Virus record (IMG/VR): IMGVR_UViG_3300030233_000111
Coordinates: 1 to 41,986 of that record
DNA from: a virus
Reading direction: 5' to 3' (one strand)
DNA: 41,986 bases
Every line of letters starts with the position of its first letter. The first letter of the stretch is position 1. Under the pieces are notes generated by a model. The model saw nothing but the letters and a program-made list of their open reading frames with translations, made no database searches and had not been told where the DNA came from. Positions 1 to 41,986 of this stretch are shown one piece after another. The position numbers were made by a program, and so were the translations under genes.

Positions 1-46
1 AAGAATTGCAACATTGGAGGCGGGGAGCACGGCTGGTGGAAGTGAG
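1..46. repeat. Terminal direct repeat, left copy
   Basis: These 46 bases are identical to positions 41912-41957 near the right end. Joining the two copies restores one continuous reading frame through the tail-fibre gene, so the repeat reflects assembly of a circular or circularly permuted molecule rather than a biological repeat. The circle would be 41,911 bp. Confidence 0.95.
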
Positions 47-1915
47 GTGGCGAACGCCAGGCAAAACAATACTGCTCTAAATGATCGCCTCGATCAAAAA
101 CTGAACTTTTTCCCTCCGACAATTAAAGACGGTGAAGCCGCTCCCGACAATACAAAGACCCGGCAAATCAAGGTCAAAGCACTGACCGCCACAATCAACG
201 GGGTCGAGATTTCCATAGGATATGTGAGTTGGACAAGATCCGGCAGCACAATCACCGTCACCGAAAAAAACAACGACAAACAAAATGGCGACATTGTATC
301 AGTGGAGGTCACTAGCTCTGCGGGTGCCTTGCCTACTGGCGATTACACTGTGGCCAATAAGTCCGGCGACACCTATGAGCTGACTGGGAGTGCCGGCGGC
401 GACTCCAGCGGCACGGCAGAGATCGCAGTTTATACAGACACGATCACAGCTCCCGGCGCAGGCGATGAGGTATGGATTGTTGTCGTGGCCAACTCTGACA
501 ATACAGTGAGTGTTCAAGTCGGCTCCTCAGATACAATCGGGAGTGCTGTCTATCCTGCGGTAAGTGCTAATTCGCAAGTTCCGATCCATGTCGCAAGAGC
601 GGAGGGAACCGACACCACCTTTTCGGATGATTATGACGCCAGGGGGTGGGGTGTTTATTTTCATAAACCGGGTTCTGCGTCACCTGTTGACTACACTTTC
701 AATCTCAATGGCTTGGCGGTCAGTGAGGATTACGCCCGGGCGGTTGTTTATGGGAATTATGTTCTCAATACGGATATCACGTTTTCTGGTGATCGGCAGG
801 TTTTCGACTACCAGGGTGCAGAACTCGATTTCCTGAGTGGCTCTGTCGATTACAGCGGTGCGACAAACTATATTGAGTATAGCGATGGGGGGGCAACATT
901 TAGTCAAGATGTGACTGTGCTAGGCGATCTTGATTTCTCCGGAGATGTGACTGTGCTAGGCGATCTAAATGTTTCTCAGTTTATCATCCACGAAGGGGAC
1001 CCGGACAATTACATAGAGTTTGGGACAAATTCGCAGTTATTTTATGCCGGAAGTTCGACGAACGACCAAATGAGGATAACTACCTCTGGGGTTGTTTTTA
1101 ATGAGGACGGAAATTCTTCTTATAATCTGCGGGTTGAGGGGGCAACAAATAGTAACCTCTTAAAGGTAGATGCAAGCGGCGATTTTGTCTCTATCGGGGA
1201 TACTGGCCAAAGTGATAACGCCCTTTTAACTATTGGAGATGGTAACTTTTCCGACGGCGATGCATTGCTCAGCTTTAATACTGATCGAAGCTGGTATTTT
1301 TTACAACGAAGCTCAGGAGCATCAACTAGACTAGCCTTGCAAACATCAAGCGATAATAAAATATTTCAGATAGAGGATAGTAACGGGGACCCTCAATTTA
1401 TATTTGATACTAGCACTAATGGGGGCACTTTACAAGTCGACGAAATCACCGACCTTGCCGGATCCGGGCCAGTTAACTTTCCGGAGGGGATAACTACCGG
1501 AACAACTGGCACAACAAATGAGTTTAGTGGGAACGTGGGACCAATCACAACAACCAACTTTCAAAACGTTGACAGTTTTACGCTAACGCCAGGTATATGG
1601 GAGCTGACAATGGATACGACAATCATATTGGCTGTCGGCACATCTTCTGACATTATTGTTGAAATTGGATTTTCAGATTCTTCTAGCAGTTTTTCTGGAA
1701 TCTCTGGCACTATTGGCGAACTTACTACTTTTGTTGGCGTTGAGCAATCTGGTGGAAGTGGAAATGATGCTTTTAGGCTATCCCCATCATCTAGAGCCAT
1801 ATTGGACATTTCAACAAACACCACAATCTATTTTGGCGTCCAAAAATCAGGGGGGTCTGGGACGAATAGTTATACCTTGTCTAGTACGACGCACGGAATA
1901 GCGAGAAGAATTTAA
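2..1915 (+). CDS. Tail fibre / receptor-binding-type protein (5' part lies at 41799)
   Basis: This is the main part of a tail-fibre-like protein. The frame is open from the first bases and joins in frame to the ATG at 41799, giving 675 residues. The TTG at 14 is therefore an internal codon, not a start. The sequence is rich in Gly, Ser, Thr and Asp. It holds short beta-structure repeats of the VTVLGDL type (coded at 908-966) that resemble fibre shaft repeats, followed by a Ser/Gly-rich C-terminal domain. It follows the tail-tip gene with a TGATG stop/start overlap, the usual site for a host-recognition fibre. The receptor cannot be read from the sequence, and no enzymatic motif was seen. Confidence 0.8.
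   Translation, partial: RIATLEAGSTAGGSEVANARQNNTALNDRLDQKLNFFPPTIKDGEAAPDNTKTRQIKVKALTATINGVEISIGYVSWTRSGSTITVTEKNNDKQNGDIVSVEVTSSAGALPTGDYTVANKSGDTYELTGSAGGDSSGTAEIAVYTDTITAPGAGDEVWIVVVANSDNTVSVQVGSSDTIGSAVYPAVSANSQVPIHVARAEGTDTTFSDDYDARGWGVYFHKPGSASPVDYTFNLNGLAVSEDYARAVVYGNYVLNTDITFSGDRQVFDYQGAELDFLSGSVDYSGATNYIEYSDGGATFSQDVTVLGDLDFSGDVTVLGDLNVSQFIIHEGDPDNYIEFGTNSQLFYAGSSTNDQMRITTSGVVFNEDGNSSYNLRVEGATNSNLLKVDASGDFVSIGDTGQSDNALLTIGDGNFSDGDALLSFNTDRSWYFLQRSSGASTRLALQTSSDNKIFQIEDSNGDPQFIFDTSTNGGTLQVDEITDLAGSGPVNFPEGITTGTTGTTNEFSGNVGPITTTNFQNVDSFTLTPGIWELTMDTTIILAVGTSSDIIVEIGFSDSSSSFSGISGTIGELTTFVGVEQSGGSGNDAFRLSPSSRAILDISTNTTIYFGVQKSGGSGTNSYTLSSTTHGIARRI
908..966 (+). repeat. Tandem 36-bp repeat inside the fibre gene
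   Basis: A 23-base block beginning GATGTGACTGTGCTAGG occurs at 908-930 and again, identical, at 944-966, giving a 36-bp period. It encodes a repeated DVTVLGDL motif, consistent with repeating shaft units. Exact identity at the DNA level suggests recent duplication, or it may be a site for expansion and contraction. Confidence 0.85.
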
Positions 1916-1931
1916 CCAAAGGGGCAATAAA

Positions 1932-1979
1932 ATGAAACTTCAATTTACAGGCAGAACGACTTTAAAGATTGAATATTGA
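1932..1979 (+). pseudogene. 15-codon mini-ORF resembling the start of the gene at 6431
   Basis: An ATG with a purine-rich leader (AGGGGC) opens a 15-residue frame, MKLQFTGRTTLKIEY. It resembles the N-terminus of the 101-residue protein at 6431 (MIFAGRTVIKIDG). One copy flanks the left edge of the sugar cassette and the full gene flanks the right edge, so this is best read as a remnant left when the cassette was inserted. It could also be a functional leader peptide. Confidence 0.5.
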
Positions 1980-1997
1980 TGCGTTTCGTTTTATAAT
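1969..1997 (+). promoter_or_regulatory. Sigma70-type promoter of the sugar cassette
   Basis: TTGAAT (1969-1974), a 17-base spacer and a perfect TATAAT (1992-1997) lie just ahead of the gene at 2026, whose ribosome site is AAGGAG. This would let the cassette be transcribed independently of the tail operon. Confidence 0.65.
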
Positions 1998-2025
1998 TTT
2001 ACTTAAACTGTAAAAGGAGACAGAA

Positions 2026-2382
2026 ATGAAAATCAAAGCGTCAAAAATTATTCAGGCATCCAGGGCACTTAAAGAGTTCGGGGAGAAAGTTGTAAGAACT
2101 CCGGAAAACTCCCAAAAGATAATTAAAGGGGTGAAGGCGATTCGATCTGCTGCACAAGAGGTCGAAGATGCCAGAACCGGAATATTGAGAAAGTATTCTG
2201 AAGATCCAAAGTCTAAATCAATTAGAGTTCCGAAAGAAAAGATCTCATTGGCAAACGAAGAATTGATTGAGCTTGAAGATCAGGAGTGGGATATTGATCT
2301 AAGGGAGATCGCTGCAAAAGAAATCGGCGACAGTGAGCTGAGTATAAATACTCAAATCGATTTGGACTTCTGGATAAAATGA
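2026..2382 (+). CDS. Small helical phage protein, DUF1617-like
   Basis: A 118-residue charged, largely helical protein with a clear AAGGAG ribosome site. Its pattern (an N-terminal helix with KIIQASRAL, a central EVEDARTGILRKYSE segment and an acidic ANEELIELED segment) resembles DUF1617-type phage proteins found near tail-fibre genes. I recognised this by eye, so the family call is tentative. Its stop overlaps the start of the GT29-like gene (ATGA), which indicates translational coupling. No catalytic motif is visible and the function is unknown. Confidence 0.6.
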   Translation: MKIKASKIIQASRALKEFGEKVVRTPENSQKIIKGVKAIRSAAQEVEDARTGILRKYSEDPKSKSIRVPKEKISLANEELIELEDQEWDIDLREIAAKEIGDSELSINTQIDLDFWIK

Positions 2383-3002
2383 TTTCAGAAGACATCCAAA
2401 AAAACAAAGAGAATTACTGTCCCGGAAAAATATCTCTATCTCATCTTCAATCTTTCTGCAAAAACAAATCCATCTGCCTTGTCGGTAATGCAAAGTCAAT
2501 GCTTGGCAACGGCCGAGGAGAGTGGATAGACTCGCATGACATTGTCTTGCGGATGAATCAGGGATTTCCTTCTGAGGCTCATGCTAAAGATATCGGCCTT
2601 CGCATGGATATTTGGGCCTGCGGGCTTCTTACCCCGCATTACCCAATCCTCTCTTATGTCGATCAGTACGATCCCAAAATCATCACCTGGCTTTCTGCCT
2701 ACTCTAATAAGAATATGCCGCTTCAGATGGCAGAAAAAACCCACACTGCGGACATGGATTTTTTTATTGAGTGCGGTGAGAATTTAAATGGGCACCGGCC
2801 AAGCACTGGCATGCTTCATGTCGAGTTGTTCTCTCGAAAAATCCCTTTCAAAAAATTATCAATTTATGGATTTGATTTTTTCCGCACGCCGGAGTTTTAC
2901 CGGGGGCATGTTGTCACTGCCAAGCACCAGCCAGCAATAGAGAGAGAGCATTTTATGCAGTTAATTAAAAAGAAGAATATAGAATGGACCCAGTCATATT
3001 GA
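2379..3002 (+). CDS. GT29-type sialyltransferase-like protein
   Basis: A 207-residue protein carrying the recognisable GT29 sialylmotifs in order. Motif L is at about residues 33-60 (CLVGNAKS, then IDSHDIVLRMN). Motif S is at about 140-168 (RPSTGML, then IYGFDFF). A motif VS of the form H-x4-E is at about 183-188. GT29 enzymes transfer sialic acid from CMP-sialic acid to glycans. No signal peptide or membrane anchor is present, unlike animal members, so it would act in the cytoplasm. The NeuB-like gene lies about 670 bp downstream, which supports a sialic-acid-type donor. The acceptor is unknown, and a related sugar donor is possible. Confidence 0.75.
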   Translation: MISEDIQKNKENYCPGKISLSHLQSFCKNKSICLVGNAKSMLGNGRGEWIDSHDIVLRMNQGFPSEAHAKDIGLRMDIWACGLLTPHYPILSYVDQYDPKIITWLSAYSNKNMPLQMAEKTHTADMDFFIECGENLNGHRPSTGMLHVELFSRKIPFKKLSIYGFDFFRTPEFYRGHVVTAKHQPAIEREHFMQLIKKKNIEWTQSY

Positions 3003-3060
3003 TTTCGGCTCGGGAAGGACAAAAGAGTGATTGACGTTGATTACGAAGAGGATCTTATAA

Positions 3061-3660
3061 ATGTTTTACTCAGATAAATACAAGTTCGTTTTTTTGCATC
3101 AAAAGAAAAATGCCGGGACATCGATTAAGTCACTGGTTTGCTCAGATATTTACAAAGCCAAAGTTTATCCGGAAAGAAGGCACGTTGCTCTCGACGAAAA
3201 GACTTTTCTAGAGTTCAAGGGGTATCGATTTTTTACTACAATCAGGAATCCTTATGATCGGATTTCCTCTTGGTGGGGGCATCTGGTAAATGCTGCTCAA
3301 AAAAACGGCAGCCATGAAAGGTTCAATAGTCAAAAAATTGTTTCTTTCATGGATAGCATTGAATGGAGTCTTGATAGGTACATTGATCTTTACAGGAAAA
3401 AAACCACAGGTTCTGAGTTTGTGCTTTCGACTTCTCAATCTGATTTTATTTCCGATTTCCCTGTGCGTATATTGAGGTTTGAGGCCGGGATAAATTGCGA
3501 GTGGAAAAGGTTTTGTGTTTTAAATGGCATGCCTTACCATCCGGCTAAAAAAATAAATGAGACACCATCCGGGCTAAAACCAAATTTGACCGAGAATCAA
3601 AAAGAAATTATTTACGATTTTTTTCGTTGTGATTTCGAGAGATTTTGTTATAATAAATAG
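3061..3660 (+). CDS. Sulfotransferase-like protein
   Basis: A 199-residue protein with the two PAPS-binding signatures of carbohydrate sulfotransferases. The 5'-phosphosulfate loop is at about residues 11-22 (FLHQKKNAGTSI). The 3'-phosphate region is at about 59-72 (TTIRNPYDRISSWW). Such enzymes move sulfate from PAPS to hydroxyl or amino groups of sugars. It sits between the GT29-like and NeuB-like genes, which suggests that a glycan made by the cassette is sulfated. No PAPS synthesis genes are present, so PAPS would come from the host. There is no signal peptide. Confidence 0.7.
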   Translation: MFYSDKYKFVFLHQKKNAGTSIKSLVCSDIYKAKVYPERRHVALDEKTFLEFKGYRFFTTIRNPYDRISSWWGHLVNAAQKNGSHERFNSQKIVSFMDSIEWSLDRYIDLYRKKTTGSEFVLSTSQSDFISDFPVRILRFEAGINCEWKRFCVLNGMPYHPAKKINETPSGLKPNLTENQKEIIYDFFRCDFERFCYNK

Positions 3661-3670
3661 AGGGGGAAAA

Positions 3671-4501
3671 ATGGAGACAAAAGTAATAGCTGAGATTGGA
3701 ATAAACCACAATGGGGATGTTGACCTGGCCAAGGAGATGATCCTGATTGCCCGGGCGGCTGGTTGCCAGTATGTCAAGCTCCAAAAAAGAGATCCAGACA
3801 TCTGCGTTCCTGAAAAACAAAAACTTAAGCCGAAGTCGACCCCATGGGGGGAGATGACATATTTAGACTATAAAAAAAAGATTGAGTTTTCGGCAGATGA
3901 ATTATCTGAGCTTGCAGATTATGCAAAAAGTATCGGCATTGAGCTTTTTTGCTCTGTTTGGGATATCGAAAGTGCTCAAGTTTATCTTGATTCAATTGGA
4001 TCGGGCATAGTCAAAATTCCGTCTGCTAAAATAAATGATTTAGACTTGATCACTTATTGCAGAAAGTATTTTGATTTTTTGATCATCAGTACCGGCATGA
4101 GTTACGAGGACGAAATCGAAAGGGCGGTTTCTGCATGCAGTCCTGACGTGATAATGCACACCTGCTCTGCATACCCATCACCGCCGGATCAAATAAATCT
4201 CAATTATATTTTGCATCTCAAAAAAAAGTTTCCTGGGCATGATATTGGCTATTCGGGCCACGAGTACGGGCTTATTCCCACCATCAATGCTGTAGCCATG
4301 GGTGCAAAATGGGTCGAACGTCACATCACAACAGATAGAGAAATGTGGGGAAGCGACCAGGCCGCATCGGTTGAACCACACGGGCTTTTTCGCCTCGTTA
4401 AATATATCCAAGAGACTGAAAAGACACTTGGAGAAGTAGGGCCGAGAAGAGTACTTAAGTGCGAGAGGGAAAAAAGAGATTCCTTAAGGGGTGACGCGTG
4501 A
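3671..4501 (+). CDS. neuB-like: N-acetylneuraminate synthase-like protein lacking the SAF domain
   Basis: NeuB-family TIM-barrel protein, which condenses phosphoenolpyruvate with an N-acetylhexosamine to make a sialic or other nonulosonic acid. Family motifs are visible: AEIGINHNGD near the start, VKLQKRDPD, HTCSAYPSP, GYSGHEYGL and WVERHITTD followed by GSDQAASVEP. The start chosen is the ATG after GGGGGAAAA, giving 276 residues. Typical NeuB is about 340-350 residues with a C-terminal antifreeze-like SAF domain. This protein stops right after the linker (EKRDSLR), so SAF is absent. Its end overlaps the next gene (GTGA). Neither neuA nor neuC accompanies it. Confidence 0.8.
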   Translation: METKVIAEIGINHNGDVDLAKEMILIARAAGCQYVKLQKRDPDICVPEKQKLKPKSTPWGEMTYLDYKKKIEFSADELSELADYAKSIGIELFCSVWDIESAQVYLDSIGSGIVKIPSAKINDLDLITYCRKYFDFLIISTGMSYEDEIERAVSACSPDVIMHTCSAYPSPPDQINLNYILHLKKKFPGHDIGYSGHEYGLIPTINAVAMGAKWVERHITTDREMWGSDQAASVEPHGLFRLVKYIQETEKTLGEVGPRRVLKCEREKRDSLRGDA

Positions 4502-5778
4502 AAAAGTGCCTGGTCACAATGATGGATGATGGATTCATGGTCGGCTGGAGAAAGGCTTTCGGATCTTTTTTACAGCACAACCCTTGGTTCAGTCATGACT
4601 TTATAGTGATTGATCTTGGTTTGTCGGAGGAAAATAAAAAAGAGCTGCTTGAGAAGTATGCAAAAACAAAATTTTTTTTACCGAGGAAAGAAGCATACAG
4701 CGAAGTGGATATGCGCGAGTGTGCCGAATGGCTGAGGGAAACTTATTACAAGCTAGAGGTTTTCAGGCTGACTGAGTATGACTTGATTTGTTTTTTAGAC
4801 ATGGACATTCTAGTGCTTCAAGACTTGTCTGAGCTTTTTTCGATTAAAAAAAAGGGAATACATGCGTGTCATTCTTACGCTATCAAGACAGATAAGTTGT
4901 CCGGTTATTTTAATTCTGGAGTTTTTGTTCTGGTTGGTCAGGCATCGGAAGATAATCACAAAAAAGCAATTGAGATCGCGAAAAAAGGTCATTCCATGCC
5001 GGATCAAAAAGTCCTCAATATGATGTATTCCGGCAATATAAATTATTTGCCAAAAAAATACAATGTCGAAAAAAGGGTCGTCATGAGTAAATCAATGAGT
5101 TTTGATTTTGACAGAGATGTGGCTGTTATTCATTATGTCGGCTCCAAGCCATGGCAAGAGGACAAAAGAGGCGACAATCAAAAAGAATATTTGGGACTTG
5201 AAAAATACTGGCACAACTGGGGAGAGAAAGAGGTGAGCTACAAATACAAAAAAATATGCATTCGGAATGCTCGGGGTGCAAAGTCTGGGCTTGTGGATCT
5301 TATAAAGCACACTAGAATACAGGGGTGCGTGGGGGTTGAAATTGGCAGCTATGTCGGTGACTCTTCACAGATTTTTTGTGAGAGCGTCAAAATGCTTTAT
5401 TGTGTCGATCCCTGGGAAGATGGGTATGACGACTCAGATGCAGCTAGCTATCAATATCCCATGAGTGAGGTAGAGAGGCAGTTTGACGAGAATATGTCTC
5501 AATTCAAAAACTATAAAAAAATAAAAAGCAGTTCTTTTATATCCTCAAGGGCATTTAGCGATGAGTCTCTTGATTTCATTTATATCGATGGTCTGCACAC
5601 CTATGAGGGAGTTGTTTTGGACATAAAAATCTGGAGGAAAAAAATAAAAAGAGGTGGCTGGATTTGTGGCCATGATTACTGCCGCAAGTTTAAGGGGGTC
5701 ATGCGCGCAGTCGATGAGGCCTTCGGAAAACCGGATGCAATATTCTCTGACACCAGCTGGGCGGTCCAGGTAAAATGA
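4498..5778 (+). CDS. GT8-type glycosyltransferase fused to a class I methyltransferase
   Basis: A 426-residue two-domain protein. The N-terminal half has GT8 features: a DMD metal-binding motif at about residues 101-103, FNSGVFV at about 138-144, and HYVGSKPW at about 212-219. GT8 enzymes transfer hexoses from nucleotide sugars with retention. The C-terminal part resembles methyltransferase family 24, with a SAM-binding VEIGSYVGDSS at about 280-290 and IDGLHTYEG at about 363-371. The fusion suggests that a sugar is added and then O-methylated, though the substrate is unknown. The gene starts with GTG overlapping the neuB-like stop and ends in an ATGA overlap with the next gene, so it is part of a tight operon. 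Confidence 0.75.
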   Translation: MKKCLVTMMDDGFMVGWRKAFGSFLQHNPWFSHDFIVIDLGLSEENKKELLEKYAKTKFFLPRKEAYSEVDMRECAEWLRETYYKLEVFRLTEYDLICFLDMDILVLQDLSELFSIKKKGIHACHSYAIKTDKLSGYFNSGVFVLVGQASEDNHKKAIEIAKKGHSMPDQKVLNMMYSGNINYLPKKYNVEKRVVMSKSMSFDFDRDVAVIHYVGSKPWQEDKRGDNQKEYLGLEKYWHNWGEKEVSYKYKKICIRNARGAKSGLVDLIKHTRIQGCVGVEIGSYVGDSSQIFCESVKMLYCVDPWEDGYDDSDAASYQYPMSEVERQFDENMSQFKNYKKIKSSSFISSRAFSDESLDFIYIDGLHTYEGVVLDIKIWRKKIKRGGWICGHDYCRKFKGVMRAVDEAFGKPDAIFSDTSWAVQVK

Positions 5779-6434
5779 ATTTTAGAAAAATGATCGAGGG
5801 TGCCTCGGTTGTCTTTGTGGGCCCGTCACCTATAATCAGTGGTAAGAGATATGGTAAATGGATCGACTCTTTTGATTTTGTCGTAAGATCAAATGGTGGA
5901 TTTGATATTCAGGAACGTTTTAAGGAAGACTATGGGAGCCGGACAGATTTGCTCTATGTAAACGTCCAGTACGCAAGAGAGATGCGTCCGCTTCCTATTG
6001 CTCACTATGTAAAGAGCGGGATTAAGGCATTGATGATGAAGTCACCAAGTGGCCAAGATGTCAATATGTATTCCCAAAAAATCTATTTAAGAAACTTGAG
6101 GGCACTATCGAAACAGATGGGATCGGAAGTTCAAGGGCTGCTCTACGGGCCCATAATTATTAGAGATCTTGCCAATCACAATCCTTCAGATCTTTGGATG
6201 ACTGGTGTTGATTTTTACCAGAGCAAGCCGAGGGTTTTTATTCCTGGTGATTACAGAGAGTATTTGCCGGGGTATTTGCCTGAGAAGATAACCCAAAAAG
6301 CGGACGTGGACAATATCGGAAGAGTTGATCCTCACAACTACAGATCCAATGCAAAATACTTCAAGTCTATGATAGACTCGGGAGAGCTAAAGGTGACAAA
6401 AGAGGCATTTAAAATAATTAAGGAGATCACATGA
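5775..6434 (+). CDS. Second, divergent GT29-like protein
   Basis: A 219-residue protein whose first 45 residues carry a motif L-like segment (VVFVGPSP, YGKWIDSFDFVVRSN) matching that of the GT29-like protein at 2379. The later motifs are degenerate: TGVDFY is recognisable, but the PSTG signature and the H-x4-E motif are not clear. It may be a diverged transferase, a transferase with another donor, or an inactive partner. It ends the sugar cassette and overlaps the following gene by ATGA. Confidence 0.55.
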   Translation: MNFRKMIEGASVVFVGPSPIISGKRYGKWIDSFDFVVRSNGGFDIQERFKEDYGSRTDLLYVNVQYAREMRPLPIAHYVKSGIKALMMKSPSGQDVNMYSQKIYLRNLRALSKQMGSEVQGLLYGPIIIRDLANHNPSDLWMTGVDFYQSKPRVFIPGDYREYLPGYLPEKITQKADVDNIGRVDPHNYRSNAKYFKSMIDSGELKVTKEAFKIIKEIT

Positions 6435-6736
6435 TTTTTGCAGGAAGAACAGTTATTAAGATTGATGGAAATCAGATGCAGATCAACATTGAGCCGGGAG
6501 TTTCGTTCCGCGTTGACCGCAAGGGAGCCAAGGCACTGATCGCTGCCGAAAAAAAATACATCGCTGAGATTGACAAGCTCTTATCAGAAGAGGAAAAAAG
6601 GCGGATTCTTGAGCGAATAAAAAGAAACCGCAAAGATATGGAGTCGGCGATCACTGAGAACACTGAAAAAATATCCACAATCAAAACTCTTGAAAAAGAT
6701 ATTGAGAGTAAATTGCCGGGAACAGTTTCAGAGTAA
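6431..6736 (+). CDS. Small coiled-coil phage protein
   Basis: A 101-residue protein with a short beta-rich N-terminus (MIFAGRTVIKIDG) and a long charged helix likely to form a coiled coil. No enzymatic motif is visible. Its N-terminus is echoed by the mini-ORF at 1932, so this gene probably followed the tail fibre directly before the sugar cassette was inserted. The function is unknown and may be tail or lysis related. Confidence 0.6.
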   Translation: MIFAGRTVIKIDGNQMQINIEPGVSFRVDRKGAKALIAAEKKYIAEIDKLLSEEEKRRILERIKRNRKDMESAITENTEKISTIKTLEKDIESKLPGTVSE

Positions 6737-6738
6737 AA

Positions 6739-7257
6739 ATGGACATCACCCTTGGCCATATAATTGCGGCCTTTGCGACATTGGCCACAACTTTGGGAGT
6801 TCTTGCGACTCCCTTTTTGTTTATTATAAATCGACTCTCGCACCGAACTGACGAAAGTATCCGGGAGCGTTTTATTTCTCAGGATAAATTATTTGATCAG
6901 GGGTTAAATGCGCTCAAGGAGAAAATCGAACAAAGTTTTGATTTACATATAAGCGCACTTACTGACACGCTGGCAAACTACGGCAAAAAGATCCAGGATA
7001 TCCAAGTCCTGATGCAGTCGCTTCAGGAAACGATTAGCAAGATCCAAAGAGATCTCGATATGGTGCATAATCGCCTGGAAAGTGATTATATGACCCGGAA
7101 GGAAATCGAGGGTTTTATAAACCGAGTAACTGACGAAATTGAGGAAATCGACCGAAAGATAGACAAAGAGGTCGATAAGATTGATAAGAGGACAGATCAA
7201 AATTCAAAAGAAATTTTGGATCTTATAAAAAGGAGAAAAGATGAAGGTTGGAATTAA
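6739..7257 (+). CDS. Membrane-anchored coiled-coil protein in the lysis block
   Basis: A 172-residue protein with one long hydrophobic segment at about residues 7-31, followed by a charged helical region with heptad-like patterns to the end. A single N-terminal anchor plus a long coiled coil could fit a spanin-like or holin-accessory role, or an envelope protein acting in superinfection. No family was recognised. It overlaps the DUF5675 gene by 17 bases in another frame. Confidence 0.6.
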   Translation: MDITLGHIIAAFATLATTLGVLATPFLFIINRLSHRTDESIRERFISQDKLFDQGLNALKEKIEQSFDLHISALTDTLANYGKKIQDIQVLMQSLQETISKIQRDLDMVHNRLESDYMTRKEIEGFINRVTDEIEEIDRKIDKEVDKIDKRTDQNSKEILDLIKRRKDEGWN

Positions 7258-7714
7258 ACTGAAAAGACTTGCTAGTCGGGGAGAAACGACACTTGGGGCC
7301 CTTTACATCCATGACGAGTGGCGGTGCTTTACTCTTGAGGATGAGGCCAGAAAGAAAAAAGAGTACGGTGAGACGCGCATCCCGTCCGGGTTCTATCAGC
7401 TCGGGTTGAGGAAGGCCGGAAGACTGCATGAGAAGTACAGTGGCCGATTCGGAACAATGCACAAAGGAATGATTCACATTCTCGATATTCCTAATTTCGA
7501 GTGGGTGTATTTTCACATCGGAAATGATGACGGCGACACACTTGGGTGCCCTCTGGTCGGTATGCAGGCGATTCCTCCTGACGATCATGGCCGGTTTAAG
7601 GTTTATCAATCCACCGATGCCTATAAGGATGTCTACCCAGATATGGTCAAAGTTGTTGATGCTGGTGAGATTTTGGAAATTGAAGATGAGCTCAAGGTAA
7701 ACTGGCAGGGATAA
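7241..7714 (+). CDS. DUF5675-like protein
   Basis: A 157-residue protein with the layout of DUF5675 phage proteins: an N-terminal strand region with CFTLED, a RIPSGFYQL segment, and a core with HIGND followed by DTLGCPLVG. The His and Cys in that core recall the active site of L,D-transpeptidase-type folds. Such genes sit in phage lysis blocks and may act on peptidoglycan, which is inference. An AAAAGGAG ribosome site precedes the ATG. Confidence 0.65.
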   Translation: MKVGIKLKRLASRGETTLGALYIHDEWRCFTLEDEARKKKEYGETRIPSGFYQLGLRKAGRLHEKYSGRFGTMHKGMIHILDIPNFEWVYFHIGNDDGDTLGCPLVGMQAIPPDDHGRFKVYQSTDAYKDVYPDMVKVVDAGEILEIEDELKVNWQG

Positions 7715-7715
7715 T

Positions 7716-8144
7716 TTGGACGCTTTTTTTGATTTTGTTTCCAGGCTTTTTACTCATCCGCAGGCGGTTGAGATCTCCATCCGGCTTCTTTCGGTGGTCG
7801 GTACCGGGATAGGCCTCCGTGTTTTTATCCGGTGGGGAACCTACGTGATTAAGCCTGGAACCAAAAAAGACAAAGTAAGAATGGCATCAAGACACATGAT
7901 CGTGCCCAGTCAAATAGCAATTTCGATTTTCACTTCGTGGGTTTATCGTCATCAAATAAATTATGAGGAGGTTTTTGCAAATGGAGAAAGAATAAATGCG
8001 CTCATTTTAACTGCGATGAGATGGGAGACAATAATTGGCGAGGGAGTTCTTTACGGATTCGGTTCTATCGCTGTCTATGCCATATTTGTCGCACTAATTA
8101 AAACATTTGAAAAAAAGTACAACTTTAAAATTATGGAGGAATAA
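7716..8144 (+). CDS. Predicted membrane protein, possible holin
   Basis: A 142-residue protein with a TTG start directly after the DUF5675 gene. It has hydrophobic segments near residues 20-40 and 110-130, separated by a basic stretch (KPGTKKDKVR), and a charged C-terminus. Size, membrane segments and position in the lysis block are compatible with a holin or antiholin. No sequence family was recognised. Confidence 0.5.
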   Translation: MDAFFDFVSRLFTHPQAVEISIRLLSVVGTGIGLRVFIRWGTYVIKPGTKKDKVRMASRHMIVPSQIAISIFTSWVYRHQINYEEVFANGERINALILTAMRWETIIGEGVLYGFGSIAVYAIFVALIKTFEKKYNFKIMEE

Positions 8145-8145
8145 A

Positions 8146-8583
8146 ATGAAAGAAATTATTGTTTTAGTGGTAGTTATTTTAATTGCGCTTGCCGGGAGTG
8201 TTTTTGCACAAGATATCACCAATGTGTCTTCTGCTGGAGATCTGCCGGTTGTAGAGCAATCGATCGACACGGCAGATCAGGCAATCGATGAAATTTCCGG
8301 AGTGATAAAAAACTGGCAGGCCATTTATTACAAAGTCAAAACTGACTTTGATTGGTTTGATCTGCTATTGCTGGTCGGGCTTTTTTACTTTACATTGATT
8401 ACTGTTGGGGTGGTCGCGAGACTCATAATTGAGTTTGCAAAAGTTTTTACAGATGATGAAACCGATGCAGTTCTTGACGATATATCACAATGGATTAAAA
8501 TTAACTTGATAGATTTGCCGGCGACACACCTGGCTAAGATAAGGAACATAACTCTCACAAAGAGGAAAAAAAGTGACTCTTAA
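8146..8583 (+). CDS. Signal-peptide membrane protein of the lysis block
   Basis: A 145-residue protein with a convincing signal peptide (MKEIIVLVVVILIALAGSVFA), a periplasmic helical segment, a second hydrophobic span at about residues 67-90 (LLLLVGLFYFTLITVGVVA), and a C-terminal tail ending in KRKKSDS. The start chosen is the ATG after GGAGGAATAAA; a longer frame upstream is less likely. It could be a holin or spanin-type protein. The last codons overlap the lipase start. Confidence 0.6.
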   Translation: MKEIIVLVVVILIALAGSVFAQDITNVSSAGDLPVVEQSIDTADQAIDEISGVIKNWQAIYYKVKTDFDWFDLLLLVGLFYFTLITVGVVARLIIEFAKVFTDDETDAVLDDISQWIKINLIDLPATHLAKIRNITLTKRKKSDS

Positions 8584-9337
8584 TCTATCGCAAGGATGTT
8601 TTTCGCGGCCCGGACAGAGTGATCTCCCGGGCCTTTTTTTGTGTGATGCTGCCTATGAAAGAAACGAACACAAACTAAATAGATTTGATGATTTTGATTT
8701 GGAGGTCAAAAACATTGAGGGAGCGAGAGTCGTTGCGCTATCTTCAAACACTGAGCTTGTTTTCGCTTATGCCGGCACTGACGACCGGCAGGATGTCATA
8801 AATGATGTTCTTGCCCAGGTTCCTAAGTATATGTGGGAGGGCAAGGTCTGTTTTGGTTTTTGGCGGCACTCTGCTTTGGCGCACGACTGGATCGAGAAGA
8901 TTTTTAATCATTTCTCTGGCAAAAATAAGATCGTAAGTTTTTATGGACATTCGCTGGGAGGGGCGGCCGCGGCATTGGCAGCCTTCGAGATGACGAGAAG
9001 AGGCAAAGAGGTCGACCGGTTTGTGGGTTTTGGAGATCCTGACCCTGGGGGATGGCGGTTGGCTCGATACTTGAGAAAGACTGGCATTATCGGAAGGCAC
9101 TATGTAAATGAGAACGATCCGGTTCCGTGGATGCCATTCGGATACAGAAAGCCATTTCCGAAAGTGTATGTTGATTCTTCAGGGACGAAAATACCAAATA
9201 TCGGAAGATTGCTGCTTGCGAGAAAAAAGGCGATGTCAATCATTAAGGACTCAAGGCTTGGGGATGGTGACATTGAGTTTATTGGAGATCACATGATCAG
9301 TACGGGCTACTGGCCTGCCTTGACCTCTTCTGCGTGA
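8573..9337 (+). CDS. Class 3 lipase-like alpha/beta hydrolase
   Basis: A 254-residue protein with the nucleophile elbow GHSLGG at about residues 125-130, an acidic candidate in NENDPVPWMP and a histidine candidate in GDHMIS. Together these form the Ser-Asp-His triad expected for class 3 lipases. It ends the lysis block, so it may attack phospholipids of the host envelope to help release. There is no signal peptide. The GTG start overlaps the previous gene; a TTG at 8639 is an alternative start lying after a terminator-like hairpin. Confidence 0.75.
   Translation: MTLNLSQGCFSRPGQSDLPGLFLCDAAYERNEHKLNRFDDFDLEVKNIEGARVVALSSNTELVFAYAGTDDRQDVINDVLAQVPKYMWEGKVCFGFWRHSALAHDWIEKIFNHFSGKNKIVSFYGHSLGGAAAALAAFEMTRRGKEVDRFVGFGDPDPGGWRLARYLRKTGIIGRHYVNENDPVPWMPFGYRKPFPKVYVDSSGTKIPNIGRLLLARKKAMSIIKDSRLGDGDIEFIGDHMISTGYWPALTSSA
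8607..8640 (+). terminator. Intrinsic terminator-like hairpin at the start of the lipase frame
   Basis: A perfect 7-bp stem GGCCCGG/CCGGGCC with a 13-base loop is followed by seven T residues. It lies inside the first codons of the lipase frame. It may attenuate lipase transcription, or the gene may really begin after it. Confidence 0.6.
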
Positions 9338-9357
9338 TCGGATAGTATTTACTTGCT

Positions 9358-9380
9358 CGGTGGTTTTGTCTCCACCACCG
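9358..9380. terminator. Hairpin between converging gene blocks
   Basis: CGGTGG/CCACCG forms a 6-bp stem with an 11-base loop in the short gap where the plus-strand lysis genes meet the minus-strand accessory genes. The U-tract on either side is poor, so this is a weak call based mainly on position. Confidence 0.35.
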
Positions 9381-9385
9381 GGCAT

Positions 9386-9574
9386 TTAAATTTTAAGTGA
9401 TCCTTCCAGGTATTCTTCTTCTGTCACTATGTGATTTTCTTTGACAAAATCAATCGCCTGCTCCCATGCTGCATCCCAGGACTCATTTGCCCGGTTCATT
9501 TTTGCAACTTCGATCTCGTCTTGTGGCTCGCCGTATTGGGTGATGTACCAATCCTCAAAAGATCCATTGCTCAT
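9386..9574 (-). CDS. Small acidic phage protein
   Basis: A 62-residue acidic protein (MSNGSFEDWY, with AWEQAIDFVKE), last in the leftward operon. Its ATG overlaps the upstream gene's stop (ATGA), which supports real translation. No family was recognised and no catalytic motif is visible. Confidence 0.55.
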   Translation of the reverse strand: MSNGSFEDWYITQYGEPQDEIEVAKMNRANESWDAAWEQAIDFVKENHIVTEEEYLEGSLKI

Positions 9575-9900
9575 AAATCATCCTTTCTGTAATTCACTGC
9601 CTTTCTTAACCTTCCCATTTCTTTATTTTTTTGTGCCCAGTAGGCAGAAGCCATTCTCAATGTCTTGGCAAAAAAATCTTGCTCGGGAACCCAAATATCA
9701 AAATCTTTCCCGACATAGTGCTTAGCAGGATAGAATGGTCTTTCGTTTTCGTTTTCAAAAACATTGAAACCGCTTTTAAAGTCGCGCCTTACGCATCGGC
9801 CATTTATTAGCGGGATGGTTTTATCCCCGTATTTTTGACACATTTTAGCGATGTTCTCATCCTGTTGAAGAGCCCACCTTATGTCATAACGGAATTTCAT
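9571..9900 (-). CDS. Hypothetical phage protein
   Basis: A 109-residue soluble protein with many aromatic and basic residues. It is coupled to both neighbours by ATGA overlaps. No recognised domain is present. Confidence 0.55.
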   Translation of the reverse strand: MKFRYDIRWALQQDENIAKMCQKYGDKTIPLINGRCVRRDFKSGFNVFENENERPFYPAKHYVGKDFDIWVPEQDFFAKTLRMASAYWAQKNKEMGRLRKAVNYRKDDL

Positions 9901-10127
9901 GATTTGTCCTGTATTTTTTCAATCGTCACTTTTTCCTTTGTCGTCCGTCTTTTCTTTTTACCCGTCAGCTTAGCCGCCTGGCGCACATCTCGCAACATGA
10001 TATGGTACTCGCCTTCATACGCTCCCCTGCGGCTAATCATGGCCAGGGCAAAATCACGAGATATCTTTTTATCGCTATAGAGAATTAATATCTCTTTATG
10101 TACATCAGCATATGTTACTTTTTGCAT
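9897..10127 (-). CDS. Small basic hypothetical protein
   Basis: A 76-residue protein with a helical N-terminus and a basic KKKRRTTKEK stretch near the C-terminus that could bind nucleic acid. An AGGAG ribosome site precedes the ATG. It lies next to the Panacea-type gene, so it could be a partner of that protein, but no known toxin fold was recognised. Confidence 0.5.
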   Translation of the reverse strand: MQKVTYADVHKEILILYSDKKISRDFALAMISRRGAYEGEYHIMLRDVRQAAKLTGKKKRRTTKEKVTIEKIQDKS

Positions 10128-10153
10128 TGCTTTCTCCTTAATTTTTTGTATTT

Positions 10154-10684
10154 CTAATAGTCCTCAGAGCAAGTAATGATTGCTTGTCTTTCGCTAATGC
10201 CGTTAGATATCAATATGCTCTTTTTGTCTATTGATACACTCCCGGAGTCGGCATCCGTGCATTCGGGGATTACGCTTTTGTCGTGAATCACTTCGTCTAC
10301 AATTTTTTGCCAGGAATAGCCCTTAAATTTTTCATGCAGCTCTTCAATTAGTTCCATTTCCAGTCTGTTCAGCTTGCCGAGGAAATTGCCGGGGAGTGTG
10401 ATTTCCACAGAATAATGGTTTGTTTTTAAATATTCGTTCCATGTGTTTTGAGACCCATTCACAACACTACTTCTGGAGTTTTTAATAAAATCATAAACCC
10501 TGGAAAGAACAGGGCCATAATTCGTGCTGTAATAATCGTCTTTTGTGGCTGTGTACCCATATTCTATCAAAAGCTTTCTGTCAAGTAAGTACATTAGCTT
10601 TATGAGTTTTGTGTAGTTGAGCCTGCCTCCGGCTAGTTCCACAAATCTATAGGCAATCTGAGCTGCCTTTTGGGCTCTAACCAT
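10154..10684 (-). CDS. Panacea (DUF4065/SocA-like) domain protein
   Basis: A 176-residue protein with the DUF4065 pattern at its N-terminus: KAAQIAYRFVEL, LNYTKLIKLMYLLDR and DYYSTNYGPVLSRVYDF. The Panacea domain is known as a versatile antitoxin domain and is also found in phages and mobile elements. The gene has a good GGAGG ribosome site. The neighbours are small unrecognised proteins, so it may be half of a toxin-antitoxin pair, a phage antitoxin against host abortive-infection toxins, or a proteolysis adaptor. I cannot choose between these. Confidence 0.75.
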   Translation of the reverse strand: MVRAQKAAQIAYRFVELAGGRLNYTKLIKLMYLLDRKLLIEYGYTATKDDYYSTNYGPVLSRVYDFIKNSRSSVVNGSQNTWNEYLKTNHYSVEITLPGNFLGKLNRLEMELIEELHEKFKGYSWQKIVDEVIHDKSVIPECTDADSGSVSIDKKSILISNGISERQAIITCSEDY

Positions 10685-10729
10685 AGCGCACCCTCCGCCT
10701 TCCTGATTGCCTATCCTTTTTTATTTCCA

Positions 10730-10975
10730 TCAATGGTAAAGGCACCCGAAAAAGGCAGGTTGTTGGTCTCGCCCTCGGATAACAAAACCAGCATCTTCGC
10801 CAAATTCTTTCTCTGCAACTTCAAGGGCCTCTTCAAGGGATGAGGAAAAAAACTTTTTCCCCTCAAAAAATGAAACAAACTTTTTCCCTGGCGGCCATTT
10901 GATTTTTTTATAAACGCTATCAAGCAAAGAGGCGTTCGCGTCTACTTCAAGGCTGTTTTTTTTGTGTTTTTTCAT
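10730..10975 (-). CDS. Small DUF5678-like protein
   Basis: An 81-residue protein. The start chosen is the ATG six bases after GGGAGA; an ATG at 10981 sits too close to that site. The stretch SFFEGKKFFSSSLEEALEVA followed by EFGEDAGFVIRG resembles DUF5678-type proteins, small phage and archaeal proteins of unknown function. The match is by eye. Its 5' end overlaps the gene upstream in another frame. Confidence 0.5.
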   Translation of the reverse strand: MKKHKKNSLEVDANASLLDSVYKKIKWPPGKKFVSFFEGKKFFSSSLEEALEVAEKEFGEDAGFVIRGRDQQPAFFGCLYH

Positions 10976-11468
10976 ACTCATTCTCCCATTCATTGTAGTA
11001 GTCTATCACATGGCCGTCAGGATATATCTTTCGCACCAAGGTTCCGTCGATATCATATGCGCAGTAGACCGTTATTTCGGACATGTTTCCATTTTCTTTC
11101 TTTTCGGTGATCTCGTCGTGCCCTAGAGACTCGTGCATTTGCAGTACACCGAATTGGTTATAAATGGCTTTTATTTTGTGTTTATCTTTGTTTTTTTTAT
11201 CTTTAATAAATTCCTGCCAGTCAATGGTGGTGTGAGCTATCTCATTTCTCTCGTGCCGCCCAAAATCCCCACCAGAAATATAGCTGATACCATTACCACA
11301 TTCTTTGATGCAGATTTCCCATCTATCAACTGGCTTAAGTTTAATCTCTTTATCAAAGCCTTCTTTTAGTGGATCACCATCTGACCATCTATCACATTCA
11401 AGATAATCACATGCATCGCTAAAATCTTGATATGATTTTAAGTTGTTAATTGCTATTTGTTTTTTCAT
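10947..11468 (-). CDS. Hypothetical protein
   Basis: A 173-residue acidic soluble protein. The ATG used overlaps the stop of the upstream gene (ATGA) and follows GGGAGA. A longer upstream frame exists but lacks a better ribosome site. The last 44 residues (from SEITVYCAYDIDGTLV) look like a separate small domain. No family was recognised. It lies outside the cassette-like units. Confidence 0.5.
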   Translation of the reverse strand: MKKQIAINNLKSYQDFSDACDYLECDRWSDGDPLKEGFDKEIKLKPVDRWEICIKECGNGISYISGGDFGRHERNEIAHTTIDWQEFIKDKKNKDKHKIKAIYNQFGVLQMHESLGHDEITEKKENGNMSEITVYCAYDIDGTLVRKIYPDGHVIDYYNEWENEYEKTQKKQP

Positions 11469-11776
11469 GATGTCTCCCTTGGCGCAGGACGCGCACATTT
11501 TCTTGGGTTGTCGGATTGTTTTGGTTTTTCTCTTCCCCATGCATCAATAAATGCAACCTCTTGCCAATCAGGATCACACTCGGTATCATTTATATCCCAT
11601 TCAAATGTTGATGCCTGTTCTATAATCCAACCGTCACGGTCGGAATCATATTTAATTCTAATTGAATTTGCTGCCCTTGTGTGGCAGATTCCTATTTCAA
11701 GTGTTGATTGTTTTTCTTTATCGTATATCTCTGGGTACATCCAATCAATTCTTTCATTTCCTGTTATTTCTATCAA
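11465..11776 (-). CDS. Hypothetical protein adjoining the cassette array
   Basis: A 103-residue protein. The TTG start is chosen because AAGGAG lies six bases before it; upstream ATG codons fall inside the attC-like repeat. It contains two Trp-rich acidic patches (RDGWIIEQ, CDPDWQEV). It is the first gene beyond the last attC-like repeat and has no such repeat at its own 3' end, so it is probably resident phage DNA, or a last cassette that has lost its site. Confidence 0.5.
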   Translation of the reverse strand: MIEITGNERIDWMYPEIYDKEKQSTLEIGICHTRAANSIRIKYDSDRDGWIIEQASTFEWDINDTECDPDWQEVAFIDAWGREKPKQSDNPRKCARPAPRETS

Positions 11777-11804
11777 TTTAATCTCCTTAAAACCAAAATG
11801 TCCG

Positions 11805-11875
11805 ACAACGTTTGCGATTATGCGAAGTGCCGTAGGCATTTGGGAGAGCGTAGCGAACCACATAGTCGCCGTTGT
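11805..11875 (-). other. attC-like site A (after the Dam-type gene)
   Basis: Outer arms ACAACG (11805-11810) and CGTTGT (11870-11875), and inner arms GCGATTATG (11814-11822) and CATAGTCGC (11861-11869), are separated by an unpaired TTT on one side only. The 3' end of the minus-strand methyltransferase gene lies within it, as in integron cassettes where the recombination site closes the cassette. The outer boxes keep AAC/GTT but depart from the full RYYYAAC/GTTRRRY consensus. Confidence 0.6.
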
Positions 11876-12636
11876 GTGATGTCAAGTGATGAATAAACAC
11901 TGTTCGATATTACTAATACCTCTTTTGATTTTTTGTCTTTACCCATCCCGTAACTCCATTTGGGTATGTAATAATAATGGTTTTTGTATAACTCAACTAT
12001 TTCTGCTATATTATTATAAGACAATACAAAGCCGTTCCTCTTGTTTAGTTTTTCGGCTAATTTAATATGATTAAAGCCTTTGTGTGCTTTTCCCTTGTTC
12101 CCATATAGATAGTTTTTAATGATGTATGGTGGGTCACAATACGCAAAACCGCTATAGCATAGCGAATGCATAAAATCTTGCTCATGAACTGGTATAGACA
12201 AATCAAACCTCTTTAGTTTTGACAAGATACTTTCCGTGAATCTTGGATGGTTTGGCGACATTCCACCATTCATTGTACTCCCTGAAAAACTACACCTATT
12301 CAATACAAAAAACATAGCTCCTTGCTTAATCTTATCAGCCTCCACCATACATGATTTTTGTAAAGAATAGAACATATCTTTACTTAATGGATAGTATTTT
12401 ATTACTTCTCTATATAGTTCTTCTCGGCTATTTTTTAACGCCGACCAAAAGGACACCAAGGGTTTGAATATATCAAACCCGACCACTTCCATTCCTTGCT
12501 GATTTAAATACAATTCAAAACTACCGCCTCCGAAAAACGGGGAAATCACTTTTTTTGTATCTTTAGGGATGAATAAAGACAACTCTTTTATCGCTCTGGA
12601 CTTCCCTCCTGGGTATCTTAATATCGAATAATTCAT
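11818..12636 (-). CDS. D12-class (Dam-like) adenine DNA methyltransferase in a cassette-like unit
   Basis: A 272-residue N6-adenine methyltransferase. It starts with the SAM-binding YPGGKSRA and has FFGGGSFEL at about residue 36-44 and the catalytic DPPY motif at about residue 170. The ATG chosen precedes YSILRYPGGK; an upstream ATG is less likely. Target specificity is unknown. The phage may methylate its DNA against host restriction. It fills an 852-bp unit bounded by attC-like sites, and its AT-rich base use differs from the structural genes, both suggesting acquisition. Confidence 0.85.
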   Translation of the reverse strand: MNYSILRYPGGKSRAIKELSLFIPKDTKKVISPFFGGGSFELYLNQQGMEVVGFDIFKPLVSFWSALKNSREELYREVIKYYPLSKDMFYSLQKSCMVEADKIKQGAMFFVLNRCSFSGSTMNGGMSPNHPRFTESILSKLKRFDLSIPVHEQDFMHSLCYSGFAYCDPPYIIKNYLYGNKGKAHKGFNHIKLAEKLNKRNGFVLSYNNIAEIVELYKNHYYYIPKWSYGMGKDKKSKEVLVISNSVYSSLDITQRRLCGSLRSPKCLRHFA

Positions 12637-12656
12637 TTTACCCCACTTTATTTCAC

Positions 12657-12739
12657 ACAACGTTTGCGGTTATCAGAAGTCCGATTTATCAGATTTGGGA
12701 GAGGATGACTTGTCATCCGAACCTGATAAACTCTGTTGT
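12657..12739 (-). other. attC-like site B (after the HNH gene)
   Basis: Outer arms ACAAC (in 12657-12662) and GTTGT (in 12734-12739), and inner arms GCGGTTATCAG (12666-12676) and CTGATAAACTC (12723-12733), pair imperfectly. A perfect 7-bp inner hairpin, GGATGAC/GTCATCC, at 12703-12718 resembles a variable terminal structure. The HNH gene stop lies inside the repeat. Confidence 0.55.
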
Positions 12740-13050
12740 ACGATGGGAAACCGTAAAATCCCAAGCTTTTTATCTCGTGTATATCTTGCGTTTTGGGCGT
12801 GATGTTTTGCATCGTAGGTTAAATGGCACCTTTGACATAATGCCTTTAAGTTTTTGTCATCATTGTTTTGCGGGTTATGCTCAAGATGTGCTACTGTTAG
12901 AATCACTTTACTGCCAGTATCAGGATGTGGTTCATAATTTTCAGCACCGCAAAACTCACATTTATTCCCAGCACGCTCAAAACGTATTCTTTTAGATATG
13001 TTTTTCCAGTTTTTATGATACAGCTTTTGTTTATCTTTACTTATAGGCAT
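12673..13050 (-). CDS. HNH endonuclease in a cassette-like unit
   Basis: A 125-residue protein with a zinc-binding HNH layout: CEFCG at about residues 32-36, AHLEHNPQNND in the middle and LCQRCH at about 70-75. HNH proteins nick or cut DNA in restriction, packaging or homing. The C-terminus is a Ser/Lys-rich tail coded inside the attC-like repeat. AGGAG precedes the ATG and lies just inside the cassette boundary, as expected for a promoterless cassette gene. Confidence 0.8.
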   Translation of the reverse strand: MPISKDKQKLYHKNWKNISKRIRFERAGNKCEFCGAENYEPHPDTGSKVILTVAHLEHNPQNNDDKNLKALCQRCHLTYDAKHHAQNARYTRDKKLGILRFPIVQQSLSGSDDKSSSPKSDKSDF

Positions 13051-13066
13051 TTAGTGCTCCTTTCGT

Positions 13067-13222
13067 ACAACGTTTGCGACTATGAGAAGTTTCCGAGTTT
13101 TTTTATTGCTTCGTATGTCTTCTCTATTCCGATTGGTGATGTAAAATAGGAGTTAACATCAACTAATTTTTTAACCTCATCTAAACTCGGCAATTTGGGC
13201 GCAGACTCATAGTCGCTGTTGT
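13067..13222 (-). other. attC-like site C (long form)
   Basis: Outer arms ACAAC (in 13067-13072) and GTTGT (in 13217-13222), with perfect 11-bp inner arms GCGACTATGAG (13076-13086) and CTCATAGTCGC (13206-13216). The spacers are unequal (four bases against one). The 119-base interior codes for the end of the unit's own gene. The right arm shares 19 identical bases with site D (ATAGTCGCTGTTGTCGGAT). Confidence 0.65.
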
Positions 13223-13382
13223 CGGATGTAGGAGTTTTAACAATCTCTGAACCAACAACATGTCTACCGCCATTCTTCATTTTTGACTCAAGGTCAGCAT
13301 GTTCTATGTCAACCGTTTCATAAAATACTGACCACTCATCCTGTGAAACTTGAAAACTACTTTTTACAATCAATCTAATCAT
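13080..13382 (-). CDS. Hypothetical protein in a cassette-like unit
   Basis: A 100-residue protein of unknown family with a good AGGAG ribosome site. The N-terminal half has strand-like segments (IRLIVKSSF, EWSVFYETVDIEH) and the C-terminal half is helical and charged. About half of it is coded inside the long attC-like repeat, an unusual overlap. It occupies a 334-bp unit between sites C and D. Confidence 0.55.
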   Translation of the reverse strand: MIRLIVKSSFQVSQDEWSVFYETVDIEHADLESKMKNGGRHVVGSEIVKTPTSDNSDYESAPKLPSLDEVKKLVDVNSYFTSPIGIEKTYEAIKKLGNFS

Positions 13383-13400
13383 TTAAAACTCCTATCTCTG

Positions 13401-13462
13401 ACAACGTCCGCGACTATCTGACGTTTTAATGTCCCGAAGGGCTTGCAGATAGTCGCTGTTGT
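13401..13462 (-). other. attC-like site D (after the Lar-like gene)
   Basis: Outer arms ACAAC/GTTGT (extendable to GACAAC/GTTGTC) and perfect 11-bp inner arms GCGACTATCTG (13410-13420) and CAGATAGTCGC (13446-13456), with spacers of four bases and one base. At 62 bp it is close to the classic short attC size. It closes the first unit of the array and is the clearest of the four. Confidence 0.65.
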
Positions 13463-13653
13463 CGGATCGTTTTTAGTTTTTTCCTAATGAGGTAGTTCCA
13501 TGCTCTCATAGCATGGTTACCGTTCCAGTATGAAAGTGTAGAAAAGTCACATTCAGGACAATAAATAATGCTAAGTTCATCTGGGTACGCTCCCGAATCA
13601 TCGTATGGATAATGCTTTGGTGTAGCGCCGCATGTACACTTTCTCAGCTTCAT
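13426..13653 (-). CDS. Lar-like restriction alleviation / zinc-ribbon protein
   Basis: A 75-residue protein with a two-knuckle zinc ribbon (CTCG near residue 7-10 and CPECDF at about 32-37), followed by HAMRAWNYL. This matches the Lar-family pattern in which the second knuckle is followed by an 'A..AWN' motif. Lar proteins of lambdoid phages modulate type I restriction. It is the first gene of the cassette-like array and its 3' end lies within site D. Confidence 0.65.
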   Translation of the reverse strand: MKLRKCTCGATPKHYPYDDSGAYPDELSIIYCPECDFSTLSYWNGNHAMRAWNYLIRKKLKTIRQQRLSASPSGH

Positions 13654-13674
13654 AATATCCCCTTAATCGACTAT

Positions 13675-14196
13675 TTAGTTGATTCCGTACTCGGCCGAAA
13701 AGTCGATCACCTCTTTCGTGGTCTTAAAAAAGTGATAGCCAAGGATGGTCTCGGGGTCTTTCGACTCTTTAGCTGATCGAAAAACTTCTTCGGCGGTCAT
13801 CTCTGGATCTGGCATTCCCAGATTGTCCACATACCATTGCTCAGGGCTTTCGCCTTCGGCCAGCTGGTCAGCATAGACCAGGTAATTCCCGCTCACATCG
13901 TAGTAGATATAAGCTCCACCGTGAGGCTCGACTAAGTCGCAAAATTCCATGCCGTCTGTACTCTCGTTGAGAAAGACCTGGATCTTTCCGTTTTCTCTTA
14001 GGACTTGGCCGACCTTGGCTTCATCGCAAAATTGCTCCCAAGTTTCTACATCATCGAGATCCTCAAAATTCTCATCCAAAAGGCTTGTAAAGGTCCAGAA
14101 ATTGGCCTCGTCCTCAATCACGATGTCATCTGGCTCTATGCCGTACTCTTTGGCAAGAGCCTCAACTTCTTTTTTCAGTTGGTTTAGTGTGTTCAT
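13675..14196 (-). CDS. Acidic early protein of unknown function
   Basis: A 173-residue strongly acidic protein. The ATG chosen follows AGGAG with good spacing; a longer frame from 14220 lacks this. Strong acidity and early position recall DNA-mimic anti-restriction proteins such as ArdA, but I see no convincing ArdA motif, so no function is assigned. A WYVDNLGMPDPE segment loosely resembles the protein at 9386. Confidence 0.55.
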   Translation of the reverse strand: MNTLNQLKKEVEALAKEYGIEPDDIVIEDEANFWTFTSLLDENFEDLDDVETWEQFCDEAKVGQVLRENGKIQVFLNESTDGMEFCDLVEPHGGAYIYYDVSGNYLVYADQLAEGESPEQWYVDNLGMPDPEMTAEEVFRSAKESKDPETILGYHFFKTTKEVIDFSAEYGIN

Positions 14197-14219
14197 TTTT
14201 AGCTCCTCAGCGGGTGTCA

Positions 14220-14570
14220 TTATTTTACTTCGTAAAAGTCACCTATGGCGGCCATCTCTCGATATACGGATGCTTTGGATATAGTGTTGCCTTCGCTATC
14301 CTTATACTTATGCCCTGCCCAGATGGCCCCCAAGTTATCGCAAGCCATCTTTCTTCGCAGTTCAGCGGAAAGATATACCCGAGTTTTGCCATACTTTTGC
14401 CAAAGGTTTCCCCCTTTTTCGATGAGCTCTTTTGCTTTCTCATCCACCTCTGGGCAAAGGCCAGGATCAAGGTCTCTTTTCTCCTGCTCCATCCTCGCTT
14501 TTTGCTTAGCTAAAAAGGCCTCTCTTTCTTCAGGTGTGTCTTGTCTCATTGTGTGTCCCATGAATCTCAT
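14220..14570 (-). CDS. First gene of the leftward early operon
   Basis: A 116-residue charged protein, the first read from the leftward promoter. The ATG at 14570 follows TTAGGAG. The C-terminal half (KYGKTRVYLSAELRRKMACD) may form a nucleic-acid-binding fold, but no family was recognised. It could be an early regulator. Confidence 0.55.
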   Translation of the reverse strand: MRFMGHTMRQDTPEEREAFLAKQKARMEQEKRDLDPGLCPEVDEKAKELIEKGGNLWQKYGKTRVYLSAELRRKMACDNLGAIWAGHKYKDSEGNTISKASVYREMAAIGDFYEVK

Positions 14571-14598
14571 AATTAGCTCCTAAGCAATTGTTTATGTA

Positions 14599-14612
14599 TA
14601 TAGTGTACATTA
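14599..14612. promoter_or_regulatory. Operator-like site O1
   Basis: The 14 bases TATAGTGTACATTA match site O2 at 10 of 14 positions and cover the -10 box of the leftward promoter. It is a likely binding site for a phage repressor, possibly one of the XRE proteins at 17986 or 21124. Confidence 0.5.
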
Positions 14613-14630
14613 AAAGTAAACGAAGTTCAA
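14602..14630 (-). promoter_or_regulatory. Leftward early promoter
   Basis: Read on the minus strand: TTGAAC (14630-14625), a 17-base spacer and TACACT (14607-14602). It would drive the accessory operon running left from 14570 through the cassette-like array. Confidence 0.55.
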
Positions 14631-14674
14631 GTATTTTTTGGTAAAAAAATATTTTTTTTAATAAATTAAAAACA

Positions 14675-14703
14675 TTGACACTGTTCAGATTATAGTTTAC
14701 TAT
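14675..14703 (+). promoter_or_regulatory. Rightward early promoter
   Basis: A consensus TTGACA (14675-14680), a 17-base spacer and TACTAT (14698-14703) lie 26 bases before the first rightward gene. It would drive the recombination and replication operon. Confidence 0.65.
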
Positions 14704-14704
14704 A
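14691..14704. promoter_or_regulatory. Operator-like site O2, perfect palindrome
   Basis: TATAGTTTACTATA is a perfect 6-bp inverted repeat around TT and covers the -10 box of the rightward promoter, where bound repressor would block polymerase. O1 shares its ACTATA half. Confidence 0.55.
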
Positions 14705-14728
14705 TGTAGAAACAATTAAGGAGACAAT

Positions 14729-15040
14729 ATGTACCGTACTGGAATGGCACCTTATGAATCTAGAGAAGTTGAAGTCATGCCTGATGAGCTGATCAGGGAT
14801 CTTGAGGGCGAGATTGAATATATTTTTTTGGAAAGATTCCCTCATTCGTACGACCCGGAATATTTGATTTGCGATGATTGCGATTATCTTTACTCCAGCT
14901 CAACTGAGTATGTTTGGGCTCGGCTCCAGAGTAATGGAAAAGTTTATACTCGTCCGGTCGCCTCAGTGCATGAGATCTTTGAAATCTATCAATGCAAAAA
15001 TCAGCCCGAAGGAAACATCGAGCTGATCCCAATTTTTTAA
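14729..15040 (+). CDS. First gene of the rightward early operon
   Basis: A 103-residue acidic protein with a strong AAGGAG site. It contains CDDCDYLYSSS, a possible single zinc knuckle, but a second Cys pair is not evident. Its place as first early gene suggests a takeover or regulatory role. The family is unknown. Confidence 0.55.
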   Translation: MYRTGMAPYESREVEVMPDELIRDLEGEIEYIFLERFPHSYDPEYLICDDCDYLYSSSTEYVWARLQSNGKVYTRPVASVHEIFEIYQCKNQPEGNIELIPIF

Positions 15041-15052
15041 AGGAAATTAACT

Positions 15053-16000
15053 ATGTCAAAAATTGAAGAAAAATTGCCGGTTCTTTTTAGTGGTCAATTT
15101 CAGGCCGACCTAAAAATGTCTTTACCTGATGGATCGAATGTAAAAAAATATATTGCCGGGGTTAAAAACGCAATCATTATGGCGGCAACCAATGGAAATA
15201 CCCTTCTGCTCTCATCCGATCCGAATTCTTTAGCCAACGCAATATTGTCTAGTGCCGCACTGGGTATGCCTATTGACGCTAATGGGCACGGATATCTTGT
15301 CCCTTTCCGCAATAATAAAACCAATAAGGTGATGGCCCAATTTGTGCCTGGCTATAAGGGGTATGTCCGCAAGATTCAAGAGGCCGGGATCATACCGTCT
15401 GTCGGACTGGTTTATGAGGGGGATCATTTCGAGGTTTACGCCGGCACCGAAAACAGGGTCGATCATCGTCCGGATTGGGACGGTGATAATTATGGCCGGC
15501 CGGAAAAAATCAAGGCTGCATACTGCATCATCAATTATCCCAATGGAATGAAAGATGTCGAAATCATGAAGCGTTCTGAAATCGACGACATTAAAAAGTC
15601 TGCCAAGCAGAAGACCATCTGGTCGGCACACTATGGCGAAATGGCAAAAAAAACCGTGCTCAGAAGGGCAGCAAAGTGGGTCCAGGCTGAATCAATGCTA
15701 ACACTGACTCAGTATGACGACATGCAGAGCAGTGGCCGCCTCACTTATATTCAGAAGGGAGACATCATCGACGGCGGTGCAGCGGAGGACAGCTCAGAGG
15801 CAGTCAAAGGAGAAGACCTTAAGGAGGCGTATCAATCCATCGTCAAGCATGTAAACGGGTCAAAAAATCGAGAAGATGAGATGAGGCGCGTAATTGATAT
15901 ATGCGTCAGCAGCTATGGTAAAAAACTCCACGAACTTAATTATGAGCAGCTACTGACGGTAAAGAAATCACTCGGAATCAAAAATGAAGCCAAAGCTTAA
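15053..16000 (+). CDS. recT: RecT-family single-strand annealing recombinase
   Basis: A 315-residue RecT/Red-beta-type protein that anneals complementary DNA strands in phage recombination. Family features include SSAALGMPIDANGHGYLVPF, QFVPGYKGYVRKI, a VYEGDHFEV segment and WSAHYGEMAKKTVLRRAAKW. The C-terminal tail after about residue 240 is variable, as usual. It is paired with the exonuclease gene, which overlaps its end by 17 bases, forming a classic annealase-exonuclease module. Confidence 0.93.
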   Translation: MSKIEEKLPVLFSGQFQADLKMSLPDGSNVKKYIAGVKNAIIMAATNGNTLLLSSDPNSLANAILSSAALGMPIDANGHGYLVPFRNNKTNKVMAQFVPGYKGYVRKIQEAGIIPSVGLVYEGDHFEVYAGTENRVDHRPDWDGDNYGRPEKIKAAYCIINYPNGMKDVEIMKRSEIDDIKKSAKQKTIWSAHYGEMAKKTVLRRAAKWVQAESMLTLTQYDDMQSSGRLTYIQKGDIIDGGAAEDSSEAVKGEDLKEAYQSIVKHVNGSKNREDEMRRVIDICVSSYGKKLHELNYEQLLTVKKSLGIKNEAKA

Positions 16001-16604
16001 AGAGGACGGCTCTTGCTATCTTTTTGGTGGGAAGGAGTATCCGCGCCTGTCATCCGTCCTATCTGTGATCCATGACAAGGGATTGCAGTCGATGATAGAT
16101 GGTATTGGATATGACAATGCTATGCAAAAGTGGAACGATAAGGCCGAGTGGGGGAGCAGAGTTGACGCTCTTTGTAGTCGCCACGCAGAGGGTGGGAATG
16201 TCAATGCCGACCTGGTAAAAGAGCATCAGCCTGAGATATGGCCATCTTTTGAGGCGTTTCTCAACTGGGAGAGTTCCACCGTTTTTGATTATGTCCACAT
16301 TCAGGAGGTTGTTGGATCTGAAAAGGTTGGGGTTTTTGGTACTCCTGACTTTTTGATTCGAGACAATGACGGCAATATGGTCCTGGTGGATTTGAAGACC
16401 ACAGACAAGATTTTTTTTAAGCAAAGAATCCAAGTTGAGTTTTACCGGAGAATGGTTCTTGAGATGTATCCGGACGAAAAAATCAAAAAAGCTATTTTAA
16501 GAATACCTAAAAAAGGAGAATTTAAATATGAACCTTTAGACAACGAAGATCGAGACTGGGCTCTTTTTAGAGCAGCAAACTTTATCTATCAAAATATTTA
16601 TTAG
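15984..16604 (+). CDS. PD-(D/E)XK exonuclease, RecT partner
   Basis: A 206-residue nuclease with the core catalytic pattern GTPDFLI then LVDLKTT (the D...DxK part of PD-(D/E)XK) at about residues 113-137, followed by QVEFYRRM, which resembles the motif seen in RecE/Cas4-like exonucleases. It would resect DNA ends to give single strands for RecT. It is adjacent to and overlaps recT. Confidence 0.82.
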   Translation: MKPKLKEDGSCYLFGGKEYPRLSSVLSVIHDKGLQSMIDGIGYDNAMQKWNDKAEWGSRVDALCSRHAEGGNVNADLVKEHQPEIWPSFEAFLNWESSTVFDYVHIQEVVGSEKVGVFGTPDFLIRDNDGNMVLVDLKTTDKIFFKQRIQVEFYRRMVLEMYPDEKIKKAILRIPKKGEFKYEPLDNEDRDWALFRAANFIYQNIY

Positions 16605-16612
16605 GAGACAAC

Positions 16613-17239
16613 ATGACACTTGACATCAAAGAAATTAAGTCCGAGGGTGAAATTATTCGAGTATCGGATATCGATCCATCTGAGATTCAAAAGCACGAGC
16701 CAAAGAGAGTTCAAATCCTTGAGTGGGCCGATGCTCTTGAAATTAAAGGCGACGAGCAAAATGCGGAAGCTGTGGCGTTTTTGGCAAGTATCAAAAAACT
16801 TGGAAAAGAAGTCAAAGAACATCGGCTATCTATCACCAGGCCAATGGATGAGGCAAAAAAAAAGGTGATGAATCTTTTTGCTCCATTTCTGGACGCTATT
16901 GAGAAGGCAGAAAAGACGGCCAAAAAAAAGATGGTTGACTACCGCCGAGAGGTTGAGGCAGAGAGAAGACGGATAGAAGAGGAAAACGCAAAGAAGCTCA
17001 AGGAAACAGAGTCACACGGGATGGAGGCATTTCCAGAGCTCGAAAAACCAGTGGAGCAACCCAAAACAAAAGGCCAATCTTTCCGGGTTGTGCGAAAGTG
17101 GGAGGTCGGGAACATGGGTAAAATCCCTTCCGATTACTTTGTTCTGGATGAGAAGAAAATCAATGCCGCGGTCAAGGCCGGGATATCGATCCCCGGGATT
17201 CGCACCTGGGAGGATAAGGAGGTCACGATAAGAGCATGA
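16613..17239 (+). CDS. Coiled-coil protein of the recombination operon
   Basis: A 208-residue protein with a long charged central coiled coil (about residues 60-140) and a C-terminal domain with FRVVRKWEVGN, DYFVLDEKKINAAVKAG and PGIRTW. This C-terminal pattern is common in phage proteins beside recT genes. It may assist recombination or DNA-end handling, but its biochemical role is unknown. AGGAG precedes the ATG, and the stop overlaps the next gene. Confidence 0.65.
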   Translation: MTLDIKEIKSEGEIIRVSDIDPSEIQKHEPKRVQILEWADALEIKGDEQNAEAVAFLASIKKLGKEVKEHRLSITRPMDEAKKKVMNLFAPFLDAIEKAEKTAKKKMVDYRREVEAERRRIEEENAKKLKETESHGMEAFPELEKPVEQPKTKGQSFRVVRKWEVGNMGKIPSDYFVLDEKKINAAVKAGISIPGIRTWEDKEVTIRA

Positions 17240-17778
17240 AAAAGGAAAGCGCAAAAATAATTGAGCTCGTAAAAAGGTCTATCCGGTTTGATGATGGGAG
17301 AGTCGATCATAGCCTTGTCTGCAAATATGCCAAAGACGAAAAAATGATCGAAAGCATGAAGCCAGGCCAGACCATGGCCGTCCAGGTCAGCAAGGCCTTT
17401 GGAGAGAATTTTATTCAGACATTTAAAGCAATGCATATCGCAATCAGATTTGCTTTTGAAAATCGTCCAGATGGAGTTCTCGAGGAGAGCCGCGGACAGT
17501 CTCAGCGTCATTTATTTTGGGCTTTCAGGAATTGGGTGAAGCTAAAGATTGGCTGGGTCGACATAGATCGCGTGATGCAAGATGATGGGAGCGTAAAAGA
17601 AAACATGGAGATTCGTCATTTAACAATGGCTGACATCGGAGACATTGAGACGCTTCAGGATCTTTTTGCTCGCGTGATCCCTATTTTATCTGAGTTTGTT
17701 GGGTATTCTGATCCTCTCGATTTTGAGGCAGCACTTGCTCAACAAAAATTAACTCGGGCGGGAGGTAGAGATGATTAA
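17236..17778 (+). CDS. Hypothetical early protein
   Basis: A 180-residue soluble protein with no recognised family. Conserved-looking aromatic stretches (RHLFWAFRNWVKLKIGW) suggest a folded domain. It overlaps both neighbours (ATGA before, 8 bases after), supporting a co-translated operon. Confidence 0.55.
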   Translation: MKKESAKIIELVKRSIRFDDGRVDHSLVCKYAKDEKMIESMKPGQTMAVQVSKAFGENFIQTFKAMHIAIRFAFENRPDGVLEESRGQSQRHLFWAFRNWVKLKIGWVDIDRVMQDDGSVKENMEIRHLTMADIGDIETLQDLFARVIPILSEFVGYSDPLDFEAALAQQKLTRAGGRDD

Positions 17779-17989
17779 GAGAAAACTATCAACAACTGAG
17801 ACTGAGGATGCCGTTGTGGGCTTTCTGATGGGCGCTGAGGCCGTTTCAAAGCAAAATCTGTACTCAAACGCATTAAAACAGAAAATCGCCCGTGAAAACG
17901 GTTTTTCTGTGTATGAGGATTTTGATGCTTATCGGCACCAAAAGAACATAGAGTTTTTTGAAAAATTAATAAAAAGTGAGGAATTATGA
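17771..17989 (+). CDS. Small hypothetical early protein
   Basis: A 72-residue mainly helical protein, overlapped at both ends by its neighbours. It contains EDAVVGFLMGAEAVSKQ. No recognised motif. Confidence 0.5.
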   Translation: MIKRKLSTTETEDAVVGFLMGAEAVSKQNLYSNALKQKIARENGFSVYEDFDAYRHQKNIEFFEKLIKSEEL

Positions 17990-18282
17990 AAAAAAAAGAC
18001 ACAGTGCTTGGGAAAGTACTTAGAGATGCCCGGAAAAGATCGGGAAGGAATAGAAAGTGGATCAGTGAGTTTACTGGTTTATCCCCTACGATGCTCTTTT
18101 ATTACGAGAGCGGCCAGATCTTGCCAAGTAGCGAGTATTATCTTTGCTTGCTGATGGCTGCGTATGAACTTTCTTCTGGCGAAGTGGGTGCCGTAATCGA
18201 TTCCTATTGCACAGAAAAGACCACATTCACTCCGGAAGTAATCAAGAGTCTATTTGCTCAATTTAGGGTAAGCCAAAAATGA
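17986..18282 (+). CDS. XRE-type helix-turn-helix regulator
   Basis: A 98-residue protein with an XRE-like DNA-binding domain at about residues 8-60 (VLRDARKRSG, KWISEFTGLSPTMLFYYESGQ). Such proteins bind short palindromes, and the operators at 14599 and 14691 are candidate targets. It is embedded in the early operon between ATGA overlaps, so it could time the switch from early to late expression. Confidence 0.75.
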   Translation: MKKKDTVLGKVLRDARKRSGRNRKWISEFTGLSPTMLFYYESGQILPSSEYYLCLLMAAYELSSGEVGAVIDSYCTEKTTFTPEVIKSLFAQFRVSQK

Positions 18283-18485
18283 AATTGAATGAAGATTCAG
18301 AAAAGCACTGCGCCCGCTATTCGGATCTGGAATATAAAGCGATCATTCAGGATTTGTCAGACCGGGTCGGATACTTAAGCGAAAGATACGACAAGCTGAT
18401 CGAGTATGTCGAAAAAGTGCATAATGTTGAGGTCCGGCTCAAAAATAGTGAGTTTGAAATGAAAAAAATGAAGGAGAAATTATGA
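18279..18485 (+). CDS. Small coiled-coil protein
   Basis: A 68-residue charged protein predicted to be mostly helical with heptad-like spacing (LEYKAIIQDLSDRVGYL onward). Its stop overlaps the ssb start, indicating coupling. Function unknown. Confidence 0.5.
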   Translation: MKLNEDSEKHCARYSDLEYKAIIQDLSDRVGYLSERYDKLIEYVEKVHNVEVRLKNSEFEMKKMKEKL

Positions 18486-18934
18486 GCTACGATGTGAATC
18501 AAGTAATTATTGTTGGAAGATTGACACAGGACCCGACAGTCTCTCAATCGAGCCAGGGTAAAGTTTTTTGCCGGTTGTCAATTGCCTCAAATCGAGGCAA
18601 AGAAGATGTGAGCTTTTTTAACGCAGTTTGTTTTAACAAAACTGCGGAGTTTGCCGGACAATATCTTAAAAAGGGAGCCCAGGTAGTCTTGTCTGGGAGG
18701 ATAAAGCAAGACCAGTGGGCAGATAAAGAGACCGGGAAAAACAGAAGCAAGATTGTAATTATTGTGCATGACCTCCAGTCTGTCTCATCGCCTCCTGGTC
18801 AGGGGAATCAAGAGGGAGGGTTTTATGGACAGCAGGCTGCACCATCAACTGCTCCGCAGGCGAATCCTTATGGGGATCGGTACCCACCGTCAAGCGGATT
18901 TGGAAATTTTGACGAAAACCAAGATCTCTATTGA
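18482..18934 (+). CDS. ssb: Single-stranded DNA-binding protein
   Basis: A 150-residue OB-fold SSB with NQVIIVGRLTQDP, FCRLSIASNR, FFNAVCFNKTAEF and YLKKGAQVVLSGRIK in about the first 90 residues, followed by a Gly/Pro/Gln-rich linker. It protects single strands in replication and recombination beside RecT. The C-terminus ends in NFDENQDLY, acidic but without the usual D-D-IPF tip that recruits host partners. Confidence 0.92.
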   Translation: MSYDVNQVIIVGRLTQDPTVSQSSQGKVFCRLSIASNRGKEDVSFFNAVCFNKTAEFAGQYLKKGAQVVLSGRIKQDQWADKETGKNRSKIVIIVHDLQSVSSPPGQGNQEGGFYGQQAAPSTAPQANPYGDRYPPSSGFGNFDENQDLY

Positions 18935-18991
18935 CAACCCCGAGCATTTGGTTTAAGCTATTGATTCAACTTACCGCCCAAAGTGAGTTAA

Positions 18992-19020
18992 GCGGGGGTA
19001 GCTCCCCCGCGCCTTTTTTT
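18992..19020 (+). terminator. Strong intrinsic terminator after ssb
   Basis: GCGGGGG/CCCCCGC, a 7-bp GC stem with a 5-base loop, is followed by GCC and a T run. It lies in the 184-base gap between ssb and the replication genes, so it would end the recombination operon or set the level of replication gene expression. Nothing else was seen in this gap. Confidence 0.85.
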
Positions 19021-19118
19021 TACTTTTGGGTGGTCATCAAAATCTGGGCGGTTTCTCAGAAAAACCCCAATCAACTCTCAATCTGACTTGGGATAGATCC
19101 GCCCTCATAGGAGCTTTT

Positions 19119-19415
19119 ATGAGCACGGATAGTTTTGTTCCCAATTTCACCCAAATCCCCAATGTTTTTATTGAGCACATCGTTCCGACTGTTTCTGAAG
19201 AGGCGGTCCGGGTCGGTCTGGTTTTATGCCAAGAAACATACGGCTGGGCCAAAGAAAACAAACAATTTGAAATTGATTTTATCGCAGAAAAGGCGGCGAT
19301 TGATATCCCTCATGCGGCCAATGGTCTTGATGCGCTATATCGAACCGGGTTTGTTATCAAGCTAGACGAAAAATACACTTCTGAAATCAATATGGAATAC
19401 AGGGGGCCACAATGA
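19119..19415 (+). CDS. Short O-like winged-helix replication protein
   Basis: A 98-residue protein. The ATG chosen follows AGGAG; a longer upstream frame starts next to the terminator. It resembles the N-terminal winged helix of phage replication protein O (FTQIPNVFIEHI, then LVLCQETYGWAKEN) and is similar to the start of the next protein. It may be a truncated paralogue that modulates origin binding. Confidence 0.65.
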   Translation: MSTDSFVPNFTQIPNVFIEHIVPTVSEEAVRVGLVLCQETYGWAKENKQFEIDFIAEKAAIDIPHAANGLDALYRTGFVIKLDEKYTSEINMEYRGPQ

Positions 19416-20290
19416 GCGATACTTTTTTAGGATTTACGCAAACGCCGAATGTCGTTTTTGATTATTTTATGTCGGAGTTGACCCCGGCAGAGTTTATGGT
19501 CTTGAGTGCTGTCTGCAGAAAGACTTATGGCTGGCACAAAAAAGATGACTCAATTTCAATATCGCAGTTTATCGACATGACTAAAATGTCAATTAACACG
19601 GTTCGCGCCTCGCTCCGGTCCCTTATCAAGATTGGTGTGGTAGTAAAAACCAAAGATTGCGATAAAAAAAATGCCGCCAGGTACAAAATAAATATTGATT
19701 ATAGGGCACCAGATTTTGATCAGCACACAAAAAACCAATATTCTCAAAGTCAGGATTTGATCCCCAAAACCCAAGATGAGGATCAAGATTTGATCCCCTC
19801 AGAGGATCAAGATTTGATCCCACAAAATAAAGTTTTAAATAAAGTTTTAAATAAACACACGGCTACCGCCGAGGGCGAATCAAATCCAAAAAAAGAACGG
19901 GTACCTCAAATCGAAAAAACCCAGGAATCATCCTGGTCTGCCCTAAGCGAAAAAGAGCCAGACCCTGCAGATGAGTACAAGGCACTGTGGAGAGGTATGC
20001 TTGGCAATAGACTCCTGGTTCCGACAGCAGAAAAAGATAAAAAAATATTTTTTGGCCGGACGTTTGGAAAACAGTCTGATAAACATTGGCAGCAGATCAT
20101 GCGTGACGTGGATATCCGGCAATTTGAGTACATCTGCAACTGGTTAAAATCTGGTGGACACTGGCAGCCGATATTTTATCCGTCCGACTGGTGGAGAATA
20201 GCGGCAGAGTTTAGACATAAGCATGCAAAAAAACAGAACGATAAGGGCAGTTTGGAGTCACTATATCGACACATGGGAATGGCATTTTAA
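19412..20290 (+). CDS. O-like replication initiator
   Basis: A 292-residue protein whose N-terminal domain matches phage replication protein O: FTQTPNVVFDYFMSELTPAEFMVLSAV, then RKTYGWHKKDD and SISQFIDMTKMS. The middle (about residues 115-150) is low-complexity, with QDLIP and NKVL repeats coded by origin iterons, and the C-terminus should contact the helicase loader or helicase. As in lambda, the origin lies within the gene. No phage helicase was found, so host DnaB is probably recruited. Confidence 0.82.
   Translation: MSDTFLGFTQTPNVVFDYFMSELTPAEFMVLSAVCRKTYGWHKKDDSISISQFIDMTKMSINTVRASLRSLIKIGVVVKTKDCDKKNAARYKINIDYRAPDFDQHTKNQYSQSQDLIPKTQDEDQDLIPSEDQDLIPQNKVLNKVLNKHTATAEGESNPKKERVPQIEKTQESSWSALSEKEPDPADEYKALWRGMLGNRLLVPTAEKDKKIFFGRTFGKQSDKHWQQIMRDVDIRQFEYICNWLKSGGHWQPIFYPSDWWRIAAEFRHKHAKKQNDKGSLESLYRHMGMAF
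19752..19852. other. Probable replication origin: iterons plus AT-rich repeats
   Basis: Two dyad iterons, GGATCAAGATTTGATCC with GAG before and CC after, start at 19778 and 19802. A half-copy, AGGATTTGATCCCC, lies at 19752. Immediately downstream, AAAGTTTTAAAT occurs twice in tandem (19829-19852). Initiator sites followed by an easily melted AT block inside the O-type gene is the lambda-type origin layout. Confidence 0.75.
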
Positions 20291-20301
20291 GGGAGTCGGC
20301 A

Positions 20302-20679
20302 ATGAGCATCAGCGAGGAATTGAGAAAAAAAGAGTTTGTTCAGTCGGCACACGGTCTTCTTGCTTACACAAACTGGTTTGGATCTGAGTCCCAAAAAGCC
20401 ACGATGATAAAAGAGTGGTGGTCATCACTTAAAGGATTTAGAAACTCAGAGATATCATTTGCTTTTGACTCTGCCAGGAAGACTCACGAAAGGGTCAATG
20501 GCAATTTTTTATACCGGGAGGCCAGGAGGTGCAGGGAATCCACCAAGACAGTTGTTCCCAAGGAAAATCACCTGGAAGACAAATCAAATGCAGGATCTCG
20601 AGGTGGCCCAGAATACTCAAAATCAATCGAAAAAATAAATGAAATGCTTGACAGGGCCTTCCCTAAGAAAATCGTTTAA
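20302..20679 (+). CDS. Hypothetical protein after the initiator
   Basis: A 125-residue protein with a GGGAG ribosome site. The N-terminal part is helical and aromatic (KATMIKEWWSSLKGF, ISFAFDSARKTHE) and the rest is polar. Its position after the O-like gene suggests a helicase loader or replication accessory role, but no AAA+ or other motif is visible. Confidence 0.5.
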   Translation: MSISEELRKKEFVQSAHGLLAYTNWFGSESQKATMIKEWWSSLKGFRNSEISFAFDSARKTHERVNGNFLYREARRCRESTKTVVPKENHLEDKSNAGSRGGPEYSKSIEKINEMLDRAFPKKIV

Positions 20680-20685
20680 CATAAT

Positions 20686-20714
20686 TTGACACAAAAACGA
20701 AAATAACATATACT
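20686..20714 (+). promoter_or_regulatory. Sigma70-type promoter
   Basis: A perfect TTGACA (20686-20691), a 17-base spacer and TATACT (20709-20714) lie 27 bases before the gene at 20742. It is one of the best promoters in the genome and starts the middle operon. Confidence 0.75.
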
Positions 20715-20741
20715 TTAGGCGTAAACATTTTGGAGATTAGA

Positions 20742-21119
20742 ATGAGTGATGGCGAGTTAGATAAAATCAGGGAAGAGTATCAGATACCCAGAGGCGTTTA
20801 TGACGAAATAATCGCCTTGCTCAGGAAGTCATCGACGATGAGCATGACATCTGGGAAGGTGACTGAAACACTTTACCGGGCCATGGATTCATCTTCTGAG
20901 TGTGGGGAAAAGATATCTCAAAGCGAGTTTGAAAAAATAATTTTCGACTGCTCGACTGCTTTTGAGAGCTTTTGCTCGATGCTGAACGAGATCTTGATTA
21001 AGGCGGCTTTTGACGGTGTGAATCTTGAATCGGGATATGGGGTCGTAAATTTAATCCACAAGCTGGAAAGTCAAAAAAACATCCTTCAGAAAAAATACAC
21101 AAGCCAAACGAGGAAATGA
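20742..21119 (+). CDS. Hypothetical protein under its own promoter
   Basis: A 125-residue helical, acidic protein. The ATG after TGGAG is used in place of one four codons upstream. It precedes an XRE regulator by a few bases, so the pair may form a regulatory unit. No family was recognised. Confidence 0.55.
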   Translation: MSDGELDKIREEYQIPRGVYDEIIALLRKSSTMSMTSGKVTETLYRAMDSSSECGEKISQSEFEKIIFDCSTAFESFCSMLNEILIKAAFDGVNLESGYGVVNLIHKLESQKNILQKKYTSQTRK

Positions 21120-21123
21120 ATCC

Positions 21124-21468
21124 ATGACAACAGAAATTGGGTCAAAATTAAAGTACTGGAGAAGTAAAAAAGGGCTTACCATGCGAGGGCTTTCTCTTTT
21201 ATCTGGGATGAGTTTCTCCTTTATCGGGCGCGTTGAAGTCGGATCAATTTACCCAAATGTAAGATCTACGGCTAAGATCCTTTGGGCCATGAGCACTAAA
21301 GACGACATAGATTACCAGAGAGAGATACCCCGAATTCTGAACATGGTGATGGCTCATTATATCAGCATGGAGCGGAGCAGGTGTGAAAAAAAGGTCAGCA
21401 AGATTGAAAATGATTACCTTGAGGTTATTTCTTTAGGGGATAAAATATTAAAAAAGGGCGGGAAATGA
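21124..21468 (+). CDS. XRE-type transcriptional regulator
   Basis: A 114-residue protein with an N-terminal XRE helix-turn-helix (KLKYWRSKKGLTMRGLSLLSGMSFSFIGRVEVG) and a helical C-terminal part that could dimerise. It is a second candidate to bind the operators in the control region at 14.6 kb. It overlaps the resolvase gene by ATGA. Confidence 0.78.
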   Translation: MTTEIGSKLKYWRSKKGLTMRGLSLLSGMSFSFIGRVEVGSIYPNVRSTAKILWAMSTKDDIDYQREIPRILNMVMAHYISMERSRCEKKVSKIENDYLEVISLGDKILKKGGK

Positions 21469-21998
21469 TTTTCATTGGAATAGACAACGGAACAACCGGG
21501 ACTATAGGCTTCTATCGGAATGGTGTTGGCCAAAACTATAAAATGCCGACAATGCAAAGAGATGGATTCCTCCAAAAAGAAAAAAAAGAGAATCGCATTG
21601 ATTTTTTGTCTCTTTGTGATTTTATAAAAAATAAAACCCAGGGTGTGCCAAAAGAAATGATTTATCTCGCGATAGAGAGGCCATTCCAGGGCGCAAACTC
21701 TTTTACTTCCTCCATCGCAAATAGATCTTTCGAGGCACAAAGAATTGCAGTTGAGTTGTCTGGTTGTGATTGCGCTGTTGTTGCTGCCTCTTATTGGCAA
21801 AAAGATCTTCTCGGTTCCAGCGGGAAAAAATCAAAAGAATGTGCAAGAGAACTGGCTGACTCACTTTTTCCTGAGAGAAAAATAAAAGATCAAGATGGTC
21901 TGCTTATTGCGTATTGGCTTTTTTTGAGGGCGAATCAAATGGGAATCCCTTTTAATAACCACTTCATCAAATCAATTCAGAAACAAATTTTTAGGTAA
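21465..21998 (+). CDS. RuvC-like Holliday-junction resolvase
   Basis: A 177-residue RNase H-fold nuclease. Catalytic acids are expected in GIDNGTTG (residues 5-12), in AIERP at about residue 70, and in the DQDGLLIAYW helix at about 145-154. The motif AASYWQKDLLGSSGKKSKE is typical of phage RuvC-like enzymes. It would resolve recombination or replication branches before packaging. Confidence 0.82.
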   Translation: MIFIGIDNGTTGTIGFYRNGVGQNYKMPTMQRDGFLQKEKKENRIDFLSLCDFIKNKTQGVPKEMIYLAIERPFQGANSFTSSIANRSFEAQRIAVELSGCDCAVVAASYWQKDLLGSSGKKSKECARELADSLFPERKIKDQDGLLIAYWLFLRANQMGIPFNNHFIKSIQKQIFR

Positions 21999-22019
21999 AA
22001 TCAAAAAAAGGAGATACTT

Positions 22020-22241
22020 ATGACAGGCGAGACAAAAGAAAACCGGCTGAGGCGACTGGAGGCAATCGAGGATATCAACAAGGAAATGGAGGAGCTTGAA
22101 GAGAAACGGACCGGCATCAACCGGGAGCTCAAAGAGCTCAAAGAGCGGCGGCATGAGGCGATTCATGCAATTGGTGAGTTCTCCCCGGAGGAGACCGACC
22201 AGGAAAACTTTTTCTCTGAACAAGAAGAATCTAACGATTGA
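22020..22241 (+). CDS. Small coiled-coil protein
   Basis: A 73-residue protein made almost wholly of a charged helix (EDINKEMEELEEKRTGI). AAAGGAG precedes the ATG. Function unknown. Confidence 0.55.
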   Translation: MTGETKENRLRRLEAIEDINKEMEELEEKRTGINRELKELKERRHEAIHAIGEFSPEETDQENFFSEQEESND

Positions 22242-22723
22242 TTATTTCGATTGAAGAGGATCGCGAGCGGAAAAAGGCCGTTCGCGATTTTTTATTTCAG
22301 AGGTATGGGGATCTTTGCCGGCTATCTAAGTTTAAATATCACACCAGGCCGGCAAACTCCTTACATCATCGACTTTCACAAACTGAAATAAATAAGCGCA
22401 AGTTCCCGGTTTTTATTCATTCGATTTACAACATGATCCCGCTTAATATTGATTCTCATGAGATGTGGCCGGTCCCAAGGTTTACGGAGCAAAAAGCTAT
22501 TTACTTTGAGCGGATTTTGAGAAAGCGTCCCATGTGGGCGATATGGGCAAACGACCCTCGGCTTCCTCATCCTTTCAGGCTTTCGCAACACACATCATAC
22601 AGGAACTTGTTTGATTTTGGATATAATTTGGTTCAAAATTACTTTGACAAAAGGGTCGTATGTGATTTTGGCCGGTGTGCCGGCACTTTGTATTCTGAAA
22701 TATTGAGGGGAAGGTTTGATTAA
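22238..22723 (+). CDS. Possible HNH-like protein
   Basis: A 161-residue protein with a TTG start overlapping the previous stop. The segment LHHRLSQTEINKRKF...NMIPLNIDSH resembles a degenerate HNH pattern (His pair, Asn, His), but the call is weak. A strong terminator-like hairpin lies in the first codons. It could be a recombination endonuclease in the NinG/NinB neighbourhood. Confidence 0.5.
   Translation: MIISIEEDRERKKAVRDFLFQRYGDLCRLSKFKYHTRPANSLHHRLSQTEINKRKFPVFIHSIYNMIPLNIDSHEMWPVPRFTEQKAIYFERILRKRPMWAIWANDPRLPHPFRLSQHTSYRNLFDFGYNLVQNYFDKRVVCDFGRCAGTLYSEILRGRFD
22260..22293 (+). terminator. Intrinsic terminator-like hairpin inside a coding start
   Basis: An 11-bp stem, ATCGCGAGCGG/CCGTTCGCGAT (one G-U pair), with a 7-base loop is followed by a T run. 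It sits within the first codons of the gene at 22238, so readthrough or antitermination would be needed for the genes that follow. Confidence 0.65.
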
Positions 22724-23177
22724 AAAAATAATTTTGATTTTGTTTTTTTGGGAGGCGATGCTTTTTTGCCCTCCGATATCTGCTCTTTCGGATTTTAGGG
22801 ATGAACAAAAAAAAGAAGAACAAGTCCAGATCCCCGATTTGATTAAGGCCATTATTTCAGTGGAGTCTTCCTGGGTGACAAATGCGGTTAGCCATAAGGG
22901 TGCTGTCGGACTGATGCAAGTCACTCAAGATGGGCTTGATGAGTATAACCGAATCCATGCCAGCGATTATCTGATAGGGGATCTTTTTAATCCTGAAATA
23001 AACCTAATGATTGGCAAAAGCCTGATTTATGACCGGAAAATCCCTATGTGTGGTGGGGATCTAATTTGCGCTCTAAATGTTTACAACATGGGCTGGGGAA
23101 ATGCTCGCAAGGGCAAAACAAACTGGTCATATATTTCTAAGGTTTTGAGCGAAATAGGGAGAATTGGCGGTGAGTGA
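22716..23177 (+). CDS. Secreted lytic transglycosylase (SLT)
   Basis: A 153-residue protein with an N-terminal signal peptide (about residues 1-24) and an SLT/goose-lysozyme-type catalytic domain. It shows the Glu in SVESSW at about residue 49, GAVGLMQVT at about 62-70, and NVYNMGWGN near the end. It cleaves glycan strands of peptidoglycan in the periplasm. The TTG start overlaps the previous stop. It lies away from the lysis block, so it may be an exported endolysin or serve another wall-remodelling role. Confidence 0.85.
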   Translation: MIKKIILILFFWEAMLFCPPISALSDFRDEQKKEEQVQIPDLIKAIISVESSWVTNAVSHKGAVGLMQVTQDGLDEYNRIHASDYLIGDLFNPEINLMIGKSLIYDRKIPMCGGDLICALNVYNMGWGNARKGKTNWSYISKVLSEIGRIGGE

Positions 23178-23730
23178 GATAAAGAAATTATCTGAGGCAA
23201 GTGGATACCAAGTCGTCTATGCCGATCCCCCATGGAGATATTCTGATAAATGCACATCGGGCAAAAGAGGTGTGGAGTTTAAATACTCGACAATGTCGAT
23301 CTCACAAATTAAATCGCTGCCGGTTAAGAGGTTGACCGATCCGAACTCAGTTTGTTTTTTGTGGGTTACTGCGCCTTTACTTGATAAGGGTATCGATGTC
23401 CTTTCTTCCTGGGGATTTCAATATAAAACAATTGCATTTGTTTGGATAAAGACAGCAAAAAATGGAGGGCTCGCATGGGGAATGGGTAACTGGACCCGGG
23501 CGAACGCAGAGCTGGTTTTGATGGGGGTCCGGGGAAAAATAAAAAGAGATGATGCCGGTGTGCATCAGGTTGTCATGGAGCCAAGAGGAGAGCACAGCCA
23601 AAAGCCAGTTGAGGTAATAAACCGCATTGATCTGCTTCTCCCTCGCGGGCTTAGGAAAATAGAGATATTCTCTCGCAAGGAAATATTAGGATGGGATCAG
23701 TGGGGCGGTGATTTCAGCTGGGAAGTTTAG
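23170..23730 (+). CDS. MT-A70-family adenine methyltransferase
   Basis: A 186-residue methyltransferase with the catalytic DPPW motif (VYADPPWRYSD) near residue 20, FLWVTAP in the middle and the C-terminal EPRGEHSQKP segment. In phages such proteins methylate adenine in DNA. The GTG start is chosen because it lies just inside the previous gene's end; a TTG six bases upstream is possible. It is next to a second methyltransferase. Confidence 0.85.
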   Translation: MSEIKKLSEASGYQVVYADPPWRYSDKCTSGKRGVEFKYSTMSISQIKSLPVKRLTDPNSVCFLWVTAPLLDKGIDVLSSWGFQYKTIAFVWIKTAKNGGLAWGMGNWTRANAELVLMGVRGKIKRDDAGVHQVVMEPRGEHSQKPVEVINRIDLLLPRGLRKIEIFSRKEILGWDQWGGDFSWEV

Positions 23731-25040
23731 TGGGAAAATACAGGGAATCATTTTTTTATAAAATCAAGCAGGAAGAAGACATGACTCAAATCAAGCAGGC
23801 CCAATCCAAAAAAATGAAAATATCGGAAATCCGGCCATATAAAAACAACGCGAAAATCCACTCTCAAGAGCAAATAGAGAAGCTCAAAAAAAGCATTCAG
23901 GAGAACGGATACACGCAAAAAATTGGTGTAGACAAAAAAGGGGTCATAGTTTATGGGCATGGCCGATTTGCTGCAATTTCAGAGCTTTATGATCAGTCCC
24001 AGTCGATAGAGGTCGACGACTTAAGCTATCTGACCCCGGCAAAAATAAAGAAACTGCGTATACTCGACAATAAAATAATTTCTGATGAATGGGATTCGGA
24101 AAATCTGGATGCAGAAATCATGAGCATCCTCGGTAAAAACAAGGAAAACATAGAGAGCCTGTCCAGGGAGCTGAGCCTTTCTGAGTCTGATTTTGACAGG
24201 ATTTATTCCTCTGCCTTCTCCAGTCCGGATGAGAAAGAAGATGAACTCCCGGAAGAGATAAACCACATCACCAAGCCTGGCGACTTATGGCAAATTGGCG
24301 GCCATTACGTTTTTTGCGGAGACTCAACGCAAGAAGAGTACCTCTCTAAAATCCCGGGTAGTGTAGATTTGCTTATTACAGATCCTCCCTACAATGTCGA
24401 TTATGTCGGGAAAACCCAAAAAGAATTAAATATTGAAAATGACAAAATGACCAACGATAACTTTTTGGCATTTCTTTCCAATGCTTTTGGGGTGGCTAAA
24501 AAAGCAATGCATCCCGGGTGTTCTTTTTATATTTGGCACGCAGAATCAGAGGGTCTTAATTTCCGCTTGGCTGCCTCTACTGCTGATTTCATCGTCAAGC
24601 AGGTCCTTGTCTGGGTTAAAAATAGCATGGTGATGGGCCGGCAGGATTACCAATGGAAGCATGAGCCATGTCTTTACGGGTGGGTCCCTGGCGCAAAGCA
24701 CAACTGGTATGGAGACAGGAAGCAAACAACAATTCTGGAGTTCGATAGGCCTACAAAATCGTCGGATGATCCGACGATGAAGCCCGTTTCTCTTTTTGAG
24801 TACCAGATAAAAAACAGCACAAAAAGTGGAGACATGGTTCTGGATATCTTTGCCGGGTCCGGAACAACTGCCTTAGCCTGCCAGAAATCAAACAGGTCTT
24901 CTTTTTCGGTGGAAAAAGACCCAAAGTATGCGGATGTAGCGGTTCGCAGGCTGGTAGAGTATATGGCCTCTTGCGGTGTAAAATTCCCGGCCATTAAACT
25001 CAACGGGGTAGATTTCAGCGCAGAGAAGATACTCAAATAA
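23730..25040 (+). CDS. ParB-N domain fused to N4/N6 DNA methyltransferase
   Basis: A 436-residue two-domain protein. The N-terminal ParB/sulfiredoxin-like part (about residues 29-110) has ISEIRPYKNNAKIHS and VDKKGVIVYGHGRFAA. The methyltransferase part has the catalytic DPPYN at about 219-223 and the SAM-binding FAGSGTT near residue 375, which is the beta-class order. It probably modifies phage DNA against restriction. The GTG at 23730 is used; an ATG at 23781 with a purine-rich leader is a good alternative. Confidence 0.88.
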   Translation: MGKYRESFFYKIKQEEDMTQIKQAQSKKMKISEIRPYKNNAKIHSQEQIEKLKKSIQENGYTQKIGVDKKGVIVYGHGRFAAISELYDQSQSIEVDDLSYLTPAKIKKLRILDNKIISDEWDSENLDAEIMSILGKNKENIESLSRELSLSESDFDRIYSSAFSSPDEKEDELPEEINHITKPGDLWQIGGHYVFCGDSTQEEYLSKIPGSVDLLITDPPYNVDYVGKTQKELNIENDKMTNDNFLAFLSNAFGVAKKAMHPGCSFYIWHAESEGLNFRLAASTADFIVKQVLVWVKNSMVMGRQDYQWKHEPCLYGWVPGAKHNWYGDRKQTTILEFDRPTKSSDDPTMKPVSLFEYQIKNSTKSGDMVLDIFAGSGTTALACQKSNRSSFSVEKDPKYADVAVRRLVEYMASCGVKFPAIKLNGVDFSAEKILK

Positions 25041-25046
25041 TCCCAT

Positions 25047-25586
25047 ATGTCCAATATCACCGGCAAACCCACCTCATACCACTCCGGAATGCCGGAGATA
25101 GCCAGAAGAGCAAAAGCTAAAGGCCTCAGAGATGAAGTTGTCGCCGATATTATTGGGATCTCCACGGATAGCTACTACAAATATAAACGCGTCCATCCAG
25201 AGTTTGAAAAGGCTGTCACTGAAGGCAGAAGGGAGTTTAAAGAATCCGGCATCTATGACATGTTTTTGAAGCGGGCAAACGGATATAGCTATAGGTCAAA
25301 GAGAATCCGGCAGGTGACGGGATCGGAAGGACAGACTCATAAAGAAATTGTCATTGAGGATCGGCACATACCGGCAGAGCCAAGGCTCTTGATCATGGCC
25401 CTCCGGATGATTGATCCACAGAGGTTTCAAAATGTCGATAATGCGATTGTCCGGGGTGATGATCTTGAGGAGACGCAGAGGGAGATGGAAGAGGCCTTTG
25501 AGCGGATAAAAAAAGAAAGAGTGGTGAGACAGATAGAAGCACCGCCACTACCTGGGGACAAAAATGGAAAAAGCAATAGTAATTGA
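25047..25586 (+). CDS. terS: Terminase small subunit
   Basis: A 179-residue protein with an N-terminal helix-turn-helix (DEVVADIIGISTDSYYKYKRVHPEF) and a helical oligomerisation region, typical of small terminase subunits that recognise the packaging site. Position, one gene before the large subunit, supports this. The C-terminus overlaps the phosphatase-like gene. Confidence 0.78.
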   Translation: MSNITGKPTSYHSGMPEIARRAKAKGLRDEVVADIIGISTDSYYKYKRVHPEFEKAVTEGRREFKESGIYDMFLKRANGYSYRSKRIRQVTGSEGQTHKEIVIEDRHIPAEPRLLIMALRMIDPQRFQNVDNAIVRGDDLEETQREMEEAFERIKKERVVRQIEAPPLPGDKNGKSNSN

Positions 25587-26061
25587 TATCGATGGAACAA
25601 TCGCAGATGACAGGGAAATCCGGCACCTATACGAGTCGCATGGAGCGGGAGCTGACCCAGTCAGGAAAAAGATCCCTGATTTGCCGGTAATTGATTTCAT
25701 GCGGAACATTGTAATCCGTAATTTTGGGCATTGCGCTGTCCTATTTCTCACTGCCCGGAAGTCTTTTTTTTATGGCGAGACGGCAAACTGGATATCTAAA
25801 CATTTCCGAGTAATGCCATTGCGTGCCGGTCTGGAGGATGATTTTTCCGATTTCAACTCCAGCTATTTCGGCCTGTGCATGCAGGACCCGAAGGACCCTC
25901 GCCAGGCGCATGAGTATAAATTATCAAAGCTAATTTTATTGTCTCGTCACATGGATGTGGATTTTGTTGTTGATGACAATGAGAAAAACTGCACCACTTT
26001 CTCAGATTGTGGATACCACGTCCTGCGGCCATATTTGCCTAAAGTAATACCTGACAAGTAA
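25564..26061 (+). CDS. HAD-family phosphatase between the terminase genes
   Basis: A 165-residue haloacid-dehalogenase-fold protein with the nucleophile motif DIDGT at residues 8-12, a LFLTARK motif II near residue 60, and VVDDNEKN near residue 140. It resembles the 3'-phosphatase half of T4-type polynucleotide kinase or phage nucleotidases. Between terS and terL it may clean DNA ends for packaging, which is inference. Confidence 0.72.
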   Translation: MEKAIVIDIDGTIADDREIRHLYESHGAGADPVRKKIPDLPVIDFMRNIVIRNFGHCAVLFLTARKSFFYGETANWISKHFRVMPLRAGLEDDFSDFNSSYFGLCMQDPKDPRQAHEYKLSKLILLSRHMDVDFVVDDNEKNCTTFSDCGYHVLRPYLPKVIPDK

Positions 26062-26070
26062 AATGGATAA

Positions 26071-27384
26071 ATGGATCTCAAGGATATTCTTTATCATCCG
26101 CACGTCATCGGCAATCAGCTTGGATATCCAGACCTGTCAGAGGTTCACGATCTTTGGTTTGAGCATCTTTTTCTAAAGGACGAGGACACGAGTCTTTGGG
26201 CTCACCGCGGCGCGTATAAATCAACCATTGCCAATCCGGTTGGCGTTCCTCTTTACTTATTGGCAAACCCCAATGCCAGGGTTCTGATTGTCCGCAAAAC
26301 AACCAGCCTCGCAAAAAGCGTTCTTTCTGAAATCAAAAAAAACATTACCAGCCCGGCCATGCAGGTTTTCTGGGAATCCTTTTATGGCAAAAGAGCGAAG
26401 CTGGTTATAGACAACAAATCGGAGGCATCGCTAAATCTAAAAACCCGCCCGTCCAAAGAGCCGAATATCATGGCAGTCGGAATCGAGACTCAGGTCACAT
26501 CTTTGCACTTCGACTATATTTTGAATGACGACATTGTGACAGTGCGGGATCGAGTCTATAAGTCGGAAAGGACAAAGACGGATCTCGTTGTTTCTGAGCA
26601 AAGAAACCTTTTGAACCCGGGAGGGAAAATTGGGAATGTAGGCACTCCCTGGCACGATCTTGACTCTCATCGGCTTATGGCCGAGCCTTGGAAGTGGCCG
26701 GTAGGGACCACACACATAAAGTCTTTTACTCCGGAGGAAATAGATAAGCGGCGAAGATCGATGCCACCATCTCTTTACTCGCTAAACTATTTGCTTGAGC
26801 ATGCCAAAGATGAAAACACACTTTTTGATGATCCAAAAGAGGGAAGGCACCCTGCAGATCTTGATTACATCCTGCATATTGATGCTGCTTATGGAGGCAA
26901 GGACACAAACGCTTTTACGGCAATGGCGATGGATAGCCGGAAGATTTACTATGGCCATGGCGAGAGTTATGAAGGACATGTCGCAGATCACTGGGATAAA
27001 GTGGGACAGATGATAGAGAGATATAAAATTAGGATTTGCTACGTTGAGAAAAATGCAGACAAGGGGTGGGTTAAGTCTGAGCTTGAAAAACGATTTTCCG
27101 GGATTACGGTTTTCGGTTATCACGAAAAAGAGAACAAGAATATGAAAATCACAAACTACCTCTACACACCATGGACGCTTAAGGCTGTCATTTGGGATAA
27201 AAAAACACATCCTGAGTACCTTATTCAGATCATGGATTATGTAAAGGGTGCAGAGCCAGACGATGCTCCGGACTCGGCATCCAGTGCAATCCGGGCACTT
27301 AAGGGTGCGCCAGTTGTGACTCATGAGGCAGAATCTGTGCCGGCAGAGGAATATATCAATGAGCCAAGTGGCGAAGTGTATTAA
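26071..27384 (+). CDS. terL: Terminase large subunit
   Basis: A 437-residue packaging ATPase and nuclease. The ATPase part has a Walker A-like HRGAYKST at residues 45-52 and a Walker B-like DYILNDDIV near residue 150. The RNase H-like nuclease part begins with HIDAAYGGKDTNAF near residue 269. It cuts and pumps DNA into proheads. No intein or frameshift is visible. Confidence 0.9.
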   Translation: MDLKDILYHPHVIGNQLGYPDLSEVHDLWFEHLFLKDEDTSLWAHRGAYKSTIANPVGVPLYLLANPNARVLIVRKTTSLAKSVLSEIKKNITSPAMQVFWESFYGKRAKLVIDNKSEASLNLKTRPSKEPNIMAVGIETQVTSLHFDYILNDDIVTVRDRVYKSERTKTDLVVSEQRNLLNPGGKIGNVGTPWHDLDSHRLMAEPWKWPVGTTHIKSFTPEEIDKRRRSMPPSLYSLNYLLEHAKDENTLFDDPKEGRHPADLDYILHIDAAYGGKDTNAFTAMAMDSRKIYYGHGESYEGHVADHWDKVGQMIERYKIRICYVEKNADKGWVKSELEKRFSGITVFGYHEKENKNMKITNYLYTPWTLKAVIWDKKTHPEYLIQIMDYVKGAEPDDAPDSASSAIRALKGAPVVTHEAESVPAEEYINEPSGEVY

Positions 27385-27391
27385 AAATTGT

Positions 27392-27420
27392 TTGAGTTTT
27401 ACTGAAAAGGTGTATAAAAT
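27392..27420 (+). promoter_or_regulatory. Possible promoter before the late genes
   Basis: TTGAGT, a 17-base spacer and TAAAAT end exactly at the ATG of the next gene, which would give an almost leaderless transcript. It lies in a 36-base gap, so chance is possible. Confidence 0.3.
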
Positions 27421-27735
27421 ATGAGTATGAAGGCGAGACAAAAAAAACCTGTTTACTGTAGAGACTGTGTATATTTTTTACCTGAGAAGGATTCCGCTGC
27501 AGCAGGGTACGAAAGTCCCCTGTGCAAAAAGACGATGCAGGAGACAGTTAATCCGCTGGGCCATAAAGAGTTCAAGAGGTATGGCACGATGGACGCATGC
27601 AAAGAGTGTGGCCACGTCCATCATGACGACCGTAAGATAATCGCAGTTTATTGTTTGGTAAAAAATAAAGACTTGGATTGCGGCGACTACAGGCCGAGGC
27701 TATGGAAAAGGATCAAAAACAAGGTGGGACTATGA
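27421..27735 (+). CDS. Small zinc-binding protein
   Basis: A 104-residue Cys-rich protein with CRDC near the N-terminus, a central C-x2-C (CKEC) followed by HVHH, and late Cys residues, suggesting one or two zinc sites. Such proteins often lie between terminase and portal genes. Its stop overlaps the portal start by ATGA. Function unknown. Confidence 0.6.
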   Translation: MSMKARQKKPVYCRDCVYFLPEKDSAAAGYESPLCKKTMQETVNPLGHKEFKRYGTMDACKECGHVHHDDRKIIAVYCLVKNKDLDCGDYRPRLWKRIKNKVGL

Positions 27736-29063
27736 AAAACTCTGAAGTCGTCCGAGTGTTGCAAAGAACTAGAACCAGTCGGCTTTCGGCGGAGGCGATT
27801 GATAATCAGGGTTGGACAAATGTCGGCAGCACGGAGACCGACTCGCTAAACCCGGTTGATGCCGGCCTGATGGACCGGGAAGCCTATCAGCAGTGGATAA
27901 GAAATCCTCTCGCTTACTCCATAATTGAGATGAGGTTGGACTTCATCATGGGGGACGGCCCAAACATTAAAGCAAACGATGATCGCGTCAAAGAGGTAAT
28001 TGATTCTTTTTATGAGAATCCTGAAAACCGCCTCGACGACCCTGACTACCCATGGATAAGAGATCTTCTTCTGTATGGCGAGCTTGTCTTTATTCCTGAA
28101 GTTTCTCCTTTTGCCGGAGATGTTGAGGTGGCGAGCATTTATCCGGACAAAATAAATGCAGTTTATAAGGATAAATATCAATATAGGGCTCGGGCTCTTC
28201 AAATCAAGGACTATGGAATCGGCACTGCCGGGATCATTAAGTGGGACAGGCTTTCCAGAGATTACCGAGGCGATGCCTGGTATTTTGCGATAAACAGAAC
28301 CGGCCACCAGACGAGAGGTCTTTCGGATCTTTTTACCTCCCGAGACTGGCTTAATATGTACAACAAGGCAATGTTTACCACGATGGAGCGGATCGGTATG
28401 CTGCTTTCTTTCGTATGGGACATCGTGATCGAGGGAGCAGACAAGACGGCTTTAGAGCAAAAAGAAAAAAGCATCAGGCAGAATCCTCCTCGCCCTGGAA
28501 GCTGGAGGATTCACAACGAAAAAGAAAAATGGAGTGCGGTCACACCTTCTTTAAACGGGTCGAGCCTTGATGATATTTTTAGACTGCTGAAAAGCCAGAC
28601 AATCGCAGGGTCAATCACCCCTGAGCATTACTTCGGCATGGGTGGCAATGTAAACCTGGCCACTGCCCAGGTGATGAACGAGCCTTTTATGAGGATGATT
28701 CGGCGAAGGCAGCGGAAAGTTTTATCTGTTCTCCGGGCGATGTTTGACTACCAAATCCATCAAAAGAAAAAAGCAAACATGCTTATCGGTGTGGAGGATT
28801 TCGGATATTCAGTCAGCCTGCCTCAGCCGGATTCCAGCATAGTAAGACAAGTATCGGAGAATATGGATAAGTTCTCCCGGGCACTGGTTGTTCTCTCGGA
28901 AAACGGACTTATTACCAAGTCAGAGGGGAAACAAGTAATTGATTTGATGATTAAAAAATTGGGTGTGGAGCAAGACCACGAAGGAGAGACAGATGACGAC
29001 CCAGCATACAAAGGAATCGAAAACGCAATTAAAAAGCTCCAGTCAGCTGGCAGAGGAAATTGA
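27732..29063 (+). CDS. Portal protein
   Basis: A 443-residue portal protein, the ring through which DNA enters the head. The start used is the ATG overlapping the previous stop after GGTGGG. It has an N-terminal AYSIIEMRLDFIMGDG segment, a central clip/stem region and a C-terminal helical, acidic tail. Order terL-portal-MuF supports the call. Confidence 0.85.
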   Translation: MKNSEVVRVLQRTRTSRLSAEAIDNQGWTNVGSTETDSLNPVDAGLMDREAYQQWIRNPLAYSIIEMRLDFIMGDGPNIKANDDRVKEVIDSFYENPENRLDDPDYPWIRDLLLYGELVFIPEVSPFAGDVEVASIYPDKINAVYKDKYQYRARALQIKDYGIGTAGIIKWDRLSRDYRGDAWYFAINRTGHQTRGLSDLFTSRDWLNMYNKAMFTTMERIGMLLSFVWDIVIEGADKTALEQKEKSIRQNPPRPGSWRIHNEKEKWSAVTPSLNGSSLDDIFRLLKSQTIAGSITPEHYFGMGGNVNLATAQVMNEPFMRMIRRRQRKVLSVLRAMFDYQIHQKKKANMLIGVEDFGYSVSLPQPDSSIVRQVSENMDKFSRALVVLSENGLITKSEGKQVIDLMIKKLGVEQDHEGETDDDPAYKGIENAIKKLQSAGRGN

Positions 29064-29292
29064 AAGCACAATAGTTCTTCTGCTCCAGGATTCTTTTTTA
29101 CAAAAACAAAAGCTAATCAATGCCTTATCATGGGCATTTGATGATGACATCATCACAAAGTTCAGGTGGCACGTGATTGGCCCTGCTATCGCAAAAAGAA
29201 AAAGTATCAAATACCTTGATAAGGTAAAAAAAGCGGCCAAGCGAAAATCAAAGGTCAGGGCTTATAAGAGTGCCAGAGAATACACGATCTGA
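28993..29292 (+). CDS. Small basic protein overlapping portal and MuF
   Basis: A 99-residue protein in another frame. Its ATG follows AAGGAG inside the end of the portal gene and it overlaps the MuF start. The N-terminus is polar and the C-terminus is strongly basic (KVKKAAKRKSKVRAYK). It may bind DNA or act in head assembly. Family unknown. Confidence 0.55.
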   Translation: MTTQHTKESKTQLKSSSQLAEEIESTIVLLLQDSFLQKQKLINALSWAFDDDIITKFRWHVIGPAIAKRKSIKYLDKVKKAAKRKSKVRAYKSAREYTI

Positions 29293-30280
29293 AGAGACCA
29301 TTCATCTCAATGCCTTTCTTAAGCGCAGAGACGACCACATTCGGAAATACTGGAAGTCGGATATAAAGCCAATATTGCGATCTGCGGAAAACGATATCAT
29401 CCAGAGGATAAAAAGCACTGGCACAACCGACTGGCAGCTCTCTCGACTCCAGGCAATATCCGAAAGCCTCTCTCAGGTGATCGGCACTTTTTCTGCTCGG
29501 TATGAGGACGCGATTGTCAGAGGCGATGCGCTTGCAGCAGAAGATGCCGCGCGATATATCGACCTTGTTGCAAAAGATGGCGGTCTGAATGTTCCGCAGG
29601 TTCCCTACAATGTCAGCCGGACCATTGAGATGTATGGACCGATATCCAGGCAGATGGCTCAAAACTTTTCTGGAGACATGCTCAACATTGTCAAGTCAGA
29701 GGTAAGCCTAGGTCTTGCATCAGGGGAGAGCACTGATTTTGTGGCAAAAAGAATCCAGGACAAGTTCGGGATTGACTCTATCCGCAGATCGAAACTTGAG
29801 GATCAAAAAGAGGCCCTTGCAAAGAAGTTGCGTGGCCATAGGATATCCGAAAAACAGTACATAAAAAAAGTCAAAAGGATAAACAACTTCTTGGAGCAGG
29901 GTTCAATGATGAGTTATGCCCGGGCCCAGAGGATTGCTCGGACAGAAATGCTCACGGCATCATCTTTTACTCAAAACGAAAGGGCAAATCAAATCGCAGA
30001 GATTGATCCTAATACTTATAAGGGTTGGTCCAATGCACACAAACCCGATGCGCGGGAAACGCACTTGGCCGCTGAGAAAAAATACATGAATACTCCCATA
30101 CCTTTGGATGAGGACTTTGTCGTCGGCGGCTTTAAATGTAGTTATCCAAGAGATCCCAGGCTTCCGGCCAAAGAGCGTGTCAATTGTGCATGCACCATGG
30201 TGATCGTCAATAGATCTCGTCGTGGAGAGCTTGAAGAGGTCTTTGACGACAGGGAAAATACCATCCCAGATAAAAAATAG
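29270..30280 (+). CDS. Mu gpF-like minor head protein
   Basis: A 336-residue protein with the MuF domain in its C-terminal half: RAQRIARTEMLTASSF, HKPDARETHLAAEKKY and the terminal RVNCACTM motif. MuF proteins associate with the portal and may be injected. No toxin-type extension is present beyond the domain. The GTG start lies inside the preceding gene. Confidence 0.87.
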   Translation: MPENTRSEETIHLNAFLKRRDDHIRKYWKSDIKPILRSAENDIIQRIKSTGTTDWQLSRLQAISESLSQVIGTFSARYEDAIVRGDALAAEDAARYIDLVAKDGGLNVPQVPYNVSRTIEMYGPISRQMAQNFSGDMLNIVKSEVSLGLASGESTDFVAKRIQDKFGIDSIRRSKLEDQKEALAKKLRGHRISEKQYIKKVKRINNFLEQGSMMSYARAQRIARTEMLTASSFTQNERANQIAEIDPNTYKGWSNAHKPDARETHLAAEKKYMNTPIPLDEDFVVGGFKCSYPRDPRLPAKERVNCACTMVIVNRSRRGELEEVFDDRENTIPDKK

Positions 30281-30309
30281 TTGTTTTCATTTTCTTGATC
30301 GGTTATAAT
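30281..30309 (+). promoter_or_regulatory. Capsid gene promoter
   Basis: TTGTTT, a 17-base spacer and a perfect TATAAT lie in the short gap before the capsid fusion gene, consistent with the need for large amounts of capsid protein. Confidence 0.55.
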
Positions 30310-30326
30310 CCTATCAAGGAGTGTCT

Positions 30327-33200
30327 ATGCCTTTCCCTAATTTCCATTCTTTTCGTGTTCGCGAACCTGATCTTTTCAACTCGCTCAAGGTAATTAAAAA
30401 ATTGCCAAGCGGGATACAAATTATCGGCGGCGCACTTAAGGCAAAAAAAGGCACTACAAAGCCACAGTCTTACCGATTCCCGGTGGATGGATTCTGTCTC
30501 GAAGACGCAAAATCCTACATGCGGAAAAAAGACCTGTCTTGGATAAAGGCAGAGCCGGCATCTCAGTCCGAATCATATAACGATTATCCACAGGCCGCGG
30601 TTGATTCGGCAAAAAAAGTGCTCAAGTGGAAAGAGGAGCATGGCGACGAGGTAAAGGGTATGACACAGGTTGGCTGGACCAGAGCAAATCAGCTTGCCAA
30701 AAGAGAAAACATCAGCCGTGCCACAATCGCAAAAATGGCAGCCTTTGAGAGGCATCGCGAAAACTCCAAAATCGAAGAAGAGCACAAAGGCACTCCCTGG
30801 AAAGATGCCGGATATGTGGCCTGGGAGGGCTGGGGTGGTGATGCCGGCATAAGGTGGGCTCAGAATAAGATTGAGGAAATCGACCGGGGTATTAATTCTA
30901 TAAGCTCCAGACAGGTTCAGGCGATAAAAAAGCTCACCGGTAAAAAATGGCGAGTCTGTTTGATTAAAACCGGTCGATCAAAGACTGGGCATAATTGGGG
31001 GGAGGAGGCTCTCAAAGAGGCGATTCCTCTTTTTGAGGGCAGTCCTATATATGCCCACAAATACGGTGACACTTTCGATCATCGTCCGGATGAGATTTCA
31101 AATCCGGAAAAACTTTTTCAAAATCTAATCGGATATGTTCAGGACGTGCGGTATGAGACGGGAGCAGACGGAGAGGGGATTTTTGGAACCCTAAATATCG
31201 TCGTGCCATCTGTCTCAGATATGCTGCTCGAAATTGAGCGTTTCGATCCAGATAAATTGCCCGGGCTTTCTGTGGATGTTATGCAGAAGCAAAGGCCGGA
31301 TGCGGGAGGCATTGAGGTTCTTAAAATCTCCAAGGTGCTGAGTACAGACTTTGTCTCATCGCCTGCCGCTGGAGGAGAGGTAATTCGAGCGGTCGCAAGT
31401 ATCAAAGTCAAAAAAATAAATCTTAAAAGAGAGGAAAAAATGAATCCAAAAGAAATGATGATCCAGGCAATGATCAAATTGATTGCCGACAAGACACTTG
31501 ATGTGCCTGACGCAGAAGGTAAAACTGAAGACGAACTCCGGGAGATGGTCGTTGCTCTGCTTGATAAGTCAGGAATTGACTTTACTGAGCAGTCAGAAAG
31601 CGGCGTCAAACAGATGGATGGGTCCGAGAAAAACACCAAGCAAATGGACGAATCTGAACTGGTGAAACTTGTCGAGGCTTTCAAAAAGGCCCTTACCGGC
31701 GAGAAAAAAGAAGGCGAGTACAAAGAAGGTGAGAAAAAAGAAAGTGAGGGCGATCAGGTCAAAGAGCAAGTTGCTAAAATGGCAGATCAAATCAAACAGG
31801 CCCAGAACGAAATCAATGTCTCTCAGTCTGAAACACGCCTTGAAAACCGCCTGAGCAAAGAATCAAACCTGGAGGACCACGTAAAAGAGCGGGTCAAGCA
31901 AAGCCTTAAGGGAAAGGTTTTGAAGGACGAGGACATCGAAAGCGCGATCAAGGGTGAGAAAGAATATCTGGATCGAGTGGTTCAGTCTAAGAGTGTGCAA
32001 GGGCAGTCTTTTGTCGTCGTGACTGACACTCCGAAAGACAAGCTCTCTCGCGCGATGGATGTTGCCATTGACCCTGACTTGAAGCGCGCATCACAATCCA
32101 TCTATGGAGATGACTATCAGGCGATTCGGGATGCCTATAAGGACACCGACAACCAGTTCTCCATCTCCAAGCTCTTTAAAATGTTCACCGGCCACGATCC
32201 CCAGGATGTCGCCAACAGCGGAGAACTTCAACGGACTCTGCAATCAACGACCAGCGACTTTCCTGTCGCACTTGGCGACTCCATGAACAAGAAGATGATT
32301 CGTCGGTACAACTTCCAGAAGACCCGGCAGCAGTGGAGCAAACTGATCAGCGAGCAGGATTTCACCAATTTGAACAAGCAAGAGCTTTTCCGGATTGGCG
32401 ATTTCGGAGAAATCCCGACTGTAGCTGAGAGCGGAACCTATACCGAACTTAGCACTCCGTCTGAGGACAACCCAGAATACACTCCCGTGAAAAAAGGTGG
32501 GATCTTCACTCTCACCGAAGAGATGCTGATTAATGACAATCTGCGCGCTATGCAGATGTTCCCGACCAAGATGGCTGATGGTGCCGTCTATACCCTGGGT
32601 CGCTTTGTCATGGATCTCATCACCGGGTTTGACGGTCCAACCTCAAGCCAAAATGCTCGCCTGATTTATGACAACACTCAGCTCTACACTGTCGCACACG
32701 GGAACCTTGGAAGCACGGCTCTTACCAATGCATCTGTCGAGGCTGGCATTGCTGCTATGATGGACCAGGCATCACTGAGCGGAAGTATCCCTCTGGGCAT
32801 TGCACCTAAGTACCTTGTTGTTCCTCCCGTCCTGTATAAAGAGGCTTTTGACGCTGTCAAAAACGAACTCACACAGGCCAATACAAACGGAGGTTCTATT
32901 AAGAACGCTCTGACTGCTTACGGCATTGAGCCTACTGTGATTCCCAAGGGATATCTTGGAAACAACACCGCTGCCGACACCGCCTGGTATTTAGCGGCCG
33001 ATCCCCTGGACATCGAGGGATGTGTGATTGGTTATCATGCAGGCAAACGAGAGCCGGAAATCCAGCTCCAAGACCAGCCCAATGTTGGGAATGTGTTCAC
33101 AAACGACCAGATCAAGTATCGAGTGAAGTTCCGCTTCGGTGGAGCCATCTCTGACTTCCGGGCGTTTTACGCATACATTCCTGCCGGGAACCCAAGCTAA
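30327..33200 (+). CDS. Fused prohead protease, scaffold and major capsid protein
   Basis: A 957-residue head protein with four parts. An N-terminal region to about residue 185 holds the phage YPQAAVDSAKK...VGWTRANQLA helical domain and a WEGWGGDAGIRWA motif. A Mu-gpI-like protease region spans about 205-365. A charged scaffold-like coiled coil (about 370-560) contains EKKEGEYKEG repeats. An HK97-fold-type major capsid protein fills the C-terminal part. Normally these are two or three genes. The ATG after AAGGAG is used instead of the GTG two codons upstream. Proteolysis would release the mature capsid subunit. Confidence 0.85.
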   Translation: MPFPNFHSFRVREPDLFNSLKVIKKLPSGIQIIGGALKAKKGTTKPQSYRFPVDGFCLEDAKSYMRKKDLSWIKAEPASQSESYNDYPQAAVDSAKKVLKWKEEHGDEVKGMTQVGWTRANQLAKRENISRATIAKMAAFERHRENSKIEEEHKGTPWKDAGYVAWEGWGGDAGIRWAQNKIEEIDRGINSISSRQVQAIKKLTGKKWRVCLIKTGRSKTGHNWGEEALKEAIPLFEGSPIYAHKYGDTFDHRPDEISNPEKLFQNLIGYVQDVRYETGADGEGIFGTLNIVVPSVSDMLLEIERFDPDKLPGLSVDVMQKQRPDAGGIEVLKISKVLSTDFVSSPAAGGEVIRAVASIKVKKINLKREEKMNPKEMMIQAMIKLIADKTLDVPDAEGKTEDELREMVVALLDKSGIDFTEQSESGVKQMDGSEKNTKQMDESELVKLVEAFKKALTGEKKEGEYKEGEKKESEGDQVKEQVAKMADQIKQAQNEINVSQSETRLENRLSKESNLEDHVKERVKQSLKGKVLKDEDIESAIKGEKEYLDRVVQSKSVQGQSFVVVTDTPKDKLSRAMDVAIDPDLKRASQSIYGDDYQAIRDAYKDTDNQFSISKLFKMFTGHDPQDVANSGELQRTLQSTTSDFPVALGDSMNKKMIRRYNFQKTRQQWSKLISEQDFTNLNKQELFRIGDFGEIPTVAESGTYTELSTPSEDNPEYTPVKKGGIFTLTEEMLINDNLRAMQMFPTKMADGAVYTLGRFVMDLITGFDGPTSSQNARLIYDNTQLYTVAHGNLGSTALTNASVEAGIAAMMDQASLSGSIPLGIAPKYLVVPPVLYKEAFDAVKNELTQANTNGGSIKNALTAYGIEPTVIPKGYLGNNTAADTAWYLAADPLDIEGCVIGYHAGKREPEIQLQDQPNVGNVFTNDQIKYRVKFRFGGAISDFRAFYAYIPAGNPS
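31431..33200 (+). other. Possible internal start for scaffold plus capsid
   Basis: An in-frame ATG at 31440 (residue 372 of the fusion) follows AGAGAGGA with suitable spacing and falls exactly between the protease and scaffold regions. Translation from here would give a 586-residue scaffold-capsid protein in excess over the protease-containing form, similar in principle to nested scaffold genes of other phages. This is a prediction from the ribosome site and domain boundary. Confidence 0.5.
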
Positions 33201-33213
33201 GGGATTTTGACCC

Positions 33214-33876
33214 ATGTCTGACCTGAGCACATTAAGATCCTTGCTGGACTCGAATCTGAAGTTCTCTAGCACCACGGTTTTGCCGCAAAGCGAGAGAGAT
33301 CAGGCGATTGATTCAGCAATTGACAGGTATAGCTCTGCCCGGCCAAAGGTCCAGGTTACTGCTATGGTTGCCAATTCCACGGGGATCTATGAGCTCCCGG
33401 CAGCATGGGTCAATAATTTCTCATCCCTAAGAGAGGTTGAGTATCCGATTGAGCAAAACCCGACAGAGTATATCGACCCGGACTATACCGTGATCGAGAA
33501 ATCACCGTCCGGTTACCGGCTCAAAATCGTTTATTATAACCCTGTTACGGGGGAGACCTTTTGGCTAAAGTATTCGGTTCCATATTCTTTCGATACATCT
33601 GGAAACGCTGAAATCCCCTCACAAGATATTGAGGGGATTTCTTTTTTGGCGACATCGTTTGCTTGCGAAAAGCTGGCGACCTATTTCGCTGAAAAAGTGA
33701 GCTCATCTTTGCCGAATGCCGATGTCGTTGATTTCGGAAATCAGGTGGAAGAGTATAGCAAAAGAGCTTCCAGGTGGTTGAACAAATATCGCCAGGCAAT
33801 CGAAACGCATGAAACGGGTGTGATTACCCAAGGTCATTTCACGAGATTCAATTATTGGAATCGGGATAATAACTAA
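33214..33876 (+). CDS. Head-tail connector (adaptor)-like protein
   Basis: A 220-residue protein following the capsid gene. It starts with a helical segment, has DQAIDSAIDRYSS typical of connector proteins, and ends with a helical C-terminal region. Position and size support an adaptor role joining portal and tail. A strong terminator-like hairpin is embedded in its coding sequence. The stop overlaps the next start (TAATG). Confidence 0.65.
   Translation: MSDLSTLRSLLDSNLKFSSTTVLPQSERDQAIDSAIDRYSSARPKVQVTAMVANSTGIYELPAAWVNNFSSLREVEYPIEQNPTEYIDPDYTVIEKSPSGYRLKIVYYNPVTGETFWLKYSVPYSFDTSGNAEIPSQDIEGISFLATSFACEKLATYFAEKVSSSLPNADVVDFGNQVEEYSKRASRWLNKYRQAIETHETGVITQGHFTRFNYWNRDNN
33610..33647 (+). 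terminator. Strong intrinsic terminator-like hairpin inside the connector gene
   Basis: A perfect 11-bp stem, GAAATCCCCTC/GAGGGGATTTC, with a 10-base loop is followed by six T residues. It lies about 410 bases after the capsid stop codon, within coding sequence. It could lower transcription of tail genes relative to capsid. Confidence 0.7.
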
Positions 33877-34418
33877 TGCCGGCCGTTGAGTTTGATGGTT
33901 CTGATCTTCTTAGGAGCACAGTGATTGGAGGTAGGACGAGAAGGGCAAAGTCGATTATTACTGCAGAGGTGAATAAGTCATTTCAGGGGCTTTCGGCAGT
34001 AATACAGAGTAATGTCATCTTTTCTGCTCCAGTTGGTGCAACGGGACAGCTCAGGAACAGTATTGAAAGTGAAGTTGGAGTTAATCAATTAGAGGTTTTT
34101 ACCGCTTTATCTTATGCGCCAGTTATTGAGCAAGGCAGAAAGGCCGCGCCTGTCAGTTCATCTGCCGATCAGGCCCTTGCTCTTTGGATAAGAAAAAGCA
34201 CTAAGGGATCTAAGTGGTACTCTAATTTCAAGTCGAAATATCCAAAAACAACCATCAAGCAGGCAGTGTATGTCCTTAAGAGGAGTATGCGGAGAAAGGC
34301 AAGGAAACCGAATCCTTTTTTTGAGCGTGGAGTGAGCCAAAGCCAAGGTGCGATAAAAAAACGAATAAAAAGCTTGAGCGCAAGAATAGCGAGAAGATTA
34401 GAGATTGATGGAGTTTAG
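33876..34418 (+). CDS. HK97 gp10-like neck / tail completion protein
   Basis: A 180-residue basic protein with the gp10-like core SAPVGATGQLRNSI followed by YAPVIEQGRKAAP and a later KPNPFFERG segment. Such proteins complete the neck or tail end. It is between the connector and the tail terminator, as expected. Confidence 0.75.
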   Translation: MPAVEFDGSDLLRSTVIGGRTRRAKSIITAEVNKSFQGLSAVIQSNVIFSAPVGATGQLRNSIESEVGVNQLEVFTALSYAPVIEQGRKAAPVSSSADQALALWIRKSTKGSKWYSNFKSKYPKTTIKQAVYVLKRSMRRKARKPNPFFERGVSQSQGAIKKRIKSLSARIARRLEIDGV

Positions 34419-34876
34419 TGATGTCATCCTGGGCAAACATAAGAGCAGCAATCAAGACAAAGCTTGAGGGTGTCGCCGGTGTCGAGAATGTGATCGATTA
34501 TACTTTCCTGACTTCTGATTGGAAAGAGTATCTCAATACCACGGCAGCCGAGGGCAGGATTGATGCTTTCTTTATCCATTGGTTGCCAAGCCCAGAGGAT
34601 TCTGTTTCTTCTGGGATAATCACCAGGACATACTCAGTTGGCATTGAGTACATTTACTCCGTCAAGGGCGAGAGCTCTAAGACCTTTGAGGAGAACATCG
34701 ACGCAGTTTTGAGTGAGTTCAACAAGAACACAAACATTTCTGTGTCGGGTGCATCCCGTGGTTATATGCGAGTCCAGGAGAAGGGCTCCGCCGCTATCCT
34801 TAAAAGGACACCATGTCATCGTGCTTTATTGGTTTTTGACGTATCGCTTGCAATTGAGGTCAGCGCATGTGGTTAA
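34418..34876 (+). CDS. Tail terminator-like protein
   Basis: A 152-residue protein beginning WANIRAAIKTKLEGVAGV, with a YIYSVKGES strand region and a C-terminal LLVFDVSLAIEV strand, the pattern of tail-terminator proteins. A GTG overlapping the previous stop or an ATG one codon later is the start. It precedes the major tail protein but is separated from it by the sugar-transferase-like gene. Confidence 0.68.
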   Translation: MMSSWANIRAAIKTKLEGVAGVENVIDYTFLTSDWKEYLNTTAAEGRIDAFFIHWLPSPEDSVSSGIITRTYSVGIEYIYSVKGESSKTFEENIDAVLSEFNKNTNISVSGASRGYMRVQEKGSAAILKRTPCHRALLVFDVSLAIEVSACG

Positions 34877-35451
34877 AAGATCTATTTGGTAAGCACGCAG
34901 GAGAGTGTTTGATTATAGGTGGTGGAGAGTCCGCTGGAAGGATCAATGCGTATGACTTGATCGGAAAGAAGGTGGACACGATTATCACGAATGACAACCT
35001 GCCGGCCTGGGCACAGCCTCTTTATTTTATCGCAAGTGACAGTGCGATGGAGAGGACTTATCGAAAGATGAAAAAACCATCCGGGAGTAAAATCATTGGC
35101 CCGCCCGCCCTTGGTGGTGTCTCTGACTTGGTGTATTGGTTTAGGGATATCGGAGCGAGAGATATTGAGAACACGGGCCTCAAGGCGATAAAGGCTTGCA
35201 GGCTGCTTGGATATGAGATCATATATCTGGTCGGGTTTGATTTCTACACCTATGAAGATCAGGGAAAAACCAGGAGCCACTTTATAAAAGAGGAAATTGG
35301 CCCAGGTGAAAAGTATGAAACCGATCAAGCTCTAAAGGATCACATAACGAGTCTTGAGCGCATGATCGGCGAGTTTGAAGAATTATCCACTGAGGGGATA
35401 TATAACTTAAACGCGGATAGCAACCTCAGGGCTTTCCCATTTTTTATTTAG
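34867..35451 (+). CDS. GT42/MptE-like protein inserted in the tail operon
   Basis: A 194-residue protein with a nucleotide-binding-like start, CLIIGGGES, followed by VDTIITNDNL. A second signature, TGLKAIKACRLLGYEIIYLVGFDFY (about residues 107-131), has the layout of the SG...LGY.EIYL.G.DFY motif in GT42 bacterial sialyltransferases and in MptE/DUF115 proteins. It ends with NADSNLRAFPF, also GT42-like. It sits between tail terminator and major tail protein, where such a gene is unexpected. It may glycosylate virion proteins. The exact activity is uncertain. Confidence 0.6.
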   Translation: MWLKDLFGKHAGECLIIGGGESAGRINAYDLIGKKVDTIITNDNLPAWAQPLYFIASDSAMERTYRKMKKPSGSKIIGPPALGGVSDLVYWFRDIGARDIENTGLKAIKACRLLGYEIIYLVGFDFYTYEDQGKTRSHFIKEEIGPGEKYETDQALKDHITSLERMIGEFEELSTEGIYNLNADSNLRAFPFFI

Positions 35452-35460
35452 GAGTAAATC

Positions 35461-36006
35461 ATGGCAGCAATTGCAGCAAGAGACATCAACGAGTTTCTTA
35501 AAAATCCATTTTCACTTTATGTCGCTGATGTCGGGGATTCCCAGCCGGCGACACCATCTTTTTACACTGGCCCCGAGCAGACTTTCAACTTCAATCGCGA
35601 GTTCGTTGAGGCGCAAGCCTATCCGGGAGCCCAGGAGACCGGGAAAGGCATTTTGTATACCGTCCGGAAAGAGATTCAAAGTTTCAATTTTGTGGCGGAG
35701 CTTCAAATTAAAGAGTTTAACCTTGAGGCCCTGCAGCTCACACTTGGGGGAACCCTGAACACTGCCGGAAATACAATTACCTTTGACGGCACAGATAAAA
35801 ACTATGCATTCTGGTTTGAGTCCTGCTACTCCTCTGGAGTCAAAGACGGGAAGTTAATCAGAATCATTGTTCCGACTGGCCGATCTGTTGAGAGTGTGAG
35901 CCTTGGTACTGCGGCAGGATTTGAAAACAATGTTCCGCTGACCATTGAGGCACTTCCGGACATTTCTGACAGCACCACGCTTCCCCAGATTTATATTGAG
36001 CAGTAA
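35461..36006 (+). CDS. Major tail protein
   Basis: A 181-residue beta-rich protein with AGGAG before the ATG, directly ahead of the tail chaperone and tape measure genes. Features include VPTGRSVESVSLGTAAGFENNVPLTIEALPD, typical of tube subunits. It would polymerise around the tape measure. Confidence 0.8.
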   Translation: MAAIAARDINEFLKNPFSLYVADVGDSQPATPSFYTGPEQTFNFNREFVEAQAYPGAQETGKGILYTVRKEIQSFNFVAELQIKEFNLEALQLTLGGTLNTAGNTITFDGTDKNYAFWFESCYSSGVKDGKLIRIIVPTGRSVESVSLGTAAGFENNVPLTIEALPDISDSTTLPQIYIEQ

Positions 36007-36014
36007 GAGAAAAT

Positions 36015-36662
36015 ATGACCACTCAAAATCATAGCTCACCTGCTAAAGCTTGGCAGGCACTCACCGATCAGGAAATACTAGATGATTCTCAAAATTATCC
36101 GGTTGCCAAAATAAAAATCCGAGGTGTTTGCACTGCTGAGATCCGGCAGGTGAGCGAGTGGCACTATCTCCATGTACTTGTCCCTTATAAAGAGGCGGTC
36201 TTTAATTACTACGCTCAGGCCGTGGCCATGTCTTCAGATGGGGAAGACAAAGATTTGATACTTGAAAAAGTGAAGGCATTTGAAAACTTAATGCATTCCG
36301 GATCTGAGGAAGAAAAAAGTAATACCTTGATCTCTATGTTTGCCAGAGAGGACTTCAGGAGGCACTTTCTGAAGGTACTTAAAAAGGTGAAAGTGATTCC
36401 CTGGTGGGTGTCTTTCCGTCGATGGACAATGAAAGCCGACCCAGTTGCTATGCCCACTTTATTCGGTTGGCTTTGGCTCTTCAATTATGACGGGGTAAAA
36501 AAAAAACTCCAAAATCTACTCAAACGAATCACTCAGGCTACATACCAGGATACAGTCACCGACTTCAACGACTCAAAGACCTGGGAATCATACAAAGCGA
36601 AATTGCAGGCGGCGCACGACAGGGTCGAATCTCAAGGCGGCTTAAAAAAGTTAGGAGAGTAG
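36015..36662 (+). CDS. Tail assembly chaperone (unshifted product)
   Basis: A 215-residue helical protein between the major tail and tape measure genes, the standard position of the lambda G-type tail chaperone. It contains QVSEWHYLHVLVPYKEA and a C-terminal coiled region. A classic slippery heptamer lies six codons before its stop, allowing a longer fused form. Confidence 0.75.
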   Translation: MTTQNHSSPAKAWQALTDQEILDDSQNYPVAKIKIRGVCTAEIRQVSEWHYLHVLVPYKEAVFNYYAQAVAMSSDGEDKDLILEKVKAFENLMHSGSEEEKSNTLISMFAREDFRRHFLKVLKKVKVIPWWVSFRRWTMKADPVAMPTLFGWLWLFNYDGVKKKLQNLLKRITQATYQDTVTDFNDSKTWESYKAKLQAAHDRVESQGGLKKLGE

Positions 36663-36778
36663 CCGCGGACTTGATTATCATTCGAGACTCGGAGATGGAG
36701 TGGGCCCGGAACTACAATTTTCGCACTGAAGAGAAATTAAAGAGGCCCAAAAATGCCGGAAAAAGAACTTTCGTATAA
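36015..36778 (+). CDS. Frameshifted tail assembly chaperone (GT-type product)
   Basis: A -1 slip at A_AAA_AAG (36644-36650, zero-frame codons AAA AAG) continues the protein for 42 codons to a TAA at 36776-36778, giving 254 residues. The extension includes IIIRDSEMEWARNYNF and overlaps the tape measure start. This matches the conserved programmed frameshift of siphovirus tail chaperones. A TTG after TAGGAG could alternatively start the second frame. Confidence 0.72.
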
Positions 36779-39125
36779 AATTATTGTCGATGAGGCCGGA
36801 GGCATAAGGTCCATTAAAAAAGTCGGCAAAGCAACTGAGCAAGTAACCAAGCAGCAAAAAAAAGCAGGGAACGAACTCAAGGCTGTTTTCGGTGGCGCAG
36901 CGGCAGTCGTTGGGACTCAGGCGACCGGGGCCATTATTGGTCTTGGGAAAGAGGCGGTCTTGGCGGCGGGACGGTTTCAGCAGACAAATGTCGCATTCAA
37001 AACTTTCCTCGGTGATGCTGAAAGGGCTAAAGCACTTATAGCAGAGCTTGAGGGATTTTCTGCATTAACTCCTTTTACATCTGATGAAGTCCTTCAGGCC
37101 GGAAAAGCCTTACTGGCATTCGGCGTTGAGGCAGACAACATCACAGATTCTCTTCGCCGGATTGGAGACATTTCCTCTGCGACAGGAAAGAACTTTAATG
37201 AGCTGTCCGTTATATTCGGCAAGGCAAGAGTGCAGGGCACACTTTTTGCCGAGGATATTAATCAACTGACAGAGGCTGGCATTCCTGTGCTAGGTGAGTT
37301 CGCCAAAATCCTTGAGGTTGATGTTGATCAGGTTAAGAAGCTCGGAAGCGAAGGTAAAATCACGTTTGATGTGCTTGAGCAGGCGTTTGCAAACCTCACA
37401 AACGAGGGCGGCAGGTTTTTCAATCTGACCGCAGAGCAAAGCCAGACCTTGCTTGGCCGCCTGTCTACTCTTGATAGCCAGCTTTCGATAATCCAGAGAA
37501 ATATAGGGCAGGCACTCACTCCGGATGTTGAGAGACTAGCGGACGCTGTGTCTAAGTTTGCCGGAAACGAAACGGCTGTGAAATCCCTCCAGATTTCTTT
37601 TATTGGATTAATTTCAATTGTCAAAGCATTAGTTAATTCTGCGCTAGTTATCCCGAAATCATTTATAGAGCTCGGCAAGTTTGGTGTTGATTCGGTCAAA
37701 TCCGTCATCGATGTTGTTGGGATTCTTGCGTCGAGAATTGTCTCTGCCGGGGATGCAATTGCGAAGCTTGTCTCCGGGGATTTTAAGGGAGCCAAAGATG
37801 CCGCGGCAGATGCCACACAGGGGATCGGAGAGGATTTCGCAAAAGTATTTGATAAGTTAAGCAAGGACCTTGCAAAATCCACCACCGATCTTCTGGAGGG
37901 TGTTGGAGGTTCCTTTACCGATCCTTTTAAGGCACTGGTTGAGGGTTTTTTGGATGCGCAGTCAGTGTTAAAAGGAGGTGTCGACCCGTCTGGTGAGATT
38001 GATAAAACCAAGAAGGATGTTGAGTCACTCGGCGATTCGGCAGAGAAGACCACAGGCTTTTTTAAGAAGCTCAAAGATGCACTTTCTTCTCTTGGCGATA
38101 ATAAAAAAGTAATTTCTAACCTGAAGGCTGGATTTAGTTTTGTCTCTGATCTTGCCGGAGGTGTGATTGACCTTATCGGTGCATCCCAGCAGAGGGGGAT
38201 AGACCAAAGCAATGAATATGCTGATGAGCTTGAGCGGATACAGCAAGAGAGACTCCAGGCAGAAGTTGAGGCAGAGCGAATGGCACTTGAGGAAAGGCTT
38301 GCCATTGCACAAGAGGGCTTTGACCGCGAGAACGAGCTTGAGGTTCTTCGCCGGGAAAGGGAGATCCAGGGTGTTGAAAATCGCCGAGCAGACTTTGCCC
38401 AGCAAGTTCAAATCGCCAGGGATGCTTATCAGCAGGAAGCCACGGCAGCCAATGCCGCCGCACTCCAGCAGGCACAGGCGGCTCAGAGGCAATTTCAAAT
38501 TGAGCAAAACCTTGCACAACAAGAAGAAAAGCTCAGGCAGGAGCAGCAACAAAAAGAAGCACAAAGAGAGATTGAGGATTTTGAGAGGGAGCAAAAGCTA
38601 AAAAAAGAAGAAGAGCAGCTTGAGGAAAAATCCAGGCAAAGAGAAAAACAAATCGCCAAAGAGCAGTTTGAGGCCCAGAAGAAAATCAGTATTGCACAGG
38701 CGACTATATCTGCTTTTCAGGCTGCCGCATCTGCCGCCTCAACCGTTCCCGGGGGCCCTATAACCAAGAGCATCGCCGCCGCGGCCGCCCTTGCTCTTGG
38801 TCTCGCTCAGGTTTCGTCAATTAAAAATCAGGAGTTTCCGGGGTTTCAGGAGGGTGGTGAAATTGGAGGGCCGCCTGGGACAGAGAGAGGGGATCGGCTT
38901 CTCGTTCGTGCCAACCGGGGCGAGACTGTTTTGCCGAGACGAGAAGCGAGTGATTTGCTCGATTTTATAAGGAGCTCGGGCATCTCAGGAGGGAGAGTTG
39001 TTGAGACCAGTTCGCAGGTAAGTGGAGATACTTACCAAATCGCAAATGCAACTTTTGTGCTTGGCGAAGATGAGTTTAACCAGGCGGCCAATCGCCGTGT
39101 CGCAGTGGGAGGGAGTTTCAGATGA
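36753..39125 (+). CDS. Tape measure protein
   Basis: A 790-residue protein that sets tail length. The N-terminal third holds a TP901-type core (FQQTNVAFKTFLGDAERAKAL, GTLFAEDINQLTEAGIPVLGEF). Hydrophobic segments lie in the middle (about 280-340). A long Glu/Gln-rich coiled coil occupies about 490-660, followed by a Gly-rich C-terminal part. At roughly 0.15 nm per residue this predicts a tail near 120 nm. Confidence 0.9.
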   Translation: MPEKELSYKIIVDEAGGIRSIKKVGKATEQVTKQQKKAGNELKAVFGGAAAVVGTQATGAIIGLGKEAVLAAGRFQQTNVAFKTFLGDAERAKALIAELEGFSALTPFTSDEVLQAGKALLAFGVEADNITDSLRRIGDISSATGKNFNELSVIFGKARVQGTLFAEDINQLTEAGIPVLGEFAKILEVDVDQVKKLGSEGKITFDVLEQAFANLTNEGGRFFNLTAEQSQTLLGRLSTLDSQLSIIQRNIGQALTPDVERLADAVSKFAGNETAVKSLQISFIGLISIVKALVNSALVIPKSFIELGKFGVDSVKSVIDVVGILASRIVSAGDAIAKLVSGDFKGAKDAAADATQGIGEDFAKVFDKLSKDLAKSTTDLLEGVGGSFTDPFKALVEGFLDAQSVLKGGVDPSGEIDKTKKDVESLGDSAEKTTGFFKKLKDALSSLGDNKKVISNLKAGFSFVSDLAGGVIDLIGASQQRGIDQSNEYADELERIQQERLQAEVEAERMALEERLAIAQEGFDRENELEVLRREREIQGVENRRADFAQQVQIARDAYQQEATAANAAALQQAQAAQRQFQIEQNLAQQEEKLRQEQQQKEAQREIEDFEREQKLKKEEEQLEEKSRQREKQIAKEQFEAQKKISIAQATISAFQAAASAASTVPGGPITKSIAAAAALALGLAQVSSIKNQEFPGFQEGGEIGGPPGTERGDRLLVRANRGETVLPRREASDLLDFIRSSGISGGRVVETSSQVSGDTYQIANATFVLGEDEFNQAANRRVAVGGSFR

Positions 39126-39535
39126 GTACGATATTTACAATTTACGCCAGTAATGGGACTGGGGTCGCTTTTGAGAGTGGAGACTATGATGAGGCCGGCG
39201 AACCAATGCCGGCTTTTTCTGTTGAGGAGGATAGCGATCAGACTGCTGGATCTGTTTTGGTTCAGCAAGTTAGGCCCGGGCTTCGCCTGAATAAAACTTA
39301 CCAGGCGTTTTTGCCGGCGCAGAAGTATGTCAACTTTATGGAGCTCCTGTCTTCGGATAGTGATGCATTTTCAATTGAATATGAAAACGCTCCGGATATT
39401 TTGTCAAAAGCCTCAAACCCACTGGCGACAACAACTTTTGAAGTGGTCATTAAAATATCCAGCGTCAAGATTACTGCTGGCGCAGAAGGATATTATTCTT
39501 TTACGATGAACATTTCGAGCAGGACACCGCTTTGA
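39122..39535 (+). CDS. Minor tail protein
   Basis: A 137-residue beta-rich protein between tape measure and tail tip, overlapping both. A position-based distal-tail or minor tail role is likely. No enzymatic motif. A terminator-like hairpin lies in its 5' part. Confidence 0.6.
   Translation: MSTIFTIYASNGTGVAFESGDYDEAGEPMPAFSVEEDSDQTAGSVLVQQVRPGLRLNKTYQAFLPAQKYVNFMELLSSDSDAFSIEYENAPDILSKASNPLATTTFEVVIKISSVKITAGAEGYYSFTMNISSRTPL
39194..39218 (+). terminator. Weak terminator-like hairpin in the minor tail gene
   Basis: GCCGGC/GCCGGC with an 8-base loop is followed by five T residues. The stem is short, so this may be chance within coding DNA. Confidence 0.35.
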
Positions 39536-41799
39536 AGACTACTGGAAGCGATCTTTTTGACGGCATAATCCTTAACCGGACGAAATCCGGGAATCGTCAC
39601 TCAATGACCCGGGTCACATATGTCGATGATGACGGACAGGAGTACAATTTCCAGGACTGGCTGCCAGGGATAAAGCTCGACAAAGTCGGTGATCCGCCCG
39701 AGTATGCAAATATCCAGTACGGGCCGGGTGCCGGGACGCTGGACATGAAGGTGTTAAACCACCGGGGCATATACAGCCCGGATCAGACGACCAGCCCATG
39801 GCGGGATCTTTTTAAGAGAGATCTTGAGGTCAGGATTTATGACGGAAAAAATGTCGGGAGCCTTCTGCGCGAATCGAGCCCGGTTAATTTGGCGCGGCCG
39901 ATCGACCTTTCTGATGGAATCGATTATTCGGCCACAGAGTTGGCAATCAATCAGTCTGCCGAAAATAAATACCGTGATGATTACGATTTTGGAGACACTG
40001 CCTATGCGGTTTATGAGTTCATTCCCAAATCATGGGGTGCAGATACATTTGAGGAAATATCGGTCACGGCCAATAGCGCGGCTTTTGAGGTTTTAGTTCA
40101 ATATGGCGGGACTGACGGCAGGAAGACATCTGCTGGGTGGACAGATCTTGGTGATACGGTAAACGGAACGGCCACATTTACTCTAGCTAAAAAAGCACCG
40201 TCTCTTCGTGTGGCGATATCCTGGACGCTTGGCACATGGGGTGCCGGAGATAAGGTTACTGCTATTTCTGTTGAAACATCTTCATCCTATCGGTTTTTAC
40301 GCCTCGGGACATTTTTGCTCAATGACCCGGATTTCAAAGATCCCAAGTCTCCATCAATCGGAAGCATAAAATTGTTTGGCCAAAATGCTTGGAAGCGGGC
40401 AGTGTCTGTTGATATAAACTTAAGCGATCTCACGACTGAGTCAGGAGGTGGGCTCTATATTGATGAGCTCCTGAAGAGGATATTTGATTTCTCAAATATC
40501 CCATACTCTGATTCAGACATCCCGGATCTTTCTTCTTATGGGCTCAGAACGCTTTCAAGCGGCTTTGGCAAGGTGATTAAGGTTGGAGAGGCGGTCAATT
40601 ATTTGCTGGACATTATCGGCAAAGATTACATCTTGAGGGTGAATGACTCAAATCAGGCGGTTGTGGTCGAGCGGGTTCAAGAGTTCCTTGGAGATTTTGT
40701 CCTGGATTTTCGCGACTATATCAATGCCCAAAAAATACTTAGATCTGATCGAGCAATCCAGCGCATCACAATTCAATCGGAAGAAAAAGAGGTTAAGCCA
40801 GAGGAAACTCTTGCCAGTGGATCTGTAAGTGGCAATGGAACGCTATCTTGGAATGGCCAGGCAAAAGATAAATATTTTGAAATCACAAATCAAAGTGGGG
40901 ATCTGGCACTGGACACGATTACCTTTGAGAACAGCTCTGTGAGTTATACAACAACTGGGTCGGGGTCTTTTACTCTTACGATTAAAGGAAGCCGGTTTAA
41001 GGGTGTTTTGAGTGGTGTTTCTTTTTCTGGCACTGGGGCAAATGACATGACCGTCAAGGGCGATTACCTTGGAGATGGGATCCACACATATAAAATCACG
41101 ATAAATACAGAGGGAACACCGGATACTTTTGACTGGGAAAGAGACGGTGTTAGCCAAGGTACAAATATCCCCATTCCAGAGTCTTCTGAGTATTCTGGCG
41201 AGGGGGCCGAATATACCTTGGAGCTTGGTGTTAAAATCCAGTTTGCTACTTTGGACACGCACAACACTGGGGATGAGTTTAGCTTTGTCGCGAGTACAGA
41301 GACACCTGAGTACCTTGGGGAGGCTGTTGATATATCCAACATGACCGAAAAGAATGGCCGCACCTTTTTGCTCACAAATCCGATTATCATTTCTGATACG
41401 GAAGCAAAAGAGCGTGCGCAGGACTATGTCGATGAGTATGGAACGCCGCTGTATGAGATTGATATCGATTATTACGGCATATTATCTTTTGCCGAACAGG
41501 GTGATTCGGTGGTAATATACAGCAAGGAGTTTAACGAATCTCGGATTTATCAAATCAAAAGCCTTGCTCATGAGATAAAATCTGAGGTGGACAAAAGAAG
41601 CCGGGTGCTGCTCGTTGACACCGGAATAAAATTGTCTGACCAAGGAGAGATTGTTTATAATCGTTCTTGGGGATCTGTCGCGGCAGACATTCCTTACAAT
41701 CGAGGATATGTTTATAATTCAAAAGATCCAATCGGCATCAGGTATGACGATGTTGACAAATCACAGTACACTAAAAATGTAGGAACCGGAGGAAACTGA
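39532..41799 (+). CDS. Tail tip / baseplate protein
   Basis: A 755-residue beta-rich protein with a TTG start overlapping the previous stop. A domain at about residues 430-600 is rich in Ser, Thr and Gly (SGSFTLTIKGS) and may be an inserted carbohydrate-binding-like fold. The segments on either side resemble a split tail-hub structure ending in RVLLVDTGIKLSD. It precedes the fibre gene and probably anchors it. Confidence 0.68.
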   Translation: MKTTGSDLFDGIILNRTKSGNRHSMTRVTYVDDDGQEYNFQDWLPGIKLDKVGDPPEYANIQYGPGAGTLDMKVLNHRGIYSPDQTTSPWRDLFKRDLEVRIYDGKNVGSLLRESSPVNLARPIDLSDGIDYSATELAINQSAENKYRDDYDFGDTAYAVYEFIPKSWGADTFEEISVTANSAAFEVLVQYGGTDGRKTSAGWTDLGDTVNGTATFTLAKKAPSLRVAISWTLGTWGAGDKVTAISVETSSSYRFLRLGTFLLNDPDFKDPKSPSIGSIKLFGQNAWKRAVSVDINLSDLTTESGGGLYIDELLKRIFDFSNIPYSDSDIPDLSSYGLRTLSSGFGKVIKVGEAVNYLLDIIGKDYILRVNDSNQAVVVERVQEFLGDFVLDFRDYINAQKILRSDRAIQRITIQSEEKEVKPEETLASGSVSGNGTLSWNGQAKDKYFEITNQSGDLALDTITFENSSVSYTTTGSGSFTLTIKGSRFKGVLSGVSFSGTGANDMTVKGDYLGDGIHTYKITINTEGTPDTFDWERDGVSQGTNIPIPESSEYSGEGAEYTLELGVKIQFATLDTHNTGDEFSFVASTETPEYLGEAVDISNMTEKNGRTFLLTNPIIISDTEAKERAQDYVDEYGTPLYEIDIDYYGILSFAEQGDSVVIYSKEFNESRIYQIKSLAHEIKSEVDKRSRVLLVDTGIKLSDQGEIVYNRSWGSVAADIPYNRGYVYNSKDPIGIRYDDVDKSQYTKNVGTGGN

Positions 41800-41957
41800 T
41801 GACACTTACGCCAGCTGATTATTATAATTTTAACCCAGGCGATCCAGTGGATGCGATCCCAATTGAAGAGAACAAAGAGACGACACGGACCGGGATCAAT
41901 CGCAATACATCAAGAATTGCAACATTGGAGGCGGGGAGCACGGCTGGTGGAAGTGAG
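41799..41957 (+). CDS. Tail fibre N-terminus (continues at position 2)
   Basis: The ATG overlaps the tail-tip stop (TGATG). The first 42 codons (MTLTPADYYNFNPGDPVDAI...) lead in frame into the sequence at the left end through the 46-base repeat. This N-terminus should attach the fibre to the tail tip. In the linear contig the frame runs into adapter sequence, so the break is an assembly effect. Confidence 0.88.
41912..41957. repeat. Terminal direct repeat, right copy
   Basis: Identical to the first 46 bases of the window. It marks the overlap where a circular assembly closes. Confidence 0.95.
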
Positions 41958-41986
41958 AGATCGGAAGAGCACACGTCTGAACTCCA
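41958..41986. other. Illumina TruSeq adapter remnant
   Basis: The final 29 bases begin AGATCGGAAGAGCACACGTC and match the standard TruSeq read-through adapter. They are sequencing artefact, not phage DNA, and should be trimmed. Confidence 0.97.

Follow-up and report, generated by a model that had tools for sequence, protein, structure and literature searches.

A probable CALIN with a distinct attC subfamily in a tailed-phage genome, and its cellular relatives in Patescibacteria

The cassette array of the phage

The locus described here raises the question of how a phage genome that encodes no integron integrase comes to carry a row of genes laid out like integron cassettes, and which enzyme may have placed them there. 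The window, that is, the whole stretch of 41,986 nucleotides that was analysed (positions 1-41,986 of IMG/VR record IMGVR_UViG_3300030233_000111, G000), is a tailed-phage genome with RecT, an O-like initiator, TerL, a portal, a major head protein and a tape measure; the array is read on its minus strand. The integron integrase profile TIGR02249 found no match in the window, which agrees with the earlier note on this DNA, and the intI gene and adjacent attI that a complete integron has beside its array are not present. The same profile gave one weak partial match only (G008, E=1e-5) in nine other viral records.

The earlier note had described four adjacent minus-strand units, each with an ORF whose 3' end lies within an imperfect inverted repeat, and reading of the sequence bears this out. 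The spacing from GTT to GTT is 334, 410 and 852 bp, exactly the lengths claimed, a ribosome-binding-like sequence follows each unit boundary as had been stated, and partial units stand at both ends of the array. The form common to the four sites (A to D in Table 1) is ACAAC-N-L''...L'-RRAC-GTTGT. The inner arms are present, and three of the four sites have intact L arms; the degeneracy that had been assigned to a site B is found in site C, presumably the site that was meant. The variable interior of site B is coding and supplies the C-terminus of the 100-aa ORF of cassette 2. A C-terminal protein tail encoded inside a site (window 13067-13222) is shared with another phage (L066:5575-5925, L066/G007; 51% over 49 aa).

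Beyond the four sites, both edges of the array hold remnants. Unit 5 starts with GTTGTCGGA and ends with TCCGACAAC, and an inverted repeat (I6) has its arms at 11507-11527 and 11789-11809. Since the start of unit 5 matches the lone R'' at the right edge (11507-11515), and a decayed arm lies at the other edge, the array extends beyond the interval that was originally delimited.

Table 1. Features of the window array and of integron-like loci in Patescibacteria (positions are those of the window unless a locus is named).
Feature	Position	Strand	Details
RecT-like ssDNA-annealing protein	15053-16000	(+)	phage backbone, adjoins array; phrog_148 E=8e-46
L' arm remnant, array left edge	13668-13674	(-)	ATAGTCG, no GTT; from sequence
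Cassette 1, partial	13406-13674	(-)	decayed 5' boundary; ORF 13426-13653, 75-aa Lar-like zinc ribbon
attC-like site A (R''-L''-L'-R')	13401-13462	(-)	62 nt; R2 62.7 bits
Cassette 2, whole	13072-13405	(-)	334 bp; ORF 13080-13382, 100 aa, unknown; start/end CAG/CGG (near match)
attC-like site B	13067-13222	(-)	156 nt, long variable terminal structure; R2 60.1 bits
Cassette 3, whole	12662-13071	(-)	410 bp; ORF 12673-13050, HNH endonuclease; start/end ACG/ACG identical
attC-like site C	12657-12739	(-)	83 nt, degenerate L box (8/10 pairs); R2 57.8 bits
Cassette 4, whole	11810-12661	(-)	852 bp; ORF 11818-12636, D12 N6-adenine DNA methyltransferase; start/end GTG/GTG identical
attC-like site D	11805-11875	(-)	71 nt; R2 52.5 bits
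Cassette 5	11507-11809	(-)	own attC truncated after R''; starts GTTGTCGGACATT; ORF 11465-11776 (TTG start), unknown
Lone R'', array right edge	11507-11515	(-)	TCCGACAAC; complementary to cassette 5 start
Patescibacterial recombinase and array	L060:2945-3772, sites to 129
Further integron-like Patescibacterial platforms	L101, L102, L103, L106, L108, L109, L114, L115, L117, L118

A CALIN calls for at least two close attC-type sites on one strand, and here four lie within 1.7 kb; its units should also be circularisable, and in the phage units the bases at start and end match far more often than expected (see below). To recognize such sites, the earlier note had proposed scoring by a covariance model, single-strand folding and a search for the same sites beside other genes. 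A covariance model (R2) that was trained without any window sequence scored every window site, at 52-63 bits (E 8e-15 to 5e-12). Over the 42-kb window R2 gave no further significant match, the sole extra being the mirror strand of site D (E=0.05). Folding proved less telling: against shuffled sequences only site A has a clearly lower energy (z -2.8), the other sites were uninformative and the input for site B was truncated. The word CGCAAACGTTGT by itself is not more frequent than chance, and with energies that are mostly unremarkable the claim therefore required relatives. No Rfam family matched between 9 and 15 kb of the window. The support for the window sites is covariation and recurrence, rather than folding energy.

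The textbook consensus for R' is GTTRRRY. The R' of the window sites reads GTTGTNN, which departs from it at position 5, although in Patescibacteria this model also detects sites of the GTTAGCY/GTTAGGC kind (sibling sites GTTAGCT, GTTAGGC and GTTAGCC); only GTT was counted as the invariant part of R'. Class 1 and sedentary chromosomal attC sites resemble those of the window in their one-ORF units, the palindrome R''-L''-L'-R', the AAC/GTT pair, joining at G^TT and a variable terminal structure, whereas their R' sequence differs. R2 detected none of the class 1 attCs, which indicates that the window sites are a distinct subfamily.

Methyltransferase and nuclease cassettes had been claimed for the array, and both are matched: the methyltransferase of cassette 4 by PF02086 (E=1e-21) and phrog_56 (E=1e-44), and the HNH endonuclease of cassette 3 by phrog_1571 (E=3e-29). 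The 75-aa protein of cassette 1, with a CxC...CxxC...WN pattern, is a weak match to phrog_6795, Lar-like restriction alleviation (E=0.022). Judged from these protein families and from the phage setting, the cargo is likely to serve counter-restriction. A SocA/Panacea-domain antitoxin-like protein (PF13274, E=3e-17) is encoded close to the array at 10154-10684 (-).

A phage CALIN as such is a known kind of element. CALINs with methyltransferase cargo have been reported in phages, and IntI1 recombined five of the six sites tested (Qi et al. 2023, PMC9892861). Like the window, these are attC arrays without an integrase in tailed phages that carry methyltransferases. The window subfamily differs from them in its GTTGTNN, in a short, fixed asymmetric spacer (1 versus 4 nt), in an L box without an extra-helical base, and in being common to about a dozen unrelated viral records, with none in GenBank phages by DNA similarity.

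A site family in unrelated viral records

In IMG/VR, 39 loci matched a site pattern, a number near a rough chance estimate, with a subset that had several complete palindromes. Only loci with several sites or one complete palindrome were kept from this first scan, and further loci were added through more specific gapped patterns. A Wenyingzhuangia locus (L043) was dropped as a chance match. The outcome is that some eleven further viral records contain this site family, each time next to other genes, so that the recurrence that had been proposed as a test is indeed found in unrelated phages. These records are metagenomic contigs that were called viral on IMG/VR and hallmark genes. Structural genes of tailed phages (terminase, portal, sheath or tape measure), from different families, are present in eight or more of them; over the carriers as a whole the terminases fall into two families, and further genes include portals, tail sheaths, a tape measure and a DNA polymerase. 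Compared with the window phage, they are unrelated or remotely similar. The GenBank phage collection gave no match to the window by DNA similarity, and searches of the viral contigs with the left-flank protein, with RecT and with TerL found no relatives; gain or loss of a single cassette is seen in no close relative.

Alignment of 31 sites showed that AAC and GTT are invariant in all of them. In total, 95.8% of cells are paired and 75 are double-changed, against 21 in shuffles; compensatory double changes occur in nine of the 11 L-box pairs, and shifting the partner along the alignment abolishes the signal. It is thus an attC architecture, R''-L''-L'-R', in which structure is conserved rather than sequence. 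The cargo varies from phage to phage, and where their cassettes are homologous, this lies mostly in the attC sites. Methyltransferase-like cassettes occur in several phage records, as identified partly by eye from DPPY/DPPW-type motifs.

Two further observations were made among these records. Long inter-site intervals at L065:1492-3520 (+) and L069:8365-9905 (+) hold ORFs that by eye are lytic transglycosylase-like and DnaB-like, which suggests that sites may flank backbone genes too. In another record, two sites 1.3 kb apart (L064:128-222 and 1472-1566) are 98.7% identical over 79 nt and have different ORFs beside them; this sequence likeness suggests a recent site duplication or the capture of sibling cassettes.

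Bases that lie outside R' in an integron array are part of the following cassette, and a cassette's own R' and R'' are paired while it is circular. The start and end bases should therefore match within a unit and not across one site. This is what was found in the phages: start and end match exactly in 19 of 34 units, against 7.0 expected (p<2e-5), while the bases that flank one site match in 5 of 46 only. A first version of this test, which included three units from Kerfeldbacteria, gave 12 of 25 against 4.2 expected (p=2e-4). In the window, cassettes 3 and 4 match exactly and cassette 2 nearly so. A match within units but not within sites is the signature of cassettes that were cut at G^TT and circularised. 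Together with the covariance scores and the recurrence beside different genes, this upholds the earlier reading of the organisation as integron cassettes with attC sites.

Patescibacterial arrays and their recombinase

Patescibacteria are tiny, mostly uncultured bacteria. When 84,980 genomes were scanned with an exact-gap pattern, four loci came up; the sites are clear in three of them, from Candidatus Kerfeldbacteria, Candidatus Falkowbacteria and a Calditrichaeota MAG. With model R1 the site family was found in 55 of 380 Patescibacterial genomes (roughly one in seven), many times as same-strand arrays. In the controls only isolated single sites were seen, in 4 of 40 Calditrichota genomes (one Calditrichota genome has two, on different contigs) and in 6 of 148 Bacteroidota genomes. 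Examples of such isolated sites outside arrays in these two phyla are L216 (G518:C23), L215 (G002:C35) and L217 (G414:C156). Among the phyla compared, multi-site same-strand arrays of the family in cells were seen only in Patescibacteria. Start and end bases match in 36 of 62 Patescibacterial units (4.4 expected), and in 4 of 99 comparisons within sites.

A tyrosine recombinase of 270-290 aa with conserved R, K, H, R, H and Y (alignment A3) lies beside these arrays. Of the 380 genomes, 52 encode it, and in 36 it occurs together with sites, where 7.5 are expected (Fisher 3e-24). Where recombinase and sites share one contig, the gene is divergent in 25 of 25 cases, at 118-2754 bp from the first site. 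On the contig from Kerfeldbacteria (L060, recombinase at 2945-3772) the first cassette begins with GTTATATGCC and ends with GGCATATAAC, which marks a putative attI near position 2850.

The additional IntI-specific domain near patch III is missing in all 11 aligned recombinases, and alignment with IntI4 (2a3v) gives two matching blocks around a gap, with 20 versus 63 residues. Five recombinases scored 187-223 bits with TIGR02249, for which the cut-off is 265, and no canonical IntI above this curated cut-off was found in the 380 Patescibacterial genomes. One 321-aa frame (G155:C5:2411-3307) matches the full IntI profile at 235 bits (cut-off 265) and is possibly an IntI-like enzyme with the domain.

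Archaeal integrons were reported to have the IntI-specific domain, which is cited there as necessary (Ghaly et al. 2022, PMC9668308). The Patescibacterial arrays resemble the complete integrons of Archaea and bacteria in having a divergent tyrosine recombinase beside the first cassette, whereas their recombinase lacks the domain, unlike the reported archaeal and bacterial IntIs. In its size of about 275 aa and the missing IntI insert it resembles enzymes of the XerA/XerC type (PDB 4a8e, 5hxy), of which 4a8e is the best sequence match. It differs from Xer in adjoining attC arrays, and an AlphaFold2 model (pLDDT 86, pTM 0.65) has 2a3v as its best PDB match, ahead of XerA, which would place the predicted fold nearer to IntI. 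The open-access literature (preprints and subscription papers aside) yielded no account of Patescibacteria/CPR integrons and none of an integron integrase without the domain. The Patescibacterial arrays are apparently an undescribed integron type, and they are the nearest cellular homes found for the site family.

Origin of the phage cassettes

It is very probable that the window array is a CALIN in a tailed-phage genome, with exchangeable counter-defence genes on cassettes that were inserted by an integrase acting in trans. Each cassette would consist of one ORF and an attC-type site, with no promoter of its own assumed, and would once have been a circle with its own R' and R'' arms paired. 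The host, or an earlier cellular integron, would have provided in trans a tyrosine recombinase of the integron type to cut the folded single strand and insert the cassettes, which may then be transcribed from an upstream phage promoter. The benefit to the phage would lie in counter-defence or counter-restriction genes that can be exchanged.

The hairpins could instead be transcription terminators, RNA stability elements or a REP-like palindromic repeat with no part in recombination. Their place at the 3' ends of ORFs and the conserved strand folding would fit such a role. The terminator reading was nevertheless rejected, as no T-run follows any site and no terminator-like match coincides with one. 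The wider reading is highly improbable as well: Rfam has no match, conservation lies in the outer arms and GTT, the match of start and end bases belongs to the unit between two hairpins and not to the hairpin, and the sibling arrays adjoin a divergent tyrosine recombinase in 25 of 25 contigs that have both. A more substantial alternative, which still appears unlikely, is that a dead piece of a bacterial integron brought the cassettes in a single time, and that since then they have been passed on, or reshuffled through homologous or annealing recombination alone, with RecT acting on the repeated arms; integrase action would then have taken place elsewhere and would no longer matter. A RecT-like annealing protein does adjoin the array, the left boundary is decayed and the last attC truncated, the phage has no integrase, and inter-phage cassette homology lies mostly within attC repeats. 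However, two of the three whole window units keep identical start and end bases, most of the L arms are intact, and the subfamily recurs with different cargo in about eleven unrelated records, which argues for continuing capture from a common pool.

Even with the array taken as a CALIN fed in trans, the source of the integrase has to be weighed. The host may have a canonical IntI, in which case the phage would have only the attC subfamily in common with Patescibacteria and the domain-less integrase would be irrelevant to it; this falls just short of evenly balanced. The TerL of the window is most like those of phages of Lactococcus, Enterococcus, Leptospira biflexa and Methylophilales (the nearest annotated relatives), and a search of 287 Patescibacterial genomes did not find its family, so that a Patescibacterial host for the window phage is not supported. 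Genomes of Calditrichota and Bacteroidota also contain single family sites, and a canonical IntI is encoded in one of the Calditrichota; against this, arrays of several same-strand sites were seen only in Patescibacteria. Matches to the domain-less integrase in viral contigs reached 43% identity at best, and no family site was found at the loci examined (L129-L139, L146, L158, L175). Given the TerL evidence and the single sites elsewhere, the domain-less integrase can be named as a candidate partner of the window phage but not as a demonstrated one. The broader proposal, that Patescibacteria own an integron type with a domain-less integrase and that a cassette pool with the same attC is drawn on by unrelated integrase-less phages, which swap counter-defence genes via the host integrase, is put forward as tentative and is on the whole somewhat doubtful.

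To date, phage CALINs were scattered cases, and here one attC subfamily joins about a dozen unrelated viral records. Integron platforms are present in roughly one in seven of the sampled Patescibacteria, with an integrase that lacks a domain held necessary for integron recombination. IntegronFinder demands the IntI-specific domain, and platforms without it would therefore be scored as CALINs or missed. What appears to be a single cassette pool with recurrent DNA methyltransferases suggests that integron recombination may be a route by which phages change their anti-restriction genes.
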